Shown here piece by piece: positions 1 to 64,000 of a stretch of 64,000 bases of DNA. The position numbers and the translations under genes were made by a program. The notes under the pieces are model-generated. The model saw nothing but the letters and a program-made list of their open reading frames with translations. It was not told the DNA's origin and ran no database searches. Source of the DNA: Curtobacterium sp. MCBD17_013 (GTDB lineage: Bacteria; Actinomycetota; Actinomycetes; Actinomycetales; Microbacteriaceae); contig NZ_QKTU01000003.1 of NCBI RefSeq assembly GCF_003234565.1, forward strand, positions 1 through 64,000, read 5' to 3'. Numbering within the stretch: the stretch's first letter is position 1; every line of letters starts with the position of its first letter.

Positions 1-50
1 GTCGTCCCCTCGCCCCCGCCCGTCCCCTCGACGCAGGCCGGGAGGCCTGA
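1..50 (+). CDS. Possible 3' end of nadA (quinolinate synthase), partial
   Basis: A reading frame enters from the left edge and stops at TGA 48-50, overlapping the nadB start as TGATG. Its last residues read PLDAGREA. Too little is left to identify the family. The assignment rests on context, because nadA commonly precedes nadB-nadC in actinobacteria. The GREA ending is written by the GGCCGGGAGGC motif that recurs through the window and here also serves as the ribosome binding site of nadB. Confidence 0.35.
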   Translation, partial: RPLAPARPLDAGREA

Positions 51-1678
51 TGCACGTCGTCGTCGTCGGCTCCGGCATCGCGGGCCTCACCACCGCCGTC
101 CGTGCCAGCGGACGACACGACGTCACCCTCGTGACGAAGGGCGCCCTCACCGACGCGGCGACCACGTACGCACAGGGCGGCATCGCGGTCGCGCTCGGCG
201 CGGACGACTCGGTCGGCGCCCACGTCGCGGACACCGTCGCCGCCGGTGCGGGAGCCGGGGACCAGCACGCGATCGAGGTCCTCTGCGCCGACGGACCGGC
301 TCGCGTCCGGGACCTCCTCGCGATCGGCATCGCGTTCGACCGGACCCGCGACCCGGCGAGCCAGGAGGTGCACGGCGACGACCTGACGCGCGGTGTCGAG
401 GCCGCCCACGGCCGCCGTCGCATCCTGCACGCGGACGGCGACGCGACCGGCGCGGCGATCGAACGAGCGCTCGTCCGCGCGCTGCTCGACCGCCACGTCA
501 CGATCCTCGAGCGGACGTTCCTCGTCGACCTGGTCGTGCACGAGGGCGCCGTCCGCGGCGTGGACGTCCTCGACCTCCTCGGCGAACCGTTGCGCATCGC
601 CGCGGACGCGGTCGTCCTCGCGACGGGTGGGGCCGGGCACCTCTACCGACACACCACGAACCCGCTCGTGGCGACGGGGGACGGCGTGGCGGCCGCGTGG
701 CGTGCCGGTGCCGTCCTCGCGGACCTCGAGTTCGTGCAGTTCCACCCGACCCGCCTCGCGGTCCCCGGCGGCGGCCTGGTCTCCGAGGCAGTGCGCGGGG
801 AGGGCGCGGTCCTCCGCGACCAGGCGGGGCGCCGCTTCATGACGGCCGTGCACCCCGACGCGGAGCTCGCGCCCCGTGACGTCGTCGCTCGCGGCATCGC
901 GGCCGCGATGCGCGCGCAGGGCGGGGATCCCGTGATGCTCGACGCCACCGCGCTCGGTGCCACGCTCCCGATCCGGTTCCCGGGGCTGACCCGGGCCACG
1001 CGCGCGGCGGGGTTCGACTGGACGCGCGAACCCGTGCCCGTCGCGCCGGCGGCGCACTACGCGATGGGCGGGATCGCGACCGACGTCGAGGGCCGGGCGA
1101 GCCTCCCGGGCCTGTCCGCGGTCGGCGAGGCGGCCTGCACCGGCGTCCACGGCGCGAACCGCCTGGCGTCGAACTCCCTGCTCGAGGGGCTCGTCTTCGG
1201 CGTGCGCGCCGCCGACGCCCTCGACGTCCCGCGGCCGGCACGGCCGCGCCTGCGGGGTCCGCACGCACTCGCGGTCACGTCCGTGGCGGACCCGGACCGG
1301 GCCTCCCGGCCGGGAGGCCCGGCACCGGTCGACGAGGCCCGCGTGCGTCCGGCGCTCCAAGCCGTCATGGAGGACCGGGTCGGGTTGCTCCGCGACGCCG
1401 ACGGACTGGGCGGCGCCGCGCGGGACCTCGCGGCGCTCGAGGTCGCCGCCCCGACGCCGAGCGTCGGCGCCCTCGAGGACCGCAACCTCCTGACCCTCGC
1501 CCGCCTCGTCACCCACGCGGCGGCGGCCCGCACCGAGTCCCGCGGCGCGCACGCCCGCACCGACCACCCCGGCACCGACCCCGCGCAGGCGCGGCCCCTC
1601 GCCTGGGTGTCGACGACGCAGGGGACCGTGTCCCGCACGGTCCCCACCACCGCACCACGACAGGGAGTTCCTGCATGA
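50..1678 (+). CDS. nadB: L-aspartate oxidase
   Basis: Flavoenzyme that oxidises L-aspartate to iminoaspartate, the first step of de novo NAD synthesis in the cytosol. The N-terminus carries the FAD dinucleotide-binding motif GSGIAG at residues 7-12. The family's HYAMGGI segment lies near residue 336, followed by GVHGANRLASNSLLEGLVFG, typical of NadB. Length of 542 residues is normal. GGGAGG just upstream supports the ATG at 50. The stop overlaps the nadC start (ATGA), so the two are translationally coupled. A linker after residue 415 contains a perfect 26-bp DNA palindrome (1297-1322) encoding a Pro/Gly-rich segment. Confidence 0.95.
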   Translation: MHVVVVGSGIAGLTTAVRASGRHDVTLVTKGALTDAATTYAQGGIAVALGADDSVGAHVADTVAAGAGAGDQHAIEVLCADGPARVRDLLAIGIAFDRTRDPASQEVHGDDLTRGVEAAHGRRRILHADGDATGAAIERALVRALLDRHVTILERTFLVDLVVHEGAVRGVDVLDLLGEPLRIAADAVVLATGGAGHLYRHTTNPLVATGDGVAAAWRAGAVLADLEFVQFHPTRLAVPGGGLVSEAVRGEGAVLRDQAGRRFMTAVHPDAELAPRDVVARGIAAAMRAQGGDPVMLDATALGATLPIRFPGLTRATRAAGFDWTREPVPVAPAAHYAMGGIATDVEGRASLPGLSAVGEAACTGVHGANRLASNSLLEGLVFGVRAADALDVPRPARPRLRGPHALAVTSVADPDRASRPGGPAPVDEARVRPALQAVMEDRVGLLRDADGLGGAARDLAALEVAAPTPSVGALEDRNLLTLARLVTHAAAARTESRGAHARTDHPGTDPAQARPLAWVSTTQGTVSRTVPTTAPRQGVPA

Positions 1679-2616
1679 CCGACATCACGACCGGTGCCAC
1701 TGCCGCCGCGCCCACGACCCCCACCGCCGTCGGGGCGATCCCGCCGCATGCGCTGCGTCGCGTCATCGAGACCGCCCTCGAGGAGGACGCCCCCTGGGGC
1801 GACGTCACGAGCGAGGCGTTCGTGCCCGCCGACGCCACGGCCACCGCCACCCTGGCCGCGCGCGAGCCGGGCGTGCTCAGCGGCGGTGCCGTGTTCGCCG
1901 CCGTCATGGCCGCGGTCGACCCCGGCATCGTCGTCACACTCGAGCGTGCGGACGGCGCCACGTTCGCGGCCGGCGACACGCTCGCGATCGTCTCCGGTGC
2001 CGCGCGGTCGGTGCTCCGCGCGGAACGCGTCGCCCTCAACCTCGTGCAGCGGATGTCCGGCATCGCCACGGTCACCGCGCGCTACGTCGCGGCGGTGGCC
2101 GACACCCGTGCTCGCATCGTCGACACCCGCAAGACGACGCCCGGCCTCCGCGCGCTGGAGCGACACGCGGTCCGCTGCGGGGGCGGACACAACCACCGGA
2201 CGTCGCTGTCCGACGCGGTGCTCGCCAAGGACAACCACCTGGCGGTGCTCGCAGCCCGGGGCGTCCCGATCGAGGAGGCCATCCGCGCAGCGCGGGAGCG
2301 GCTCGGGCACACCGTCCACCTCGAGGTCGAGGTCGACCGCATCGACCAGATCGAACCCGTGGTCGGCGCCGGCGTCGACACGATCATGCTCGACAACTTC
2401 ACGCCGGACATGCTCCGAGCGGGCGTGGCGCTCGTCGGCGGTCGCGCCCTCGTCGAGGCGTCGGGTGGCGTGACGCTCGAGTCCGTCGCGACCATCGCGG
2501 CGACCGGCGTGGACATCGTGTCCGTCGGAGCGCTCACGCACTCGGCCCGGGCGCTCGACCTCGGGCTCGACGTCGTCGTCGAGCCCGACGTCGCCACGGC
2601 CCCGCGCGATCGCTAG
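1675..2616 (+). CDS. nadC: Nicotinate-nucleotide diphosphorylase (quinolinate phosphoribosyltransferase)
   Basis: Converts quinolinate and PRPP to nicotinate mononucleotide, the third step of de novo NAD synthesis. The chain has 313 residues. It shows the family hallmarks RKTTPGLR and CGGGHNHR (substrate-binding Arg, Lys and His), then LAKDNH, the EVEVD strand and the C-terminal TGVDIVSVGALTHS barrel segment. The N-terminus is extended by about 20 Ala/Thr/Pro-rich residues beyond the usual start. It overlaps nadB by 4 nt and is followed after 7 nt by a cysteine desulfurase. Confidence 0.95.
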   Translation: MTDITTGATAAAPTTPTAVGAIPPHALRRVIETALEEDAPWGDVTSEAFVPADATATATLAAREPGVLSGGAVFAAVMAAVDPGIVVTLERADGATFAAGDTLAIVSGAARSVLRAERVALNLVQRMSGIATVTARYVAAVADTRARIVDTRKTTPGLRALERHAVRCGGGHNHRTSLSDAVLAKDNHLAVLAARGVPIEEAIRAARERLGHTVHLEVEVDRIDQIEPVVGAGVDTIMLDNFTPDMLRAGVALVGGRALVEASGGVTLESVATIAATGVDIVSVGALTHSARALDLGLDVVVEPDVATAPRDR

Positions 2617-2623
2617 GACGGCC

Positions 2624-3763
2624 GTGTACCTCGACCACGCCGCGACCGCGCCCGTCCGCCGCGAGGTCCTCGAGGCGATGTGGCCCTGGCTCACGGGCGA
2701 CTTCGGCAACCCCTCGTCCACCCACGAGGTCGGTGCCCGGGCCGCGCAGGGCCTCGCCGCGGCGCGGGCGGTGGTCGCCGGCGCGCTCGGCTGCCGACCC
2801 GCCGAGGTCGTGTTCACGAGCGGCGGTACCGAGTCCGACAACACCGCGGTCAAGGGCATCGCGCTCGCCGCGCCGCGCGGTCGCCGGGTGCTCACCCTCC
2901 CGACCGAGCACGACGCCGTCCTCGCGAGCTGCGACCACCTGGTACGGCACCACGGCTTCACCGTCGACCTCCTGCCGGTGGGGTCGGACGGGAGGCTCGA
3001 TCCGGCCGACCTGGCCGCCGCGCTCACGCCGGACACCACGCTGGTCAGCGTCGCGCACGCGAACAACGAGATCGGCACGGTGCAGGACATCCCGGCGCTC
3101 GCCGCGGTCGCGCACGCCGTCGGCGTCCCCCTGCACAGCGATGCCGTGCAGTCCGCCCCGTGGCTGCCCGTCGGGCTCGACGTGCTCGGCGCGGACGCGG
3201 TCAGCGTGTCCGGACACAAGCTCGGCACCCCGAAGGGGATCGGCGCGCTCGCGGTGCGTCGGGGCGTCCCGATCGAGCCGCTCCTGCACGGCGGTGGGCA
3301 GGAACGTGGCGTCCGCTCGGGCACCGAGGACGTCGCCGGTGCCGTCGGTCTGGCCCGGGCGTTCGAACTCGCGCTCGAGCGACGTGCGCACGCTGCCGCG
3401 GTCGCCGAGTCGGCGCGGGACGTCCTCGTCGCGGGTGTCCTGGACCGCGTACCGGACGCGGTGCTGACCGGGTCGCGCGAGCACCGCCTCCCGGGCCACG
3501 CGTCGTTCTGCCTGCCGGGCACGAACGGCGAGACGGTCCTGCTCGAGCTGGAGCAGCAGGGGATCCTGGCGTCGGCGGGCAGCGCGTGCGCGGCCGGCAG
3601 CACGGAGACGTCGCACGTGCTCGCGGCGCTCGGGCTGCCGGAGGAGGTCGCTCGCACCGCCGTGCGGTTCACGTTCGACGAGCACCTCGGGCCGGACGGC
3701 GCCGCCGCCGTGGTGGACGCCATCGCGGCAGCCGTCCACACGGTCCGCGCCCTCGCCGTCTGA
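2624..3763 (+). CDS. Cysteine desulfurase, NifS/IscS-like
   Basis: PLP enzyme that removes sulfur from cysteine for Fe-S cluster assembly. Seen: N-terminal YLDHAATAPVR, the His of HSDAVQSA, PLP lysine in SVSGHKLGTPKG near residue 199, and the catalytic Cys in SAGSACAAGS near residue 322. Length is 379. It starts at GTG 2624, 7 nt after nadC, as the last gene of the nad operon. In many bacteria a NifS-like protein linked to nad genes supplies sulfur for the [4Fe-4S] cluster of NadA, so that is the likely role here (inference). It could also be the general desulfurase. Confidence 0.9.
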   Translation: MYLDHAATAPVRREVLEAMWPWLTGDFGNPSSTHEVGARAAQGLAAARAVVAGALGCRPAEVVFTSGGTESDNTAVKGIALAAPRGRRVLTLPTEHDAVLASCDHLVRHHGFTVDLLPVGSDGRLDPADLAAALTPDTTLVSVAHANNEIGTVQDIPALAAVAHAVGVPLHSDAVQSAPWLPVGLDVLGADAVSVSGHKLGTPKGIGALAVRRGVPIEPLLHGGGQERGVRSGTEDVAGAVGLARAFELALERRAHAAAVAESARDVLVAGVLDRVPDAVLTGSREHRLPGHASFCLPGTNGETVLLELEQQGILASAGSACAAGSTETSHVLAALGLPEEVARTAVRFTFDEHLGPDGAAAVVDAIAAAVHTVRALAV

Positions 3764-3798
3764 CCCGGAGGGGTGTACTAGACGGTCTACTCCATGTC

Positions 3799-3815
3799 GG
3801 GGGGCGTGTCCCCCC
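3799..3815 (+). terminator. Hairpin after nad operon
   Basis: GGGGGG-CGTGT-CCCCCC (3799-3804, 3810-3815) is a perfect 6-bp G:C stem 36 bp after the desulfurase stop, followed by only two T. It may be an intrinsic terminator, but the T tract is weak. Confidence 0.45.
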
Positions 3816-3851
3816 TTCCGCGGACAGCCCGGGGTCCGCACAATGGAGGAC

Positions 3852-4112
3852 ATGACGGACACGAGCGAGCAGCGACTGGCGAGTCCGGCGCTGCGCCCCG
3901 CGACCCGGACCTCCCGGTTCCACGCGGTGCAGCTCCTGCCGGCCCCCGCGACGATCCTCGCGCTCGGCTTCGGTGCGGCGCACGGGCTGACACTCGTGCC
4001 GCTCGCGGTCGTCGCGGTCGCCGGGATCCTGGCGACGGTCGGCAGCGCCGTCCTCCCGATGTCCGCCGAACCGGCCCGCCACCCCCTCGGAGGCGATCGC
4101 CGCACTTCCTGA
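3852..4112 (+). CDS. Small predicted membrane protein
   Basis: An 86-residue protein starting at ATG 3852 (MTDTSEQRL). An in-frame ATG at 3843 would add three residues. The first 25 residues are polar. Two hydrophobic stretches follow, PAPATILALGFGAAHGL and TLVPLAVVAVAGILATVGSAVL, giving probably two membrane helices, and the tail is short and basic. No family recognised. GGAGG just upstream is compatible with initiation. It is transcribed convergently with the gene at 4349-4837. Confidence 0.55.
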   Translation: MTDTSEQRLASPALRPATRTSRFHAVQLLPAPATILALGFGAAHGLTLVPLAVVAVAGILATVGSAVLPMSAEPARHPLGGDRRTS

Positions 4113-4222
4113 CACCTCGGACCCGCGCCGGTGACCACCCCCTGATCGGTCATCGACGCGTTCCGCCGGACGCACCCTGAGCGCCCGGCGGGGAGCACGG
4201 CCCACGTGGTCGCGCTCAGGCA

Positions 4223-4298
4223 GCCGGCTCCGCCACGGCGTCGTCGTACGAACCCCTGACCCTACGACGACATCCCCCTGAACCGTGGCGGGGCCGGC
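4223..4298. terminator. Long two-tier hairpin between convergent genes
   Basis: Outer arms 4223-4238 and 4283-4298 pair over 16 bp with a single G:T. Inner arms GTCGTCGTA (4240-4248) and TACGACGAC (4263-4271) pair perfectly around a 14-nt loop. It lies between two genes facing each other, where a bidirectional terminator is expected. No T tract. Confidence 0.5.
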
Positions 4299-4348
4299 TC
4301 TGCCGTTCCCGGGCGTCGGACCGCGCGTACTCCGCCCGCGGAGCGGCG

Positions 4349-4837
4349 TCAGTCGAGGTCGGCCTCGGGCGTGTGCGCCGCCTCCGCGCGGACCGTCTCG
4401 CCCGGCCACGTGTACGGCAGGTCGTCCGGCACGTCCGGGAACCGCTCCCGGTAGAACTCCGGCGCCCTCTGCACGAGCTTCGAGCGGTGCGATCGGTGGA
4501 CGGCCTCGTCCCCGAACCACGGCGGCATGGTCACGTCGCCGTGCTCGTACGCCTCGAGGTCCTCCTCGACCCGGCCGAGGTCGATCAGCGTCTTGCCGAG
4601 GCACGTGTCGGCGTAGCCCCGTTCGAGCCAGACCGTGCACGTCGCGTCCTGGTAGGCCATGAGCGCTGGTCGGAAACCCCGCCACATCGCGACCACCGGG
4701 TGGTGCTGCCAGCCGTACCCGGGCAACGTCAACGCCCGCATCACCTGCAGGGTCTCCACGCGCTGCTTCCCGAGGCGTTTGTCGTCGAGCGACTCCGCCG
4801 AGGCACGGAAGTCCGGATAGGGCAGGAAGGTCTGCAT
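4349..4837 (-). CDS. MSMEG_6728 family protein
   Basis: 162 residues. The N-terminus MQTFLPYPDFRASAESLDD is followed by KRLGKQRVETLQ, a Trp/His-rich segment (GYGWQHHPVVAMWRG) and a motif with PPWFGDEAVHRSHRSKL. This pattern matches the conserved actinobacterial MSMEG_6728 family as I remember it. Members are sometimes annotated as pyrimidine-dimer DNA glycosylase-like, but that function is not demonstrated here. The last 15 residues are acidic and probably variable. Single gene, convergent with the small membrane protein before it. Confidence 0.7.
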   Translation of the reverse strand: MQTFLPYPDFRASAESLDDKRLGKQRVETLQVMRALTLPGYGWQHHPVVAMWRGFRPALMAYQDATCTVWLERGYADTCLGKTLIDLGRVEEDLEAYEHGDVTMPPWFGDEAVHRSHRSKLVQRAPEFYRERFPDVPDDLPYTWPGETVRAEAAHTPEADLD

Positions 4838-5054
4838 GCCGCGGTCGTGCCTCCCGGTCGTCGGTGCGGTCCGGGGCGCGCCGAACCGCGACCGACGCTA
4901 CGCGCGAGCGGTCGGTGGGGACCGGGAGTGGGGCCGGACCGCCTGTCGCGATCGGGCTGGCGGCGGTCCGATCCGGCGCCGTGCCGGTCACCGTTCCTCG
5001 ACACATGTCGTCACATCGCGGCTCGTCCATGGCCGGGCGTGTGAGCATCGGCGC

Positions 5055-5660
5055 ATGACGAGCAGCAGCCCCCGGATCGTCGGCGTGAGCGGGAGTCCCT
5101 CGGACCCGTCCCGGACGTCGGCGCTCGTGCGCGCGACCGTGGACCGGTTCGCCGCCGAGTTCGAGGACGCCCGCACCACGGTCGTCGAGATCGGACCCGT
5201 GCTCGCCGACCTCGGCGCCGCGCCCACCCGCGACAGCATGGCAGCGGCGACACGAGCTGCGTTGGAGGCGGTCGAGACCGCCGACGTCCTCGTCGTCGGG
5301 AGCCCGGCCTTCCGAGCGGCGTACTCGGGCGCGTTCAAACTGTTCTTCGACTGGGTCGGGCAGTACGAGCTCGTCGACACCCCGGTGCTGCTCACGGCCA
5401 CCGGCGGCAGCGATCGGCACGCGCTGCTCGTGGAGCACCAGATGCGGCCGCTGTTCGGGTTCTTCCAGTCGACGACGCTGCCGATCGGGGTGTTCGGGAA
5501 CGAGCGGGACTTCGTCAAGCACGAGGGGTCGTACGAGCTGCGCAGCGTCGAGCTCGAGTTGCGCATCGACCAGGCCGTGCAGCGGGCGCTCCCGATCGTC
5601 CGCAGCGGGCGCCTCGGTGCGCTCGCCGGAGCGGACGTGCGGCGGCCCGCCGAGTTCTGA
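5055..5660 (+). CDS. NAD(P)H-dependent FMN reductase, SsuE/MsuE type
   Basis: Flavodoxin-like reductase that supplies reduced FMN to two-component monooxygenases. The N-terminal FMN phosphate loop is GVSGSPSDPSRTSAL (residues 9-23). The family signature VVGSPAFRAAYSGAFKLFFDWV follows near residue 85, then TGGSDRHAL and HQMRPLFGFF. Start chosen at ATG 5055. The frame is open upstream, but the family begins here. Length is 201. No sulfonate monooxygenase lies in the window, so the partner is unknown. Confidence 0.85.
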   Translation: MTSSSPRIVGVSGSPSDPSRTSALVRATVDRFAAEFEDARTTVVEIGPVLADLGAAPTRDSMAAATRAALEAVETADVLVVGSPAFRAAYSGAFKLFFDWVGQYELVDTPVLLTATGGSDRHALLVEHQMRPLFGFFQSTTLPIGVFGNERDFVKHEGSYELRSVELELRIDQAVQRALPIVRSGRLGALAGADVRRPAEF

Positions 5661-6495
5661 CGCGCCGCGTTCCGCTGGGCGGCGTTCTGCTGCGCAGCCT
5701 TCCGACGCGTCGCGTCGACCCAGCCCATCGGGCCTGCTGGCGGCGGCGCGGTCGCTGCCGGCCGCGGCCACCGGGCCCGGTGTGTCGGTGATTCAGGACG
5801 GGAGGCGCGGTGCGGGCGGGTGCGGTCCCTTCCGGCGGCGGTTCCCTGCGTTGTCGACGTAGGCCGGTCCTGTGGCTGGTGCGGGCGGCAATTCAGGAAG
5901 GGAGGTGCGGTGCGGGCGGGCGCGGTCCCTCCCGGCGGCGGTTTCCTGCGTTGTCGACGTGGGCCGTTCCTGCGGCCGGTGCGTGTCGGTAGTTCAGGAC
6001 GGGAGGTGCGGTGCGGGCGGGTGCGGTGCCGCCCGGCGGCGGTTTCCTGCGTTGTCGACGCGGGTCGGTCCTGCGGCCGGTGTGTCGGCAGTTCAGGAAC
6101 GGGAGGTGCGGTGCGGGCCGGTGCGGTGCCTCCCGGCGGCGGTTTCCTGCGTTGTCGACGTGGGCCGGTCCTGCGGCTGGTGCGGTCGGTGATTCAGGAC
6201 GGGAGGTGCGGTGCGGGCCGGTGCGGTCCCTCCCGGCGGCGGTTTCCTGCGTTGTCGACGCGGGTCGGTCCTGTGGCCGGTGCGGTCGGTGATTCAGGAC
6301 GGGAGGTGCGGTGCGGGCGGGTGCGGTCCCTCCCGGCGGCGTTTTCCTGCGTTGTCGACGCGCCTGCGGGTGACCTCCCTCGAGGCAGGGGGTGACGTCG
6401 GTGGTGGAACGGGGGTCCCGAAGCGCCGCCAGGACGGTTGGCGAGCCTATGGTCCGGTCGTCGGGTCGGTCGCGGCCCGCAGGAGGGACCCCACG
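5661..6495. repeat. Array A: five and a partial ~100-bp hairpin repeats
   Basis: No gene is supported in this gap. From 5792 to about 6366 there are five full units and one partial unit, starting at each TTCAGGA: 5792, 5892, 5993, 6092, 6193 and 6293 (99-101 bp). Each unit holds CGGGAGG, then a G-rich loop, then CCCTCCCG. Next comes GGCGGTTTCCTGCGTTGTCGAC and a more variable segment. Frames across the array stay open only because of the repeats. 5661-5791 and 6367-6480 show nothing clear. Confidence 0.85.
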
Positions 6496-7491
6496 GTGGG
6501 ACAGGGCAGCACGGACGACGACGGCACCGGACGGGAGGCGGTGGTTCCGCCGTCCTCGTTACCGCGGCGGGCGGTGGTCGCGGCGGCTGCGTGGACCGTC
6601 CCTGCGCTCGGCGTGGTGGTGGCGACCCCGGCGGCTGCCGCGAGTGCGGAAGCGACTGCGACCCTCGCCTTCACCGGCGCATCGGTGCGCCCCGCGGGCG
6701 GCGCGCTGTCCGACGCGATGTTGAGGGTGCTCTCCGGGAGCGGAACCCCGTCGCCAGGGGAGACCGTCGTCTTCAGCGTGTCCGGACCGGCGTTCTTCGG
6801 CACGCCGGGGACCACCACGGCGACGGCGGTGACGGACGCGGCGGGACAGGCCACCGCGACCGGCCTCGTCGCATCGCTCGATCCCGGGGTCATCGTGCTC
6901 ACCGCGTCGGTCGCGGGACTGCCGCCCGCGGTGGCGCAGGTGACGACCACGCCGATCCTGGACCTCGCGGTGACCGAGGTGGGGAACGTAGCCGGGAGCG
7001 GCTGGCAGCCGTTCGTCGAGCGGCCGCTCGAGTACCTGGACGAGCACCAGCAGTGGCTCTGGCAGAGCGGGAGGACGTACTCCGTGACGACGGCCTTCAG
7101 CAACACGGGACCGGACGCCCCTGCCGGCGCGGTCGTCCGGGTGGTCGTGCCGGACGTGCTGCCCGCCGGTGGCGCCTTGGTCTCCGCGGCTCGCATCGTC
7201 GCCTTCAGCGCGACGGCCACCGCGCTGGGGATGAGCGCCGCGACCGTCACCCCACGTCCCGTGGCCCCGGAGGAGGGATTCGCGGAGGACTTCGTCGTGG
7301 CCGTCCCGATCCCCGCCGGGGCCGCGTTCGGCTTCACCGTCGCCCTCGACGTCCGGCCGGTCGGTGTCGAGCGGTTCGCGTACAACAGCGTCGTGGTGTC
7401 GATCGCGACCGGCGTCTCCGACGACGCCGACCGCGACACGGCCGACGACACGATGACGAGCGCCCCGTTCGCCATGGACCCCGCGACGTAG
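6496..7491 (+). CDS. Exported protein with bacterial Ig-like domain
   Basis: 331 residues starting at GTG 6496, fixed by a strong AGGAGG-type site at 6481-6487. Residues 24-50 form an export signal with paired arginines (PRRAVV), a hydrophobic core and ATPAAAAS. This signal style is frequent in Microbacteriaceae. Residues 55-140 resemble an invasin-type Ig-like fold (GETVVFSVSG, TATAVTDAAGQATA). A second beta-rich domain follows (TTAFSNTGPDAPAGAVVRVVVP), similar to DUF11-type repeats. No wall anchor or C-terminal helix is visible, so it is probably released or loosely held outside the cell. Function unknown. It sits between two repeat arrays. Confidence 0.75.
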   Translation: MGQGSTDDDGTGREAVVPPSSLPRRAVVAAAAWTVPALGVVVATPAAAASAEATATLAFTGASVRPAGGALSDAMLRVLSGSGTPSPGETVVFSVSGPAFFGTPGTTTATAVTDAAGQATATGLVASLDPGVIVLTASVAGLPPAVAQVTTTPILDLAVTEVGNVAGSGWQPFVERPLEYLDEHQQWLWQSGRTYSVTTAFSNTGPDAPAGAVVRVVVPDVLPAGGALVSAARIVAFSATATALGMSAATVTPRPVAPEEGFAEDFVVAVPIPAGAAFGFTVALDVRPVGVERFAYNSVVVSIATGVSDDADRDTADDTMTSAPFAMDPAT

Positions 7492-7932
7492 GTCGGCGGC
7501 CGACCGCGGACGGCCGACGGCCGGGAGGCGCGGTACGGCCGCGCACTGTCCCTCCTGGCTGCCGGTTCCTGCGGTGTCGACCGCCCGCGCGCGCGTCCCG
7601 CCGCGACTCGGGGGCGACAACTCAGGACGGGAGGCGCGGTACGGCCGCGCCCCGCCCCTCCTGGCTGCGGGTTCCTGCGGTGTCGACCGCCCGCGCGCGC
7701 GTCCCGCCGCGACTCGGGGGCGACAACTCAGGACGGGAGGCGCGGTACGGCCGCGCACTGTCCCTCCTGGCTGCGGGTTCCTGCGGTGTCGACGCGAGTC
7801 GGTCCTGCCGCCTGCCGCCTGCCGCGGCTCGGATGAGAACGCAGGACGGGAGGCGCGGTGCGGGCTCGCGCCGTCCCTCCCGGCGGCGGTTTCCTGCGTT
7901 GTCGACCGGCAGCGCGCGCGGTCCCGACCTGA
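7492..7932. repeat. Array B: four related hairpin repeats
   Basis: No gene is supported here. Copies of the array A core start near 7523, 7628, 7734 and 7844 (period about 106 bp for the first three). The core is GGGAGGCGCGG, a loop, a CCGCGC- or CGCGCC-type arm, TCCCTCC, then TTCCTGCGGTGTCGAC or TTCCTGCGTTGTCGAC. The first three copies share a GC-rich tail and differ from the fourth, which resembles array A. Both stem sides vary between copies yet still pair. The last copy ends just before the aroQ stop. Confidence 0.85.
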
Positions 7933-8373
7933 TCAGCCGAGCAGGGTCGCCAGGTGGAGCACGGCCAGCCGGTAGCCGTCGGCCCCGGCGCCCTCGATGA
8001 CGGCGGTGGCCGCGGTCGCGACGTGGTCGACGTGGCGGAACGGCTCGCGCTTGAAGACGTTCGACAGGTGGACCTCGACGACGGGCACCGTCAGGGCCTC
8101 GACCGCGTCGTGCAGCGCGACCGACGTGTGGGCGTAGGCAGCGGGGTTGATGACGACGCCGGCGTGGTCGTCGAGCGCCTCGTGGAGCCACGTGACGAGC
8201 TCGCCCTCGTGGTTGCTCTGTCGGAAGGCGACCTCGAGTCCGAGCGGCTCCGCGGTCGTCCGCACCAGGTCCTCGAGCTCCTGCAGCGTGACCGTGCCGT
8301 ACTGCGCGGGATCACGGCGTCCCAGGATGTCGAGGTTCGGACCGTTGAGGACCAGGATGCGGGGCGCGGGCAT
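7933..8373 (-). CDS. aroQ: Type II 3-dehydroquinate dehydratase
   Basis: Dehydrates 3-dehydroquinate to 3-dehydroshikimate in the shikimate pathway. 146 residues, the usual size of the dodecameric type II enzyme. Seen: NGPNLDILGRRDPAQYG with the catalytic Tyr, RQSNHEGELVTWLHEA, INPAAYAHTSVALHDA with the catalytic His, and VEVHLSNVFKREPFRH. Reads toward repeat array B and is divergent from the symporter. No other aro gene is nearby. Confidence 0.96.
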   Translation of the reverse strand: MPAPRILVLNGPNLDILGRRDPAQYGTVTLQELEDLVRTTAEPLGLEVAFRQSNHEGELVTWLHEALDDHAGVVINPAAYAHTSVALHDAVEALTVPVVEVHLSNVFKREPFRHVDHVATAATAVIEGAGADGYRLAVLHLATLLG

Positions 8374-8417
8374 CCTCCGAGGATAACGACCGAGCCCATC
8401 CTGTGCGCCTCACCGGA

Positions 8418-8431
8418 TGTGAACGGTCACA
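8418..8431. promoter_or_regulatory. LacI-family-like operator
   Basis: TGTGAACGGTCACA is a 14-bp palindrome with one mismatch and fits the LacI-family pattern TGTGANCGNTCACA. It lies 180 bp before the symporter start and 45 bp before the aroQ start. The regulator itself is not in the window. Confidence 0.45.
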
Positions 8432-8610
8432 CGCGACGAAACCGAGAGTCGGCGGAGAAGTTCCACCCGGTTCCCTGAGGTGTAACGTTCCGGGTCGGAT
8501 CGGCTCCGAGCCGCTCCCGCCCCCACACGGAGGCACGCCGACACGATCGAGTGCGTCTCCCGAGCCCGTCCCCGGGCCCCGCCCCGCAAGCACTTCGACG
8601 AGGAGTTGAC

Positions 8611-10290
8611 ATGGTTCTCGCTGCAGGACAGAACGGGATCCAACTCGATCTGAGTTGGGTCGACTACGTGATGATCATCGTGTACTTCGCGGTGGTCATC
8701 GGCATCGGTTTCACGGCCCGTCGCCGGGTCCGGACGAGCATGGACTTCTTCCTGTCAGGCCGGTCGATGCCCGCCTGGATCACCGGTCTGGCGTTCGTCT
8801 CCGCGAACCTCGGTGCCACCGAGATCCTCGGCATGGCCGCGAACGGCGCGCAGATCGGCATGGCGACCCTGCACTACTACCTCATCGGCGCGGTGCCGGC
8901 GATGGTGTTCCTCGGCCTCGTGATGATGCCCTTCTACTACGGCTCGAAGGTGCGATCGGTGCCGGAGTTCATGCTCCGCCGGTTCGGCAAGGCCCCGCAC
9001 CTCGTCAACGCCCTGGCGTTCGCGGTGTCGAACGTCCTCATCGCGGGCATCAACCTCTACGCGATGGCGATCGTCATCGAGGCGATGCTCGGCTGGCCCG
9101 AGTGGCTCGCGATCATCGTCAGCGCGGGCTTCGTGCTCGTGTACATCACCCTCGGCGGGCTCTCGAGCGCGATCTACAACGAGGTCATGCAGTTCTTCGT
9201 GATCATCGCCGGGCTCATCCCGCTGACGATCGTGGGCCTGCACCGTGTCGGTGGCTGGTCCGGGCTCACCAAAGCGGTCGAGCACACCGACGGCGCGCGG
9301 CACCTGTCCACCTGGGCGGGCACGGCGATCGGGCACACGACGAACCCGATCGGGGCGAACTGGCTCGCCATCGTGCTCGGCCTCGGCTTCGTGCTGAGCT
9401 TCGGGTACTGGACCACGAACTTCACCGAGGTGCAGCGCGCGTTCTCGGCGAAGAACATGTCGGCCGCCCGTCGGACCCCGCTCATCGCGGCGTTCCCGAA
9501 GCTGTTCATCCCGTTCATCGTCGTCATCCCGGGTCTGATCGCCGCGGCGACGCTCGGGAACCAGCTCGCCGGTGCGCACCACTCCGGACTGAGCTACAAC
9601 GACGCGATCCCGAAGCTCATCCAGATGTACCTGCCGACGGGCGTGCTCGGCGTCGCGGTGACCGGGCTGCTCGCGAGCTTCATGGCCGGCATGGCGGCGA
9701 ACGTGTCGAGCTTCAACACGGTCTTCACCTACGACATCTGGCAGCGCTACATCAAGCCGAACATGCCGGACGTGCACTACCTCAAGACCGGGCGCTGGGT
9801 GACGATCGTCGGTGTGCTCATCGGCATCGCGACGGCGTTCCTGGCCGCGCAGGCGCAGAACATCATGACGTACATGCAGACGCTGTTCTCGTTCTTCAAC
9901 GCGCCGCTGTTCGCCGTGTTCATCCTCGGCCTGCTGTGGAAGCGCATGACGACCGCGGCGGCGCTGTGGTCGTACATCGCGGGCATCATCGCGCCGACCG
10001 TCACGTGGATCGCCTACCTCGTCAACCCGAAGCTCTTCGCGACGGGCACCGCCGAGACCCTCTACGGCGCGATCATCTCGTTCGTCACGGTGCTCGTGTT
10101 CGGGTTCCTCATCAGCATGTTCACGAAGCCGCGGGACGAGCGTGAACTCGGCGGGCTGGTGTACGGCATCGGCAAGATCGACCTGCACGGGGACTCGGTC
10201 GCGACGGACACCGCCTGGTACCGGTCGCCGGCACTGCTCGGGACGGCTGCGCTCGTCCTGTGCGTGCTCCTGTACCTGCCGTTCCTGTAG
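8611..10290 (+). CDS. Sodium:solute symporter (SSS family)
   Basis: Secondary transporter of the SSS/SGLT family with 559 residues and about 13-14 hydrophobic segments. The early segment RRVRTSMDFFLSGRSMPAWITGLAF, then SANLGATEILGM, and GLLASFMAGMAANVSSFNTVFTYDIW in the middle are characteristic of this family, nearest to sugar symporters (family knowledge). Start at ATG 8611, preceded by GAGGAG. The frame is open further upstream without a good site. A small membrane protein follows 28 bp later and looks like a partner. A LacI-type operator upstream would suit a sugar substrate, but the substrate is not determined. Confidence 0.88.
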   Translation: MVLAAGQNGIQLDLSWVDYVMIIVYFAVVIGIGFTARRRVRTSMDFFLSGRSMPAWITGLAFVSANLGATEILGMAANGAQIGMATLHYYLIGAVPAMVFLGLVMMPFYYGSKVRSVPEFMLRRFGKAPHLVNALAFAVSNVLIAGINLYAMAIVIEAMLGWPEWLAIIVSAGFVLVYITLGGLSSAIYNEVMQFFVIIAGLIPLTIVGLHRVGGWSGLTKAVEHTDGARHLSTWAGTAIGHTTNPIGANWLAIVLGLGFVLSFGYWTTNFTEVQRAFSAKNMSAARRTPLIAAFPKLFIPFIVVIPGLIAAATLGNQLAGAHHSGLSYNDAIPKLIQMYLPTGVLGVAVTGLLASFMAGMAANVSSFNTVFTYDIWQRYIKPNMPDVHYLKTGRWVTIVGVLIGIATAFLAAQAQNIMTYMQTLFSFFNAPLFAVFILGLLWKRMTTAAALWSYIAGIIAPTVTWIAYLVNPKLFATGTAETLYGAIISFVTVLVFGFLISMFTKPRDERELGGLVYGIGKIDLHGDSVATDTAWYRSPALLGTAALVLCVLLYLPFL

Positions 10291-10318
10291 ACCGTCCTGA
10301 TTCGACAAGGAGATCACC

Positions 10319-10678
10319 ATGAGTGAGACCAACAAGCCGGGCACCGCTCCCGGCGGCGAGGGCGCTCCCATGACGGACGCCGAGAAGCGCGAGTACGTCA
10401 CGTCCACCCGTCGGTTCGACCTGCGCCGCATCCTCGGGGGCCTGTTCGTCCTGTACGGGATCATCGTCACGCTGACGGGCATCGCGCACCACGCGACCGA
10501 CGGTCAGAAGACCGGCGGCATCCAGATCAACCTGTGGACGGGCATCTCGATGCTCGTCCTCGGGCTGCTCTTCTTCCTGTGGGACCGGCTGGCGCCGGTG
10601 CCCGAGGAGGACATCGTCGGCAACCTCGAGCGCGAGGACGTCGAGAAGGCCGCGGGCGAGGGCCACGAGCTGGCCTGA
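10319..10678 (+). CDS. Small membrane protein, likely symporter partner
   Basis: 119 residues. The N-terminus is disordered and charged (Gly/Glu/Lys-rich), then two membrane helices follow (RILGGLFVLYGIIVTLTGIA and LWTGISMLVLGLLFFLWDRL) with a short loop, and the tail is acidic. GGAGAT lies 8 bp before the ATG. It sits 28 bp after the symporter and before a strong terminator, so it is co-transcribed. Function unknown. An accessory role for the symporter is inference from position. Confidence 0.75.
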   Translation: MSETNKPGTAPGGEGAPMTDAEKREYVTSTRRFDLRRILGGLFVLYGIIVTLTGIAHHATDGQKTGGIQINLWTGISMLVLGLLFFLWDRLAPVPEEDIVGNLEREDVEKAAGEGHELA

Positions 10679-10696
10679 CGCGCGCACACGCCCGAC

Positions 10697-10730
10697 GGGA
10701 GGGTCGTACCGGCACCGGTACGGCCCTCCC
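10697..10730 (+). terminator. Terminator after symporter operon
   Basis: GGGAGGGTCGTACCGG pairs with CCGGTACGGCCCTCCC, a nearly perfect 16-bp stem (one G:T) around a tiny loop, 18 bp after the stop. No T tract. A CGGGAGGC element copy follows at 10746. Confidence 0.7.
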
Positions 10731-10870
10731 GGCCGTCGTGTCCCGGCCGGGAGGCGCGGCGCGGAACCGCCACGCGCCGCACCCGACCCGCTCCTCGCGT
10801 CCTCCGCTGCCGAGGGCCAGCCCCCGGCCGGCGCCGGGCACCTGTCGGTGGGGGCCGGGAGGATCGGCAC

Positions 10871-11599
10871 ATGACCGACCCGACGCCCGCCGACCCCGAC
10901 CCCGTGCCCGTGCCCGCCGATGCGGTGCCCGCCGATCCGGTGCCCGCCGATCCGGTGCCTGCCGATCCGCCTGCTGATCCGGTGCCCGCCGATGCGCTGA
11001 GCGCCGTTCCCGACCTCGTCCGAGGCCAGGACGGCCTGGCACGCCCCCGGTGGGCGGCGACCGATCCGCTGCTGCGCGAGTACTACGACACCGAGTGGGG
11101 GATGCCCGTCCGGGACGAGCGCGGCCTCTACGAACGGTTGAGCCTCGAGGCGTTCCAGTCCGGCCTGAGCTGGCGCACGGTCCTGGCGAAGCGACCGGCA
11201 TTCCGACGTGCATTCGCCGATTTCGACCCGGACGTCGTGGCGTCCTTCGGCGAGGCCGACGTCGCCCGCTGCATGGCCGACGTGGGCATCGTCCGGAACC
11301 GCGCGAAGGTGCTCGCGACGATCACGAACGCGAACGCGACGATCGCCCTCCGCGACGAGGGCGGCCTGGCCGAGTTCGTGTGGTCCTTCCGGCCCGAGAC
11401 GACACCCGCGCCCCGGAGCGTCGCCGAGGTCCCGACCACGAGCCCGGAGTCGGTCGCGCTCGCGAAGGCCCTGCGGAAGCGGGGCTTCGCGTTCGTCGGT
11501 CCCACGACGATGTTCGCGCTCATGGAGGCCGTCGGGATCGTCGACACCCACCTCGTGGGCAGCCACCGTCGCGGCAGCTCCGGTGTCTGGCCGGCCTGA
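10871..11599 (+). CDS. tag: DNA-3-methyladenine glycosylase I
   Basis: Base-excision repair enzyme removing 3-methyladenine. The catalytic part begins at PRWAATDPLLREYYDTEWG and continues with ERLSLEAFQSGLSWRTVL, FASFGEADV-like spacing, IVRNRAKVLATITNA and the end FVGPTTMFALMEAVGIVDTH, all typical of Tag. Its 242 residues include an extra N-terminal segment of about 50 residues made of VPADP repeats, coded by a 15-bp DNA repeat (about 10911-10995). The GGGAGGAT site at 10857 supports ATG 10871, so the repeat segment is translated. Single gene. Confidence 0.92.
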   Translation: MTDPTPADPDPVPVPADAVPADPVPADPVPADPPADPVPADALSAVPDLVRGQDGLARPRWAATDPLLREYYDTEWGMPVRDERGLYERLSLEAFQSGLSWRTVLAKRPAFRRAFADFDPDVVASFGEADVARCMADVGIVRNRAKVLATITNANATIALRDEGGLAEFVWSFRPETTPAPRSVAEVPTTSPESVALAKALRKRGFAFVGPTTMFALMEAVGIVDTHLVGSHRRGSSGVWPA

Positions 11600-11603
11600 C
11601 CGT

Positions 11604-12362
11604 TCAGCGCCCTCGTCTCGGACGTCCGCGTGTCGGGCGGGCGGTCCGACCGCGGCCGCCGGCCGTGCCGGGGCGGCCGTTGGACTCGTTGCCGGAGCCG
11701 CGCCGCGCCTCCCGGCCGTCGGCACCGGGGCGACCGCGGGCCTCCCGGCCGTCGCTGCTGACGCGACCGCGGGTCTGCCGGCCGTCCGTGCCGTCCGCGT
11801 CACGCACGTCCGCGGCGTCCCGCCCGCGGGAGCTGTTCGCGGTGCGCCCTCGGACGATGCCGATGAACTCGTCCGTCACCGGGGAGGCGTCCGCGTCGCG
11901 CCAGACGAGCGCGACGCGCGTGCCCTCGACGTCGACGAGCGGACGGGCGACGAGGTCGCGGCGGCTCGCCGCACGGAACAGGGACTGGGGCAGCACAGCG
12001 AGTCCGACGCCGGCGGCGACGAGATCGAGCGTGCCGTCGAGGTCGTCGGGAACCGGACCGCCGCCGAGCAGGGTCATCCCGACGAGGTCGCGCTCGGTGA
12101 CGCTGTCGACCTCGGCGAACTCGGAGTCCTTCGGAGCGGCGACGACCGGCGTCTCCGTCCACAGCGGGATCGCGCGCAGACCCTCGGTCACGGGGAGCCG
12201 GGCGAAGCACATGTCGGCGTCGCCGTCGAGCGCCCGGTCGACCTCGTCGGCGCCGACCGCGCGGAGCACGAGTTCGACGTCCGGCATCCGCTCCCGCCAC
12301 ACCCGTGCCCACCGTGCGGGGGAGACGCCCGGGACGAACGCGACGGTGAGGGTTCCGGGCAT
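11604..12362 (-). CDS. LysR-type substrate-binding domain protein, no HTH
   Basis: 252 residues starting at MPGTLTVAFVPG, which is the beginning of a LysR effector-binding domain (periplasmic-binding-protein fold). The N-terminal winged helix of LysR regulators is absent. Residues 1-180 keep the fold (FARLPVTEGLRAIPLW, GVGLAVLPQSLFRAASR). From about residue 185 the chain turns into a 70-residue Arg/Gly/Asp-rich tail with DGREARG-like repeats written by the GACGGCCGGGAGGC DNA motif. It is divergent from DUF5997 with 43 bp between the starts, a pairing I recall from related actinobacteria. It probably senses a ligand and acts through a partner (inference). Confidence 0.75.
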   Translation of the reverse strand: MPGTLTVAFVPGVSPARWARVWRERMPDVELVLRAVGADEVDRALDGDADMCFARLPVTEGLRAIPLWTETPVVAAPKDSEFAEVDSVTERDLVGMTLLGGGPVPDDLDGTLDLVAAGVGLAVLPQSLFRAASRRDLVARPLVDVEGTRVALVWRDADASPVTDEFIGIVRGRTANSSRGRDAADVRDADGTDGRQTRGRVSSDGREARGRPGADGREARRGSGNESNGRPGTAGGRGRTARPTRGRPRRGR

Positions 12363-12405
12363 GCGTCGAGCATAGGACCGGGGCGGGTCCCGTACCCTGG
12401 TGGGC

Positions 12406-12786
12406 ATGGCGCAGGAACAGACGATGAAGCCGGAGACGGCCGCGAAGAAGCTCGGCATCCTGGTGTCCGCGGCGCCCGAGTCGTTCCGCTCGGCGCCGGT
12501 GTCGCGCTCCACGTTCGAGGCGCTGCAGGCCGAGCCGCCGGAGTGGCTCGCGGAGCTCCGGCGCGAGGGTCCGCACCCCCGGCCGGTCGTCGCCGCGAAG
12601 CTCGGCGTGTCGGTCTCGGGACTCGCGCGCGCCGGTGTCGACGACGCGCTGACGACGGCCGAGATCAAGGCGCTCCTGCAGGAGATGCCCGAGTGGCTCG
12701 TCCGCGAGCGTGCGACGCAGGCCGCGGTGCGTGCCGAGAACACCCGCGTCAAGGAGCAGCGAGCCGCACGGGCCGCGACGCGCTGA
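12406..12786 (+). CDS. DUF5997 family protein
   Basis: 126 residues. KPETAAKKLGILVSAAPESF, PPEWLAELRREGPHPRPVVAAKLGVSVSGLAR and EMPEWLVRERATQA match the conserved core of DUF5997 as I remember it. A GTG at 12400 would add two residues; ATG 12406 was preferred. The GVSVSGLARAG segment looks helix-turn-helix-like, which fits a small DNA-binding protein working with the HTH-less LysR-type neighbour, but this is inference. The 43-bp gap to that gene must hold both promoters. Confidence 0.8.
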   Translation: MAQEQTMKPETAAKKLGILVSAAPESFRSAPVSRSTFEALQAEPPEWLAELRREGPHPRPVVAAKLGVSVSGLARAGVDDALTTAEIKALLQEMPEWLVRERATQAAVRAENTRVKEQRAARAATR

Positions 12787-12824
12787 CCCCGCACCCCCGA
12801 CTGCCGAGCCGCTGAGGCCTCCCG

Positions 12825-13469
12825 GTGCACGACCCGATCGCGACCGCCATGCTCGTGGTGCCGCAGTTCGCGTCGGTCTGCTGCGTCGTCGGCGACCGGT
12901 ACCGGCCCCGGCCAGCGGTGGTCGTACCGGCGTTGGTGATGCTCGTGGCCATGCTGCTCCCGGCGTTCGGCGTGGGGACCGGCTGGTCCCTCGTGGCCGG
13001 GGCGGCGTTGTTGCTCGTGGCGCCCCTCCCGGTCATCGGGTCGCGCGCTCGGGCGGCCGGCGCACCAGGACGGGCCGAGGACGGCCGGGAGGCCCGGCGC
13101 GCGGACCCGATGGACGTGCACCGGGCGCTCTCCGCGGTCGTCATGGCGGGGATGCTGCTGCTCGGTGCGATGAGTGGAGCGATGGGCGGTGCGATGAGCG
13201 GTGCCGGATCGAGCGGCGCGAGCGGCGTCACGACGAGCGGGGCCGGGCACGGCTCGACCGCGTCGGCGGTGCTGGGTGCCGCGTCGGCCGATCCGATGGC
13301 GCACACGCTCGTCCTCACGGCGGTGCTCGGTGCGGGGGTCGTGGGGTACTGCGCGTTCAGCGGGTGGCTGCTGCGGTACGAGTGGGGCCGGGAGGACCGC
13401 CGTGCGGTGCGGAGCGGCGAGGTCTTCGCGATGACGGTCGCGGTCGTCGGCATGACGCTCATGATGTGA
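12825..13469 (+). CDS. Membrane protein with Gly/Ala/Met-rich loop
   Basis: 214 residues from GTG 12825. Membrane segments are visible at about residues 5-25, 28-45, 47-65, 104-120, 158-180 and 193-213. Between them lies a low-complexity Gly/Ala/Ser/Met stretch (GAMSGAMGGAMSGAGSSGAS). Overall layout (HRALSAVVMAGMLLLGAM, then DPMAHTLVLTAVLGAG) weakly recalls DUF5134 membrane proteins, not certain. One copy of GACGGCCGGGAGGC is read as DGREA near residue 86. Function unknown. The start has no strong ribosome site. Confidence 0.55.
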   Translation: MHDPIATAMLVVPQFASVCCVVGDRYRPRPAVVVPALVMLVAMLLPAFGVGTGWSLVAGAALLLVAPLPVIGSRARAAGAPGRAEDGREARRADPMDVHRALSAVVMAGMLLLGAMSGAMGGAMSGAGSSGASGVTTSGAGHGSTASAVLGAASADPMAHTLVLTAVLGAGVVGYCAFSGWLLRYEWGREDRRAVRSGEVFAMTVAVVGMTLMM

Positions 13470-13544
13470 CGGGTGGTGCCGGCTGCCCCGTCGTGCGACG
13501 ATCAAGGACACCATCGACGGATGGTTCGACCAGGAGGCCCGCCC

Positions 13545-14081
13545 GTGCTCGATCGTTCGACTCCGGCCACCCGCGCCGACAGCTGGTCCGTCCGCCTCGA
13601 CGAGGTCGACGAGCGCATCCTGTGGGTCCTGGCATCCGACGCTCGGATCCCCAACAACCGGTTGGCGGCCGAGGTCGGCGTCGCTCCGTCCACCTGCCTG
13701 ACCCGGGTCCGGGCCCTGGAGCAGGCGGGCATCATCCGCGGGTACCGCGCCGACGTCGACATCGCACGCCTCGGGTTCGCGATCGAGGCGATGGTCTCCG
13801 TGCGGGTCCACGCCGCGGCACGTCGAGAACTCCGGGAGTTCGCCAAACGACTGCTCGCGATCCCGGTCGTGCTCGACGTGTCGTTCCTCGCCGGCGACAA
13901 GGACTTCCTCGTGCACATCGCGTGCACCTCGACCGAGCAGCTGCGGGACTTCGTGGCCGACGAGCTGAGCGGCGACCCGTCCGTCGCGACCACGCAGACG
14001 AACATCGTGTTCGAGCGGCTCGTCGCCGAGCGACCCCGGCAGGCGCGCTCGTTCGGGGAACTCCGGCGCTGGCAGGCGTAG
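13545..14081 (+). CDS. Lrp/AsnC family transcriptional regulator
   Basis: 178 residues. Starts at GTG 13545 with AGGAGG 7 nt upstream; the frame is open above but has no better site. The N-terminal HTH is LDEVDERILWVLASDARIPNNRLAAEVGVAPSTCL(T)RVRALEQAGIIRGY as a standard AsnC module. The C-terminal RAM domain runs from about residue 75 (VSVRVHAAARRELREFAKRLLAIP through SFLAGDKDFLVHIAC). It may control an amino-acid gene elsewhere. The only neighbour sharing its 3' side is a convergent GNAT gene. Confidence 0.92.
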   Translation: MLDRSTPATRADSWSVRLDEVDERILWVLASDARIPNNRLAAEVGVAPSTCLTRVRALEQAGIIRGYRADVDIARLGFAIEAMVSVRVHAAARRELREFAKRLLAIPVVLDVSFLAGDKDFLVHIACTSTEQLRDFVADELSGDPSVATTQTNIVFERLVAERPRQARSFGELRRWQA

Positions 14082-14088
14082 CGACGCG

Positions 14089-14520
14089 TCAGCGCGTCAG
14101 CGTCATCGGGACGTGCGGGATGCCGTCCTCGATGAACTCGTCACCGGTCTGCACGAAGCCGAACCGGGCGTACCAGTCGCGCAGGTGGGACTGGGCGTCG
14201 ATGGCGATGCTGCCGCTGCGGCACGAGTCGATCGCGGCGCGGATGAGCTCCGACGCGAGCCCCGTGCCCCGCGCCCCGCGGGCGGTGGCGACCCGGCCGA
14301 TGCGCTCGGTGCCGTCCGGCTGGTGGAGCACCCGGAGCGTGGCGTCGACGGATCCGTTGCCGCTCCACCACTGCACGGTCCCCGGCTCGAGGTCCCGGCC
14401 GTCGATGTCCGGGTAGGCGCACTCCTGCTCGACGACGAACACGTCCTGCCGTAGCCGCAGGATCTCGTGGAGCGTGACGACGTCGAGGTTGCGGGTCGGG
14501 GCGCTGAAGATCGAGGCCAC
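14089..14520 (-). CDS. GNAT family N-acetyltransferase, ElaA-like
   Basis: 143 residues. The start region ILRLRQDVFVVEQECAYPDIDGRDL is the ElaA-type beginning of the fold. The acetyl-CoA loop is RIGRVATARGARGTGLASELI (Arg-x-x-Gly-x-Gly/Ala), near residues 74-94. The end LRDWYARFGFVQTGDEFIEDGIPHVPM is also ElaA-like. The substrate is unknown. It faces Lrp (8 bp between stops) and starts about 110 bp from the FMN riboswitch on the other strand. Confidence 0.88.
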   Translation of the reverse strand: MASIFSAPTRNLDVVTLHEILRLRQDVFVVEQECAYPDIDGRDLEPGTVQWWSGNGSVDATLRVLHQPDGTERIGRVATARGARGTGLASELIRAAIDSCRSGSIAIDAQSHLRDWYARFGFVQTGDEFIEDGIPHVPMTLTR

Positions 14521-14628
14521 GGTGTCCTTCCTGCCGCCCGTCGTGGGGCGATGCGAACCGGCCGCTCCGGGTGGCGGCCGTCGTCCACTCTACGGGCGGG
14601 GCCGGTGCGGTAATGTTCCGTCCACGTA

Positions 14629-14762
14629 CAGCGCTCCGGGGTCGGTGCAATTCCGAACCGGTGGTGACAGTCCACGAGCTGCGGGCGGACCGATGTCCGA
14701 CCGTGGTCGACCCGGTGGAACTCCGGGACCGACGGTGAGAGTCCGGACGGGAGGAAGCGCTG
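14629..14762 (+). ncRNA. FMN riboswitch (RFN element)
   Basis: Closing stem CAGCGCT (14629-14635) with AGCGCTG (14756-14762). Between them are the conserved FMN aptamer blocks: TCGGTGCAATTCCGAACCGG, GGTGACAGTCCACGA, GGTGGAACTCCGGGACCGACGG and TGAGAGTCCGGA. It ends 74 bp before ribE. By family knowledge it lowers rib expression when FMN is plentiful. The platform is not clear, but the downstream GC-rich segment can fold and may hide the ribosome site. A TAATGT -10 candidate lies at 14611-14616. Confidence 0.95.
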
Positions 14763-14836
14763 GGCGGTCCACCGTCGTGGGCCGTCCGTGGCGTCCTCCC
14801 GTGGAACCCTCCGGAGTCCCGACAGACAGGACACCA

Positions 14837-15454
14837 GTGTTCACGGGCATCATCGAGGAACTCGGCCACGTCGACCGCGTGGAGGACCGCGGGGACTCCA
14901 TCGCGCTCACCGTCACCGGGCCCGTCGCGGTCGAGGGCGTCCGGCACGGCGACTCGATCGCGGTGAGCGGCGTCTGCCTGACCGTCGTGGAACACGACGC
15001 GTCGTCGTTCACGGCGTTCGTCATGCGGCAGACGCTCGACATGAGCGTGCACGGCGGCCTGCGGGCCGGTGACCGCGTGAACCTGGAGCGGGCGGCGCGC
15101 GTCGGCGACCGACTCGGCGGTCACATCGTGCAGGGGCACGTCGACGGGACGGCCACCGTGCTCGCCACCGAGGACGGCGACGGCTGGCGACGGGTCCGCT
15201 TCGCCCTGACCCCGGGACTGGCGCCCCTCGTCGTCGACAAGGGGTCCGTCGCCCTCGACGGCGTCAGCCTGACCGTCAGCGCCGTTTCGGACGAGGCCGT
15301 CGCCCCGGACGCAGCGTGGTTCGAGGTCTCGCTCATCCCGGAGACCCTCGCCGCCACGACGCTCGGCGCCCTGCGCACCGGCGACCGTGTGAACGTCGAG
15401 ACGGACGTGCTCGCCCGGCACGTCCGCCGCATGCTCCGCCTGGAGGCACGATGA
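14837..15454 (+). CDS. ribE: Riboflavin synthase, alpha subunit
   Basis: Dismutates two 6,7-dimethyl-8-ribityllumazine molecules to riboflavin. 205 residues with two homologous lumazine-binding barrels: the first from [10 protein letters not shown], the second from [13 protein letters not shown] near residue 95. Start GTG 14837 gives the invariant MFTGI N-terminus. The frame is open upstream through the riboswitch but is not coding. The stop overlaps ribB (ATGA). No ribD lies upstream, unlike the common ribDEAH order. Confidence 0.96.
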
Positions 15455-16125
15455 CCGCCACCGGCGCCGACGCACCGCCGGCGGGGCTCGCGTCGGTCGA
15501 GGAGGCCCTCCGGTCGCTCATCGCCGGCCGCCCGGTCATCGTGGCGGACGACGAGCAGCGTGAGAACGAGGGCGACGTCGTCCTCGCCGCGGAACTCGCG
15601 ACACCGGAGTGGATCGCGTGGACGGTGCGGCACTCGTCCGGGTTCATCTGCGCGCCAGTGAGCGCCGCGATCGCCGACGCCCTCGACCTGCCGCCGATGG
15701 TCGAGCGGAGCGAGGACGTCCGCGGCACCGCCTACACGGTGACGGTCGACGCCGCCGCGGGGATCACGACCGGCATCTCGGCGTCCGACCGTGCACGGAC
15801 CCTCCGCGTGCTCGCCGATCCGCGATCGCAGCGCGGGGACCTCCACCGACCGGGTCACGTCGTCCCGCTCCGGGCACGTCCCGGCGGCGTCCGCGAGCGC
15901 CCGGGGCACACCGAGGCGGCGATCGACCTCGTGACGGCGGCCGGCCTCCGCGCTGCCGCAGCGATCTGCGAGATCGTCGGCGACGACGGCGCGATGATGC
16001 GCCTGCCGGCGCTGCTGGAACTCGGGGCGCGCGAAGGCGTCCCGGTCATCACGATCGCCGAGCTCAGCGCGTGGCTGACGGCGCGGGACGGGGCCGGACG
16101 GTCCCGGAGAGGACAGGACGGATGA
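15451..16125 (+). CDS. ribB: 3,4-dihydroxy-2-butanone-4-phosphate synthase, stand-alone
   Basis: Makes the four-carbon precursor of lumazine from ribulose 5-phosphate. 224 residues with [12 protein letters not shown] (acidic metal and catalytic loop), [29 protein letters not shown] and [10 protein letters not shown] with [11 protein letters not shown]. In many actinobacteria this domain is fused to GTP cyclohydrolase II (RibA, total about 420 residues). Here the protein ends after the RibB domain and ribH starts at once (ATGA overlap at 16122). GTP cyclohydrolase II must be elsewhere. Confidence 0.95.
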
Positions 16126-16601
16126 GCGGAGCAGGAGCGGCCGAGCGTGACGAGGTCGACGGAACGGGTGTCCACGTGGCGATCGTCGCCGGGCGCTGGC
16201 ACGAGACGATCGCCGGGGGGCTCCTCCAGGGCGCCCTGCGTGAGGCCGAGCGGCTCGGGGCGAGCACCGAGGTGATCCACGTCCCCGGCAGTTTCGAGCT
16301 GCCGGTCGTGGCGAAGGCCGCGCTCGTGGCCGGGGCGGACGCGGCGGTCGCCCTCGGCGTCGTGATCCGCGGCGGCACACCGCACTTCGAGTACGTGTCG
16401 GACGCCGCGACGAGCGGCCTGGTCCGGGTCGCGCTCGACACGGGCAAGCCCGTCGGCTTCGGGGTGCTCACCCTCGACGACGAGCAGCAGGGGCTGGACC
16501 GTGCCGGGCTGCCCGGCTCGAAGGAGGACAAGGGTGCCGAGGCGCTGCACGCGGCGGTCTCGACGGCCGTGGCGCTGCGCGGTCTCCACCGTCGCGCCTG
16601 A
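16122..16601 (+). CDS. ribH: 6,7-dimethyl-8-ribityllumazine synthase
   Basis: Condenses the RibB product with the ribitylamino-pyrimidine; forms large hollow shells. 159 residues with [33 protein letters not shown] (catalytic His region) and [13 protein letters not shown]. The N-terminus has a short acidic extension. Starts at ATG 16122 overlapping the ribB stop. Followed by three 40-bp repeats and a terminator, so it closes the FMN-controlled operon. Confidence 0.96.
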
Positions 16602-16624
16602 CCGACCCACGACCGGCCGCTGTC

Positions 16625-16733
16625 GCCGGGACGGCGAACGGCCCTGCACGCGCTCGACACTGCCGCCGGGACGGCGAACGGCCCCGCACGCGATCGACAC
16701 TGCCGCCGGGACGGCGAACGGCCCCGCATCCGA
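16625..16733. repeat. 40-bp tandem repeat after ribH
   Basis: Three copies begin at 16625, 16665 and 16705 with GCCGGGACGGCGAACGGCC and continue with C(T/C)GCACGCG(C/A)TCGACACTGCC in the first two. The third copy diverges into the left arm of the terminator at 16719. Confidence 0.85.
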
Positions 16734-16748
16734 TGGGATGCGGGGCCG
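16719..16748. terminator. Terminator between ribH and a convergent gene
   Basis: CGGCCCCGCATCC (16719-16731) and GGATGCGGGGCCG (16736-16748) form a perfect 13-bp stem with a GATG loop. It can serve both the rib operon and the convergent small gene whose stop is at 16769. Confidence 0.85.
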
Positions 16749-16768
16749 TCCCGTTCCGTCGAGGAACG

Positions 16769-16939
16769 CTAGCGCTTGGAGAAGGCGTGGATCGGCAGTC
16801 CGAACGACAGGCACATCAGGAGGATGCCGCCGAAGAAGATGAAGCCCTGCCCGCTGGAGACCTGGAACGCGACACCGAACAGGTAGATCGCGACGACCAA
16901 CAGTGCGATCGAGAACAGGGCGAGGAAGACGCGGCCCAC
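16769..16939 (-). CDS. Small two-helix membrane protein (56 residues)
   Basis: Read from GTG 16939 to TAG 16769. The sequence starts MGRVFLALFSIALLVVAIYL and ends IHAFSKR. Two hydrophobic helices (residues 3-24 and 32-50) are separated by a short loop with QVSSGQG. GGAGG lies 6 nt before the start, and a terminator lies just beyond the stop, so it looks like a genuine single gene. No family recognised. Confidence 0.7.
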   Translation of the reverse strand: MGRVFLALFSIALLVVAIYLFGVAFQVSSGQGFIFFGGILLMCLSFGLPIHAFSKR

Positions 16940-17005
16940 GAGGTACCTCCGGTGACGAGCGGTTGAACGACGCCCAGTCTAGTCCCCGGTGACGGCCGCG
17001 GTCGT

Positions 17006-17554
17006 TCAGGCGCCGGGGCGGGTGGCGACGAGTCGGTCGACGACGCCGAGGATGTCCTCCATCACGACGCCCTCGGCACGGGAGCGCCCGCCCGCGACCG
17101 CGCCGAGCGCCGCGGCGTGGTACAGGCCGTCGCCCATGAGCTTGATCGCCTGGGCCGTGGGGACGTCGCCCAGGTGGTCGACGAGCGCCGCGAGCCACGC
17201 ACCCTCGACCTCGTCGAGGGTGCGACCGGCCTCCTCGTAGCCGGCCTGCTGCAGCCGTGACGCGGCGAGGAGTGCGAGGTCGAGCTCGCTGCCGACGAAC
17301 TCGCAGTTGCGGACGAAGTACCGCGCCGGGCCGTCCGTCGCCGCCCGCATCCGCTCGACGTCGGCGACCCCGAGGTCCGAGAGCCGCTCGCACAGGCCCG
17401 CGACGAGCGCCGCCTTGGACCCGAAGTGGTAGAGCAGTCCGCCCTTCGACACCCCAGCGCGGGCCGCGACGGCATCGAGCGTGGCGACGCGCTCGCCGTC
17501 GTCGCACACGATGCCGACGAAGCTGTCGAGGATGCGGTCCCGCGCGCTGGTCAT
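17006..17554 (-). CDS. TetR family regulator of the adjacent MFS pump
   Basis: 182 residues. N-terminal HTH: ARDRILDSFVGIV, VATLDAVAARAGVSKGGLLYHFGSKAALVAGL (residues 24-55). The C-terminal ligand domain is helical and of a QacR-like TetR_C type (AASRLQQAGYEEAGRTLDEVEGAWLAAL). It is divergent from the MFS gene with 138 bp between, where a 20-bp inverted repeat is the likely operator. It probably represses both genes until a pump substrate binds (inference from arrangement). Confidence 0.92.
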   Translation of the reverse strand: MTSARDRILDSFVGIVCDDGERVATLDAVAARAGVSKGGLLYHFGSKAALVAGLCERLSDLGVADVERMRAATDGPARYFVRNCEFVGSELDLALLAASRLQQAGYEEAGRTLDEVEGAWLAALVDHLGDVPTAQAIKLMGDGLYHAAALGAVAGGRSRAEGVVMEDILGVVDRLVATRPGA

Positions 17555-17599
17555 CTCCTCAGTCTAGGGAGCGCGGTGCGGGAGCCAGCGTTTGCACCG

Positions 17600-17619
17600 T
17601 GTACCGTCCAGCCGGTACA
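17600..17619. promoter_or_regulatory. TetR-type operator between TetR and MFS genes
   Basis: Perfect 7-bp arms TGTACCG (17600-17606) and CGGTACA (17613-17619) with a 6-bp spacer in the divergent intergenic region. Confidence 0.65.
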
Positions 17620-17692
17620 GTAGATCGGTCAACCTCGCCGCGACGCGTGCCGTCGCCTGCGCAGCACCACCGCCGTCCCGGAAGCACCACCG

Positions 17693-19216
17693 ATGTCCCT
17701 GCTCCTCGCCCCCGTCCGCCGTCCGTCCGCGTCGACACGCACCCGACGGTTCGCCGCCCTCGCGGTCCTCATGCTCCCCGTGCTCCTCATCGCGGTCGAC
17801 AACACCGTGCTGAGCTTCGCGCTCCCGGCGATCTCCGCCGACCTCCACCCCGCCGCCACCACGCTGCTCTGGGTGGTCGACGCGTACCCCCTCGTCCTGG
17901 CTGGGCTCCTCGTCGTCATGGGCAGCCTCGGCGATCGGTGGGGGCGCCGCCGCCTGCTCTTCGTCGGCGCGACGGGCTTCGCCGCGTTCTCGGTCGCCGC
18001 CGCGTTCGCGACCGATGCCTGGATGCTCGTCGCCGCCCGGGTCGCGATGGGCGTCTTCGGCGCGATGCTCATGCCGTCGACGCTGTCGCTCATCCGCAAC
18101 GTGTTCGAGGACCGTGCAGAGCGACGCCTCGCGCTGGCGGTGTGGTCCTGCACGTTCTCCGTAGGCGGCGCGCTCGGCCCCCTGGTCGGTGGCGTCCTCC
18201 TCGCGCACTTCGCCTGGGGGAGCGTGTTCCTCCTCGCCGTGCCGATCCTCGTCCTGCTGCTCCTCACCGCGCCGTTCCTCGTGCCCGAGTCCCGTGATCC
18301 CGCTCCGGGTCCCGTGGACTTCGTGAGCATGGCGTTGTCGCTCGCGGCGCTCGCCCCGACGGCGTGGGCGATCAAGTCGCTGGCCGATCCGGACACCCGG
18401 GGTGCCGCGCTCGCCGCACTCGCGGTCGGGGTCGTCTGCGGCGTCGCCTTCGTCCGGCGCCAGCTCACCGCGCGTGTGCCGATGCTGGACGTCCGGCTGT
18501 TCCGCAGCGTGCCGTTCACGGGCAGCATCGTCACGAACATGACGGCGATGTTCTCGCTCACGGGGTTCCTGTACTTCATCTCGCAGCACCTGCAGCTCGT
18601 CGCCGGGCTCGACCCGTTCACCGCCGGACTCGTCCTGCTGCCGGGCACGGTGTTGTCGGTCGTCGCCGGGCTCGTGGTCGTCCCGGTCGTCGCCCGGATC
18701 GCTCCGCGATGGGTGGTCGCGGTGTCGCTGCTGTCCTCGGCCGCCGCGTACGCCCTGGTCGCCGCGCTCGGACACGGTGCGGACATCCGGGCGCTCGCCG
18801 TGGCGTACGTGCTCCTGGGCGTCGGGATCGGCGCGTCCGAGACCGTGACGAACGACCTCATCGTGTCGACGGTGCCCGCCGCGAAGTCGGGTGCGGCGTC
18901 CGCGCTGTCGGAGACGGCTTACGAGATCGGCGCCGTGCTCGGCACGGCCGTGCTCGGGACCGTGCTGGCCGCCGCGTACCGCGCGCACGTCGTCGTGCCG
19001 GCGGGGCTGTCATCGACCGAGCACGTCGCCGCCGGCCAGACGCTCGGCGGGGCGGTCGCCGCCGCCCGGTCCCTCGGCGGCCACGCGGGCGCCGAACTGC
19101 TCGCATCGGCGCGCGCCGCGTTCGACTCGGGCGTCACGACGACCGCCGGCGTCGCCGCGGTGCTCATGGTCGCAGCTGCGGTCGGCGCGTGGTTCACGCT
19201 CCGGCGCGTCCGCTGA
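17693..19216 (+). CDS. MFS drug efflux transporter, DHA2 (14-helix) family
   Basis: 507 residues with about 14 hydrophobic segments. Motif A is GSLGDRWGRRRLLFVG in loop 2-3. LPAISADLHPAATTLLWVVDAYPLVLAG in helices 1-2 and the antiporter-type motif in helix 5 (FSVGGALGPLVGGVLL) mark a proton antiporter of the SmvA/QacA type. Start at ATG 17693. The divergent TetR gene and operator support inducible multidrug or antiseptic export. The exact substrates cannot be read from sequence. Confidence 0.92.
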   Translation: MSLLLAPVRRPSASTRTRRFAALAVLMLPVLLIAVDNTVLSFALPAISADLHPAATTLLWVVDAYPLVLAGLLVVMGSLGDRWGRRRLLFVGATGFAAFSVAAAFATDAWMLVAARVAMGVFGAMLMPSTLSLIRNVFEDRAERRLALAVWSCTFSVGGALGPLVGGVLLAHFAWGSVFLLAVPILVLLLLTAPFLVPESRDPAPGPVDFVSMALSLAALAPTAWAIKSLADPDTRGAALAALAVGVVCGVAFVRRQLTARVPMLDVRLFRSVPFTGSIVTNMTAMFSLTGFLYFISQHLQLVAGLDPFTAGLVLLPGTVLSVVAGLVVVPVVARIAPRWVVAVSLLSSAAAYALVAALGHGADIRALAVAYVLLGVGIGASETVTNDLIVSTVPAAKSGAASALSETAYEIGAVLGTAVLGTVLAAAYRAHVVVPAGLSSTEHVAAGQTLGGAVAAARSLGGHAGAELLASARAAFDSGVTTTAGVAAVLMVAAAVGAWFTLRRVR

Positions 19217-19307
19217 CCCTCGGGCCCGCCGCGCCGGTCGGGCCCGCCGCGCCGGTGGACTCTCGGCCGCCCGTGCCACGCCCGACCGCACGCGATTGCT
19301 GTGGATC

Positions 19308-19338
19308 TTGACCTCAACGGCGCTCGAAGTCCTACGTT
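19308..19338 (+). promoter_or_regulatory. Promoter candidate for flavin reductase-sodA
   Basis: TTGACC (19308-19313), 19-bp spacer, TACGTT (19333-19338), 54 bp before the flavin reductase start. A 19-bp spacer is typical of promoters activated by MerR/SoxR-type regulators. The dyad in the spacer is weak, so the regulator is open. Confidence 0.4.
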
Positions 19339-19391
19339 GGGACGTGGCCCTGACGGGTCGCGCCCGAAGAGGAAGAGAACGAGCCCGACTG

Positions 19392-19982
19392 ATGCCCCAG
19401 GTCGACACCCCCCAGTCCGTGCCCGGCACCCCCGGTGACCTGACCGGCGCCTACAAGGCGGCGTTCCGCGGACACCCTGCGGGGGTCGCGGTCATCACGG
19501 CGGACACACCCGACGGTCCGACCGGGCTCACGGCGTCGTCGGTGGCGTCGGTGGCGGTCGACCCGCCCGTCCTCGTGTTCTCGCTGTCGACGAACTCCGG
19601 GTCGGCCGGTGCGGTGCTCGGTGCGCCGCTGTTCGTGGTCCACCTGATGCACGCGGGCGGCGTGGAGCTCGCCCGGCGCTTCGCCTCCACGGGGAGTCCG
19701 TCCGTCGACGAGCCGGGCATCTGGGAGCGCCTGCCCTCCGGCGACTGGTACCTGCCCGCGGCGGCATCGGTCCTGCGGTGCCGTCCGCTCTCGACGACGC
19801 CGATCGGCAGCTCGACGGTGGTCGTCGCCGAGGTGCTCGACATCGTGCTCGGCCTCGAGCAGGGTGAGCCGCTCGTCTACCACAACCGGGAGTTCCACTC
19901 CCTCACCGATCGTTCCCGGCTGGTCCATCCGGCCGCGGGACCCGCACGTCCAACCCAACACGAAAGGACATCCGATGGCTGA
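19392..19982 (+). CDS. Flavin reductase family protein
   Basis: 196 residues. FMN-binding split-barrel reductase: FRGHPAGVAVITADTPDGPTGLTASSVASVAVDPPVLVFSLS (residues about 24-66, as one module) with later HLMHAGGVELARRFAS and a closing VVVAEVLDIVLG near PLVYHNREFHSL. Start at ATG 19392. The end overlaps sodA by 8 nt, so the two are translated together. The coupling suggests a link to redox stress; the partner oxygenase, if any, is unknown. Confidence 0.88.
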   Translation: MPQVDTPQSVPGTPGDLTGAYKAAFRGHPAGVAVITADTPDGPTGLTASSVASVAVDPPVLVFSLSTNSGSAGAVLGAPLFVVHLMHAGGVELARRFASTGSPSVDEPGIWERLPSGDWYLPAAASVLRCRPLSTTPIGSSTVVVAEVLDIVLGLEQGEPLVYHNREFHSLTDRSRLVHPAAGPARPTQHERTSDG

Positions 19983-20589
19983 GTACACCCTTCCGGAACT
20001 GCCGTACGACTACGCCGCGCTCGAGCCGCACATCAGCGGCAAGATCATGCAGCTCCACCACGACAAGCACCACGCGACCTACGTGGCGGGGGCGAACACC
20101 GCCCTGCAGCAGCTCGGTGAGGCCCGTGAGTCGGGCAACCTCGCGAACGTCAACAAGCTCGAGAAGGACCTCGCGTTCAACCTCGGTGGCCACGTGAACC
20201 ACTCGATCTTCTGGACGAACCTCGGCCCGGACACGAAGGTGCCCGAGGGTGAGCTCGCCGCGGCGATCGACGAGTTCTTCGGCTCGTTCGACCAGTTCAA
20301 GGCCCAGTTCTCCGCGGTCGCCACGGGCATCCAGGGCTCGGGCTGGTCGGTGCTCGCCTGGGACATCGTGGGGCAGCAGCTCACGACGTTCCAGCTGTTC
20401 GACCAGCAGGGCAACATCCCGTTCGGGCTCGTCCCGATCTTCATGCTCGACATGTGGGAGCACGCGTTCTACCTCGACTACCTCAACGTCAAGGCGGACT
20501 ACGTCAAGGCCGTGTGGAACATCGTCGACTGGGAGAACGTCGCCGCGCGCTTCGCCAACGCCAAGGCGCAGTCGTTCGTCACGCTCTGA
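19975..20589 (+). CDS. sodA: Superoxide dismutase (Mn/Fe)
   Basis: 204 residues starting MAEYTLPELPYDYAALEPHISG. Metal ligands: His in IMQLHHDKHHATYV, His in GHVNHSIFW, and Asp and His in DMWEHAFYLDY near residues 163-167. GSGWSVLAWD is also conserved. GAAAGGA sits about 7 nt before ATG 19975, inside the end of the flavin reductase gene. Whether Mn or Fe is used cannot be read reliably. A perfect terminator lies 54 bp downstream. Confidence 0.96.
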   Translation: MAEYTLPELPYDYAALEPHISGKIMQLHHDKHHATYVAGANTALQQLGEARESGNLANVNKLEKDLAFNLGGHVNHSIFWTNLGPDTKVPEGELAAAIDEFFGSFDQFKAQFSAVATGIQGSGWSVLAWDIVGQQLTTFQLFDQQGNIPFGLVPIFMLDMWEHAFYLDYLNVKADYVKAVWNIVDWENVAARFANAKAQSFVTL

Positions 20590-21280
20590 CCTGACCGTCG
20601 CGGTCCGGCACGACGCCGCGATCGCGATCAGGTTCGACACGGAGGCCGCCCCGTTCGGGGCGGCCTTCGTCGTGCTCGGCGTCCGGCCCCGTGGTGTCGA
20701 TCGGCCCCACCGCCGCATCGGCACGTCCGGCGGCGAGGGCCAACGTGCGTGCGATCCGGTGCAGCGCCTGGTCCGCCGCCTGCTGGTCGCCGTCGAGCAC
20801 ACCGCCCCACTGCACGCCCCGCGCGTACAGGACGGCCTCGCGCCCCCGTCGCTCGGGATCAGTGACGTCGTGATGCCGGCACCACGCGACGACGGACGCG
20901 ACCTGGCGGTCGTGCCGCGGGCGGTGCCGACATCCGCCGCGGAGCGGCTCGGTCGCGCCGAGCTCGAACGTCAACCGCGCGGCCAAGTACCGATCGGGAT
21001 CGCCGAGGTTGCCGAACTGCTCCCGGAACCAGCTGCGGAGGTCCGTCGGCGTCGCGGCGGAGTCGAGCTCCACGTGGTCGCACGTCCGCTCGAGGTGCTC
21101 CACCACGGCGTCCACCAGGGCGTCCCGGGATCCGAAGTGGTACACGAGCGGGTACGCGCTGGTGCCGAGGGCCCGACCCACGCCGCGCAGCGTGACGGCC
21201 TCGATCGGTGTGGCCCGCAGATGCGCGGCGACGCGTTCGACGATCGCGGGCTTGATGCTGGGATCGGGTCTGCGTGGCAC
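20579..21280 (-). CDS. TetR family regulator with read-through tail
   Basis: 233 residues. HTH: SIKPAIVERVAAHLRA, AVTLRGVGRALGTSAYPLVYHFGSRDALVDAVVEHLER (residues 24-62). The C-terminal domain is helical and unassigned to a subfamily. The last 40 residues are highly charged and are coded across the sodA terminator (20643-20666). The stop overlaps the sodA 3' end by 11 bp. The usual domain would end near residue 195, so the tail may come from loss of an earlier stop. Target unknown. Confidence 0.8.
   Translation of the reverse strand: MPRRPDPSIKPAIVERVAAHLRATPIEAVTLRGVGRALGTSAYPLVYHFGSRDALVDAVVEHLERTCDHVELDSAATPTDLRSWFREQFGNLGDPDRYLAARLTFELGATEPLRGGCRHRPRHDRQVASVVAWCRHHDVTDPERRGREAVLYARGVQWGGVLDGDQQAADQALHRIARTLALAAGRADAAVGPIDTTGPDAEHDEGRPERGGLRVEPDRDRGVVPDRDGQVRA
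20643..20666 (+). terminator. sodA terminator
   Basis: AGGCCGCCCC-GTTC-GGGGCGGCCT is a perfect 10-bp stem with a tetraloop, 54 bp after the sodA stop. It lies within the 3' end of the convergent TetR gene. Confidence 0.85.
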
Positions 21281-21380
21281 GGCGGTCCTGTCCTCCGGTG
21301 TCGTCGAGGTCGACTGGCATGTGGAATGCTACCGGAGGTGGTCGTGCGCCCGTGCACGTTCCACAGGCGTCCGCGGCCGG

Positions 21381-22898
21381 TCAGACCGGAGGTGCGTCCT
21401 CCACCCGGACCGTGAGCGTCTGCACGAGTCCGGCCGCGATCGGAGCGAGACGGATCTCGACCCGCAGGAGACCGGTGCTCCCCGGGTGCCACCACACCAG
21501 GTGCGTGGGTGACCGCGTCTCCTCGCGCACGGGGCGGGCCGCGAGGTCCGCGCCGGACGCGGACAGGGCCTCCCGGACGGCTGCACGGCGGCGTTCGTAG
21601 GGCACGTCCATCGCGACGTTCGGTGTGCACACCGCGTCGGCGAGGTCGTCGGGGAACCCGTCGGCCAGGAGGCGCGTCACGGCCGCCTGCGCGCGTCGCG
21701 TCACGTCGAGCACCGGGTCCGCAGGGGGTGCGGGTCGTGCGGACAGCAGGAGGTCGTGCGCCTCCGTCGCGGCCATCGGCACCCGAGCCCCGGTCGCGTT
21801 CTCGAACGCGACCACGCCGACGCCGTCGGCCGTGCTCCATCGCATGTGTGCGGAGAAGCCCGGGTAGCCGCCCGAGTGCGACACGATCGTCCCGACGACC
21901 GGGTCCTGTTCGACGAACAGCCCGAAGCCGTACCCGGCAGGGCGATCCCGCAGACCCGGGAGGCCCGTCCCGCCCGGGATCGTCCGTGACGCCTGCTGCA
22001 TGGCACGACGGTCGGCTGCCGACAGTGGCGCCGACCCGGACCACGCCGCCGCCCCGGTCGTCCCGACGCCGATGCCGTCGAACGCGGCGGCCAGGAACCG
22101 CGCCCACGCCGCGAGGTCCGTGACCGTCGAGAACAGACCGCCGATGCTCGAGAACGCACCCGGGCCGGAGAACGGCAGCCGTTCCCAGCCGTCCGGGCCA
22201 GATCGGTACCCGGACGCGAGCGCGGCCCCGTCGGGCGCGGTGAACGCCGTCCGGGTGAGCCCGAGCGGGTCGAGCAGCTCCTCGGTCGCGAAGCGCTGGT
22301 ACGGCCGACCGCTCACCCGCGCCACGACACGGCCGAGCAGTGCGTAACCGAGGTTCGAGTAGGCGAAGCCCGTTCCCGGCACCCGGTCGAAGAGCAGGCC
22401 GCCGCGGAGCACGCCGTCGAACGCGTCGTCGGACAGGGACTCCTGCCGGTCGGCCCAGGGGTCGTCGGTCGGGAACCCGGCGGACATCGTCAGCAGCATC
22501 CGCAGCGTCGGGACGGGGGCGTCCGGGCGGGGCAGTGCGACCGACGCGAACGCGGGCACGAACGCGGTCACCGGGTCGTCGAGGTCGAGCAGGCCCCGTT
22601 CGGCGAGGAGCAGCAGGGCCGCGGCGGTGACGCTCTTCGTGCACGAGGCGATCCGGTACGCCGTGTCATGGTCGGGCGCTCGTCCGTCACCGCGGTCCCC
22701 GTGGCCGCCACTGGCGACGAGGCCCTGGCGGTCGAACACGCCCCACGCGCTACTCGGCGCGACACCGCGCTCCACACGCTGCCGGAACAGGTCGTCGATG
22801 CGGCTCAGGACGTCCGCGGGGAGTCGGTCCGCGGGTCGTGGAGCCCTGGCGGAGGCGGCGCCGCCGGGAGCGGCGTCCGACGAGGATGCGCTGGTCAC
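21381..22898 (-). CDS. Serine hydrolase, class C beta-lactamase-like
   Basis: 505 residues. Beta-lactamase/DD-peptidase fold: SxxK as SCTK in TAYRIASCTKSVTAAALLLL, YxN as YSN in GFAYSNLGYALLG, and HSGGYPGFS as the third motif. The family also includes esterases. No signal peptide is visible, so it probably acts in the cytoplasm. A C-terminal domain from about residue 390 resembles the beta-rich end of EstB-like enzymes. Start is GTG 22898, overlapping the photolyase stop as GTGA. Last gene of the MarR-photolyase operon. Substrate unknown. Confidence 0.88.
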   Translation of the reverse strand: MTSASSSDAAPGGAASARAPRPADRLPADVLSRIDDLFRQRVERGVAPSSAWGVFDRQGLVASGGHGDRGDGRAPDHDTAYRIASCTKSVTAAALLLLAERGLLDLDDPVTAFVPAFASVALPRPDAPVPTLRMLLTMSAGFPTDDPWADRQESLSDDAFDGVLRGGLLFDRVPGTGFAYSNLGYALLGRVVARVSGRPYQRFATEELLDPLGLTRTAFTAPDGAALASGYRSGPDGWERLPFSGPGAFSSIGGLFSTVTDLAAWARFLAAAFDGIGVGTTGAAAWSGSAPLSAADRRAMQQASRTIPGGTGLPGLRDRPAGYGFGLFVEQDPVVGTIVSHSGGYPGFSAHMRWSTADGVGVVAFENATGARVPMAATEAHDLLLSARPAPPADPVLDVTRRAQAAVTRLLADGFPDDLADAVCTPNVAMDVPYERRRAAVREALSASGADLAARPVREETRSPTHLVWWHPGSTGLLRVEIRLAPIAAGLVQTLTVRVEDAPPV

Positions 22899-24244
22899 AC
22901 GGCCCGCATCTGCTGGTAGGCGTCGAGGGCTCGGGCGCGGCTCGACTTGAGGTCGACCATCGGTTCCGGCCGGACCTCGTCCGCCGGGATCCACTGCCGG
23001 ATGTAGCTCCGGTGGGGATCGAACTTGTCCGCCTGGAGCTGCGGGTTGAAGACGCGGAAGAAGGGGGCGGCGTCGAACCCGGAACCGGCCACCCACTGCC
23101 AGTTGCCGGCGTTGTTCGCGGAGTCGGCGTCGACGAGGGTGTCCCAGAACCACTGCTCGCCGACGCGCCAGTCGACGAGCAGGTTCTTGACGAGGAAACT
23201 CCCGACGACCAGGCGGACGCGGTTGTGCATCGCGCCGGTGTGCCAGAGCTCCCGCATGCCGGCGTCCACGAGGTCGATGCCGGTGCGGCCGTACCGCCAG
23301 CGGTCGAGCTCGTCCGACGACGCGGAGCGCCACGGGAAGGCGTCGAACTCGGGGCGGACGTTCACGGTCGCCATGTCCGGCTCGTGGTACAGCTCGTGCC
23401 AGTTGAACTCGCGCCAGGCCAGCTGTCGGAGGAACGACGGCGCCTGCCGACGCTGCGCGGGCGTGAGCTCGCCGTGCAGACGGTGCCAGAGCTGGTACGG
23501 GCTGATCTCGCCCCAGCGGATGTGCGGGCTCAGTCCGCTCGCGGCGTCGGCCGACGGCTGGTCACGCTGGTCGTAGTCCTCGAGACCGTGCTCGAGGAAG
23601 TGGCGGAACCGGGCCGCGGCTCCGGCCTCGCCGGGGGTCCAGGTCGCGCGCAGGCCGCCGGCCCAGTCCGGTCGGGTCGGCAGCAGACCCCAGTCGTCGA
23701 GGGCGTCGCTCGCCACAGACGGCCCGGCCGGCACCGTCACGGGCCGCGGGAGCGGTTCGCGGGGTGTCGGCATCGCCTGCGCCGCGCGCCAGAACGGCGA
23801 GAACACCCGGTAGGGCTGGCCCTGGCCGGTGGCGAGCGTCCACGGCTCCCAGAGCAGCGCCGCCGCCGCGCTGTGCACGACGTGACCGCGGTCGGTGAGC
23901 GACTGCTTGATCCCCGTGTCGATCGCGCGTTCTGCGGCGCCGTACCGACGGTTCCAGAGGATCGTGTCCGCCCTGGTGTCGCGCACGAGCTCGTCGATCA
24001 CGGTGGCCGCGGCACCCCGGCGCAGGACGAGGCGGTTCCCGCGGGCCCGGAGGTCGGCGTCGAGCGCGGCGAGCGACCCGTGCAGCCACCAGCGCGCGGC
24101 GCCACCGAACGGACGGAGGCCCTCCGACTGGTCGTCGAGGACGTACGCCACGGTGACCGGGCCGCCGGCCGTGACGGCGGCGTGCAGGGCGGGGTTGTCG
24201 TGGAGGCGCAGGTCGTCCCGCAGCCAGACGAGCGCGCCGCTCAC
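22895..24244 (-). CDS. phrB: Deoxyribodipyrimidine photolyase
   Basis: Light-driven repair of cyclobutane pyrimidine dimers. 449 residues: N-terminal antenna domain (LVWLRDDLRLHDNPALHAA), then the FAD helical domain with GLSPHIRWGEISPYQLWHRL, FLRQLAWREFNWHELYHEP, TGIDLVDAGMRELWHTGAMHNRVR and WVAGSGFDAAPFFRVFNP. Electron-transfer Trp and the Asn after MH are present. Start GTG 24244 overlaps the MarR stop as GTGA, so translation is coupled at both ends of this gene. Confidence 0.95.
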   Translation of the reverse strand: MSGALVWLRDDLRLHDNPALHAAVTAGGPVTVAYVLDDQSEGLRPFGGAARWWLHGSLAALDADLRARGNRLVLRRGAAATVIDELVRDTRADTILWNRRYGAAERAIDTGIKQSLTDRGHVVHSAAAALLWEPWTLATGQGQPYRVFSPFWRAAQAMPTPREPLPRPVTVPAGPSVASDALDDWGLLPTRPDWAGGLRATWTPGEAGAAARFRHFLEHGLEDYDQRDQPSADAASGLSPHIRWGEISPYQLWHRLHGELTPAQRRQAPSFLRQLAWREFNWHELYHEPDMATVNVRPEFDAFPWRSASSDELDRWRYGRTGIDLVDAGMRELWHTGAMHNRVRLVVGSFLVKNLLVDWRVGEQWFWDTLVDADSANNAGNWQWVAGSGFDAAPFFRVFNPQLQADKFDPHRSYIRQWIPADEVRPEPMVDLKSSRARALDAYQQMRAV

Positions 24245-24780
24245 ACGCTCGGCAGGGTGTCGGAGGCCAGATCGGAGGCCGACGGGTCCGGGTTCGCGCG
24301 GAGCGCCGGGTGCGCCGGGTGCGCCGTGGTGCCGTCGGTGGCGGCAGCGGCGGCCGTGCGCAGCTTCGTGCACAGGTGTTCGAGCTCGCCCAGCTCGTCG
24401 TCGTCGAGTCCGGCGCCGACCTGCTCGGCGATGGTGGCGGCGTGTTGCTTCGCCACGGTGCGGTAGAGGTCGAAGCCGTGTGTCGTCAACGCGACGATCA
24501 CACCGCGCGCGTCCGTCGGATCGGGGAGTTTCTCGACGACGCCGCGGGCCGCCAGCCGTTCGACGAGGCGGCTGATGCTCGGCTGGGTCAGCAGGAGCTG
24601 GCCGGTCAGGTCCCGCATCCGGAGGCGCCGTCCGGGCTGCTTGGACAGGTTGTAGCAGACGTCGTACTCGTTGAACGAGATGTCGGACGACGGGAACGCG
24701 GTGTTGAGGTTGCGCATCACGGTGACCTGCGCGCGGAACAGGGCCTCCCACGCGGCGACGGCCTTCGATGTGTCACTCAC
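24241..24780 (-). CDS. MarR family regulator heading the photolyase operon
   Basis: 179 residues from GTG 24780, with GAAGGAG 6 nt upstream. wHTH: FNEYDVCYNLSKQPGRRLRMRDLTGQLLLTQPSISRLVERLAARGVVEKLPDPTDARGVIVALT (residues about 38-100), complete with the wing. The C-terminal 30 residues are Ala/Thr-rich and disordered. First gene of a GTGA-chained operon with photolyase and a serine hydrolase. Self-repression and control of the photolyase are likely but not shown. Confidence 0.92.
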   Translation of the reverse strand: MSDTSKAVAAWEALFRAQVTVMRNLNTAFPSSDISFNEYDVCYNLSKQPGRRLRMRDLTGQLLLTQPSISRLVERLAARGVVEKLPDPTDARGVIVALTTHGFDLYRTVAKQHAATIAEQVGAGLDDDELGELEHLCTKLRTAAAAATDGTTAHPAHPALRANPDPSASDLASDTLPSV

Positions 24781-24850
24781 TGCGGCTCCTTCCGACCTCC
24801 GCCAACTGTATCGACGGGGTCGGACGCCCGACCGGCTCGGACACGACGAA

Positions 24851-24880
24851 GGGCGGCCACCAGAGGCGTGGTGGCCGCCC
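24851..24880. terminator. Strong hairpin between winged-helix gene and MarR operon
   Basis: GGGCGGCCACCA (24851-24862) and TGGTGGCCGCCC (24869-24880) pair perfectly over 12 bp with a GAGGCG loop. On the minus strand it follows the winged-helix gene by 177 bp and precedes MarR by 71 bp. It may end the former transcript. If the MarR promoter lies beyond it, it would be in the MarR leader. Confidence 0.65.
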
Positions 24881-24961
24881 TCCTCCCTTGCACCCAAGAG
24901 TGTCCTGCAATCACATTCCGCAACCGCTGCCACAGCAAACAGCGACTGCTCCGTCAGAATA

Positions 24962-24979
24962 TAACGAGGTGGTAACGAG
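24962..24979. promoter_or_regulatory. 11-bp-phased direct repeat
   Basis: TAACGAG occurs at 24962-24968 and 24973-24979, exactly 11 bp apart, in a locally AT-rich stretch (about 24885-25010). This spacing is typical of OmpR/PhoB-type winged-helix binding sites, and such a gene ends 78 bp away. Target and binding are inference. Confidence 0.4.
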
Positions 24980-25056
24980 CGGTAGGTACCGGATCGTTGT
25001 TTCACTGCGAGTTCACCCAGAGCGCCCGATGCCGATGCCGGGAGCCCCCGCGGCCG

Positions 25057-25899
25057 TCAGAAGAGGTCGGGGGACGGCGTGGAGGCGTACCGGACGGCGA
25101 CGTCCGCGTGCCGGTCGAACCGGTAGCCGACACCCCGGACCGTCCGCACGATCTCCTCGAAGGCACCGAGCTTCGAGCGGAGGCGTCGGACGTGCACATC
25201 GATGGTCCGCTCGTTCGGCGTCTCGTCCTCGCCGTCCGCCCAGAGTCCCTCGATGATCGCCTGGCGGTCGACCGTCCGGCCCTCGCGGAGCACCAGGAAC
25301 TGGAGGAGCTCGAATTCCTTGTAGGTCAGCGGTGCGGTCTCGCCGTCGAGCACGACCCGCTTGCGCGAGATGTCGATCACGACGCCGGTCTCCTCGGGCT
25401 CCGCGGGCGAGGTCTGCTTCCGCGCCGCGACCGCGGATCGGTCCTGCAGCGCGAGGCGCACGACCTCGACGTCGCGGCCCCCGGAGCCCTCGGCCGCCAC
25501 GGCGACCGCCGCGTAGGTCTCGGCGGCGGGGGCGAGTTGGGCCGTCAGGGCCTTGAGCTGCTCGACGATGGCCGCGAGCGAGGTGCCGGCCGCAGCGGCC
25601 TTCGCCTCGTCGATCCCGACGTAGAGGGCGAATCCGCGTGCCTCCGTGCCCTCGGGCAGGGCGCGGCTCCGGGCGGGAGCGACGACGGGACTCGTCGGGA
25701 CGTCCTCGGCAGCGGGCGCAGGCCGTGCGGCACGGGCGGGCAGGGCGGTGCCGGCAGCGGGGGTACGCACGGGCGCAGCAGTGCGGGCGTGCTGGGCCGC
25801 GGGGAGAGTCGGCCCGGCATGGGTCGGCGAGGCAGCGCCGGCGAGCGCGGTGTCGGCGGGGGCGGTGGTGTGTCGCGGGCGATCGATGGTGAGTGACAT
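25057..25899 (-). CDS. Winged-helix (OmpR/PhoB-type) regulator without receiver domain
   Basis: 280 residues from ATG 25899 with GGAGGA 7 nt upstream. Residues 1-90 are Ala/Pro/Thr-rich and disordered. A small domain follows (GFALYVGIDEAKAAAAGTSLAAIVEQLKAL) that is not a CheY receiver: the Asp/Lys phosphorylation pattern is missing. Residues about 175-265 form a complete PhoB-type wHTH (LTYKEFELLQFLVLREGRTVDRQAIIEGLW; NERTIDVHVRRLRSKLG; IVRTVRGVGYRFD). The frame is open for 78 more codons upstream to a GTG at 26133 that overlaps the mini-ORF stop. Signal sensed is unknown. Confidence 0.85.
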   Translation of the reverse strand: MSLTIDRPRHTTAPADTALAGAASPTHAGPTLPAAQHARTAAPVRTPAAGTALPARAARPAPAAEDVPTSPVVAPARSRALPEGTEARGFALYVGIDEAKAAAAGTSLAAIVEQLKALTAQLAPAAETYAAVAVAAEGSGGRDVEVVRLALQDRSAVAARKQTSPAEPEETGVVIDISRKRVVLDGETAPLTYKEFELLQFLVLREGRTVDRQAIIEGLWADGEDETPNERTIDVHVRRLRSKLGAFEEIVRTVRGVGYRFDRHADVAVRYASTPSPDLF

Positions 25900-26125
25900 G
25901 GGAGTCCTCCTGGCTGTGGCGCTCGGAGCGCCGGTGCGTCGAATGCGTCCTCGGTCGCGGCGTCCGCGGTGCCCGGACCCCGGCGAGGGGGTTCGAGGGC
26001 GGGACGAACCGAGGGGAGCGGGTACCTCCGCGTCGACGATCACGATGGTCGTCGGCGCCGGATCCCGGGGACCGCACACAGGACGGGGTCGCCGTCGGGG
26101 TGGGTCCGGCTGGAACGGGTGCCGG

Positions 26126-26227
26126 TCAGGCACACATTCGACAACACATGACCGCCATGCCCGGCATCATCATGCCGGCAGTCCCCTGGACCTCGACGAG
26201 GACGCGGGTGGACGAGGAAACAGTCAT
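26126..26227 (-). CDS. 33-residue Met/Cys-rich mini-ORF, likely leaderless
   Basis: Read from ATG 26227 to TGA 26126. The first 18 residues are ordinary; the last 15 are MMMPGMAVMCCRMCA, 9 of them sulfur residues. A good promoter ends 6 nt before the ATG, so the mRNA should start at the ATG. It lies 226 bp upstream of the winged-helix regulator on the same strand. It could be a cysteine/methionine-sensing leader peptide, like the Cys-tract leaders known in actinobacteria, or a small metal-binding peptide. Both are inference. An overlapping plus-strand frame is also Met-rich because CAT and ATG are complementary. Confidence 0.5.
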   Translation of the reverse strand: MTVSSSTRVLVEVQGTAGMMMPGMAVMCCRMCA

Positions 26228-26233
26228 GGGGCG

Positions 26234-26263
26234 AGTATCGGCGGTATACCAGGGGGCTGTCAA
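26234..26263 (-). promoter_or_regulatory. Sigma-70-type promoter of the mini-ORF
   Basis: On the minus strand TTGACA (26258-26263), an 18-bp spacer and GATACT (26234-26239). The spacer holds a perfect 8-bp palindrome GGTATACC (26243-26250) next to a run of five C, a possible repressor site. Six bases separate the -10 from the ATG. Confidence 0.6.
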
Positions 26264-26274
26264 CTGTCCCGGCG

Positions 26275-26548
26275 GACGTGCGGACGGGCGCCCGCGCGAC
26301 GCCAGCGCCGACCGAGCCTGCGAGGGCGGTGGAAGGGGCTACTCGGCGAGTCCGCGCGCTGGAGCTGAGGCGGCGCGCCAGCGCCGCGCGACGCCAGCGC
26401 CGACCGAGCCTGCGAGGGCGGTGGAAGGGGCTACTCGGCGAGTCCGCGCGCTGGAGCTGAGGCGGCGCGCCAGCGCCGCGCGACGCCAGCGGCGACCGAG
26501 CCTGCGAGGGCGGTGGAAGGGGCTACTCAGCGAGTCCGTACAACCGGT
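26275..26548. repeat. 92-bp tandem repeat across the upp 3' end
   Basis: Three copies with period 92 bp, anchored at GACGCCAGCG near 26298, 26390 and 26482. Each contains the last codons and stop of upp (GGACTCGC(C/T)GAGTAG on the minus strand) and a GC-rich inverted repeat GGCGCGCCAGCGCC. The real upp stop is at 26523-26525. Confidence 0.85.
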
Positions 26549-27158
26549 CGCCCGCGTCGCCGAGTCCGGGCACGATGTACCCGCGGTCGTCGAGTCGCTC
26601 GTCGAGGGCACCGAGGACGATCGTGACGTCCTTGCCCGCGGTGGCCTCCTCGACCGCGGCGAGCCCTTCGGGCGCGGCGAGGATGCAGACGGCGGTGACG
26701 TCCACGGCGCCCCGGTCGAACAGGAACTCGATCGCGGCCGTCAGGGAGCCACCGGTCGCGAGCATCGGGTCGAGGACGAAGCACTGCCGGTTCGACAGGT
26801 CCTCGGGCAGGCGCTCGGCGTACGTCTGGGGCTCGAGGGTCTCCTCGTTGCGCGCCATGCCGAGGAACCCGACCTCGGCCGTCGGCACGAGCTTGACCAT
26901 GCCCTCGAGCATCCCGAGGCCCGCTCGGAGGATCGGCACGACGAGCGGACGCGGCTTGGCGATGGCGACGCCGACGGTGTTCGCGACGGGGGTCTCGATC
27001 GCGGTCGCGGTCACTCGCACGTTGCGCGTCGCCTCGTACGCGAGGAGCGTCACGAGCTCCTCGGTCAGAGCGCGGAACGTCGGTGCGGGCGTCGTGCGGT
27101 CGCGGAGCACCGACAACTTGTGCGTGATGAGCGGGTGGTCGGCGACGTGGACTCGCAT
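26523..27158 (-). CDS. upp: Uracil phosphoribosyltransferase
   Basis: Salvages uracil to UMP using PRPP. 211 residues from ATG 27158 ([20 protein letters not shown]). PRPP loop [16 protein letters not shown] near residue 131, [10 protein letters not shown] in the middle, and the end [19 protein letters not shown] are diagnostic. Divergent from tadA with 53 bp between starts. Its 3' end has been tandemly duplicated, which leaves two extra stop-codon copies downstream but does not change the protein. Confidence 0.96.
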
Positions 27159-27211
27159 ACGCTCAAGGGTACCGGCCACGGAGGCGCCACCGCGGCGGAC
27201 GAGGAGGGCGA

Positions 27212-27751
27212 GTGGAGCACCGGCAGCACGGACCCGGGCCGGTCGGCCCCGGACCCTCGGGCATCGGCGGCGGAGCGGACCGGGGCGAGCACCCGGCGGC
27301 CCGGCCGTGGGTGGCCGCGATGGAACGGGCGCTCGACGAGGCCCGCGCGTGTCTCGCGACGGGGGACGTCCCGGTCGGCGCGGTCGTGCTCGACGCGACC
27401 GGTGCGGTGGTCGCCACGGGGCGCAACGAACGGGAGGCCCGACAGGATCCGACCGCGCACGCCGAGGTGCTCGCACTCCGCGCCGCCGCGGCACGCACGG
27501 GGGACTGGCACCTCGAGCAGCACACCCTCGTCGTCACGCTCGAGCCGTGCCCGATGTGCGCCGGCGCCGTGCTCGCCGCTCGGGTACCCCGGATCGTGTT
27601 CGGCGCGTGGGATCCGAAGGCGGGTGCGTCGGGCAGCGTCTACGACATCGCGCGCGATCGACGACTCCCACACCGGGCCGAGGTCGTCGGCGGTGTGCTC
27701 GAACAGCCCTGTGCCGCGATGCTCGACACGTTCTTCGCCGCGAGACGCTGA
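27212..27751 (+). CDS. tadA: tRNA-specific adenosine deaminase
   Basis: Converts A34 to inosine in tRNA-Arg(ACG). 179 residues from GTG 27212. Zinc site: HAE in [12 protein letters not shown] and PCPMCAGA; the catalytic Glu is in HAE. The end [22 protein letters not shown] is typical. The first 30 residues are Gly/Pro-rich and extra; the domain begins at [12 protein letters not shown], so a later start is possible, though no better start codon with a ribosome site is clear. Confidence 0.92.
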
Positions 27752-27775
27752 GGCCGCTCGGCGACCGGACGCGCC

Positions 27776-28153
27776 TCAGTGCCAGAACACGGCGATGAGC
27801 ACGTTGACGATCGCCAGCGCTCCGGTCGTGTGGAAGAACGGCAGCGCCGCCTTCGGTCCGGCCGTCCCCGCGTCGGCCCGGCGCTGCCGCGACCGCGCCA
27901 CGAACGCCGTCGTGAGGGCGAACAGCGCGATGACGAGCTTGACCCCGAGCTTGACGTGGTTCGCCCCGCCGTGGGTGGTCGCGTCGATGATGCCCATGAG
28001 TGCCAGACCCGTCACGAGCTGCGTCACGAGGCCGATGACGAGCCACTGGGTCTCGATGTGCTCCTTGCGCCGGACCTGTGCGAGGAAGGCGCCGATCACG
28101 GCGGCGAGACCGAGGAAGTGGAGAGCCAGGAACACGTTCTGCAACACGGACAT
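27776..28153 (-). CDS. Four-helix membrane protein
   Basis: 125 residues with four predicted helices: NVFLALHFLGLAAVIGAFLAQV, WLVIGLVTQLVTGLALMGII, HVKLGVKLVIALFALTTAFVA and TTGALAIVNVLIAVFWH. HFLG in helix 1 and HVKLGVK in helix 3 recall small integral membrane proteins of unknown function seen in many actinobacteria. Convergent with tadA (24 bp between stops). No function assigned. Confidence 0.75.
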   Translation of the reverse strand: MSVLQNVFLALHFLGLAAVIGAFLAQVRRKEHIETQWLVIGLVTQLVTGLALMGIIDATTHGGANHVKLGVKLVIALFALTTAFVARSRQRRADAGTAGPKAALPFFHTTGALAIVNVLIAVFWH

Positions 28154-28246
28154 GCTCCGATCGTGGCGGAGGCCCGGCCGGCTCCGCCACGAAGGCGTGC
28201 CTTCCCTGTGGACGGTCGCTCGGCCTCCCGACCGGGGGAGGACGCG

Positions 28247-29203
28247 TCAGTCGGCCGCGCGGATGATGATCGCCTCGGTCGGCGGCCGCGGGGCGTCGTG
28301 CCGGACGTCGGGCTCGATGTAGATGACCCGGGCGACGGGCACGACGGACCGGACCCGGGCCTCCAGGGCGTCGATGCCCGCCGCGACGTCCCCCAGGCGA
28401 CGGTCCCCGTCCACCGCGACCTTCGCCGCAACCATGAGCTCGTCCGGGCCGAGGTACAGGGTCTTCATGTGGATGATCGAGTCGACCTCCGGGCCGTCGA
28501 GGATCGCCCGCTTGATCGCCTGCAGGTCCGCGGGCGTCGCCCCCTCGCCGAGCAGCAGGCTCTTCGTCTCGACACCGAGCACGACCGCGACGGCGACGAG
28601 CAGGAGGGCGATGAGGATCGTGCCGATCGCGTCGAAGACGCCGTTGCCGGTGAGCGCCGTCAGACCGACGCCGAGGAACGCGAACACGAGCCCGGTGAGC
28701 GCCGCCGTGTCCTCGAGCATGACGATCGGGAGTTCGGGTGCCTTGGCCCGACGGATGTACTGCACCAGGGACTGGTCCCCGCGGTCGGACCGGGCCTCCC
28801 GCAACGCCGTCCGGAGCGAGAAGCCCTCGAGCAGGATGGAGATCGCGAGCACCGCCAGCGGGAGCCACCAGGTCTCCAGGGGGTGCGGGTGCTCGAGCTT
28901 CTCGATGCCCTCGTACAGCGAGAACACGCCGCCGATCGAGAACAGGATGATCGACACGACGAAGGCGTACACGTACCGTTCGCGGCCGTAGCCGAACGGG
29001 TGTTCCTCGTCCGCCGCCCGCTTCGACCGTCGGCCGCCGATGATGAGCAGGACCTGGTTGACCGAGTCGGCGAGGGAGTGGACGCCCTCGGCGAGCATCG
29101 ACGCCGATCCGCTGATCGCGGCCGCGATGAACTTGACCACGGCGATGCCGACGTTCGCGCCGAGGGCCGCGACGATCGCCCTGTTGCCTCCGGATGCGCT
29201 CAT
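28247..29203 (-). CDS. Cation diffusion facilitator family transporter
   Basis: 318 residues with about six helices. Metal-site HSLADSVNQV in helix 2 (residues 42-51), later MLEDTAALTGLVFAF in helix 5 with the paired acidic site, and a C-terminal cytoplasmic domain (IHMKTLYLGPDELMVAAKVAVD). The family exports Zn, Co, Fe or Mn by proton antiport. The subgroup cannot be set from sequence alone. Divergent from proC with 55 bp between. Confidence 0.9.
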   Translation of the reverse strand: MSASGGNRAIVAALGANVGIAVVKFIAAAISGSASMLAEGVHSLADSVNQVLLIIGGRRSKRAADEEHPFGYGRERYVYAFVVSIILFSIGGVFSLYEGIEKLEHPHPLETWWLPLAVLAISILLEGFSLRTALREARSDRGDQSLVQYIRRAKAPELPIVMLEDTAALTGLVFAFLGVGLTALTGNGVFDAIGTILIALLLVAVAVVLGVETKSLLLGEGATPADLQAIKRAILDGPEVDSIIHMKTLYLGPDELMVAAKVAVDGDRRLGDVAAGIDALEARVRSVVPVARVIYIEPDVRHDAPRPPTEAIIIRAAD

Positions 29204-29258
29204 GGTGCCCAGCCCTGCTCTCGTTCCTGTGCGGTCGGTCAGATCCTAGGATGGCCGG

Positions 29259-30089
29259 ATGGTCCTCGATCTGCCACGTACCGCGATGCTCGGCGTCGGA
29301 TCCATGTCGGGAGCGGTCCTGGACGGCCTGCTCGCCGCAGGCGTCCCCGCGGATCGCTTCGCCGTCACCAACCGGTCGGAGCCGTCCGCCGAGGCGCTCC
29401 GCGTCCGGGGCCTCGACGCCGTCGCCGTGGAGACCGACCCGGAGGCGAACCGGCGCGCCGTGCGCGGGGCGGGGCTCGTCGTCGTCGGGGTCAAGCCGTT
29501 CCTCGTCGCCGACCTGCTGCGCGAGGTGCGGGCCGACCTCGAGCCGGACGCGGTGGTGGTGAGTGTCGCCGTCGGGGTGACGAGCGTGACGATGGAGTCC
29601 CTGGTGCCGGAGGGCGTGCGGGTCGTCCGGGCGCTGCCGAACACCCCCGTGCGCGTCGGCCGCGGTGTCACCGGGGTCAGCGGGGGCAGTCGCGCCGACG
29701 CGGCGGCGGTCGCGCTCGCTTCGTCCCTCTTCGCGGTCTCGGGCGATGTGCTCGAGGTCCCCGAGGCCCAGCTCGACGCCCTCAGCGCGGTGTCCGGGTC
29801 CGGGCCCGCCTACGTGTTCCTGCTCGTCGAACAGTGGCGGCGTGCGGCCGAGTCGCTCGGGTTCGACCGCGAGCAGGCGCGGGTCATGGTCGAGGGCACG
29901 CTCCGCGGCGCGGTCGAGCTCCTCGCCACGTCGGACGACGGCCCCGAGGCCCTCCGGCGCGCGGTGACGAGTCCGAAGGGCACGACCGAGCGGGCGATCG
30001 CGGTCCTCGAGGACGCGGACCTCGAGGGGACCCTCCGCCGTGCCGCCGATGCCGCCATCGCCCGAGCCGCGGAGCTCGCCGCGCTCTGA
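29259..30089 (+). CDS. proC: Pyrroline-5-carboxylate reductase
   Basis: Last step of proline synthesis, NAD(P)H dependent. 276 residues: Rossmann motif MLGVGSMSGAVLDGLL at residues 7-22, VVVGVKPFLVADLL, VRVVRALPNTPVRVGRGVTG and the signature LSAVSGSGPAYVFLLVEQW, ending with TTERAIAVLEDADL. In mycobacteria proC is followed by the same small HTH and bS22 genes seen here, with an ArsR gene inserted between in this window. Confidence 0.95.
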   Translation: MVLDLPRTAMLGVGSMSGAVLDGLLAAGVPADRFAVTNRSEPSAEALRVRGLDAVAVETDPEANRRAVRGAGLVVVGVKPFLVADLLREVRADLEPDAVVVSVAVGVTSVTMESLVPEGVRVVRALPNTPVRVGRGVTGVSGGSRADAAAVALASSLFAVSGDVLEVPEAQLDALSAVSGSGPAYVFLLVEQWRRAAESLGFDREQARVMVEGTLRGAVELLATSDDGPEALRRAVTSPKGTTERAIAVLEDADLEGTLRRAADAAIARAAELAAL

Positions 30090-30160
30090 CGCACGCGCCC
30101 TCGGGCACCCCGAGGGCGTCCGGATGGCCCTCGCCGCGCGCGCCCCGTTACCCTGAGCGC

Positions 30161-30679
30161 ATGCCCGACATCTTCGGCGTGATCGCGGACCCCACGCGGC
30201 GCCGACTGCTCGCAACCCTGCTCGAGGAGTACGGCGCGGCCGGGTCCGTCGGCGAACTCAGCGTGGGTGCGCTCGTCACGCGCCTCGGGATCAGCCAACC
30301 GACGGTGTCGAAACACCTCCGGGTGCTCCGCGACGCCGGCCTGGTGCGCACGCGCGACGAGGGCCAGCACCGCTACTACCGCCTCGACCCGGAGCCCCTC
30401 GTCGGCGTCGAGGAATGGCTCGCACCGTTCACCGGTGTCGTCGCTGCCGAGGAGGTTCCGGCGACCACGGCGTGGACCCCCGACGGCCGCCCCGTGTCGG
30501 TGCGCCGCGGCGCCGCGGGACGGTCTCGGGTGGACGTCGGCACCGAACTCGGACGGGTGATGGCCGAGGCGTCCTTCCGCGCCACGACGGCGATCTCGGG
30601 GGCGCAGACGGGCTGGGAGCGCGTGGTCGACCCGGTGCGGCGTCGGCTCCAGCGGCGTGCCGGCGAGGACGACGACTGA
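30161..30679 (+). CDS. ArsR family regulator
   Basis: 172 residues from ATG 30161 (MPDIFGVIADPTRRRLLATL). wHTH: VGALVTRLGISQPTVSKHLRVLRDAGLVRTRDEGQHRYYRLDP (residues about 28-75). No metal-binding Cys is seen, so it is not a classic metal sensor. A C-terminal extension of about 90 residues with RAAGRSRVDVGTELGR is common in actinobacterial relatives but has no known function. Located between proC and the HTH/bS22 pair. Confidence 0.85.
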   Translation: MPDIFGVIADPTRRRLLATLLEEYGAAGSVGELSVGALVTRLGISQPTVSKHLRVLRDAGLVRTRDEGQHRYYRLDPEPLVGVEEWLAPFTGVVAAEEVPATTAWTPDGRPVSVRRGAAGRSRVDVGTELGRVMAEASFRATTAISGAQTGWERVVDPVRRRLQRRAGEDDD

Positions 30680-30799
30680 CCCCCGTTCCCGGGGCAGCGG
30701 GCGGGCTGGACACCGCGCCACGGCCGCCCCTATGGTTGCCAGAGACCACGCAGGTCACACCATGGTCCGGAGGTGCCGGGCCCCTCCTGAAGGCAGAGC

Positions 30800-30994
30800 A
30801 TGGCCGGCAACTTCGACGACGTGCGGTTCCTCACGGTCGCTGAGGTCGCCGAGATGATGCGCGTCTCGAAGATGACGGTCTACCGCATGGTGCACGCGGG
30901 GGAGCTCCCCGCCATCCGCTTCGGCCGGTCGTTCCGGGTCCCGGAGTCCGCCGTCGCGGAGATGCTCCGCGGTGGTGTCGCCGACGTCGGTTGA
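30800..30994 (+). CDS. Small excisionase/MerR-type HTH protein
   Basis: 64 residues: FLTVAEVAEMMRVSKMTVYRMVHAGELPAIRFGRSFRVPESAVAEML is nearly the whole protein and is a MerR-like HTH_17 domain. By synteny it corresponds to the small HTH gene after proC in mycobacteria (proC, HTH, bS22). Though excisionase-like in fold, there is no phage context. It probably acts as a small DNA-binding regulator. Confidence 0.88.
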   Translation: MAGNFDDVRFLTVAEVAEMMRVSKMTVYRMVHAGELPAIRFGRSFRVPESAVAEMLRGGVADVG

Positions 30995-31013
30995 GCGCGC
31001 CACGCCCACGCCG

Positions 31014-31043
31014 TTCGACAACGCCGGTCGGCTCCGGTAATGT
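31014..31043 (+). promoter_or_regulatory. Promoter candidate for bS22
   Basis: TTCGAC (31014-31019), an 18-bp spacer and TAATGT (31038-31043), 62 bp before the bS22 start. The same GGTAATGT -10 appears before the FMN riboswitch. Confidence 0.5.
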
Positions 31044-31104
31044 CGCACGAGGTATTTTTCCGCGGTCTCCGACCCGGTGTCCACATCAGCCGTAGGAGGG
31101 CCGT

Positions 31105-31203
31105 ATGGGTTCTGTCATCAAGAAGCGCCGCAAGCGCATGGCGAAGAAGAAGCACCGCAAGCTGCTGCGCAAGACGCGCCACCAGCGTCGCAACAAGAAG
31201 TAG
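31105..31203 (+). CDS. Ribosomal protein bS22 (AURKAIP1/COX24-like)
   Basis: 32 residues: starts MGSVIKKRRKRMAKKKHRKL and ends RNKK; 21 residues are Lys, Arg or His. It matches the actinobacterial bS22, a small-subunit protein first seen in mycobacterial ribosome structures (established knowledge). AGGAGGG lies 7 nt before ATG 31105. It follows the small HTH gene, as in mycobacteria, and is followed by a strong terminator, so it is well expressed. Genes this short are often missed by annotation. Confidence 0.95.
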   Translation: MGSVIKKRRKRMAKKKHRKLLRKTRHQRRNKK

Positions 31204-31229
31204 GTCCTACCGGACCTGCTCACCACGAG

Positions 31230-31256
31230 AGCCCCGACCGATCACCGGCCGGGGCT
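31230..31256 (+). terminator. bS22 terminator
   Basis: AGCCCCG (31230-31236) pairs with CGGGGCT (31250-31256), with an inner CCG/CGG stem and one mismatch, followed by TCGT. Located 27 bp after the bS22 stop. Confidence 0.8.
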
Positions 31257-31283
31257 TCGTCGTCTCCGCACTACGCTGGACGG

Positions 31284-31538
31284 GTGCCCACCGTGACGCT
31301 CCTGACCAAGCCCGGATGCCACCTGTGCGACGACGCCCGTCCGATCGTCCGCTCCGTGCTCGACGCCCACCCCGACGTCGTGTTCGAGGAGCGGGACATC
31401 CTCCAGGACGACGCCCTGCGCGAGGAGTACGCGGAGGACATCCCCGTGGTCATCGTCGACGGCCGGGTCCACAGCACCTGGCGCGTCGACGCCGAGCGGT
31501 TCGAGCGTGCGCTCGCCGCGGCCGAGGCCCGCGCGTGA
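31284..31538 (+). CDS. Glutaredoxin-like protein (DUF836 type)
   Basis: 84 residues from GTG 31284. Thioredoxin-fold start PTVTLLTKPGCHLCDDARPIV with a CxxC redox pair (C12, C15) and the cis-Pro in DIPVVIVDGR. HxW in HSTWRVD is the family end. Probably a cytosolic disulfide reductant. Overlaps the next gene (GTGA). Confidence 0.88.
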   Translation: MPTVTLLTKPGCHLCDDARPIVRSVLDAHPDVVFEERDILQDDALREEYAEDIPVVIVDGRVHSTWRVDAERFERALAAAEARA

Positions 31539-31828
31539 TCCACCACGTCGTCGCCTGGCGCTTGCGCGACGACGTCGTCCGTCACGAGGCGATCGCCCAC
31601 ATCCGCGCCGTGCTCGAAGCCCTCGACGGCGTCGTGCCGTCGATCCGCTCCATCCGCGTGGTCGACAACGTGGCGTACCCCGGCAGCAACGCGGACGTCG
31701 CGGTGGTCGCCACGTTCGACGACCTCGCCGGGCTCGAGGCCTACCAGGTCCACCCCGAGCACCAGGCCGCCGCCGACACCGTCCGCGGGATGGTCACGGG
31801 GCGGACCGCCATCGACTGGGAGGCCTGA
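31535..31828 (+). CDS. Dabb (stress-responsive alpha/beta barrel) protein
   Basis: 97 residues from GTG 31535. IHHVVAWRLRDD, then VDNVAYPGSNADVAVVATFDDLAGLEAYQVHPEHQAAADTV is the Dabb dimeric barrel with its conserved YQxHPxH motif. Members range from stress proteins to polyketide cyclases, so no substrate is given. Start overlaps the glutaredoxin stop by 4 nt. Confidence 0.88.
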   Translation: MIHHVVAWRLRDDVVRHEAIAHIRAVLEALDGVVPSIRSIRVVDNVAYPGSNADVAVVATFDDLAGLEAYQVHPEHQAAADTVRGMVTGRTAIDWEA

Positions 31829-31862
31829 GCCGCGCCTCCCGGCCGTCGCTGCCGCACACGCG

Positions 31863-31895
31863 GGAGGCGCTGCCCCGGTGGGGAGCAGCGCCTCC
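31863..31895. terminator. Terminator between Dabb and aspS
   Basis: GGAGGCGCTGC (31863-31873) pairs perfectly with GCAGCGCCTCC (31885-31895), with an inner CCC/GGG. It serves two convergent genes. The stem overlaps a CGGGAGGC element copy. Confidence 0.8.
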
Positions 31896-31915
31896 TGTCG
31901 TGCGGTCGGGAACCG

Positions 31916-33259
31916 CTACGGGAGCAGGCGGGTGGGACCGCGGAACAGGTACGTGACCTCGCGGATCGACGACTGGCCGAGCATGAGCATGAGCACCCGG
32001 GCCAGGCCCATGCCGAAGCCACCGTGCGGGGGGACGCCGTAGCGGAAGAAGTCGAGGTACCACTCGAGCTCGGCGGGGTCCAGGCCCTTCTCGACCGCCT
32101 GCTGCGTCAGGACGTCGACGCGATGCTCGCGCTGGGCGCCCGTGGAGATCTCGGTGCCGTTGTAGATGAGGTCGTAGCTCTTCGTGAGCGTCGGGTCGTC
32201 CTCGTGACGCATGTGGTAGTACGGCCGGATCGTGGCGTCGTAGTCGGTGACGAACACGAAGTCCGAGCCGAACTGCTCCTTGACGTACGCCGAGATCCGG
32301 CGCTCGCCCTCGGGGTCGAGGTCGCCGTCGGCGCGGGGGATCTCGTAGCCGCCCTCCGCGACGATCCGGCGGGCCTCGGCGAGCGGGATGCGCGGGAACG
32401 GCGCGGTGGGGACCTGGAGCTCGAAGCCGAAGACCTCGCTGATCTCCTCGCCGTACTTCGCCTGCACGGCGGTGATGCCGGCGACGAGGAGCTCCTCGTG
32501 CATGGCCATGACGTCCTCGTGGGACTCGACCCAACTCATCTCGGCGTCGACGCTGGTGAACTCCGTCGCGTGCCGGGAGGTGAACGACGGGTCGGCCCGG
32601 AACGCGTCCGCGATCTCGAACACCGCGCCGAATCCGGCCGGCTGCGCCATCTGCTTGAAGTTCTGCGGGCTCTGCGCCAGGTACGCCGTCGTGTCGAAGT
32701 ACGGCAGCTCGAACAGCTCGGCGCGGGACTCGGACGCGGATGCCATGAGCTTCGGCGTGTGGATCTCGATGAAGTCGCGCTCGATCCAGTAGGTCCGGAA
32801 CGCGTGCTCGAGGGTCGTCTGGATCCGGAACACGAGGTTCTGTTTGCGGTTCCGGAGGTCGAGGAACCGCCAGTCGAGGCGCTTGTCGAGCGAGGAGTCA
32901 TCGGCGATCGGCGTCTCGGGGAGCGCGGCGGTCACGACGTCGAGGCGGTCGATCTTGACCTCGATGCCACCGAGCTTGACGCGCTCGTCGTGCTTGAGCG
33001 TGCCCTGGGCCACCAGGAAGGTCCCGTGCGCGAGCCCGGAGATCGTCTCGGTCGTGGTCAGCGCCGCACGTGCGCTGTCGTCGGCGTCGTCGTCGACGGC
33101 GCGGACGGCGGGGTTGACGAGCTGGACGGCGCCCGTCTCGTCGCGCAGTACGACGAACTGCACCTTCTTCTGGTCACGGACGGTCTCGACCCATCCGCCA
33201 ACGGTCACGGGACCCTCGGGGAGTGCGGCGAGGTCGGCGATGCGGGTGCGTTCGATCAC
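31916..33259 (-). CDS. aspS: Aspartate--tRNA(Asn) ligase, archaeal-type
   Basis: 447 residues from GTG 33259. OB fold: VTVGGWVETVRDQKKVQFVVLRDETG (residues 19-44). Class II motif 2: FRADPSFTSRHATEFTSVDAEM; motif 3: GFGMGLARVLMLMLG. It lacks the bacterial GAD insertion domain; bacterial AspRS is about 590 residues. This short archaeal/eukaryal type is usually non-discriminating and charges tRNA-Asn too, which then needs GatCAB amidation (family knowledge). Divergent from the SulP gene. Confidence 0.93.
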   Translation of the reverse strand: MIERTRIADLAALPEGPVTVGGWVETVRDQKKVQFVVLRDETGAVQLVNPAVRAVDDDADDSARAALTTTETISGLAHGTFLVAQGTLKHDERVKLGGIEVKIDRLDVVTAALPETPIADDSSLDKRLDWRFLDLRNRKQNLVFRIQTTLEHAFRTYWIERDFIEIHTPKLMASASESRAELFELPYFDTTAYLAQSPQNFKQMAQPAGFGAVFEIADAFRADPSFTSRHATEFTSVDAEMSWVESHEDVMAMHEELLVAGITAVQAKYGEEISEVFGFELQVPTAPFPRIPLAEARRIVAEGGYEIPRADGDLDPEGERRISAYVKEQFGSDFVFVTDYDATIRPYYHMRHEDDPTLTKSYDLIYNGTEISTGAQREHRVDVLTQQAVEKGLDPAELEWYLDFFRYGVPPHGGFGMGLARVLMLMLGQSSIREVTYLFRGPTRLLP

Positions 33260-33306
33260 GGGGGTCGAGTCTAGCGGGCGGCCCCCGTCCCGCGTCGGAC
33301 GCCGTG

Positions 33307-33318
33307 GTGAGCGCTCAC
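33307..33318. promoter_or_regulatory. LacI-family-like operator before SulP gene
   Basis: GTGAGCGCTCAC, a perfect 12-bp palindrome with the LacI-family core, 24 bp before the SulP start; TAAGGT (33328-33333) could be the -10. Confidence 0.4.
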
Positions 33319-33341
33319 GCCCGCCCGTAAGGTGGTCGCCG

Positions 33342-34844
33342 ATGACCTCCGCAGCTGTCCCGTCCGGTCCGTCGGCACCCGTCGCCCACTCCGTGCTGCA
33401 GGCGCTGCGGTCGCCGCGCTTGCTCACGCGCGAGGTGCTCGCCGGCGTCGTGACGGCGCTCGCCCTGATCCCCGAGGCGATCTCGTTCTCGATCGTCGCC
33501 GGGGTCGACCCGGCGGTCGGCCTGTTCTCGTCGTTCGTCATCGCGGTCGTGATCGCGTTCGTCGGAGGTCGTCCTGCCATGGTCTCCGCGGCGGCCGGAT
33601 CCGTGGCGCTGGTCGTCGCGCCGCTCATCCGGGACCACGGCATCGCGTACCTCGTGCCGACGATCGTCCTCGGCGGTGTGTTCCAGCTCGTGCTCGGCTT
33701 CCTCGGCGTCGCTCGTCTCATGCGGTTCATCCCGCGGAGCGTCAACGTCGCGTTCGTCAACGCGCTCGCGATCCTCATCCTCACCGCACAGCTGCCGAAC
33801 CTGTTCGGCCGTGGCGTGCCGTTCGTCGTCTGGCCGCTCACGGCGCTCGGCATCGCGATCATCATCGCGTTCCCGCTCCTGACGAAGGCGGTGCCCGCCC
33901 CGCTCATCGCGGTGATCGTGGTCACCGCGCTCACGTTGCTGTTCCACGTCGACGTCCCGACGGTCGGGGACAAGGGCGCGCTGCCGTCGTCGCTGCCGAC
34001 CTTCGCCGGGATCCGTGTGCCGCTCGACTTCGAGACGCTGCGGATCATCGCCCCGACGGCCTTCGGCATGGCGGTCGTGGGGCTCATCGAGACCCTGCTC
34101 ACCGCACAGCTCGTCGACGCGCTCACGGACACCCGGTCGAGCGGGTGGCGCGAGTCGTGGGGGCAGGGCATCGCCAACGTCGTCAGTGCGTTCTTCGGCG
34201 GCACGGGCGGCTGCGCGATGATCGGCCAGACGGTCATCAACGTGAAGACGGCCGGGGCCCGGACCCGCGTCTCGACCTTCGTCGCCGGCGTCTCGGTGCT
34301 CGTGCTGACGGTGACCCTGCGCGGGGTGGTCGCCGAGATCCCGATGGCGGCGCTCACCGCCGTCATGGTCATGGTGTGCGTCGCGACGTTCGACTGGCAC
34401 AGCGTCCGTCCGCGGACCCTCCGCCGGATGCCGCTCGGGGAGACGGGCGTCATGGTGATCACGGTCGTGGTCGTCGTGTTCACCGACAACCTCGCCACCG
34501 GAGTGCTCATCGGCGTCGTCGTGTCCGCGCTCGTGTTCGCCCGGAGGGTCGCCCACGTCGTGTCCGTCGAGCGGGAGGTCCGTGGCGACCTCGTCCGCTA
34601 CCGCGTGCACGGCGCGCTCTTCTTCGCCTCGTCGAGCGATCTGCCCACGCGGTTCTCGTACGCCGAGGACCCGGCACGGGTGGAGATCGACCTCGCCGGC
34701 GCCCAGGTGTGGGACGCGTCGACGGTCGCCGCGCTGGACGCGATCGAGCAGCGGTACGCGATGCACGGTGCGACCGTCGAGGTGGTGGGGCTCGACACCC
34801 GGTCGCTGCGGATCCACACGCGGTTGTCGGGCCACCTGTCCTGA
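33342..34844 (+). CDS. SulP family anion transporter with STAS domain
   Basis: 500 residues. About 11 helices from residue 28 (REVLAGVVTALALIPEAISFSIVAGVDPAVGLF is the SulP signature) to 420. The C-terminal STAS domain runs from about 425 (RVHGALFFASSSDLPTRFSY...IDLAGAQVWDASTVAALDAIE). SulP proteins carry sulfate, bicarbonate or dicarboxylates. The QTVIN loop after GCAMIG is more usual in bicarbonate-type members, but this is only a hint. Starts at ATG 33342. Confidence 0.9.
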   Translation: MTSAAVPSGPSAPVAHSVLQALRSPRLLTREVLAGVVTALALIPEAISFSIVAGVDPAVGLFSSFVIAVVIAFVGGRPAMVSAAAGSVALVVAPLIRDHGIAYLVPTIVLGGVFQLVLGFLGVARLMRFIPRSVNVAFVNALAILILTAQLPNLFGRGVPFVVWPLTALGIAIIIAFPLLTKAVPAPLIAVIVVTALTLLFHVDVPTVGDKGALPSSLPTFAGIRVPLDFETLRIIAPTAFGMAVVGLIETLLTAQLVDALTDTRSSGWRESWGQGIANVVSAFFGGTGGCAMIGQTVINVKTAGARTRVSTFVAGVSVLVLTVTLRGVVAEIPMAALTAVMVMVCVATFDWHSVRPRTLRRMPLGETGVMVITVVVVVFTDNLATGVLIGVVVSALVFARRVAHVVSVEREVRGDLVRYRVHGALFFASSSDLPTRFSYAEDPARVEIDLAGAQVWDASTVAALDAIEQRYAMHGATVEVVGLDTRSLRIHTRLSGHLS

Positions 34845-34947
34845 CGGGCCCGCCCGGGCCTCCCGGACGCCGCTGCTGAGCGGTTCCGCATACCCGTGCG
34901 GCAACTGGGTGGGAGGTGGACGCGCCGCCCGACCTACACTGGAGGCC

Positions 34948-35592
34948 ATGCCCGCGACCCGCTTGCACCTCGTTCGTCACGGCGAGGTCCACAACCCCGA
35001 TGGCGTCCTGTACGGACGCCTGCCGGGGTTCCGGCTGAGCGAGCTCGGCCAGCGCATGGCCGCGGCCGCCGCACGGTCGTTCGTCGACGCCGGAGTGGAC
35101 GTCCGTGCGGTCGTCGCATCGCCCCTGCAGCGGACGCAGGAGTCGGCCGCGCCGTGGGCCGAGGCGTACGACCTCGACGTCCGGCTCGACGAGCGGCTCA
35201 TCGAGCCGACGAACCGGTACGAGGGCCAGCCGCCGGGCTTCACGCGGCGGTCGGTCGCCCGGCCGACGGAGTGGCCGTGGATCGCGAACCCGTTGCGGCC
35301 GAGTTGGGGCGAGGCCTACGCGTCGATCGCGAACCGCATGACGGCCGCGCTCGAGACCGCGTGGGGGAGCATCGACGGGGGTGACGTCGTCCTCGTGAGC
35401 CACCAGCTCCCGATCTGGACGGTGCACCGCCGGCTGGCCGGCGAGCACCTCTGGCACGACCCGCGTGCCCGTCGGTGCGCGCTGTCGAGCATCACGAGCG
35501 TGGAACGCCGTGGCGGGCGCTTCGTCGAGGTCGGCTACGCCGATCCCGCGGGTCCGCTCCGGGCCGGAGCCGTCGACATGGGAGCAGTGTGA
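34948..35592 (+). CDS. Histidine phosphatase (phosphoglycerate mutase-like)
   Basis: 214 residues from ATG 34948. RHG motif: LHLVRHGEVHNPDGVLYGRLPGF with the phosphohistidine; second His in VVLVSHQLPIWTVHRRL; Glu in TQESAAPWAEAYDL. GGAGG 5 nt before the start. Four-nt overlap with the TlpA gene. In actinobacteria this phosphatase often heads the ccs locus, with no proven role in it. Confidence 0.9.
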   Translation: MPATRLHLVRHGEVHNPDGVLYGRLPGFRLSELGQRMAAAAARSFVDAGVDVRAVVASPLQRTQESAAPWAEAYDLDVRLDERLIEPTNRYEGQPPGFTRRSVARPTEWPWIANPLRPSWGEAYASIANRMTAALETAWGSIDGGDVVLVSHQLPIWTVHRRLAGEHLWHDPRARRCALSSITSVERRGGRFVEVGYADPAGPLRAGAVDMGAV

Positions 35593-36236
35593 TCACCACC
35601 AGCACGACCGTTCAACCGCGGCGCCGTTCGACCCGCGCCCGCCTCGCCGTCGCGATCACCGGTGCCGTGGTCGCGGCCCTCGCGCTCGCAGGCTGCTCGT
35701 CGAGCTCGAACGACCAGTTGACGAACCAGTACGGCAAGGGCACCACGCAGAACTACATCTCCGGCGACGGTGCGGTGACCGAGGTCGCCGCCGACAAGCG
35801 GAGCGCGCCCGTGACCTTCTCGGCCACCACCGACGACGGCGACCACGTGTCGAGTGCCGCGCTCAAGGGCAAGGTCGTCGTCCTCAACTTCTGGTACGCC
35901 GGGTGCCCGCCCTGTCGCGCCGAGGCGAAGTACCTCAACCAGTCGTACGGGACGTTCCAGGGCAAGGACGTCGCGTTCGTCGGGGTCAACGTGCGCGACC
36001 GGAAGCCGACCGCCCAGGCGTTCGAGCGCACCTTCCGGACGGCGTACGGCTCGGTCCTCGACGCCGACCACGGGACCATGCAGCTCGCCCTCTCGGGCAC
36101 GATCGCCCCGAACTCCGTCCCCACCACGATCGTGCTCGACAAGCAGGGACGCGTCGCCGCGCGCGTCCTCGGTGCGGTCGACTCGTCGAGCATCATCGAC
36201 ACCCTCGTGAGCGACGAGCTCAACGGGAACGCCTGA
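35589..36236 (+). CDS. TlpA/ResA-like thiol-disulfide lipoprotein
   Basis: 215 residues. Lipoprotein signal with lipobox LAGC (ALALAGCSSSSN) near residue 36. Thioredoxin fold from residue 80: VVVLNFWYAGCPPCRAEAKYL with active-site CPPC, then NSVPTTIVLDKQGRVAARVLG with cis-Pro. It reduces apocytochrome c outside the membrane for heme attachment. Start GTG 35589 overlaps the phosphatase stop. Electrons come from CcdA, the next gene. Confidence 0.93.
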   Translation: MITTSTTVQPRRRSTRARLAVAITGAVVAALALAGCSSSSNDQLTNQYGKGTTQNYISGDGAVTEVAADKRSAPVTFSATTDDGDHVSSAALKGKVVVLNFWYAGCPPCRAEAKYLNQSYGTFQGKDVAFVGVNVRDRKPTAQAFERTFRTAYGSVLDADHGTMQLALSGTIAPNSVPTTIVLDKQGRVAARVLGAVDSSSIIDTLVSDELNGNA

Positions 36237-36239
36237 CCC

Positions 36240-36983
36240 GTGACCGGCGGCAACCCCTTCTCCGACGCGATCCTCAGCGGTCAGATGGCCGTCGCACTGC
36301 CCGTCGCGGCGCTCGCCGGGTTGGTGTCGTTCCTGTCGCCCTGCGTGCTGCCGCTCGTGCCCGGGTACCTCGGGTACGTCGGTGGCGTCACCGAGGTCGG
36401 GCGACGTCGTGGCCGCGTCCTGCTCGGCGTCCTGTTCTTCGTGCTCGGGTTCACGGTCGTCTTCGTCGCGTACACGACCGTGTTCGGCGCGCTCGGCTTC
36501 TGGCTCGTGCGCTGGCGCGACCTCATCACCCAGGTGCTCGGGGTCGTCGTCATCGCCATGGGGTTGGTGTTCGTCGGCCGGTTCACGTTCCTGCAGCGCA
36601 CCGTCAAGCCGTCCTGGTCGCCCGCCACGGGCCTCGTCGGGGCGCCGCTGCTCGGCGTCGTGTTCGGCCTCGGCTGGACCCCGTGCCTCGGCCCGACGCT
36701 CGCCGCGATCAACCTGCTCAGCGTGCAGGCCGGCAGCGCGTGGCAGGGCATGTGGCTCGGCGTCGCCTACTGCATCGGACTCGGCATCCCGTTCCTGCTC
36801 GTCGCGCTCGGCGCCGGGTGGGCGTCGAGCGCCCTCCGCACGGTCCGGCGCCACATCCGCCTCGTCAACGTCATCGGAGGAGCGATCCTGATCGTCATCG
36901 GTCTGCTCATGGTCACCGGACTCTGGTCGGCCATCATGTCGAGCGTCGGGGCGGTGATCCAGAGCTATGTCCCGCTCGTCTGA
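36240..36983 (+). CDS. ccdA: CcdA-type cytochrome c biogenesis membrane protein
   Basis: 247 residues, six helices. Redox Cys in FLSPCVLPLVPGYLGYVGG (helix 1) and in LGWTPCLGPTLAAINL (helix 4). Moves reducing power across the membrane to the TlpA-like protein. Starts at GTG 36240, 3 nt after the previous stop. Its end overlaps resB by 17 nt, in a different frame. Confidence 0.94.
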   Translation: MTGGNPFSDAILSGQMAVALPVAALAGLVSFLSPCVLPLVPGYLGYVGGVTEVGRRRGRVLLGVLFFVLGFTVVFVAYTTVFGALGFWLVRWRDLITQVLGVVVIAMGLVFVGRFTFLQRTVKPSWSPATGLVGAPLLGVVFGLGWTPCLGPTLAAINLLSVQAGSAWQGMWLGVAYCIGLGIPFLLVALGAGWASSALRTVRRHIRLVNVIGGAILIVIGLLMVTGLWSAIMSSVGAVIQSYVPLV

Positions 36984-38802
36984 CACCCGGGAGGCCCGGA
37001 TCGCCGCAGCGGTTCCGGTCACGGACCGCACGTCCACGGCTGCCTCCACCGGCATGGACGAGGCCGACGGCACGACGATCGTCGGCGACCCGATGCGCCC
37101 GTCCGACCACGTCGACGCCGCTCCCACGTCGGGCGGCACCGGTGGTGGCGGTACCGGCGGCGGTGGCGGTGGGGGCGGCGACGACGGCGGGGTGAACCAG
37201 CCGGCGCTGTCGTTCCTCGGCTACGTCCGGTTCTTCTGGCGCCAGCTGACGAGCATGCGCACGGCGCTGTTCCTGCTCATGCTGCTCGCGCTCGCCGCGA
37301 TCCCCGGGTCGCTCGTGCCACAGCGCACGGCCGACCCGAACGGCGTGACGCAGTACCAGGTCGACCACCCGACGTTGTACCCGGTCCTCGACAAGCTGCA
37401 GGTGTTCGACACCTACACCTCGGTGTGGTTCTCCGCGATCTACCTCCTGCTGTTCGTGTCCCTGATCGGCTGCATCATCCCGCGGACACGCCACCACTGG
37501 CAGGCCCTCCGGACCCGCCCGCCCCGCACGCCGGTCCGCCTCGGGCGCCTCGCCGGGTACCAGCGCATCGCGGTCGACCCGACCACGGTCACGGGTGGGG
37601 GGTCCGCGACGGGCCCGGCTCCGGCCCTCCCGACCGTCGAGACCGCCGTGACGAGCGCGATGACGCTTCTCAAGCGGTCCGGCTACCGGGTGGAGCGCTT
37701 CGGTGACTCGGTGAGCGCCGAGCGCGGCTACCTGCGCGAGACCGGGAACCTCGTGTTCCACACCGCGCTCGTCGGTGTCCTGCTCGCGGTCGGCATCGGT
37801 GGTGGGTTCAGCTACACGGGGCAGCGGCTCCTCGTCGAGGGCCAGACGTTCTCGAACGTGCTCGGCTCGTACGACTCGTTCAACCCGGGGCGCTGGTTCA
37901 GCCAGTCGCAGCTGCACGGCTACAACCTGACGCTCGACGACTTCACGACGACGTACGAGCAGAAGAACCTCAACGCGCTCGGTCAGGCGACGGACTACAA
38001 GGCCGTCGTGACCGCCCGGACCAAGGGCGGTGCGGCGACCAAGCGCACCATCAAGGTGAACGACCCGTTGTCGATCGGCGGGACGAACGTGTACCTGCTC
38101 GGCAACGGGTACGCGATGGACGTCACCGTGCGCGACGGCGACGGGCACGTGGCGTTCGAGGACGTGGTCCCGTTCCTGCCGCAGGACACGAACTACACCT
38201 CGCTCGGCGTGGTCAAGGTCCCGGACGCGCAGCCGGACCAGCTCGGCATGGTCGGGTTCTTCTACCCCACTGCGGTCAAGCAGGCGACGGGCGCCTACAC
38301 GTCGAACTACCCGGACACCGAGAACCCGCTGCTGAGCCTGCAGGTCTACACGGGCGACCTCGGCCTCGACGACGGCGTCCCGCGCTCCGTGTACCAGCTC
38401 TCGACGAAGGGGCTGCGGCAGATCGCGGGGACGACGGCGGCGCACGGCGCGATCGAGCTCGAGCCGGGCCAGACGAAGCGACTGCCCGACGGCACCGGCT
38501 CGATCACCTTCAACGGCGTCAAGCGGTACGTCTCGCTCGACGTCCACCACGACGCCTCGCAGCTGTGGGTCGCCGGGTTCGCGATCCTCGCGGTCGCCGG
38601 ACTCCTCACCTCGCTGTTCGTGCCGCGTCGGCGGGTGTGGGTCAAGGCCGTCGCCCGCCCTGGCGAGGACGGCTTCGACCTCGAGTACGCCGGTCTGGCG
38701 CGCGGCGAGGACCCGAACCTCGAGCGCGCAGTCGACGAGATCGCCGAGCGGCACACGGCCGGGCTCGGGGTGGTGCCGACGGCGGCGGCCTCGCTGACCT
38801 GA
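36967..38802 (+). CDS. resB: Cytochrome c biogenesis protein ResB
   Basis: 611 residues. After a Gly-rich N-terminal tail of about 75 residues (GGTGGGGTGGGGGGGG) come helices at LTSMRTALFLLMLLALAAIPGSLVPQ, SAIYLLLFVSLIGCIIPRT, VFHTALVGVLLAVGIGGGFSY and LWVAGFAILAVAGLLTSLFV. The large loop lies outside. Works with CcsB as the heme synthetase for c-type cytochromes. A GGGAGGCCCGGATCG element copy sits within codons 5-15 of the start. Overlaps ccdA. Confidence 0.93.
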   Translation: MSRSSDTREARIAAAVPVTDRTSTAASTGMDEADGTTIVGDPMRPSDHVDAAPTSGGTGGGGTGGGGGGGGDDGGVNQPALSFLGYVRFFWRQLTSMRTALFLLMLLALAAIPGSLVPQRTADPNGVTQYQVDHPTLYPVLDKLQVFDTYTSVWFSAIYLLLFVSLIGCIIPRTRHHWQALRTRPPRTPVRLGRLAGYQRIAVDPTTVTGGGSATGPAPALPTVETAVTSAMTLLKRSGYRVERFGDSVSAERGYLRETGNLVFHTALVGVLLAVGIGGGFSYTGQRLLVEGQTFSNVLGSYDSFNPGRWFSQSQLHGYNLTLDDFTTTYEQKNLNALGQATDYKAVVTARTKGGAATKRTIKVNDPLSIGGTNVYLLGNGYAMDVTVRDGDGHVAFEDVVPFLPQDTNYTSLGVVKVPDAQPDQLGMVGFFYPTAVKQATGAYTSNYPDTENPLLSLQVYTGDLGLDDGVPRSVYQLSTKGLRQIAGTTAAHGAIELEPGQTKRLPDGTGSITFNGVKRYVSLDVHHDASQLWVAGFAILAVAGLLTSLFVPRRRVWVKAVARPGEDGFDLEYAGLARGEDPNLERAVDEIAERHTAGLGVVPTAAASLT

Positions 38803-38810
38803 CGCGCGCT

Positions 38811-38830
38811 GGCGTCCCGATCGGGACGCC
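38811..38830. terminator. 20-bp perfect palindrome after resB
   Basis: GGCGTCCCGATCGGGACGCC, 9 bp after the resB stop. It may reduce read-through into the inserted gene pair. Its right end overlaps a 27-bp segment that recurs at 39598. Confidence 0.5.
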
Positions 38831-38903
38831 GGCGGTGCGGGTCGTGCTCAGCCCGTACCGGCGCACGGGCGGGTCCTGGTTGCATCGACCGGGAGGAGGC
38901 CCG

Positions 38904-39239
38904 ATGCGTTCGATCGACTACAGCGACGCCCACGTGCTGACGGGGGACGCCATCGCCGATGCCGTCGTGGACTACGCGGCCGAGCTGGCGCACCAGGCCA
39001 CGGCCGAGCCCGTGCGGATCCCGGCCCGAGCCGCCGACGGGTCGGTGGTGCACGTGTCGCTCCTCGTCGGGCCGGCGAGCGAGATCGTGCTCTCGGACGT
39101 CCCGGACGCGGACGGCGAGGAACTCGTCGACGACGAGACGGTGACGGAGATCCGCCGGCGGATCATGCTCCTGCGCGAGCCGCAGCCCATCACGACACGA
39201 CTCGAGGACATCGTCGCCCCGGGCGACGAGGAGGTCTGA
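38904..39239 (+). CDS. Hypothetical protein inside the ccs locus
   Basis: 111 residues from ATG 38904 with GGGAGGAGG 6 nt upstream. MRSIDYSDAHVLTGDAIADAVVDYAAELAHQ is helical, followed by a beta stretch (VVHVSLLVGPASEIVLSD), then a charged C-terminus with ETVTEIRRRIMLLREP. No cysteine or membrane helix, so no visible role in cytochrome c maturation. It pairs with the next gene (3 nt apart). No family recognised. Confidence 0.75.
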   Translation: MRSIDYSDAHVLTGDAIADAVVDYAAELAHQATAEPVRIPARAADGSVVHVSLLVGPASEIVLSDVPDADGEELVDDETVTEIRRRIMLLREPQPITTRLEDIVAPGDEEV

Positions 39240-39242
39240 GCG

Positions 39243-39590
39243 ATGGGACATCTGACGTACGGCGCGATGCGCCTCGGGATGGAGATCGAGGACCGCACGC
39301 TCGCGCACCTGCAGGTCGTGATCGTGAACCGGCTGCGACGCGGGGACAGCTTCGCGTTCTCGTGGAAGGACGACGTCCGCGTCGGCGACGGCCGCACCAC
39401 GATCTGGTTGCACCCGTACTGCGAGCTGCACTTCAAGTTCATCGGGGGCCGACCTCCGCGCCTCAACCGGGCGTGGATCGCGGCACTCGACGACGCGGCG
39501 GGCAGCGGGACGGGCCTGTACCTGCTCGCGGAACCCCCGGAGGGCGAGGCGCAGACGCGGCGGCCCGAGCTGTCGACCGGAGCGGTGTGA
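39243..39590 (+). CDS. DUF7882-like protein
   Basis: 115 residues. Characteristic stretch: IEDRTLAHLQVVIVNRLRRGDSFAFSWKDD followed by VGDGRTTIWLHPYCELHFKFIGGRPPRLNRAWI. I know this as a Microbacteriaceae family often mislabelled ATP-dependent DNA ligase; only the small domain is present, with no ligase motif. Function unknown. Starts 3 nt after the previous gene. Confidence 0.8.
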   Translation: MGHLTYGAMRLGMEIEDRTLAHLQVVIVNRLRRGDSFAFSWKDDVRVGDGRTTIWLHPYCELHFKFIGGRPPRLNRAWIAALDDAAGSGTGLYLLAEPPEGEAQTRRPELSTGAV

Positions 39591-39684
39591 ACCGGGGGAC
39601 GCCCGCGGTGCGGATCCGCTCAGACTGCGCCCGCTCGACCGCCCCGGCCCCGGCAGGGTCAGGGGCGCGCGGTACCATCAGGGC

Positions 39685-40677
39685 GTGAACGACATGACCT
39701 CGGACCTCGCGCAGTACTCGGTCGTCCTCGTGTACTCGGCGATGGCCGTGTACCTCATCGCGTTCATCTCGTTCATCCTCGACGTCGCCAAGCGGTCCGG
39801 GGACGTGCAGCTCGAGCGCTCGGCGCGGCAGGAACAGCGGGCCGAGGCGCGGACGGTCGCGACGGTCCAGGGCGGCACGGTCGTGCTCGAGCGGGTCGAG
39901 GCGCCGGTCGACCGGCCCCGGTCGGGCAGCCGCTTCGAGCGCGTCGGCATGGCGATGATGGTGCTCGGGCTCGTGATCCACGTCGGGTCGATCGTGCTCC
40001 GCGGTGTCGCCGCGCACCGCGTGCCGTGGGCGAACATGTTCGAGTTCTCGCTCACCGGCACCGGGATCATCGTCGCGATCTTCCTCGCCGTGCAGTTCTG
40101 GCAGAACCTGAAGTTCCTCGGCGTGTTCGTCAGCGGACTCGTCCTGATCCTGCTCGGCATCGCGACCGTCAACTTCTACGTCGACGTCGTGCCCCTCCCG
40201 CCGGCGCTGCAGTCGTACTGGCTCGTCCTCCACGTGTTCGTGGCGATCTGCGGCACGGGCTTCTTCGCCCTCGGCGCCGGGCTCGCGGTGTCACAGCTCG
40301 TGCAGACCTACCGGCAGGGCCACGGCGGCGACGTCAAGCAGCTCCGCTTCATGGAGACCCTCCCCGACGCCGACCGGCTCGAGGTCATGACCTACCGCGT
40401 GCTGCTCGTCGGGTTCGTGCTCTGGACCTTCACCCTCATCGCGGGCGCGATCTGGGCCGAGCGTGCCTGGGGCCGCTACTGGGGGTGGGACACCAAGGAG
40501 GTCTGGACCTTCATCATCTGGGTGATCTACGCCGGGTACATCCACGCGCGCGCGACCCGTGGATGGCGGGGTGCGCGGTCGTCCTGGCTGGCCCTCATCG
40601 GGTTCGCGGCCGTGATGTTCAACTTCTCGGTCGTCAACCTGTTCTTCAAGGGGCTGCACAGCTACTCCGGACTGTGA
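39685..40677 (+). CDS. ccsB: Cytochrome c biogenesis protein CcsB (CcsA/ResC family)
   Basis: 330 residues with eight or so helices. The heme-handling tryptophan-rich motif is ERAWGRYWGWDTKEVWTFIIW near residues 262-282, flanked by His (VIHVGSIV, HVFVAICG, YIHARATRG). With ResB it forms the system II heme synthetase. Starts at GTG 39685. Two unrelated genes separate it from resB, although the pair is adjacent in most actinobacteria. Confidence 0.94.
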   Translation: MNDMTSDLAQYSVVLVYSAMAVYLIAFISFILDVAKRSGDVQLERSARQEQRAEARTVATVQGGTVVLERVEAPVDRPRSGSRFERVGMAMMVLGLVIHVGSIVLRGVAAHRVPWANMFEFSLTGTGIIVAIFLAVQFWQNLKFLGVFVSGLVLILLGIATVNFYVDVVPLPPALQSYWLVLHVFVAICGTGFFALGAGLAVSQLVQTYRQGHGGDVKQLRFMETLPDADRLEVMTYRVLLVGFVLWTFTLIAGAIWAERAWGRYWGWDTKEVWTFIIWVIYAGYIHARATRGWRGARSSWLALIGFAAVMFNFSVVNLFFKGLHSYSGL

Positions 40678-40703
40678 GGCAGCGCGGGCGCCTGCCCGTC
40701 CCG

Positions 40704-41711
40704 TCACGCGGTGAGGACTGCGTGCGTCCGACGCAGCCGCTCGATCCACCAGGAGCGGCGGTCGGGCGCGGCTGCGTGGCGCTCCAGCAGGTCCGGCGCG
40801 ACGTCGACGCGACGGACCGCGATCCTCCCGTCCTGCGGCAGGATCGGCCGGGCCGTGACGTCGCCCCGGAACATCGCGGCGGTGCCGAGTCCCGAGGCGA
40901 ACCCGTCAGCCGCCACCGCTGCGGCGAGGTGCGCGCCCATGCTGATCCCGACGGACGTGTCGAGCGCGCTCGAGACGACGCACGGCAGCCCGGCCTCGGC
41001 GACGACGCGCCCTGCCGCGGTGATCCCTCCGAGGGGCTGCGCCTTGACGACGAGGACGTCCGCGGCACCCGCGCGCGCGACGGCGAGCGGGTCCTCTGCC
41101 TTGCGCACGCTCTCGTCGGCCGCGATCGCGACGCCGAGCCCCTGGAGACGCCGTCGCAGCGCCGCGAGTTCCGGCACGGTCGCGCACGGCTGCTCGGCGT
41201 ACTGCAGGCCGAACGGCGCGAGGGCCTCGAGCGCCCGCGCGGCGTCGTCGACCGACCACAGTCCGTTCGCGTCGACGCGCACGGCGGCGTCGTCGCCCAT
41301 CACGGCCCGGACCGCACGGACCCGGGCGACGTCGTCGGCGAGGCCGGTGCCCGGCTCCGCGACCTTGACCTTGGCCGTCCGGCACCCGGGGTAGCGGGCG
41401 AGCACGTCGGGGACCGCGTCCGCGGGCACGGCGGGCACGGTCGCGTTGACGGGCACGGTGTCGGCGTCCGCCCGATGCGGTCGCCAGCCGAAGTCGACGG
41501 CGGCGCGGAGCCATGCGGCCGCCTCGGCGTCGTCGTACTCGACGAACGGCGAGAACTCGGTCCAGCCCTCGGGGCCACGCAGCAGCATGGCCTCGCGCAC
41601 CGTGATCCCGCGGAACCGGACACGCATGGGCAGCGCCACGACGTGCGCGGCGGCCAGGAGCTCGTCGATCGACGGGATCGGAGCGGTGGGTGGGGGAGTC
41701 ACGGTCGTCAC
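40704..41711 (-). CDS. menC: o-Succinylbenzoate synthase
   Basis: Enolase-superfamily dehydration step of menaquinone synthesis. 335 residues from GTG 41711, with GGAGGA 9 nt upstream. Lys pair in CRTAKVKVAE, metal ligands Asp in VDANGLWSVDD, Glu in YAEQPC, Asp in AADESVR, and Lys in VVKAQPLGGI. It runs opposite to menB-menE-menA but lies in the same cluster. Confidence 0.93.
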   Translation of the reverse strand: MTTVTPPPTAPIPSIDELLAAAHVVALPMRVRFRGITVREAMLLRGPEGWTEFSPFVEYDDAEAAAWLRAAVDFGWRPHRADADTVPVNATVPAVPADAVPDVLARYPGCRTAKVKVAEPGTGLADDVARVRAVRAVMGDDAAVRVDANGLWSVDDAARALEALAPFGLQYAEQPCATVPELAALRRRLQGLGVAIAADESVRKAEDPLAVARAGAADVLVVKAQPLGGITAAGRVVAEAGLPCVVSSALDTSVGISMGAHLAAAVAADGFASGLGTAAMFRGDVTARPILPQDGRIAVRRVDVAPDLLERHAAAPDRRSWWIERLRRTHAVLTA

Positions 41712-41868
41712 CCCCCGATCCTCCCAGGCGCGCTCAGGTGCCGCGCCGTGTGCTCGGAGGCGACCGCCAGTTCCGGCCGTTAGCATCCTCAGGTCGAGCG
41801 GCCGCCGGGTCGCGCGAACCAGGGACGGGAACGACCAGGAACGGTCGGAGATGACGCGGGGAGAGCCG

Positions 41869-42336
41869 GTGACGCCGAAGTCGCAGCAGCGCACCGGAGG
41901 CCGTCGACCCGCCTCGTCCACGCGTCGTGTCGCTCCCGACGGCGGCCGTGGGGTGCGGGCCGTCGACCGGTCCGACGAGTTCGCGCAGCTGCTGCGGACG
42001 AACACGGTCGACGTCGACCGACCGTCCAGTCGTGCCCGCCGGAGCCCGGTCGTCGGCAAGGTCGGGCTGGCCCTGGCCGTGGCGAGTGTGGCGGTGGACG
42101 CGAGTGCGTTCGCCGTCTTCATGGGCGGCGAGGTCGACTTCGCGGGCGGGATCTGCTTCGTGGTGGTGTTCCTCACCGTGATCGCCGCGGTGCTCGGGTT
42201 CGTCGCCGCGGTGGGCGGTCTCGGCCGCTGGTACGGCGTCGTGGCGGTGTTCATCGCGTTCGCCGCGAACCCCGTCGTCATCGTGGTCGTCCTCGTCGTG
42301 GCGGCGCCCGAGGTGCTCACGCAGTTCGGCAGCTGA
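41869..42336 (+). CDS. Small membrane protein in men cluster
   Basis: 155 residues from GTG 41869 with GGGGAGAG 4 nt upstream. An ATG at 41851 is in frame but has no good spacing. The first 60 residues are basic and Arg-rich, then three or four helices follow (GLALAVASVAVDASAFAVFM, ICFVVVFLTVIAAVLGFVAAVGG, GVVAVFIAFAANPVVIVVVLVV). No family recognised. It lies between divergent menC and menB. Confidence 0.65.
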   Translation: MTPKSQQRTGGRRPASSTRRVAPDGGRGVRAVDRSDEFAQLLRTNTVDVDRPSSRARRSPVVGKVGLALAVASVAVDASAFAVFMGGEVDFAGGICFVVVFLTVIAAVLGFVAAVGGLGRWYGVVAVFIAFAANPVVIVVVLVVAAPEVLTQFGS

Positions 42337-42384
42337 CCGAGGCCGAGGCTGAAGCCGGTCGGGGCCGCCGGATAGGCTCGGAGC

Positions 42385-43314
42385 ATGGCTGCACCCGTCT
42401 CCGACACCTTCGATCCCGACGTCTGGGACGCGGCGCCGATCGCCGCGTCGTTCACGGACATCACGTACCACAAGCACGTGTCGGGCGGGATCGTCCGCAT
42501 CGCCTTCGACCGTCCCGAGGTCCGGAACGCGTTCCGACCGCGCACCGTCGACGAGCTGTACCGCGCGCTCGACGACGCCCGGCAGGACCCCCGCGTCGGC
42601 TGCGTGCTCCTGACCGGCAACGGACCGAGCCCGAAGGACGGGGGCTGGGCGTTCTGTTCGGGCGGCGATCAGCGCATCCGCGGCCACAGCGGCTACGAGT
42701 ACGTCGGCGACGAGGGCGCCCCGCCCGAGGGCGTGGACCCGGCGGCGGCACAGGCGTCGATGGGCCGCCTGCACATCCTCGAGGTCCAGCGCCTCATCCG
42801 GATGATGCCGAAGGTCGTCATCGCGGTCGTGTCCGGTTGGGCGGCCGGCGGCGGGCACTCCCTGCACGCGGTGTGCGACCTGACCATCGCGAGCGCGGAG
42901 CACGGCCGGTTCAAGCAGACGGACGCCGACGTCGGCTCGTTCGACGGCGGGTACGGCAGCGCCTACTACGCCCGGCAGATCGGCCAGAAGGCCGCGCGCG
43001 AGGTCTTCTTCCTCGCCCGGGAGTACAGCGCCCAGCGTGCCTACGAGATGGGCGCGGTGAACCTCGTGGTCCCGCACGCGGACCTCGAGCGGACCGCGAT
43101 CGAGTGGGGCGAGACCATCCTCGGCAAGTCACCCACCGCGATCCGGATGCTCAAGTACGCGTTCAACGCGGTCGACGACGGCCTGGTCGGGCAGCAGGTG
43201 TTCGCCGGCGAGGCCACGCGGCTCGCGTACGCCTCGGACGAGGCCGTGGAGGGGCGTGACGCGTTCCTCGAGAAGCGCACGCCGGAGTGGACCGCGTACC
43301 CGTGGCACTACTGA
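42385..43314 (+). CDS. menB: 1,4-Dihydroxy-2-naphthoyl-CoA synthase
   Basis: 309 residues, crotonase fold. VRIAFDRPEVRNAFRPRTVDELYRAL; active loop GWAFCSGGDQRIRG; oxyanion GWAAGGGHSLHAVCDLTIAS; DADVGSFDGGYGSAYYARQIGQKAAREVFFLAREY is the MenB signature. Forms the naphthoate ring from o-succinylbenzoyl-CoA. Followed after 37 bp by menE. Confidence 0.96.
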   Translation: MAAPVSDTFDPDVWDAAPIAASFTDITYHKHVSGGIVRIAFDRPEVRNAFRPRTVDELYRALDDARQDPRVGCVLLTGNGPSPKDGGWAFCSGGDQRIRGHSGYEYVGDEGAPPEGVDPAAAQASMGRLHILEVQRLIRMMPKVVIAVVSGWAAGGGHSLHAVCDLTIASAEHGRFKQTDADVGSFDGGYGSAYYARQIGQKAAREVFFLAREYSAQRAYEMGAVNLVVPHADLERTAIEWGETILGKSPTAIRMLKYAFNAVDDGLVGQQVFAGEATRLAYASDEAVEGRDAFLEKRTPEWTAYPWHY

Positions 43315-43351
43315 TGCATCGGTGGGGCGTGACGGCGGTGAGCCGACGCCG

Positions 43352-44524
43352 ATGACGCGGCCGCTCCTCCCGGTCCCCACCGACGACCCGTTCGACGTGC
43401 TGCGGGCGCTCGAGTCCGCGCTGTCCGGCGGGCCGGCGATCCTGCCGCGGACGCCGTCACCCCGGTCTGCGTCGGTGCCGTCGTCGGACCCGACGTCCTC
43501 CACGCCGCCCGCCGTCGTGCCGCGTCGGGTCGCCCTCGTGGTCGAGACGAGCGGATCGACCGGCGCCGCGAAGCGGGTCGCGCTGTCGTCCGAGGCGCTG
43601 TTGGCCGGCGCGGCGGCGGCGGACGCGGCGCTCGGCGGTCCGGGCGGTTGGGTGCTGGCGCTGCCGACGCACTACATCGCCGGTCTCAACGTCCTCAGCC
43701 GCTCCGTCGCCGCGGGCACCAGCCCCGTCGTCGTGCCGCCCGGGCATTTCGACCCGACGGCGTTCGCCGACGCGGTCGACCGCCTGCACGCCGACCGCCG
43801 GTACACGTCGCTCGTCCCGGCGCAGCTGGCACGCGTGTTCGACGATGCCCGTGCGACCGCCGCGCTGGCCGGGCTCGACGCGGTGCTCGTCGGGGGACAG
43901 GCGACCCCGATCGCGCTGCGCGACCGCGCGCGTGCCGCCGGTGCCCGGATCGTCACCACCTACGGCGCGAGCGAGACGAGCGGCGGCTGCGTGTACGACG
44001 GTGTCCCGCTCGGCCCGGTCCGCACGCGGCTCGTCGACGGCGGCCTCGAACTGTCCGGTCCGATGCTCGCCGAGGGGTACCTGGACGACCCGGAGCGCAC
44101 GGCGGCCGCGTTCGTCGAGGGCGACGGGGTCCGCTGGTACCGCACCCAGGACGCCGCCGAGATCGCGGCCGACGGCACGGTGCGTGTGGTCGGCCGCCTC
44201 GACGACGTCGTCATCTCCGGCGGCGAGAAGGTCGCGCTCGGCGCGGTCGAACGGGTCGTCCGGGAGGCCCCGGGCCAGTCCGGCGCGGTCGTCACCCGCC
44301 GCGCCTCCGACCGCTGGGGCGAGGTGCCCGTCGTCGTGACCGACGTCGCGGTGGACGTCGCGGTGCTCCGGGAGCGCGTCGGCGCCGTGCTCGGTCGTGC
44401 CGCCCGGCCGGCCGCCGTCGTGGTGGTCGACGCCGTGCCCATGCTCCCGACGGGCAAGCCGGACCGACGCGCGGTGCAGCGGCTCGCCGCCGACGCCGCT
44501 CCCAGCGGCTCGATGGACACCTGA
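43352..44524 (+). CDS. menE: o-Succinylbenzoate--CoA ligase
   Basis: 390 residues, short for the acyl-CoA ligase family but normal for actinobacterial MenE. P-loop VVETSGSTGAAKRVALS, then TTYGASETSGGCVYDG, YRTQDAAEIAADGTVRVVGRLDDVVISGGEKVALG and the end MLPTGKPDRRAVQRL with catalytic Lys. Starts at ATG 43352. Confidence 0.94.
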   Translation: MTRPLLPVPTDDPFDVLRALESALSGGPAILPRTPSPRSASVPSSDPTSSTPPAVVPRRVALVVETSGSTGAAKRVALSSEALLAGAAAADAALGGPGGWVLALPTHYIAGLNVLSRSVAAGTSPVVVPPGHFDPTAFADAVDRLHADRRYTSLVPAQLARVFDDARATAALAGLDAVLVGGQATPIALRDRARAAGARIVTTYGASETSGGCVYDGVPLGPVRTRLVDGGLELSGPMLAEGYLDDPERTAAAFVEGDGVRWYRTQDAAEIAADGTVRVVGRLDDVVISGGEKVALGAVERVVREAPGQSGAVVTRRASDRWGEVPVVVTDVAVDVAVLRERVGAVLGRAARPAAVVVVDAVPMLPTGKPDRRAVQRLAADAAPSGSMDT

Positions 44525-44541
44525 CGATACGATCGGTGGCC

Positions 44542-45501
44542 GTGGCACAACGAGGCAAGGGACCCCGACCGACGTCGAAGCGCCGATCCGGACGGCCCGG
44601 TGGCCGACCGGTCGGGCGCCCCCAGAAGGCGACCGCACGCGACTGGATCGGCGGCGCCCGGCTCCGCACCCTCACGCTCGGCGTCGTCCCGGTCGTGCTC
44701 GGGACCGCCGTCGCGTACGTCGACGGTGGGTACGACCTCGGCATCGCGCTGCTGTGCCTCGCGGTCGCCCTGTTCCTGCAGATCGGGGTGAACTACAGCA
44801 ACGACTACTCCGACGGCGTCCGCGGCACCGACCGCTACCGCGTCGGCCCGGCGCGGCTCACGGGCTCCGGCAGAGCGCGTCCGCGGACGGTGCTCACCGT
44901 CGCGCTGACGTTCTTCGGGCTCGCGGCGGTCGCGGGTGTCGTGATCGTCGTGCTCACCGGGCTCTGGTGGCTCCTGGCGGTCGGCGCCGCGGCGATCCTG
45001 GCCGCGTGGTTCTACACGGGCGGCAAGCGGCCGTACGGGTACAACGCGCTCGGCGAGGTCTTCGTGTTCGTGTTCTTCGGCCTCGTCGCCGTGCTCGGGA
45101 CCGAGTTCGTCCAGATCCACCACGTGACCCTGAACGCCTGGGCCGCGGCGGTCGCCGCCGGGCTGTTCGCATGCGCCGTGCTCATGGTCAACAACATCCG
45201 GGACATCGACGAGGACCGTCTGGCGGGCAAGCGCACCCTGGCGGTCGTGCTCGGCAGCCGCGCCGCGCGGACCCTGTACGTCCTGTTCCTCGTCCTGCCG
45301 TACGTCGTGCTCGTGTGGTTCGTCGTGCTGTACTTCCGCACGGGCTACACGTACTTCACGCTGCTCCTGGCGCTGCCGGCCGCGATCATCGGCGCGACGT
45401 CGAGCCGCCCGCGAGAGCTCATCACGGCGCTGCAGCTGTCGTCGTTCTCGGCGCTCGCGTACGGCATCGTGCTCGGCATCGCGCTCGCGCTCGCGCCCTA
45501 G
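44542..45501 (+). CDS. menA: 1,4-Dihydroxy-2-naphthoate polyprenyltransferase
   Basis: Attaches the polyprenyl chain to the quinone ring in the membrane. 319 residues from GTG 44542; a GTG at 44536 would add two. UbiA motifs: IGVNYSNDYSDGVRGTD and MVNNIRDIDEDRLAGKRTLAV, both binding Mg-diphosphate. PYGYNALGEVFVFVFFG is the MenA signature. About eight helices after a basic N-terminal tail (RGKGPRPTSKRRSGRPGGRP). Confidence 0.95.
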   Translation: MAQRGKGPRPTSKRRSGRPGGRPVGRPQKATARDWIGGARLRTLTLGVVPVVLGTAVAYVDGGYDLGIALLCLAVALFLQIGVNYSNDYSDGVRGTDRYRVGPARLTGSGRARPRTVLTVALTFFGLAAVAGVVIVVLTGLWWLLAVGAAAILAAWFYTGGKRPYGYNALGEVFVFVFFGLVAVLGTEFVQIHHVTLNAWAAAVAAGLFACAVLMVNNIRDIDEDRLAGKRTLAVVLGSRAARTLYVLFLVLPYVVLVWFVVLYFRTGYTYFTLLLALPAAIIGATSSRPRELITALQLSSFSALAYGIVLGIALALAP

Positions 45502-45578
45502 GGCAGACAGCGATCGCGACGTCGCTGCCAGGGCGGCTGCCTCCGCCAGGAGGTCTGCGGCATCGGGGGCCGGGCTCC

Positions 45579-45658
45579 AGCGGGATCAGGCCCCGGCGGG
45601 ATCAGGCGTCGGCGGGATCAGGCGTCGGCGGGATCAGGCACCAGCGGGATCAGGCGTC
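45579..45658. repeat. 16-bp tandem repeat across the DUF4229 3' end
   Basis: Five copies of (G/A)GCGGGATCAGGC(G/A/C)(T/C)C, starting at 45579, 45595, 45611, 45627 and 45643. On the minus strand every unit contains GCCTGATCCCGC, that is the stop codon of the neighbouring gene. The real stop (TGA) is at 45650-45652 in the first-read copy. Confidence 0.9.
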
Positions 45659-45982
45659 GGCGTGGGGCGACGCGGGACGCTCGACGACGCCCGGCTCAGC
45701 GCTCCGGGCCGGGTCGACCGACGGAGCAGCGGAGTCCTCGGCGTCGACGAAGTCGTCCTCGAAGTCGGTGTCCTCGTCGTGGTCGGGCCCGCGTCGCCGC
45801 TCGGCGAAGCTGGTCGCCACCTGCCACCGCAGCTTCGGCAGCGCGATGTACGAGATGAGCAGCCCGACGAGCGCGGCGCCGATCGTCGCCACGGGCCACG
45901 GCAGCCGGATGACGAGGAAGACCGCGAGCAGGACCGCGAAGATCCCGATCCTCGCCAGGGAGTACACCAGCCACGACTTCAC
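45650..45982 (-). CDS. DUF4229 domain-containing membrane protein
   Basis: 110 residues. Two helices (WLVYSLARIGIFAVLLAVFLVI and PVATIGAALVGLLISYIAL), then a Lys/Arg junction PKLRWQVATSFAERRRG and an acidic disordered tail (HDEDTDFEDDFVDAED). DUF4229 proteins usually sit in the men cluster of actinobacteria between menA and menD, as here. Function unknown. Confidence 0.85.
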   Translation of the reverse strand: MKSWLVYSLARIGIFAVLLAVFLVIRLPWPVATIGAALVGLLISYIALPKLRWQVATSFAERRRGPDHDEDTDFEDDFVDAEDSAAPSVDPARSAEPGVVERPASPHADA

Positions 45983-46082
45983 CCGACGATTCTACGGTCG
46001 GGCGACGACGCGGGAGCTGAGCGTCCGGCGACCGGTGTGCACGTCCCGGCGCGTCCCAGCCGGAGCGACCTACACTCCGTCC

Positions 46083-46466
46083 ATGGTGAAGTTCCTCATC
46101 GGCGCCGTCGTCGCCGCCGTTGCGTTCACCGTGTACGCCGTCATCGACTGTGCATGGGTGCCGCGCGATCGGGTCCGTGCCCTCAACAAGCCCCTGTGGA
46201 TCGTCCTCGTCGTCGTCCTGCCGATCATCGGCGCCGTGCTCTGGTACCTGCTCGGGCGGGCCCCGGCACGGGCGGTGCCCCGGCAGCGGTACCGTGGGCC
46301 GGACGACGACCCGGACTTCCTCGGCGCCACCGCGCGCGCCGGGATGACCCGCAGCGAGAAAGAGCAGAGCGACGCAACCCTCCGGCACCTCGAACAACAG
46401 CTCGCCGACCTCGACGACGACCCCGGCGCCAGCGGCGGCCCCGGCGGCGACCGCCCCGACCGGTAG
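46083..46466 (+). CDS. PLDc_N domain membrane protein
   Basis: 127 residues. Two helices (KFLIGAVVAAVAFTVYAVIDCAW and NKPLWIVLVVVLPIIGAVLWYLLGRA) form the phospholipase-D N-terminal domain found alone in many actinobacteria, with no HKD catalytic domain. The cytoplasmic tail is charged (EKEQSDATLRHLEQQL, then DDDP). The end lies very close to, and possibly overlaps, the true start of menD. Confidence 0.85.
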   Translation: MVKFLIGAVVAAVAFTVYAVIDCAWVPRDRVRALNKPLWIVLVVVLPIIGAVLWYLLGRAPARAVPRQRYRGPDDDPDFLGATARAGMTRSEKEQSDATLRHLEQQLADLDDDPGASGGPGGDRPDR

Positions 46467-46527
46467 TCCCGGCAGCGATTCCCCGATCCGGCCCGCAGGG
46501 TCCGGGAGCCCGGCGACCGACTTCGCG

Positions 46528-48225
46528 GTGGCGTTCCTGCTCGAGCTGGCCCGCGCCGGCGTCACGGACGTCGTCGTGAGCCCGGGGTCGCGGTCGCAGG
46601 CCCTCGCCCTGGCCGCGGCCGCCGTCGAGCGCGCCGGTGCCCTCCGGGTCCACGTCCGGCTCGACGAGCGGACCGCCGCGTTCTTCGCGCTCGGACTCGC
46701 GGTCGAGACGCAACGGCCGGCCGCGGTCGTCACGACGTCCGGGACGGCCGTGGCGAACCTCCACCCGGCCGTGCTCGAGGCCCACCACTCGGGCGTCCCG
46801 ATGATCGTGGTGAGCGCCGACCGACCCGACGAGCTCCGTGGCATCGGCAGCAACCAGACCACGCACCAGCCGGGGGTCTTCGGCGCCGCCACGCGGTTCG
46901 TCCGGGACGTCGAGGCGCCGACCACCCACGGAGTGGACGACTCCACCCGGGCCACGCTCCGGGCACTCGTCCGCCAGGGCGTCGCGGCGGCGGCCGGCCA
47001 CGACGGGCCTCCCGGGCCGGTGCAGGTGAACCTCGCCTTCCGCGAGCCGCTCTCGGCCGCGGTCGGGGCCGTGACGGCCCCCGAGCCGCACGAGGTCGAC
47101 GCCGACTTCGCCACCCGTCGCACCGGACCCGCACCCGAGCGCGACCGCGACCTGGTCGTCGACGCCGACCCCGCCACGGTGGTGGTCGCGGGCCACGACG
47201 CCGGTGCGGACGCCGAGCGCATCGCGTGGGAGCTCGGCGCGCCCCTCCTGGCCGAGGTCTCGAGCGGCGCCCACTTCGGTCGCAACCTCGTCGTGGCCTA
47301 CCGTCAGCTGCTCCGTGACCCCGCCTTCGGCGGTCGCGTCCGCCGCGTGGTGGTCCTCGGGCACCCGACGCTCAGTCGTGAGGTCCCGGCGCTCCTCCAG
47401 CGCGCGGACGTCGAGGTCGTCGTGGTGCGGGGCGCAGCGGCCGAGGCGTACGACCCCGGCAGCGCCGCCCGTCCTCCGCACCCGGCCGTCGTCGTCCCGG
47501 GCATCCGCGTCGACGGGCGCCCGGGGCCGGAGCACCGCGCATGGGTGGGCACCTGGGTGGGTGCGAGCCGTGCCCTCCTCGGCGACGGGGACACCGCCCC
47601 CGATCTCGACGCCAAGCGGTCCGCCGACCGTGCGGAACGGGCGCAGTTCTTCCGCGACGAGCTCGCGGTGCGGCGGCGTCCCGTGGACCGGGCGATGCTC
47701 GTCGACGCGGTCTGGGGTGCCACCTGGCCGCACGACCGCCTCGTGTTCGGTGCGTCGCTGCTCATCCGGGTGGCGGACGGCCGCGTCCCGGGCAAGAAGG
47801 TGCGGGTGCACGCGAACCGCGGACTGGCGGGCATCGACGGCACGATCTCGACCGCGCTCGGCATCGCCGCCGGAGTCGAGGCCTCGGGCGCGACGGGGGG
47901 CACGACCCGCGTCCTCGTCGGCGACCTGACGTTCCTGCACGACCTCGGCGGGCTGGTGACGGGCGTCGAGGAGCGGCGCCAGCGCCTCCAGATCGTGGTC
48001 GGCAACGACGGCGGGGGTGCGATCTTCGGCGGGCTCGAGGTCGCCGCGACGACCGACCCGGCGGACATGCGCCGGATGATGGCGACACCGCAGGTGGTCG
48101 AGATCGAGCCCGTCGTCCGTGGCCTCGGGTGGGAGTACCGTCGCGCCGCCACCTGGGCCGAGCTCGAGCAGGTCCTCACGGATCCGGCCGACCGACTCGT
48201 CATCGAGGTGCCGCTCCAGGACTGA
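46528..48225 (+). CDS. menD: 2-succinyl-5-enolpyruvyl-6-hydroxy-3-cyclohexene-1-carboxylate synthase
   Basis: ThDP enzyme committing chorismate-derived isochorismate to menaquinone. VVSPGSRSQALALAAA and LDERTAAFFALGLA (catalytic Glu), TSGTAVANLHPAVLEA, GSNQTTHQPGVFG and the ThDP loop VGDLTFLHDLGGLVTG with VVGNDGGGAIFGGLE are all present. The only canonical in-frame start is GTG 46528, which gives 565 residues but leaves off the expected SPATDFA (46507-46527) and has no ribosome site. The frame stays open to 46348 without ATG, GTG or TTG, so the true start is unclear. Confidence 0.88.
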   Translation: MAFLLELARAGVTDVVVSPGSRSQALALAAAAVERAGALRVHVRLDERTAAFFALGLAVETQRPAAVVTTSGTAVANLHPAVLEAHHSGVPMIVVSADRPDELRGIGSNQTTHQPGVFGAATRFVRDVEAPTTHGVDDSTRATLRALVRQGVAAAAGHDGPPGPVQVNLAFREPLSAAVGAVTAPEPHEVDADFATRRTGPAPERDRDLVVDADPATVVVAGHDAGADAERIAWELGAPLLAEVSSGAHFGRNLVVAYRQLLRDPAFGGRVRRVVVLGHPTLSREVPALLQRADVEVVVVRGAAAEAYDPGSAARPPHPAVVVPGIRVDGRPGPEHRAWVGTWVGASRALLGDGDTAPDLDAKRSADRAERAQFFRDELAVRRRPVDRAMLVDAVWGATWPHDRLVFGASLLIRVADGRVPGKKVRVHANRGLAGIDGTISTALGIAAGVEASGATGGTTRVLVGDLTFLHDLGGLVTGVEERRQRLQIVVGNDGGGAIFGGLEVAATTDPADMRRMMATPQVVEIEPVVRGLGWEYRRAATWAELEQVLTDPADRLVIEVPLQD

Positions 48226-48255
48226 TCGCCTCCTGGGCCGGCCGGGAGGTCCGGC

Positions 48256-49548
48256 TCAGGCGAGCGCGTCGGTGACGGGCCGGAGCTTCAAGGCCGTCTC
48301 CGCGACCTCGCGGTCCGGTACCGACGCGGCGACGATCCCGGCACCGGCCCACGCGGTCACGGTGCCGTCGTCGTCGATCTGCGCGCTCCGCAGCGCGAGC
48401 ATCCACTCGCCGTCGCCGGAGGCACCCATCCATCCCACGGGTCCGGCGTACCGGCCGCGGTCGGTGCCCTCCAGTCGGGCGATGAGGTCGAGCGCAGCCG
48501 CTCGCGGCGTCCCGGCCACCGCCGCGGTGGGGTGGAGGACGTCGGCGACGTCGAGGGCGGTCGTGCCCTCGGGCAGCGTGGCCGACACGTCGCTGGCGAG
48601 GTGCCAGAGGTTCGGGAGCTGCAGGCGGAACGGTGCGGGATCGGCCCGCACGTCCGTGGCGACCGTGCCGAGCGCCTCGACGAGGCTCGCCCGCGCGAAG
48701 GCGTGTTCCTCGAGGTCCTTCGGGTCGGCGGCCAGGGACTCCGCGGCGAGGCGGTCCGATTCGGCGTCCGCACCGCGCGCGGCACTGCCCGCGAGCACCC
48801 GCGCGGTGAGCGTCCGCCCGTCGGTACGGGCGAGTGTCTCCGGCGTCGCGCCGACGAGGCCGTCGACCGCGAACGTCACGCAGTCTGGGTACGCCGCGGC
48901 GAGGTCGACGAGGACCCCCCGGCGGTCGGCGTCGGCCGGGAGGCGCGCCACGCGGTCACGGGCGAGCACCACCTTCTCGACCCCGCCGGCACGGATCACC
49001 CGGACGGCCTCGGCGACCGCGGCCGCGTAGGCGTCCTCGTCGATGCGACCGGGACCGAACGCGGCCGAGAGGTGGGCGGGCGCCGGGGTGGGCAGGGTGA
49101 TCGACGCGGTCGCGGTGGTCGGGACGACGTCCGCCACGACCGCGGGGAACGCGTCGCCGTCGAGGGGCTCGGGGTCGATCGTCGTCATCCACGCCCGCCC
49201 GTGACGGCGACCGATGACGATCCGCGGCACGACGAGCACGCTCGGGGCGGCGGACTCGTCTGCGAAGGCGAAGGCCCCGAACGCGACGAGTCCGGTCCCG
49301 CGGACCCGGAGGCCGTCGTCGACGGTGGCGCGCTCCACGAGGCGGCGCCAGGTGGCGGAGGCGTCGCGCATCCGGGCCGGGCCGGTGAACACGAACCGCA
49401 CGGCCTCGCCGATGCCGACGATGCCGTCACCGCGCCGGACGAAGGCGAGGGGACGGTCGGGGAGCGTCGCGGCCAGCACGTCCCCGGGGTCGTCCAGCAT
49501 GCGGGTCGCGACGGTCAGACGGGGGGTCTCGACGGCGGTCAGGGGCAC
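48256..49548 (-). CDS. menF: Isochorismate synthase
   Basis: Chorismate to isochorismate, entry to menaquinone. 430 residues from GTG 49548. The chorismate-binding domain carries [57 protein letters not shown] and [11 protein letters not shown] followed by [23 protein letters not shown] (active site). The N-terminal part (residues 1-140) is more variable. Divergent from menG. One GGCCGGGAGGCGC element copy lies in the gene near 48936. Confidence 0.92.
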
Positions 49549-49630
49549 CCCACGATGGTACGCGTCCGGCCTCCGCGGGCCCGCCGTCGTACGGCTGCCG
49601 TCCGGCGTCGACCAACTAGGATGGCTCCTC

Positions 49631-50449
49631 GTGAGCAGGGCGGACATGGAGAAGCGGCCGGACGAGGTGGCGGCGATGTTCGACGACGTCGCGGCACGGT
49701 ACGACCTGACGAACGACATCCTCTCGGCGGGCAACGCTGCGCTCTGGCGCGTGGCGACGACCCGCGCGGTGGACCCCCGGCCCGGCGAACGTGTGCTCGA
49801 CCTCGCCGCCGGCACCGGGACGAGCTCGGTCGCGTTCGCCAAGCGCGGTGCCGAGGTCACGGCGCTCGACCTGTCCGCGGGCATGATCGAGGTCGGCCGA
49901 CAGCGTCACCCCGAGATCACCTTCGTCCACGGAGACGCCGAGCAACTTCCCTTCGAGGACGATTCGTTCGACGCCGTCAGCATCTCCTTCGGGCTCCGCA
50001 ACGTCAACGAGCCGTCCGTGGCGCTCGCCGAGATGTACCGGGTGCTCAAGCCCGGGGGCCGCGTCGTCATCTGCGAGTTCTCGACCCCGCCGCTCGCCGT
50101 CCTGCGCCTGTCGTACACGGCCTACCTCAAGCGGGTCCTGCCGGGCATCGCGCGGCTGTCGAGCAGCAACCCGGCGGCGTACCGGTACCTCGCCGAGTCG
50201 ATCTCCGCGTGGCCCGACCAGCAGGTGCTGAGCCAGTGGCTGCGCGGTGTGGGGTTCACGATGGTGGCGTACCGGAACCTCACCGCCGGTATCGTGGCAC
50301 TCCACCGCGGTCGCAAGCCGGTCGCGGGTGCCGTGCGCGAGTCCGCCGCACGCCGGGCGAAGGCACGGCGTGCCCACCAGCCGACGGGGGAGCAGCCCCG
50401 CGTCGGGACGGAGCCGGACGCGCCCGCGGCGGAACGACCGGGAGCGTGA
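49631..50449 (+). CDS. menG: Demethylmenaquinone methyltransferase
   Basis: Last step of menaquinone synthesis, SAM dependent (UbiE family). 272 residues from GTG 49631. [24 protein letters not shown] loop [22 protein letters not shown]-like [26 protein letters not shown] and [15 protein letters not shown] are diagnostic. The C-terminus is extended by about 40 disordered residues. Followed after 88 bp by the polyprenyl synthase. Confidence 0.95.
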
Positions 50450-50537
50450 CCGCCGGGGCCAGCCCCGCGGCCGAGCCCACCGATCCGGTCCACGACGAAC
50501 GGTCCGCGTCGGACCCAGTCCCCAGTACGGAGCAGCA

Positions 50538-51614
50538 GTGAACCCGAGTGTCCCCGTCGCCCGACGCGCGCCCAGCCTGCGTGCGTCGCTCGGCGTCGGC
50601 GAGCGGATGTTCGCGACCCCCGCGGAGCGCCGGTTCGTCGGCCGGATCGACGACGGGCTCGAACTCGTCGAACAACAGCTCGACGAGGCCATGCGGTCGG
50701 CCGACACCCTCGCCGACACGACGAGCCGCTACCTGCTGTCGGCTGGCGGCAAGCGCATCCGCCCCACCCTGACCCTGCTCATCGCGCAGCTCGGCGAGGG
50801 CGTGACCGACGCCGTGGTCCGTGCCGCCGTGAGCGTCGAGATGACCCACCTCGCCTCGCTGTACCACGACGACGTCATGGACGAGGCGCCGGTCCGCCGG
50901 GGTGTGCCGAGCGCCCACGTGACCTACGGCAACAACGTCGCGATCCTGACGGGTGACCTGCTCTTCGCCCGCGCGAGCCTCATCACGGCCGAGCTCGGCG
51001 TCGAGGGCATCCGCATGCAGGCCGAGACCTTCGCCCGCCTGTGCCTCGGGCAGCTCCACGAGACGACCGGCCCCGGCCCGGACGACGACCCGGTCGCGCA
51101 CTACATCCAGGTGCTGAGCGACAAGACGGGGTCCCTCATCGCCACCGCTGCCCGCGCCGGGATCATGTTCTCCGGAGCCGACCGGACGTACCTGCCGGCC
51201 GTCGCGGAGTTCGGCGAGAAGGTCGGAGTCGCCTTCCAGCTCGTCGACGACGTCATCGACCTCGCCCCCGCCGGTGACCGCACGGGCAAGATCACGGGCA
51301 ACGACCTCCGCGCCGGTGTCGTCACGCTGCCGCTCCTGCACCTGCGGCGCGCCGCGGCGACGGACGCCGCGGCGGCGGACCTCGTCCGGCGCATCGAACG
51401 CGACGTCACCGGTGCCCCGGACGACGCGGTGACGAGCGCGCCGTACCTGTCGGCGGTCACGGACCTCCGCGAGCACGAGGCCACCGCGGCCACCCGCGCC
51501 GTCGCGCACCGCTGGGCGGACGAGGCCGTCGCGGCCATCGCACCGTTGCCGTCCGGGCCGGTCAAGCGCGCCCTCACCCGCTTCGCGGAGTCGGTCGTCG
51601 ACCGCACCCGCTGA
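50538..51614 (+). CDS. Polyprenyl diphosphate synthase for menaquinone side chain
   Basis: 358 residues from GTG 50538. First Asp-rich motif: LASLYHDDVMDEAPVRRG; second: FQLVDDVIDLAPAGDR; also GGKRIRPTL. Long-chain trans-prenyl synthase of the HepT/SdsA type. Position directly after menG suggests that it makes the menaquinone tail; chain length is not readable. GGAGCAGCAG lies before the start. Confidence 0.9.
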   Translation: MNPSVPVARRAPSLRASLGVGERMFATPAERRFVGRIDDGLELVEQQLDEAMRSADTLADTTSRYLLSAGGKRIRPTLTLLIAQLGEGVTDAVVRAAVSVEMTHLASLYHDDVMDEAPVRRGVPSAHVTYGNNVAILTGDLLFARASLITAELGVEGIRMQAETFARLCLGQLHETTGPGPDDDPVAHYIQVLSDKTGSLIATAARAGIMFSGADRTYLPAVAEFGEKVGVAFQLVDDVIDLAPAGDRTGKITGNDLRAGVVTLPLLHLRRAAATDAAAADLVRRIERDVTGAPDDAVTSAPYLSAVTDLREHEATAATRAVAHRWADEAVAAIAPLPSGPVKRALTRFAESVVDRTR

Positions 51615-51657
51615 CCCGCGACGCTCGTCGCACGCCGAACAAGAACTGGAGCACACG

Positions 51658-53028
51658 GTGACCACTCTCCGACTCGCGATCGTCGGTGCAGGCCCCGCCG
51701 GCATCTACGCCGCCGACATCCTCAAGCGCGAGGCACGCGGGTTCGACGTCTCGATCGACCTGTTCGAGCAGCTCCCCGCGCCGTACGGCCTCGTCCGGTA
51801 CGGCGTCGCACCGGACCATCCCCGGATCAAGGGCATCATCAACGCACTCCGCGACGTCCTCGACGGCGGTGCCGTCCGCGTGTTCGGCAACGTCCGGTTC
51901 GGCCAGGACATCACCCTCGACGACCTCAAGCGGCACTACAACGCGGTCGTGTTCTCCACCGGGGCGATCAAGGACGCCGACCTCGACGTGCCGGGCGTCG
52001 ACCTCGAGGGCTCGTTCGGCGCCGCGGACTTCGTGAGCTGGTTCGACGGCCACCCCGACGTCCCGCGCACCTGGCCGCTGGAGGCCGAGAGCGTCGCGGT
52101 CATCGGCAACGGCAACGTGGCGCTCGACGTCGCGCGGATCCTCGCCAAGCACGCGGACGACCTGCTCCCGACGGAGATCCCGGACAACGTGTACGAGGGC
52201 CTCAAGGCGTCGCCCGTCACCGACGTGCACGTCTTCGGGCGCCGCGGCCCCGCGCAGGTCAAGTTCACGCCGCTCGAGCTCCGCGAGCTCGGCGAGGTGC
52301 CGGACGTCGACATGGTCGTGTACGACGAGGACTTCGACTACGACGAGGCGTCCAAGGCCGCCGTGGCGACGAACAAGCAGGTCATGGTGATCGACCGCGT
52401 CCTGCAGCAGTGGCGCAAGCGCGAGCCCGGCACGGCGTCACGCCGGCTGCACCTGCACTTCCACGCGCGGCCGGTCGAGATCGTCGGTGCCGACGGCAAG
52501 GTGACCGCCTTGCGGTACGAGCGCACCCGGCCCGACGGTCAGGGCGGCGTCGAGGGCACCGGCGAGTTCCGCGAGGTCCCGGTGCAGGCCGTGTACCGCG
52601 CGGTGGGCTACTTCGGGTCGCCGGTGCCCGGTGTCCCGTTCGACGAGCGCCACGGCGTCATCCCGAACCACGAGGGTCAGGTGCTCGACGACGACAACCA
52701 GCAGATGCCGGGTGTCTACGCGACGGGGTGGATCAAGCGCGGACCGGTCGGACTGATCGGGCACACGAAGTCCGACGCGATGGAGACCGTCCAGCACCTC
52801 GTCACCGACCAGGCGAGCTGGTGGAGTCCGGAGGATCCGTCGGAGGAGGCCGTCCCGGCCCTGCTCCGCGAGCGCGGCGTCGAGTACACGGACCTCGACG
52901 GCTGGCACGCCCTCGACGCGCACGAGATCGCGCTCGGCGAACCGGCGGGGCGTGCGCGCGTCAAGGTGGTCCCGCGCGAGGACATGGTGGACGTCTCGCT
53001 CCGCCGGGGCGCCACACAGCGGGTCTGA
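51658..53028 (+). CDS. Ferredoxin--NADP reductase, FprA-like
   Basis: 456 residues, adrenodoxin-reductase type. FAD: LAIVGAGPAGIYAADIL at residues 5-21. NADPH: AVIGNGNVALDVARIL. PAPYGLVRYGVAPDHP, GRRGPAQVKFTPLELREL and the end GWIKRGPVGLIGHTKSDAMET match mycobacterial FprA. Moves electrons between NADPH and ferredoxin; partner ferredoxins are not in the window. Starts at GTG 51658 after GGAGCACACG. Confidence 0.94.
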   Translation: MTTLRLAIVGAGPAGIYAADILKREARGFDVSIDLFEQLPAPYGLVRYGVAPDHPRIKGIINALRDVLDGGAVRVFGNVRFGQDITLDDLKRHYNAVVFSTGAIKDADLDVPGVDLEGSFGAADFVSWFDGHPDVPRTWPLEAESVAVIGNGNVALDVARILAKHADDLLPTEIPDNVYEGLKASPVTDVHVFGRRGPAQVKFTPLELRELGEVPDVDMVVYDEDFDYDEASKAAVATNKQVMVIDRVLQQWRKREPGTASRRLHLHFHARPVEIVGADGKVTALRYERTRPDGQGGVEGTGEFREVPVQAVYRAVGYFGSPVPGVPFDERHGVIPNHEGQVLDDDNQQMPGVYATGWIKRGPVGLIGHTKSDAMETVQHLVTDQASWWSPEDPSEEAVPALLRERGVEYTDLDGWHALDAHEIALGEPAGRARVKVVPREDMVDVSLRRGATQRV

Positions 53029-53035
53029 CCGACCC

Positions 53036-54103
53036 GTGGCGCCGTCCGGCGGCCGCCTCGTGGGGGTCGACCTCGCGCGGGCACTCGCGCTCGCCGGCAT
53101 GGTCGTGGCGCACGTCGGCGCCGTGCCCCAGACCGTGGCGTGGTCGGATCCGTCCACCTGGTCCGCCGTCGTGAACGGGCGCTCCTCCGCACTCTTCGCG
53201 CTGCTCGCGGGAGTGTCGGTCGCGCTCGTCACGGGTCGGACTCGCCCGTTCGCTCCGACCGCGATGGCCGCCGCCCGGATCCGGCTGGTGGTCCGGGCGG
53301 TCCTCCTGGTCGCGCTCGGGGTGCTGCTCGTGGCACTCGGCACGTCCGTGGCCGTGATCCTGCCGACGTACGGGGCGCTGTTCCTGCTGGTCGTCCCGGT
53401 ACTGCGGTGTCCCCGGTCGGTCCTGCTGTCGTTCGCCGCGGGGGCGGTCGCGTTGTCGGTCCCGGTCGCGCTCGCGACCGCCGCGCTGTTCGCCCACGCG
53501 GACGCCGCGACGGCGCAGTTCGGCCGGACGTACCCGGTCCTCACCTTCCTCGAGTTCCTGCTCGTCGGACTCGCGGTGGGGCGGAGCGACCTCCCCGCTC
53601 GCCGGACGCAGGTGCTGCTCGTCGTCACGGGGACGGCGCTCGCCGTCGCCGCGTACACGGTCGGTGCGGTCGTCGCGCCGGTCGACCCCGCGGTGGCCGT
53701 CGTCACCGGGGTGCCATCGGCCGGCGGCGCGACGGGACCGTCAGCGGTCGTGCAGGAGTGGCTGTCGCCGCGGGCCCACTCGTCGTCGGTCGTCGACGTC
53801 CTCGGCTCGACCGGGGTGGCGGTCGCGGCCCTCGGCGCGTGTCTGCTCCTGACCGAACGCCGAGCCCGGCTGGCGCGGATCGTGTGGCCCGCGGTGGCGG
53901 TCGGCAGCATGCCGTTGTCCGTCTACGCGCTGCACATCGTCGCGATCGCCGTGCTCGCGCACACCCTCGGGCCGACCGAGGGTCCCGCCGTGGCGGCCTC
54001 GTTCCTGCTCGGCGCCGTGCTCGTCGCCGTGCTCTGGCGGCACCGGTTCCGGCGCGGTCCGCTCGAGATGCTCCTCGCCGCGGCTACTGCAGGGCCGCGG
54101 TGA
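53036..54103 (+). CDS. Heparan-alpha-glucosaminide N-acetyltransferase-like membrane protein (DUF1624)
   Basis: 355 residues from GTG 53036, with about ten helices. GGRLVGVDLARALALAGMVVAHVGA with the early His, then NGRSSALFALLAGVSVALVTGR is the DUF1624 start. MPLSVYALHIVAIAVLAH near the C-terminus has the second conserved His. It may acylate a cell-envelope glycan (inference from family). The 3' end overlaps cls by 20 bp, convergently. Confidence 0.8.
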   Translation: MAPSGGRLVGVDLARALALAGMVVAHVGAVPQTVAWSDPSTWSAVVNGRSSALFALLAGVSVALVTGRTRPFAPTAMAAARIRLVVRAVLLVALGVLLVALGTSVAVILPTYGALFLLVVPVLRCPRSVLLSFAAGAVALSVPVALATAALFAHADAATAQFGRTYPVLTFLEFLLVGLAVGRSDLPARRTQVLLVVTGTALAVAAYTVGAVVAPVDPAVAVVTGVPSAGGATGPSAVVQEWLSPRAHSSSVVDVLGSTGVAVAALGACLLLTERRARLARIVWPAVAVGSMPLSVYALHIVAIAVLAHTLGPTEGPAVAASFLLGAVLVAVLWRHRFRRGPLEMLLAAATAGPR

Positions 54104-55544
54104 GCCGCGCGACGTTGTCGAGCACCTGCGAACGGGTGGGCCGCTCGAGCCACTCGTCGAGCGTGATCTCGAACGCGTCACGGCGGTAGGCGTCCTGGAC
54201 CTCGCGGAGCGCGTCGACGAAGCGATGTCCTCGGACCATGACCGATATCTCGAGGTTGAGGCTGAACGACCGCATGTCCATGTTGCTCGATCCGATCACC
54301 GAGACGGCGTCGTCGATCGTGAAGTGCTTGGCGTGCAGGATCGTCGGCTTGTTGTACAGGTAGATCCGGACGCCGGCGCGCAGCAGCCCCTCGTAGTAGG
54401 AGCGCTGGGCGTGCCAGGTCAGGGCGTGGTCACCGATCTCGCCGACGAAGAGCTCGACCGCCACGCCGCGTTGCGCCGTCGTCGTGATCGCGTAGAGCAT
54501 CGACTCGTCCGGCACGAAGTACGGGCTCGTGATCACGACGCGCTCCTGCGCCGCGTAGAGCAGCGCGTTGAAGAGGCGGAGGTTGTTCTCGCCGTCGTAC
54601 CCGGGGCCCGAGGGGACCACCTGGCAGTCGAGGGCGTCCTGCCGGTCGGCGCGGTGGACCGGGTCGCTCTCGCGCACGAGGAGCTCGTCCGTCTCCGAGT
54701 ACCAGTCGGTCACGAACAGCGCGTTGATCCCCGCGACCACGGGACCCTCGAACCGGACCATGAGGTCCTTCCAATGCAGACCCCGTCGGCGGTTGATCCC
54801 CGTGTCGTAGCTCGAGTCGATGAGGTTCTGCGAGCCCGTGAACCCGAGCCCGCCGTCGACGACGAGGAGCTTGCGGTGGTTCCGGAGGTCCGGACGCTGG
54901 TACTTCCCGCGCAGGGGCTGCACGGGGAGCATGAGATGCCATTGCGCCCCGATCTCGTCGAGGCGCGCGAGCGTCGCCCGGTACCCCGGGTAGCCGCGGC
55001 TCGCGATGTGGTCGAGCAGGAACCGGACCGTCACACCGCGCTGCACCGCTCGCCCGAGGGCGTCGAAGAACGGGGAGGTCGTCTCGTCGAGCGTCGCGAT
55101 GTAGAACTCGACGTGCACGAAGCGCCGCGCGGTGTCGACCGCATGGGTCATCTCGGCGATCGACTCCTCGTAGTCCGGGTAGAGCTCCGCGGAGTTGCCG
55201 CCGACGAGCGGCATCGACCCGAGGTTGCGGTTCAGCTCACTGACGCCGTGCAGCCAGGACGGCCAGCTCGGTTCCCGCCGCACCCGGTCCATGCCCTCGG
55301 TCTGGTCGAGGATGTACTGGTTGATCTCGGCCTGCTTCTCGCGGCGTGCCTTCGGCAGCTTCGTCGAGCCGATGAGCAGGAAGACGATGAACCCGAGGTA
55401 CGGGATCAGGAAGATCGCGAGCAGCCACCCCGTCGCCGTCTGTGGTTTGCGGTTGATCGGCACGTAGATGATCGAGAACGCGCGGATCGCGAGATCGAGC
55501 AGGACGAGCAGGACGATGACGGCGACGTCGAGCCAGTGCTCCAC
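54084..55544 (-). CDS. cls: Cardiolipin synthase
   Basis: 486 residues. Two N-terminal helices (VIVLLVLLDLAIRAFSIIYVPI, WLLAIFLIPYLGFIVFLLIGS), then two PLD domains with HKD motifs: HRKLLVVDGGLGFTGSQN near residue 225 and HAKHFTIDDAVSVIGSSN near 405. Joins two phosphatidylglycerols (or PG and another head-group donor) to cardiolipin at the inner membrane. Confidence 0.95.
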   Translation of the reverse strand: MEHWLDVAVIVLLVLLDLAIRAFSIIYVPINRKPQTATGWLLAIFLIPYLGFIVFLLIGSTKLPKARREKQAEINQYILDQTEGMDRVRREPSWPSWLHGVSELNRNLGSMPLVGGNSAELYPDYEESIAEMTHAVDTARRFVHVEFYIATLDETTSPFFDALGRAVQRGVTVRFLLDHIASRGYPGYRATLARLDEIGAQWHLMLPVQPLRGKYQRPDLRNHRKLLVVDGGLGFTGSQNLIDSSYDTGINRRRGLHWKDLMVRFEGPVVAGINALFVTDWYSETDELLVRESDPVHRADRQDALDCQVVPSGPGYDGENNLRLFNALLYAAQERVVITSPYFVPDESMLYAITTTAQRGVAVELFVGEIGDHALTWHAQRSYYEGLLRAGVRIYLYNKPTILHAKHFTIDDAVSVIGSSNMDMRSFSLNLEISVMVRGHRFVDALREVQDAYRRDAFEITLDEWLERPTRSQVLDNVARLTAALQ

Positions 55545-55580
55545 AGCGGGCCTCCGGTCTCGGCGGTCGGGGGATGCCGG

Positions 55581-56069
55581 CTAGCGGAAGTTGACGAACT
55601 GGAGCGGCACGTCGAAGTCGGTCCCCCGCAGCAGGGCCATCGTGGCCTGGAGGTCGTCCCGGCTCTTCGAGGAGACCCGGATCTCGTCGCCCTGGATCTG
55701 GCTCTTGACGCTCTTCGGGGCCTCACCGCGGATGAGCGCGCCGACCTTCTTGGCGACGTCCTGCTCGATGCCGTTCTTGAGCGCGGCCTCGATGCGGAAC
55801 TCCTTGCCCGACGCGTACGGCTCGCCGGCGTCGAGGCTCTTCAGGCTGATGCCGCGCTTGATGAGCTTCGACTCGAAGACGTCGAGCACGGCCTTGGCGC
55901 GCTCCTCGGAGTTGGCCTTGATGAGGACGTCCTCGCCGCTCCACGCGATCGACGCGCCCACGCCCTTGAAGTCGTAGCGCTGCTCGATCTCCTTGGCGGC
56001 CTGGTTGAGGGCGTTCTCCGCCTCCATCTTGTCGACCTTGCTGACCACGTCGAAGGAGCTGTCTGCCAT
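55581..56069 (-). CDS. YajQ family cyclic di-GMP-binding protein
   Basis: 162 residues: MADSSFDVVSKVDKMEAENALNQAAKEIEQRYDFKGV followed by IRVSSKSRDDLQATMALLRGTDFDVPLQFVNFR are the complete YajQ pattern with two RRM-like folds. Orthologues bind nucleotides, and c-di-GMP in some species; a role in regulation here is by family only. Ends 36 bp after the cls start on the same strand. Confidence 0.94.
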   Translation of the reverse strand: MADSSFDVVSKVDKMEAENALNQAAKEIEQRYDFKGVGASIAWSGEDVLIKANSEERAKAVLDVFESKLIKRGISLKSLDAGEPYASGKEFRIEAALKNGIEQDVAKKVGALIRGEAPKSVKSQIQGDEIRVSSKSRDDLQATMALLRGTDFDVPLQFVNFR

Positions 56070-56193
56070 GCCCGACAGCCTAACGAATGCGGCACCACGC
56101 GGCGGGGCCCCGGATGGTCCCGAGCGGCACCGCCGACACGGTATGCTCGTACGGCGCCTCCGGTCGGTGATCAGACGGGTCGGGTGCGCACAT

Positions 56194-56275
56194 GGCGAGT
56201 TACCCAAGCGGCCAAAGGGATCTGACTGTAAATCAGCCGGCGTAGCCTTCGGGGGTTCGAATCCCTCACTCGCCA
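56194..56275 (+). tRNA. tRNA-Tyr (GTA)
   Basis: Acceptor GGCGAGT (56194-56200) pairs with ACTCGCC (56268-56274), discriminator A. Anticodon loop CTGACTGTAAATCAG with GTA. Long variable arm as in class II bacterial tRNA-Tyr, T-loop GGTTCGAATCC. CCA is not encoded (CCC follows). Confidence 0.95.
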
Positions 56276-56282
56276 CCCACGC

Positions 56283-56318
56283 GACGAGGGTCCGTCCGCA
56301 TCGGACGGACCCTTCGTC
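56283..56318 (+). terminator. Terminator after tRNA-Tyr
   Basis: GGGTCCGTCCG (56288-56298) and CGGACGGACCC (56302-56312) form a perfect 11-bp stem with a 3-nt loop, extended by GACGA/TCGTC around a one-base bulge. Confidence 0.85.
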
Positions 56319-56369
56319 GTCCCGACGGGTCCGTCCGTCCCGGGCCCCGTCCGTCCCGAGGAGGCCCCC

Positions 56370-57191
56370 GTGCCCGGAGCCAGCGCCACCGTCAGCGTCC
56401 CGGAACTCGCCGACATCGCCGAGTCGATCGGGCGCGACGCCGCAGCCCTCGCGCAGCGACGGCGGACCGAGGGGGTCGAGGTCACCGACCGCAAGTCGAG
56501 CCTCGTCGACGTCGTGACCGCGGCCGACCGTGAGGTCGAGGCGATGATCCGACGGCGGATCGCCGAGGTGCGACCGGACGACGGGTTCCTCGGCGAGGAG
56601 ACCGGCACGAGCGTGGGGTCGAGTGGGCTGACCTGGGTGGTCGATCCGATCGACGGAACCGTCAACTACCTGTACGGCAGCCCGTCGTACGGCGTCAGCA
56701 TCGCGGTGGTCGAGGGCGAGCCGCACCCCGCGCGGTGGTCGGCGCTCGCCGGGGTCGTCGTGGCGCCGGCCACGGGCGACGTCCACCGGGCCGAACGCGG
56801 TCGCGGAGCGTGGCTGAACGGGCGCCCGCTGCACGTCGGCGCACCGGCGTCGCTCGCCGAGTCCCTCGTCGCGACCGGGTTCGGGTACACCGCCGAGCGC
56901 CGCCGCGACCAGGTCCGCGTGCTCGCGGGACTCATCACCGAGGTCCGGGACATCCGACGTGGGGGAGCGGCGTCACTCGACCTCTGCGCGGTGGCCACGG
57001 GGACCGTCGACGCCTACTACGAGCGGGGGATCAACCCGTGGGACATGGCGGCGGGCGCCCTCGTCGCGGCGGAGGCCGGCGCGACCGTCGAGAGCTGGGA
57101 TTCGGGTGACGCCCGGGGGTACGTCGTCGCGGCGCCGGTGATCGCCGGCGCACTCGTGGAGCTCGTGCGGGGCCTCGAGGGCACGGACTGA
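56370..57191 (+). CDS. Inositol monophosphatase family protein
   Basis: 273 residues from GTG 56370. Metal motifs: GFLGEETGT, then WVVDPIDGTVNYLYGSPSYG, and near the end NPWDMAAGALVAAEAGATV. Removes phosphate from inositol-phosphate-like substrates, or histidinol phosphate in some relatives. Actinobacteria use it in inositol supply, but the substrate is not certain. Single gene behind the tRNA-Tyr terminator. Confidence 0.9.
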   Translation: MPGASATVSVPELADIAESIGRDAAALAQRRRTEGVEVTDRKSSLVDVVTAADREVEAMIRRRIAEVRPDDGFLGEETGTSVGSSGLTWVVDPIDGTVNYLYGSPSYGVSIAVVEGEPHPARWSALAGVVVAPATGDVHRAERGRGAWLNGRPLHVGAPASLAESLVATGFGYTAERRRDQVRVLAGLITEVRDIRRGGAASLDLCAVATGTVDAYYERGINPWDMAAGALVAAEAGATVESWDSGDARGYVVAAPVIAGALVELVRGLEGTD

Positions 57192-57338
57192 CGGCGCCAT
57201 CCGCCTCGGACTGGCCGTCCCCAGGTCGGGGGTGCGCGACTGGCAGGCGCACCGTGGACGCTGGTACCGTGCCAGTTCCGTCACTGCTCGCCCCGCGAGC
57301 GCGTTCCGCCCCGTCCTGAGGATCTCGTCCACGCCGCC

Positions 57339-58412
57339 ATGCCCTTCGACGCCAGTGCAACCGCCCCGTCCGTCACCGGTCCCGAAGCTCCGGTCGCACC
57401 GACCACCCGGCGTCAGCGCATCGACGCAGAACGCCGGGAGGCCCGGAGCGGTGGACGCAGGTCGGCTCGCGTCCGATCCGCGTCGCGTCCAGCGGCTTCC
57501 GCTCCGCACACGGAGGCCGCCGACGGTCCCGCGGTCACGCCGGTCCACCGGCCGCTCGTCGTCCCGCCCGTCCGCGGTGCGGGTGTCCCGCTCGCCGCGG
57601 CCACGTCGGCCCGTGTGCGGGGGAGCAGGACGGGCTCGGTCCCGGTCGTGGCGCAGCGTCGCGCGGCCGTGGCGGCTCCCCGGCGTGCCGGGCGGGGCCG
57701 CGGGGCCGGGGTCGCCACGGACGGCGCGCTGCGGCGCGCGGCCGAGCGGGTCACCGGTGCGGTGGCGCTGCTCTTCGTGGCAGGACTCGTCGTGTCGACC
57801 TCCCTGCCGGCGCAGGCGTCCTGGTCCCCGATGCCCCTCCCGGGACACGCGGCCGCCGGCACGACCGCGCAGTCCCTGACCGTCGGCGACGGCGCCTCGG
57901 ATGCCGAGACCGGTCGGGACGGCTACACGGTCTCCCAACCCGCGGCCGCGTCCGCGAACACGAGCGACACGTTCACGAACGACCCGAACGGGACCATCCA
58001 GTGGCCGTTCACGACCGGCGTGCCGATCACGAGCGGATTCGGCGCCCGCAACGTCGAGGGCTGCTCGTTCTGTTCCACGTTCCACGAGGGCGCGGACTTC
58101 GCGCCGGGCGCGGGCACGCCGATCCGGGTGATCGCCGCGGGCACCGTGACCAAGGTGCAGGCGGACGACGGCGGGTACGGCAACGACGTGTGGGTCGAGC
58201 ACGACGTCGACGGCAAGCGGTTCGTGACCGTCTACGGTCACATGGAGGACGACTCGTTCGAGGTGGTCGAGGGGCAGCACGTCGCGGTCGGGGACGAACT
58301 CGGCCTGGTCGGGAGCACGGGCAACTCCACCGGTCCGCACCTGCACCTCGAGGTCCACGTCGACGGCGTCGCGGTGGACCCGATCGCCTGGCTCCGGGCG
58401 AACGCGGACTGA
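57339..58412 (+). CDS. M23 family metallopeptidase
   Basis: 357 residues. After a basic, Arg/Pro-rich cytoplasmic N-terminus of about 130 residues comes one membrane helix (AVALLFVAGLVVSTSLPAQAS, about 143-163), then a linker and the LytM domain from residue 228: CSTFHEGADFAPGAGTPIRVIAAG, VYGHMEDDSF, GSTGNSTGPHLHLEVHVDG. The zinc ligands (H, D, H of HLHLE) are complete, so it is likely an active peptidoglycan endopeptidase outside the membrane. Confidence 0.92.
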   Translation: MPFDASATAPSVTGPEAPVAPTTRRQRIDAERREARSGGRRSARVRSASRPAASAPHTEAADGPAVTPVHRPLVVPPVRGAGVPLAAATSARVRGSRTGSVPVVAQRRAAVAAPRRAGRGRGAGVATDGALRRAAERVTGAVALLFVAGLVVSTSLPAQASWSPMPLPGHAAAGTTAQSLTVGDGASDAETGRDGYTVSQPAAASANTSDTFTNDPNGTIQWPFTTGVPITSGFGARNVEGCSFCSTFHEGADFAPGAGTPIRVIAAGTVTKVQADDGGYGNDVWVEHDVDGKRFVTVYGHMEDDSFEVVEGQHVAVGDELGLVGSTGNSTGPHLHLEVHVDGVAVDPIAWLRANAD

Positions 58413-58510
58413 CGCTCGGCACGCCCGGGGAGCGTGACCGGTGCACGCACGGCGCGCCGGCTCTGCTATCCTCGTACGGTGCCGCGCGCCGGGTTCCCGT
58501 CCGCGGCCAC

Positions 58511-58582
<72 letters not shown>

Positions 58583-58617
58583 CCGACCCGCAGCGCTCCC
58601 CGCGCCGCGGTGTCCGC

Positions 58618-58691
58618 GGCGGGGTAGCTCAGTTGGTTAGAGCACACGGCTCATAATCGTGGTGTCGCGGGTTCAAGTCCCGCCCTCGCTA
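58618..58691 (+). tRNA. tRNA-Met (CAT)
   Basis: Acceptor GGCGGGG (58618-58624) with CCTCGCT (58684-58690), including G:T pairs. Anticodon arm CACGG-CTCATAA-TCGTG gives CAT, T-arm GCGGG-TTCAAGT-CCCGC. It lacks the initiator C1:A72 and GGG:CCC features, so elongator Met is likely; tRNA-Ile2 (lysidine-modified CAT) is not fully excluded. CCA is not encoded. Confidence 0.85.
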
Positions 58692-58795
58692 CCGTTCTCC
58701 GGCTCGGTCGACGCCGCTGGCGTCGGTCCGGCCGGTCCTGGCCGCGGCCGCTCCGTCCCCCGCAGTCGCGGTGCGACCGACAGGCAGGATGGATC

Positions 58796-59737
58796 ATGGC
58801 CCTCATCCACGCGCGTTTCGACACGAGCGATCCGGACGAGGCCTTGGCGGCGCTCCGCACGGTCTACCCGACGGTGCGGGTGCAGGACGTGCCCGCCGGA
58901 GGTGGCTTCCGGTTCACCCAACACGTCGACGGAGACCAGGACGTCACCTTCGCCCGGATCCGCTTCGGATCGGTCATGGACCTCGCCAGCGACCTGACGG
59001 ACGGCTTCAGCATCGTCCACACGCTCGAGGGCCGCTACGACAACGTCGACACGGGACCCACCGCCGGCCCGTCCCTGTGGCACGGCGCCGTCCGCAGCCA
59101 CTCGGAGGACTCGCGGCTCCTCGTCGTGAACGTCACCACGGCCGCGGTCGAGCGGCTCGCCGCGGAGCACCTCGGCGCCGAGACGGCGGTCGTCCGGTTC
59201 CACGGCACGGCGCCCGTGTCGGCGGCGGCGGCGGCGCTCTGGTCCAGCGTGGTCGACTTCGCCGCGAGCGGAGTCATGGACGATGGCGAGGACGAGTTGT
59301 CGGGCGGCTTCGACCTGGTCCGGCAGCAGGCGTTCCGCGCGCTCATCGGTGCCGCGCTCCACGCGTTCCCGATCGAGGTCGTGGCGGGCACGGTCCGCGG
59401 GACGGGTTCGCTCCCGTCGTCCGTGCGGCGCGCCGTCCGGTTCATCGAGGACGACCCCGGCCGTCCGATGAGCGTGGCCGACATCGCCGCGGAGGCCCGG
59501 ATGTCGGTGCGCGGACTCCAGCTCGCGTTCCGCCGGCACCTCGACACGACGCCGCTCGACCATCTCCGGCGGGCTCGGCTCGCCGCCGCTCACGAGGAAC
59601 TGGAGGCAGCGGATCCGGGGACCGGCGCGACCGTCACCGAGATCGCGGGGCGCTGGGGGTTCGGCAACGCCGGCCGGTTCAGTCGTGCCTACCGCGAGGA
59701 GTACGGCCGGTCGCCGGGCGAGACCCTGCGGCACTGA
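58796..59737 (+). CDS. AraC family regulator (first of a convergent pair)
   Basis: 313 residues from ATG 58796. The N-terminal sensor domain (1-200) has an AraC-binding-like pattern. C-terminal double HTH: VRFIEDDPGRPMSVADIAAEARMSVRGLQLAFRRHLDTTPLDHLRRARLAAAHEEL and GATVTEIAGRWGFGNAGRFSRAYREEYGRSPGETL. It lies 104 bp after tRNA-Met. The convergent AraC gene 40 bp away shares the MSVRGLQxAFRR recognition helix, so they may be diverged paralogues with related targets. Confidence 0.88.
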   Translation: MALIHARFDTSDPDEALAALRTVYPTVRVQDVPAGGGFRFTQHVDGDQDVTFARIRFGSVMDLASDLTDGFSIVHTLEGRYDNVDTGPTAGPSLWHGAVRSHSEDSRLLVVNVTTAAVERLAAEHLGAETAVVRFHGTAPVSAAAAALWSSVVDFAASGVMDDGEDELSGGFDLVRQQAFRALIGAALHAFPIEVVAGTVRGTGSLPSSVRRAVRFIEDDPGRPMSVADIAAEARMSVRGLQLAFRRHLDTTPLDHLRRARLAAAHEELEAADPGTGATVTEIAGRWGFGNAGRFSRAYREEYGRSPGETLRH

Positions 59738-59777
59738 CGAGGCGTGGTGCGGGCACCGCGGTCGCGAACGTGCTGGT

Positions 59778-60581
59778 TCAGCGGTGCAACGTCGTCATCG
59801 GCGACTCGCCGAAGCGCTCGCGGTAGCGCTGCGAGAACCGCCCGGCGTGCATGAGGCCCCACCGCGTCGCGATCGCCGCCACCGAGTCGCCGCGGGACGG
59901 ATCCGCGGCCACGAGGTCGGCGTGCGCGCTCCGGAGGCGGTAGGACCGCAGGTACTCGAGCGGGGTCGACCCGAGCGCGCGGCGGAAGGCGCTCTGGAGT
60001 CCGCGGACGCTCATGTGCGCGGCCGCGGCGACGTCCGTGATCGTGATCGGTGCGCCTGCGTGCTCCTCCATGAACGCCACCGCGCGCCGGACCGCCAAGG
60101 GGGCCTCGGTCAGCCCGGCGTCGACCGGCGCGAGCTCGAAGGCCGCGATGGTGGCCGCCGCCAGGGACTCCTCGGCCGTCGTCCGGACGATGCTGCCGGC
60201 CTCCACGCCGGGCAGCGCTGCCGCGGCACGGGCGTGTGCTGCGGCACTGGCCCAGTAGCGAGCCAGGGCGGTGCCGACGGGGCGCGCGGGCTGATGGGGG
60301 AGCCGGAGTCGTTCGTTGCCCGTGGTCGTCCGTGCGACGCGGTGCAGGACGGCGAGTTGGATCGAGACCGCCTCGAGCACGTCGAGCGTCGCGGGGAGAT
60401 CGTGCTCGCCGGGCGGGAGGAGCAGGAGGTGGTGATCGCTCCCGTGGTCCTCGGGGCTGACCACGTGGCGGAGACGGAGCACGCGCACGTGATCGGACCC
60501 CACGTGGTCCGTGCTCGCCTGCCGGCCGGTGGGGACACCGTCCTCTTCCGTCGACCGGGGCTGCCCCGACACTTGCGTCAC
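59778..60581 (-). CDS. AraC family regulator (second of a convergent pair)
   Basis: 267 residues from GTG 60581. The C-terminal HTH pair: AVAFMEEHAGAPITITDVAAAAHMSVRGLQSAFRRALGSTPLEYLRSYRLRSAHADL and GDSVAAIATRWGLMHAGRFSQRYRERFGESPMTTLHR. The N-terminal part is His-rich near residue 44 (EDHGSDHHLLLLPPGEHDL), a beta-strand domain. The first 40 residues are poorly constrained, and a later start is possible. Target unknown. Confidence 0.85.
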   Translation of the reverse strand: MTQVSGQPRSTEEDGVPTGRQASTDHVGSDHVRVLRLRHVVSPEDHGSDHHLLLLPPGEHDLPATLDVLEAVSIQLAVLHRVARTTTGNERLRLPHQPARPVGTALARYWASAAAHARAAAALPGVEAGSIVRTTAEESLAAATIAAFELAPVDAGLTEAPLAVRRAVAFMEEHAGAPITITDVAAAAHMSVRGLQSAFRRALGSTPLEYLRSYRLRSAHADLVAADPSRGDSVAAIATRWGLMHAGRFSQRYRERFGESPMTTLHR

Positions 60582-60745
60582 TCGCCCTCGCTTTCCTGCC
60601 CCGGAATCCTAGGAGCGGGACGGACGTCGGGACCGCCGGGGAGCGCGCACGCGGAGAAGCCGTGCGCGCACGGGACAACTGTCTTCGTTCACTGGCTCGG
60701 AGCCGGGCAGGGTGCCGCGCACGCGGTCCTCGGTAGACTGCCCGG

Positions 60746-61195
60746 GTGTCAGTGAACCCCGAGCTCGTCGGCAGGACGTTCCCGCCGGCAGCGCCGTACC
60801 TCGTGGGTCGCGAGAAGGTCCGTGAGTTCTCTCGCGCCGTCTTCGCGACCGCCCCCGTCCACCTCGACGCCGCGGCCGCCCGCGCCGCCGGGTACGCCGA
60901 CGTCGTCGCGCCGGCCACGTTCGCGGTCGTCGTGCAGGAGGCCACGCTCGCGCAGCTCCTCGCCGAGCCGGACGCGGGGATCGACTTCGCGCGGGTCGTG
61001 CACGGCGAGCAGCGCTTCCGCTACGAGCGACCCATCGTCGCCGGCGACGAACTCACGGCCACCCTGACGGTGACGGGGGTCAAGACCCTCGGCGGCAACG
61101 CGATGGTCACGGCGGAGTCCGCCGTGGTCGACGCTTCGGGAGCCCACGTCGTGACCGCCACGTCGACCCTGGTCGTGCGGGGGAACGACGCATGA
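60746..61195 (+). CDS. FAS1-like dehydratase domain protein (HadA-like)
   Basis: 149 residues, hot-dog fold. NPELVGRTFPPAAPYLVGREKVREFSRAV is the HadA-type start; RYADVVAPATFAVVVQ and GEQRFRYERPIVAGDELTATLTV follow. No active-site MaoC motif, as expected for the structural partner subunit. ATGA overlap joins it to the HadB-like gene. In mycobacteria HadAB dehydrate mycolate-chain intermediates; Microbacteriaceae lack mycolates, so the acyl substrate here is unknown. The pair next to murB is common in actinobacteria. Confidence 0.88.
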   Translation: MSVNPELVGRTFPPAAPYLVGREKVREFSRAVFATAPVHLDAAAARAAGYADVVAPATFAVVVQEATLAQLLAEPDAGIDFARVVHGEQRFRYERPIVAGDELTATLTVTGVKTLGGNAMVTAESAVVDASGAHVVTATSTLVVRGNDA

Positions 61196-61620
61196 GCGCG
61201 GTCGACACCACCGGCGCGAGCGAGGTCGGTGCCGTCGTGGCCGAGCGGACGGTGCACCTGACGCGCGATGCCCTCGTGCGGTACGCGGGGGCCTCCGGCG
61301 ACTTCAACCCGATCCACTACCGCGACGACGTCGCGGCGGCGGTCGGGCTCCCCGGTGTGCTCGCGCACGGCATGCTCACGATGGGGCTCGCCGTGCAGCC
61401 GGTCGCCGAGTGGCTCGGTGACCGCGGGTGGGTCCGCGAGTACGGGGTGCGCTTCACCCGTCCCGTGGTCGTCGACGCCGAGGGCGGTGCCGACGTCACG
61501 GTCGTCGCGAAGATCGGGCTGCTCGACGACGACGGCCGCCCGGAGCGCATCGACCTCACGGTCACCGCGGCGGGCGTCACCGTGCTCGGCAAGGCCCAGG
61601 TGTGGGTGGTGTTCCGCTGA
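61192..61620 (+). CDS. MaoC family dehydratase (HadB-like)
   Basis: 142 residues. Hydratase-2 motif: YAGASGDFNPIHYRDDVAAAVGLPGVLAHGMLTMGL with catalytic Asp and His near residues 40-46. Works as a heterodimer with the preceding HadA-like subunit. Starts at ATG 61192, overlapping its stop by 4 nt. Followed 8 nt later by murB. Confidence 0.9.
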   Translation: MSAVDTTGASEVGAVVAERTVHLTRDALVRYAGASGDFNPIHYRDDVAAAVGLPGVLAHGMLTMGLAVQPVAEWLGDRGWVREYGVRFTRPVVVDAEGGADVTVVAKIGLLDDDGRPERIDLTVTAAGVTVLGKAQVWVVFR

Positions 61621-61628
61621 CCGAGTCG

Positions 61629-62735
61629 GTGACCGCACTCGCGGAGCTCACGACCCTGCGCGTCGGCGGCCGTCCGACCCGGCTCGTCGTGTGTGCGACG
61701 ACGGACGGGCTGGTCGAGGCGGCCCGACGGACCTGGGCCGACGGCGACGACTGGCTCGTGGTGGGCGGCGGGAGCAACCTGCTCGCCGCCGACGCCGGGT
61801 TCCCCGGAACGGTCCTGCTGGTCCGGACCCGCGGGGTCGAGGTCGTCCCGGACGGTTCGGACGCCGTCCGGCTCCGCGTCGCGGCGGGCGAACCCTGGGA
61901 CGACCTGGTCGCCCGGACCGTCGAACGCGGTTGGACCGGACTCGAGGCGCTCTCCGGGATCCCCGGGACGACGGGTGCCAGTCCCGTGCAGAACGTCGGC
62001 GCGTACGGCGTCGAGGTCGGCGACGTCCTCGCCGCGGTGGAGTTCCTCGACGCCGACACCGGAGAGCGGGCCTGGCTCCCCGTCGACGAACTGGGCCTGG
62101 GATACCGCACGAGCGTGTTCAAGCGCGGACGCCGGGGGGTCGTGCTCACCGTCGAGTTCCGCCTCGGTCTCGCCGACGACCGTGGCGTCCCCGTGCGGTA
62201 CCCGCAGCTCGCGACCGCGCTCGCCGTGGAGCTCGGCGCGGCCGTCGCCCCGACCGCGGTCCGGTCGGCGGTGCTCGGCCTCCGCGCCGCGAAGGGCATG
62301 GTGCTCGACCCGACGGACGCGGACACCGCGAGCGCGGGGTCGTTCTTCACGAACCCGATCGTGTCGCCCACGTTCGCCGCGACCCTGCCGCTCGACGCAC
62401 CGCGCTGGCCGGTCGCACCGGACGCCGCTCCGGCGGTCGTCCCGCTCGGGTCGGCTCCGGCGGCGCCCCCGACGGTCCCCGACGAGCGGGTGAAGCTCAG
62501 CGCGGCCTGGCTCATCGAACACGCCGGCGTGCACCGCGGGTTCGCCCTGCCCGGGTCGCGGGCCGCCGTGTCGTCGAAGCACACGCTCGCGCTGACGAAC
62601 CGCGGTGGCGCCAGCGCGAGCGAGGTCGCCGAGCTCGCGCGCTACGTCCAGACGATGGTCATGACCCGGTTCGGCGTCGCCCTCGTGCCGGAACCCGTCG
62701 TGGTCGGTGACCTGCTCGACTCGGTGCCGGACTGA
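61629..62735 (+). CDS. murB: UDP-N-acetylmuramate dehydrogenase
   Basis: Reduces UDP-GlcNAc-enolpyruvate to UDP-MurNAc for peptidoglycan. 368 residues, type I. FAD: DDWLVVGGGSNLLAADAGF and LSGIPGTTGASPVQNVGAYG; proton-donor Ser in TASAGSFFTNPIVSP; C-terminal domain ends SSKHTLALTNRGGASASEVAEL. GTG 61629 was chosen to begin VTALAELTTLRVGG; in-frame GTGs upstream are inside the dehydratase gene. Confidence 0.94.
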   Translation: MTALAELTTLRVGGRPTRLVVCATTDGLVEAARRTWADGDDWLVVGGGSNLLAADAGFPGTVLLVRTRGVEVVPDGSDAVRLRVAAGEPWDDLVARTVERGWTGLEALSGIPGTTGASPVQNVGAYGVEVGDVLAAVEFLDADTGERAWLPVDELGLGYRTSVFKRGRRGVVLTVEFRLGLADDRGVPVRYPQLATALAVELGAAVAPTAVRSAVLGLRAAKGMVLDPTDADTASAGSFFTNPIVSPTFAATLPLDAPRWPVAPDAAPAVVPLGSAPAAPPTVPDERVKLSAAWLIEHAGVHRGFALPGSRAAVSSKHTLALTNRGGASASEVAELARYVQTMVMTRFGVALVPEPVVVGDLLDSVPD

Positions 62736-62817
62736 CCGCTCGCTGGGACGCACGTTCCGGGCACGTGTCGGGCCTCCCGGCCGGCGACCCGTTCGTCGGG
62801 GCGCGGGACGCGGGGGG

Positions 62818-64000
62818 TCAGGAGAACAGGCGCGTCAGACGTGCGACGCCCTCGCGGATGTCGTCGTCGCCGAGTGCGTAGGACAGGCGCAGGTACCCGC
62901 TCGGTCCGAACGCCTCCCCGGGCACGACAGCGACCTCGACCTCGTCCAGGATCATGTCCGCGAGCTCGAGGGACGTGGTCGGCGTCACGCCCCGCCAGGT
63001 GCGGCCGAGCAGCGCCGTGACGTCCGGGTAGACGTAGAAGGCGCCCTGCGGCGTGGGCGTGGTGAACCCGGGGATGGCGTTGAGACCGTCGACGATGAGT
63101 CGGCGCCGACGGGCGAAGGCCTCGCGCATGGCGATGACCGGCTCCTGCGGGCCGGTGAGCGCGGCGATCGCCGCACGCTGCGAGACGTTCGAGACGTTCG
63201 AGGAGAGGTGCGACTGCAGGTTCCCGGCGGCACGGACGACGTCCGCCGGACCGATCATCCACCCGACGCGCCAGCCGGTCATCGCGTAGGTCTTCGCGAC
63301 GCCGTTGACGAGCACCGTCTGGTCCGCGAGCGCGGGCACGCCGGCGAGGATCCCCGTCGCGACCGTACCGTCGTAGACGAGGTCCTGGTAGATCTCGTCG
63401 CTGATCACCCAGATGCCGTGCGCGAGCGCCCACTCGCCGATCGCGCGGGTCTGCTCGGGGGAGTACACGGCGCCCGTGGGGTTGGACGGCGAGCAGAACA
63501 GGAGCACCTTCGTGCGGTCGGTGCGGGCGGCCTCGAGCTGCTCGACCGTGACGAGGTAGTCCTGGTCGCTCCCGGCGAAGACCTCGACCGGCACGCCGCC
63601 CGCGAGACGGATCGCCTCGGGGTAGGTGGTCCAGTAGGGAGCGGGCAGGAGGACCTCGTCGCCGACGTCGACGAGGGTCGCGAACGCCTGGTAGACCGCC
63701 TGCTTGCCACCGTTCGTGACGATCACCTGTCCGGCGGTGACGTCCGCGCCGGACACGGTCCGGGTCTTCGCCACGATCGCCTCGCGCAGCTCGGGCAGCC
63801 CGGCGGCCGGTGTGTAGTGGTGGTTGCGGGGGTCGCGCGCGGCGTCGACGGCGGCGTCGACCACGTGCTGCGGCGTCGCGAAGTCGGGCTCGCCCGCCGC
63901 GAACGACACGACCGGGCGCCCCTCGGCCTTGAGCGCCTTCGCCTTGGCGTCGACCTTGAGCGTCGCCGACTCGGCGATGGCGGCGACACGGGAGGCGATG
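62818..64000 (-). CDS. Aspartate aminotransferase-like PLP enzyme, 5' end outside window
   Basis: Class I aminotransferase; transfers amino groups between aspartate or similar and 2-oxoglutarate. The frame continues past the right edge ([40 protein letters not shown]), so the start is missing. PLP lysine in [21 protein letters not shown], Asn/Pro in [15 protein letters not shown], Asp in [15 protein letters not shown] and Arg in [13 protein letters not shown] are all present. 394 residues are visible, most of a full-length AspC (about 400). Precise substrate unproven. Confidence 0.92.

Follow-up and report, generated by a model that had tools for sequence, protein, structure and literature searches.

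What is the role of a very short open reading frame, rich in methionine and cysteine codons, that lies between a promoter-like sequence and the gene of a DNA-binding regulator? The question arises in a stretch of 64,000 nucleotides from Curtobacterium sp. MCBD17_013 (hereafter the window, meaning the whole stretch that was analysed), for which an original prediction made from the letters had proposed either a sulfur-amino-acid attenuator or a metal-binding peptide. The comparison of related loci indicates that this mini-ORF is real, well beyond chance, and it inclines us, with restrained confidence, to regard it as a leaderless, translated leader that would control the regulator in cis as an attenuator and would probably sense the speed of translation, most plausibly through the supply of cysteine. 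The elements of the locus on which the argument draws are the following:

26234..26263, minus strand: predicted promoter TTGACA-18-GATACT, the only promoter-like match, with TTGAC/TTGCA kept in relatives
26243..26250, no strand assigned: palindrome GGTATACC in the promoter spacer, read directly, Curtobacterium group only
26126..26227, minus strand: leader ORF of 33 codons with the end M-C-C-R(CGA)-M-C-A-stop, conserved family-wide
26159..26179, minus strand: predicted hairpin H1 within the leader ORF, its loop around ATGATGATG (arm swapping; RIBOSUM consensus)
26132..26143, minus strand: core TGTCGAATGTGT, codons Cys29-Arg30-Met31-Cys32 (TGY-CGA-ATG in 147/147 distinct ORFs)
26113..26139, minus strand: predicted terminal hairpin, built from the last bases of the ORF, its stop codon and bases 3' of it (consensus fold and single-sequence folds)
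25937..25948, minus strand: ACGCATTCGACG, a complement to the leader core located 38-49 bases 5' of the regulator ATG (window p values 0.015 and 0.01)
25906..25911, minus strand: Shine-Dalgarno (SD) sequence AGGAGG of the regulator, read directly
25057..25899, minus strand: winged-helix (Trans_reg_C) regulator of 280 aa (Pfam PF00486, 7.7e-22)

The leader ORF extends from ATG to TGA at window positions 26227-26126 on the minus strand, and its translation, MTVSSSTRVLVEVQGTAGMMMPGMAVMCCRMCA, ends in MMMPGMAVMCCRMCA, with Met or Cys at nine of the last 15 residues; both this reading and conservation bear out the original description of a 33-residue ORF with nine sulfur residues near its end. It is separated by 226 bases from the ATG of the regulator, and the gene annotated upstream of it with Pfam is upp. 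In a fold search, the DNA-binding domain of the regulator was 44% identical to that of GlnR, and GlnR DNA-binding domains are its nearest solved relatives; judged by this similarity, the regulator is GlnR-like in its DNA-binding domain. Pfam did not match a receiver domain in the protein, and the structure prediction for the N-domain was poor, too weak for interpretation. Between upp and the leader promoter, a 92-bp unit is repeated 2.7 times with a 98% match (window 26292-26538), the last part of the repeat overlapping the end of upp (26523). Elsewhere, the window carries an FMN riboswitch (14627-14764, 85.6 bits) and three tRNA genes on the plus strand (56194-58691).

Between 24.5 and 27.5 kb of the window, TTGACA-18-GATACT is the sole promoter-like match (1 found; 0.1 in shuffles), and its -10 element ends six bases before the leader ATG (26263-26234, minus strand), just as had been pointed out at the outset. 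Relatives keep this arrangement, since a -35-like TTGAC/TTGCA occurs at -46..-30 in 140 of the 145 ATG-start ORFs. The -35 element sits at -36/-37 of the ATG in 132 of these 145, a loosely defined -10-like match is present in 104 of the 145, and an SD-like sequence precedes the leader ATG in two. The leader transcript would probably begin at the ATG or next to it, and would then be leaderless. The palindrome GGTATACC beside a C5 tract, seen by the original prediction as a place for a metal or redox repressor, does lie in the promoter spacer, but it was found in 30/40 Curtobacterium-group loci and in 0/107 other loci, and we rejected it as a general operator because it is confined to that group. 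Five loci (L071, L090, L091, L095, and L127) have instead an inverted repeat, GTGCAAGAAACTTGCAC, over the -10 region and just upstream of the leader ATG, a possible operator distinct from the Curtobacterium-group GGTATACC. A further suggestion concerned a GTG that overlaps the end of the mini-ORF and opens a 78-codon extension of the regulator: this codon is present at 26133, but the frame of the regulator runs uninterrupted back to the stop of the mini-ORF in 2/40 Curtobacterium-group loci and 15/86 other loci, and since the extension is not conserved the translational coupling that it would allow was discarded.

To follow the leader in other genomes, we fetched 80 relatives of the regulator, from genera (among them Curtobacterium, Frigoribacterium, Cryobacterium, and Agromyces) that we take to be mostly Microbacteriaceae. 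With search patterns that required Cys and Met near the end, not Arg or CGA, the leader was read in 77 of these 80 relatives and in the window, and then also in L030 and L077, while L045 begins too late to include it. Together with loci of further genomes, the relatives provided 147 distinct leader ORFs with a common core; this set omits L081, which is a copy of the window, and L113-L124, which are weak matches from other families, and L172 and L176 also stand outside it, as they were missed by the pattern and read separately. Of 100 genomes sampled from the family, 99 have the regulator (E<=1e-30) and 70 a match to a profile of the leader (E<=0.001). Each of the 70 profile matches is found on the strand of the regulator, 84-423 nt upstream of it, including that of G074, where the CRM end is lost (L225). 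We inspected 20 of the 30 genomes without a profile match, over ~700-800 bases around the regulator start, and in 17 of them (L172, L175, L176, and L208-L224 minus L217, L219, and L222) an ORF with Arg(CGA)-Met close to its end was found near that start and on the same strand; one of the scans used here required CGAATG and therefore contains CGA by construction. A broader sample of 248 genomes of the order contained 18 strong matches to the leader profile, all of them in the window's family, and the regulator in 60 genomes, reaching further families. ORF, promoter, and ending are kept in relatives that retain the regulator, in agreement with what the original prediction had expected of a functional element.

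A leader was also found in a second family, f6, which we take to resemble Micrococcaceae. Here, it precedes the regulator in 12 of 18 loci (again in a scan that required CGAATG) and ends in CCRM[HQ]A in eight cases, in CRRM[HQ]A in two, and in CCCRM followed by other residues in the remaining two. CATTCG recurs 42-47 bases before the regulator ATG in nine of the 11 placeable leaders, seven of which have a second copy at 102-107; given that the single-locus p of the near site is 0.035-0.18, the case for pairing in f6 comes from this recurrence across loci. With the same requirement for CGAATG, none of the eleven loci of f7, f9, and f12 had a leader. Several f6 leader promoters (L197, L201, L203-L207, and L239) display repeated TTGTTAC boxes. 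GTAAC boxes are typical of GlnR-type proteins, and the TTGTTAC boxes recall them, so that autoregulation is possible at these promoters by analogy.

The end of the ORF contains its invariant part. All 147 distinct ORFs carry TG(T/C)-CGA-ATG, where Cys is encoded by TGT in 121 and by TGC in 26 ahead of CGA; the core ATG is followed by TGT in 91, TGC in 52, CAC in two, and TCG in two, and Cys29 is preceded by TGT or TGC in 95 and by CGT in 40. The Met and Cys positions emphasized by the original prediction are preserved in part: those of TGY-CGA-ATG are kept in these 147 ORFs, but Cys28, Cys32, and the Met run change. CGA accounts for 4.1% of the Arg codons in the 80 regulator genes and for 9.3% in 74 upp genes, and TGT is over-used in the leader, given its rarity in upp (11 of 185 Cys codons). 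We dropped the idea that CGA is fixed solely by pairing with the ribosome-binding site, as it is fixed even where no partner is visible and a G-U pair would permit CGG. Consecutive Cys codons near the stop, represented in the window by C28-C29 together with C32, are not universal among relatives, and longer Cys runs occur in L168 (CCRMCCC), L172 (TRMCCCN), L216 (RMCCSN), L223 (RMCCCC), and L224 (RMCCCR). Nearly every leader read has a Cys beside Arg-Met. Single Cys positions differ in L176 (RRMCA), in L058, L175, and L213 (CRMH), in L138 and L141 (CRMSA), in L208 and L220, which have RRM without a preceding Cys, and in L225, without any CRM.

Lineages with endings such as RMCCCC favor cysteine as the signal, for which, within the attenuator reading, we see the chances as about evenly balanced. 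What survives of the sulfur-amino-acid attenuator initially proposed is a conserved ORF tied to the regulator and Cys codons that extend into runs in some lineages, but not the sensing of methionine; the gene downstream is that of a GlnR-like regulator, not of a known sulfur regulator. The same attenuator in cis could respond to slow decoding or translation stress in general, caused by the rare CGA, antibiotics, or arginine supply, and not to cysteine. This alternative, which we consider possible though rather unlikely, would fit the use of CGA as the sole Arg codon of the core in 147/147 ORFs despite its low frequency in regulator and upp genes, the alternation of TGT and TGC in the Cys codons beside it, and the replacement of Cys in several lineages; it is countered by the at least one Cys that stands beside Arg-Met in nearly every leader and by the runs that some lineages have.

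An attenuator acting in cis, whatever its signal, would depend on RNA folding. Codons 16-23 can form the hairpin H1 around ATGATGATG, with the Met run as its loop. When the 3' arms of H1 were swapped among loci, the mean MFE was -10.7 kcal/mol (sd 0.26; 300 permutations; 76 distinct arm pairs) vs -12.7 observed, and 125 distinct segments gave -13.2 vs -11.3 permuted (sd 0.17), in permutations that ignore kinship. The covarying arms include GCCGGC/GCCGGC, GTCGGC/GCCGAC, GCCGAC/GTCGGC, ACCGGG/CCCGGT, and GTCGCG/CGCGAC. Given 109 diverse sequences, RNAalifold predicted only H1 and a small hairpin across the end of the ORF under RIBOSUM scoring and no consensus structure under default scoring, and we abandoned the search for a single consensus of the whole leader. 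The ORF end folds with bases 3' of the stop in the consensus of the Curtobacterium group and in other single sequences among the matches listed. In its strict form (CCG-N5...N5'-CC-CGG), the post-stop hairpin is present in 16 of 107 non-Curtobacterium loci vs 0.48 in shuffles, with nine arm pairs, and in none of the 40 Curtobacterium-group loci, where the post-stop fold is longer and different (consensus of 41 sequences). Taken as a single sequence, the window leader has an unremarkable fold (z -1.48, 6/100 shuffles as good). No terminator-like site, that is, a GC hairpin followed by a U run, was detected in the window between 24.5 and 27.5 kb, and attenuation by an intrinsic terminator was set aside there. 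Rfam gave no gathering-level match at the locus, the best permissive one (E 6.6) being on the opposite strand. These predicted covarying hairpins, inside and after the ORF, the invariant CGA codon, and, in certain genera, the complementarity of the ORF to the region around the regulator start are new with respect to the original prediction, which had not foreseen them.

In several groups of loci, parts of the leader ORF are also complementary to sequences near the ribosome-binding site of the regulator. An exact ACGCATTCGAC starts 34-66 bases upstream of the regulator in 36/40 Curtobacterium-group loci, with a single-base change in L013, L016, and L017; in L039 it was not found. The complementary site of the window, ACGCATTCGACG, is located 25 bases upstream of the SD and does not cover it; another set of genera has ATTCGACA directly between SD and ATG. 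CATCATC, the complement of the H1 loop, occurs no more than 60 bases from the regulator start in 28/86 other loci vs 0.37 expected from base shuffles, and in 0/40 Curtobacterium-group loci. In six of seven genomes picked for having it, the pattern AAGGATTCGACN{1,4}ATG was found once per genome, at the regulator; the seventh yielded no match because the gap of its own site is shorter than the pattern permits. The CATCATC-SD-ATG pattern appears 1-3 times per genome in seven genomes (overlaps counted), five of which include the regulator site. A simple complementarity test reached p<=0.05 in 53 of the 147 loci, comprising 40/40 of the Curtobacterium group (L039 at another site than ACGCATTCGAC) and 13/107 others, and a clear pairing partner is absent in the Cryobacterium, Agromyces, and Frigoribacterium loci. 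A single universal pairing between ORF and ribosome-binding site was consequently rejected, as pairing is seen in subsets of genera only.

We infer a switch of the following kind, in which the leaderless start, the stalling, the direction of the response, and cysteine as its signal would all be part of one mechanism. Transcription would start at the ATG and a 70S ribosome would translate the leader ORF; the place that the ribosome occupies among the final codons, Cys-Cys-Arg(CGA)-Met-Cys, would select the pairing of the RNA. The ORF end would have two fates, either to fold with the bases after the stop or to pair at, or upstream of, the ribosome-binding region of the regulator. If charged cysteinyl-tRNA were scarce (or translation slow), the ribosome would remain on the core, the inhibitory pairing would be blocked, and the regulator would be translated; free-running translation would release the core and the regulator would be held down. 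Once the ribosome is gone, the core or the H1 loop could pair with the start region, or the core could fold with the post-stop segment. In the genera that have ATTCGACA between SD and ATG, pairing would block initiation directly. Since the partner in the window is found 25 bases before the SD, its effect there would be indirect, through a neighboring hairpin, mRNA stability, or Rho.

Such a mechanism places demands on the reading frame rather than on the peptide. The distance from ATG to promoter and the CRM end are kept in one frame across ORF lengths of 26-44 codons, a result that the in-frame selection of matches favors for the frame but not for the promoter distance, which is independent; all three stop codons are used. 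L077 is longer than its 23-codon entry when read from the aligned start, and the stretch of its hairpin loop (LMMPV codons) is tandemly repeated in frame within the ORF. The leader of L030 has a frameshift, which could be a draft error. In codons 2-15, the variation at positions 1/2/3 was 0.36/0.36/0.35 in 61 non-Curtobacterium 33-codon ORFs and 0.18/0.22/0.12 in 20 Curtobacterium-group ORFs. Equal variation among codon positions is not the usual coding signature, and the about equal change at the three positions implies that the amino-acid sequence of codons 2-15 is hardly selected. A test for amino-acid selection likewise found only the Cys-Arg-Met end kept, with MMM lost in L209, L211, and L212. 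The leader peptide is probably a by-product of the translated ORF.

Other readings would make the peptide, or the DNA, the active element. A nascent peptide that itself stalls the ribosome on a ligand would be in keeping with the conserved C-terminal R-M, often C-R-M-C, but we find it improbable because the remaining peptide drifts, its codon positions changing about equally, and the f6 leader shares the Cys-Arg-Met end only. We give similarly little credence to the conserved strings being DNA operators for a GlnR-like autoregulation, with the ORF incidental: the Curtobacterium group does have TGTCGAATGTGT and ACGCATTCGACA as inverted copies of each other, and a DNA-binding domain is part of the regulator, but the frame is kept across ORF lengths, the arms of H1 covary, and the complements are near the gene start, not at the promoter. 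The Met/Cys metal-binding or redox micro-protein, whether active in trans or as the regulator's partner, which the nine sulfur residues in the last 15 of the window peptide had suggested, was rejected as very improbable, as the greater part of the peptide drifts, the Met run forms a covarying hairpin loop and is lost in L209, L211, and L212, Cys28 is Arg in 38/40 Curtobacterium-group ORFs and Cys32 is His or Ser in some, and 70/70 profile matches are in cis, just upstream of the regulator.

The translated leader acting in cis could be one case of a more general device. Tentatively, and with more doubt than confidence, we propose that an obligatory slow CGA framed by Cys codons would time the ribosome, that one RNA segment would choose between a local hairpin and the start of the regulator, and that this module would be shared with sulfur genes. 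A pattern search across 345 genomes of the class returned 23 sites, six of which are ORFs that end in M-C(3-4)-R(CGA)-M and directly precede O-acetylhomoserine sulfhydrylase (metY) genes; these six come from six genomes that belong to other families (G509, G532, G421, G614, G563, and G600; enzyme family checked for one of them). They also speak, weakly, for cysteine as the signal. All six ORFs end in TGT-TGT-TGT-CGA-ATG, where CGA is no independent evidence since the pattern fixes CGA-ATG. In a pattern-free reading, the start of metY was placeable in 8 of 20 loci; the four from pattern-chosen genomes have Cys-CGA-ATG, and none of the four readable upstream regions from genomes not so chosen has it (L290 has a Cys run then ACC CGC, L287 has a Cys pair in a different setting, and L295 and L302 have neither), which makes a module shared with metY less likely. 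The Cys-run leaders MCCCRM... before O-acetylhomoserine sulfhydrylase genes belong to L248, L272, L276, L278, L279, and L285, and these loci have in common a stretch, GGCAAGCGCGGG, ahead of the leader that may be a further RNA element. In L243 and L244, from 1.4-Mb genomes, a short ORF bearing TGTTGTCGAATG (...IGCCRMESTDNFCFT) precedes a gene whose product has an exported-protein-like start.

Comparison with known systems places the leader close to several of them. In the uORF riboregulation of whiB7/wblC, an actinobacterial uORF precedes a transcription factor gene, as here, but the ORF and the regulator are different and no terminator-like site was found at our locus. Translation attenuation by occlusion of the SD is exemplified by erm and cat. 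As in this mode of attenuation, described in PMC13236596, a region of the uORF can pair near the downstream start and a stalled ribosome would free that start; unlike it, the partner here differs among groups, is absent in some, and is upstream of the SD in the window. Leaderless polycysteine short ORFs of mycobacteria are cysteine-responsive attenuators (Canestrari et al. 2020, according to PMC9031893 and PMC13236596). As portrayed there, they share with our leader the actinobacterial origin, an ORF expected at the transcript start, Cys codons, and a position upstream of the controlled gene, but here a DNA-binding regulator follows, there are usually two or three Cys codons and no run, CGA-ATG is fixed, and covarying hairpins are predicted inside and after the ORF. 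PMC1262725 describes candidate cys leader peptides upstream of cys operons or cbs in Mycobacterium, Propionibacterium, and Bifidobacterium; those are likewise short ORFs in which cysteine codons lie close to the stop, without conserved terminator-type hairpins, whereas hairpins are conserved here. The genera of interest were not found in the main texts of the structured-RNA surveys PMC6429828 and PMC11109978, and the leader has no published description in the literature searched, the scope of which left out most subscription journals and supplements. On sequence grounds, it appears to resemble cysteine leader attenuators, from which it departs in the control of a regulator, the hairpin inside the ORF, and the fixed CGA-ATG.

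If it operates as we propose, cysteine-codon attenuation would be linked to a transcription factor present in 99 of the 100 sampled genomes of the family. The leader element is easily found in many genomes and, at the thresholds used, matches nothing in Rfam. Its invariant CGA-ATG raises the question of whether a slow codon, beyond the amino acid that it specifies, may be selected as a timing element. Should the reading as a Cys-CGA-AUG module be true, the leader would represent a new class of attenuators, with the module also placed before sulfur genes of some other actinobacteria, and the GlnR-like protein would regulate the response of these families to sulfur or cysteine, a role so far unrecognised.
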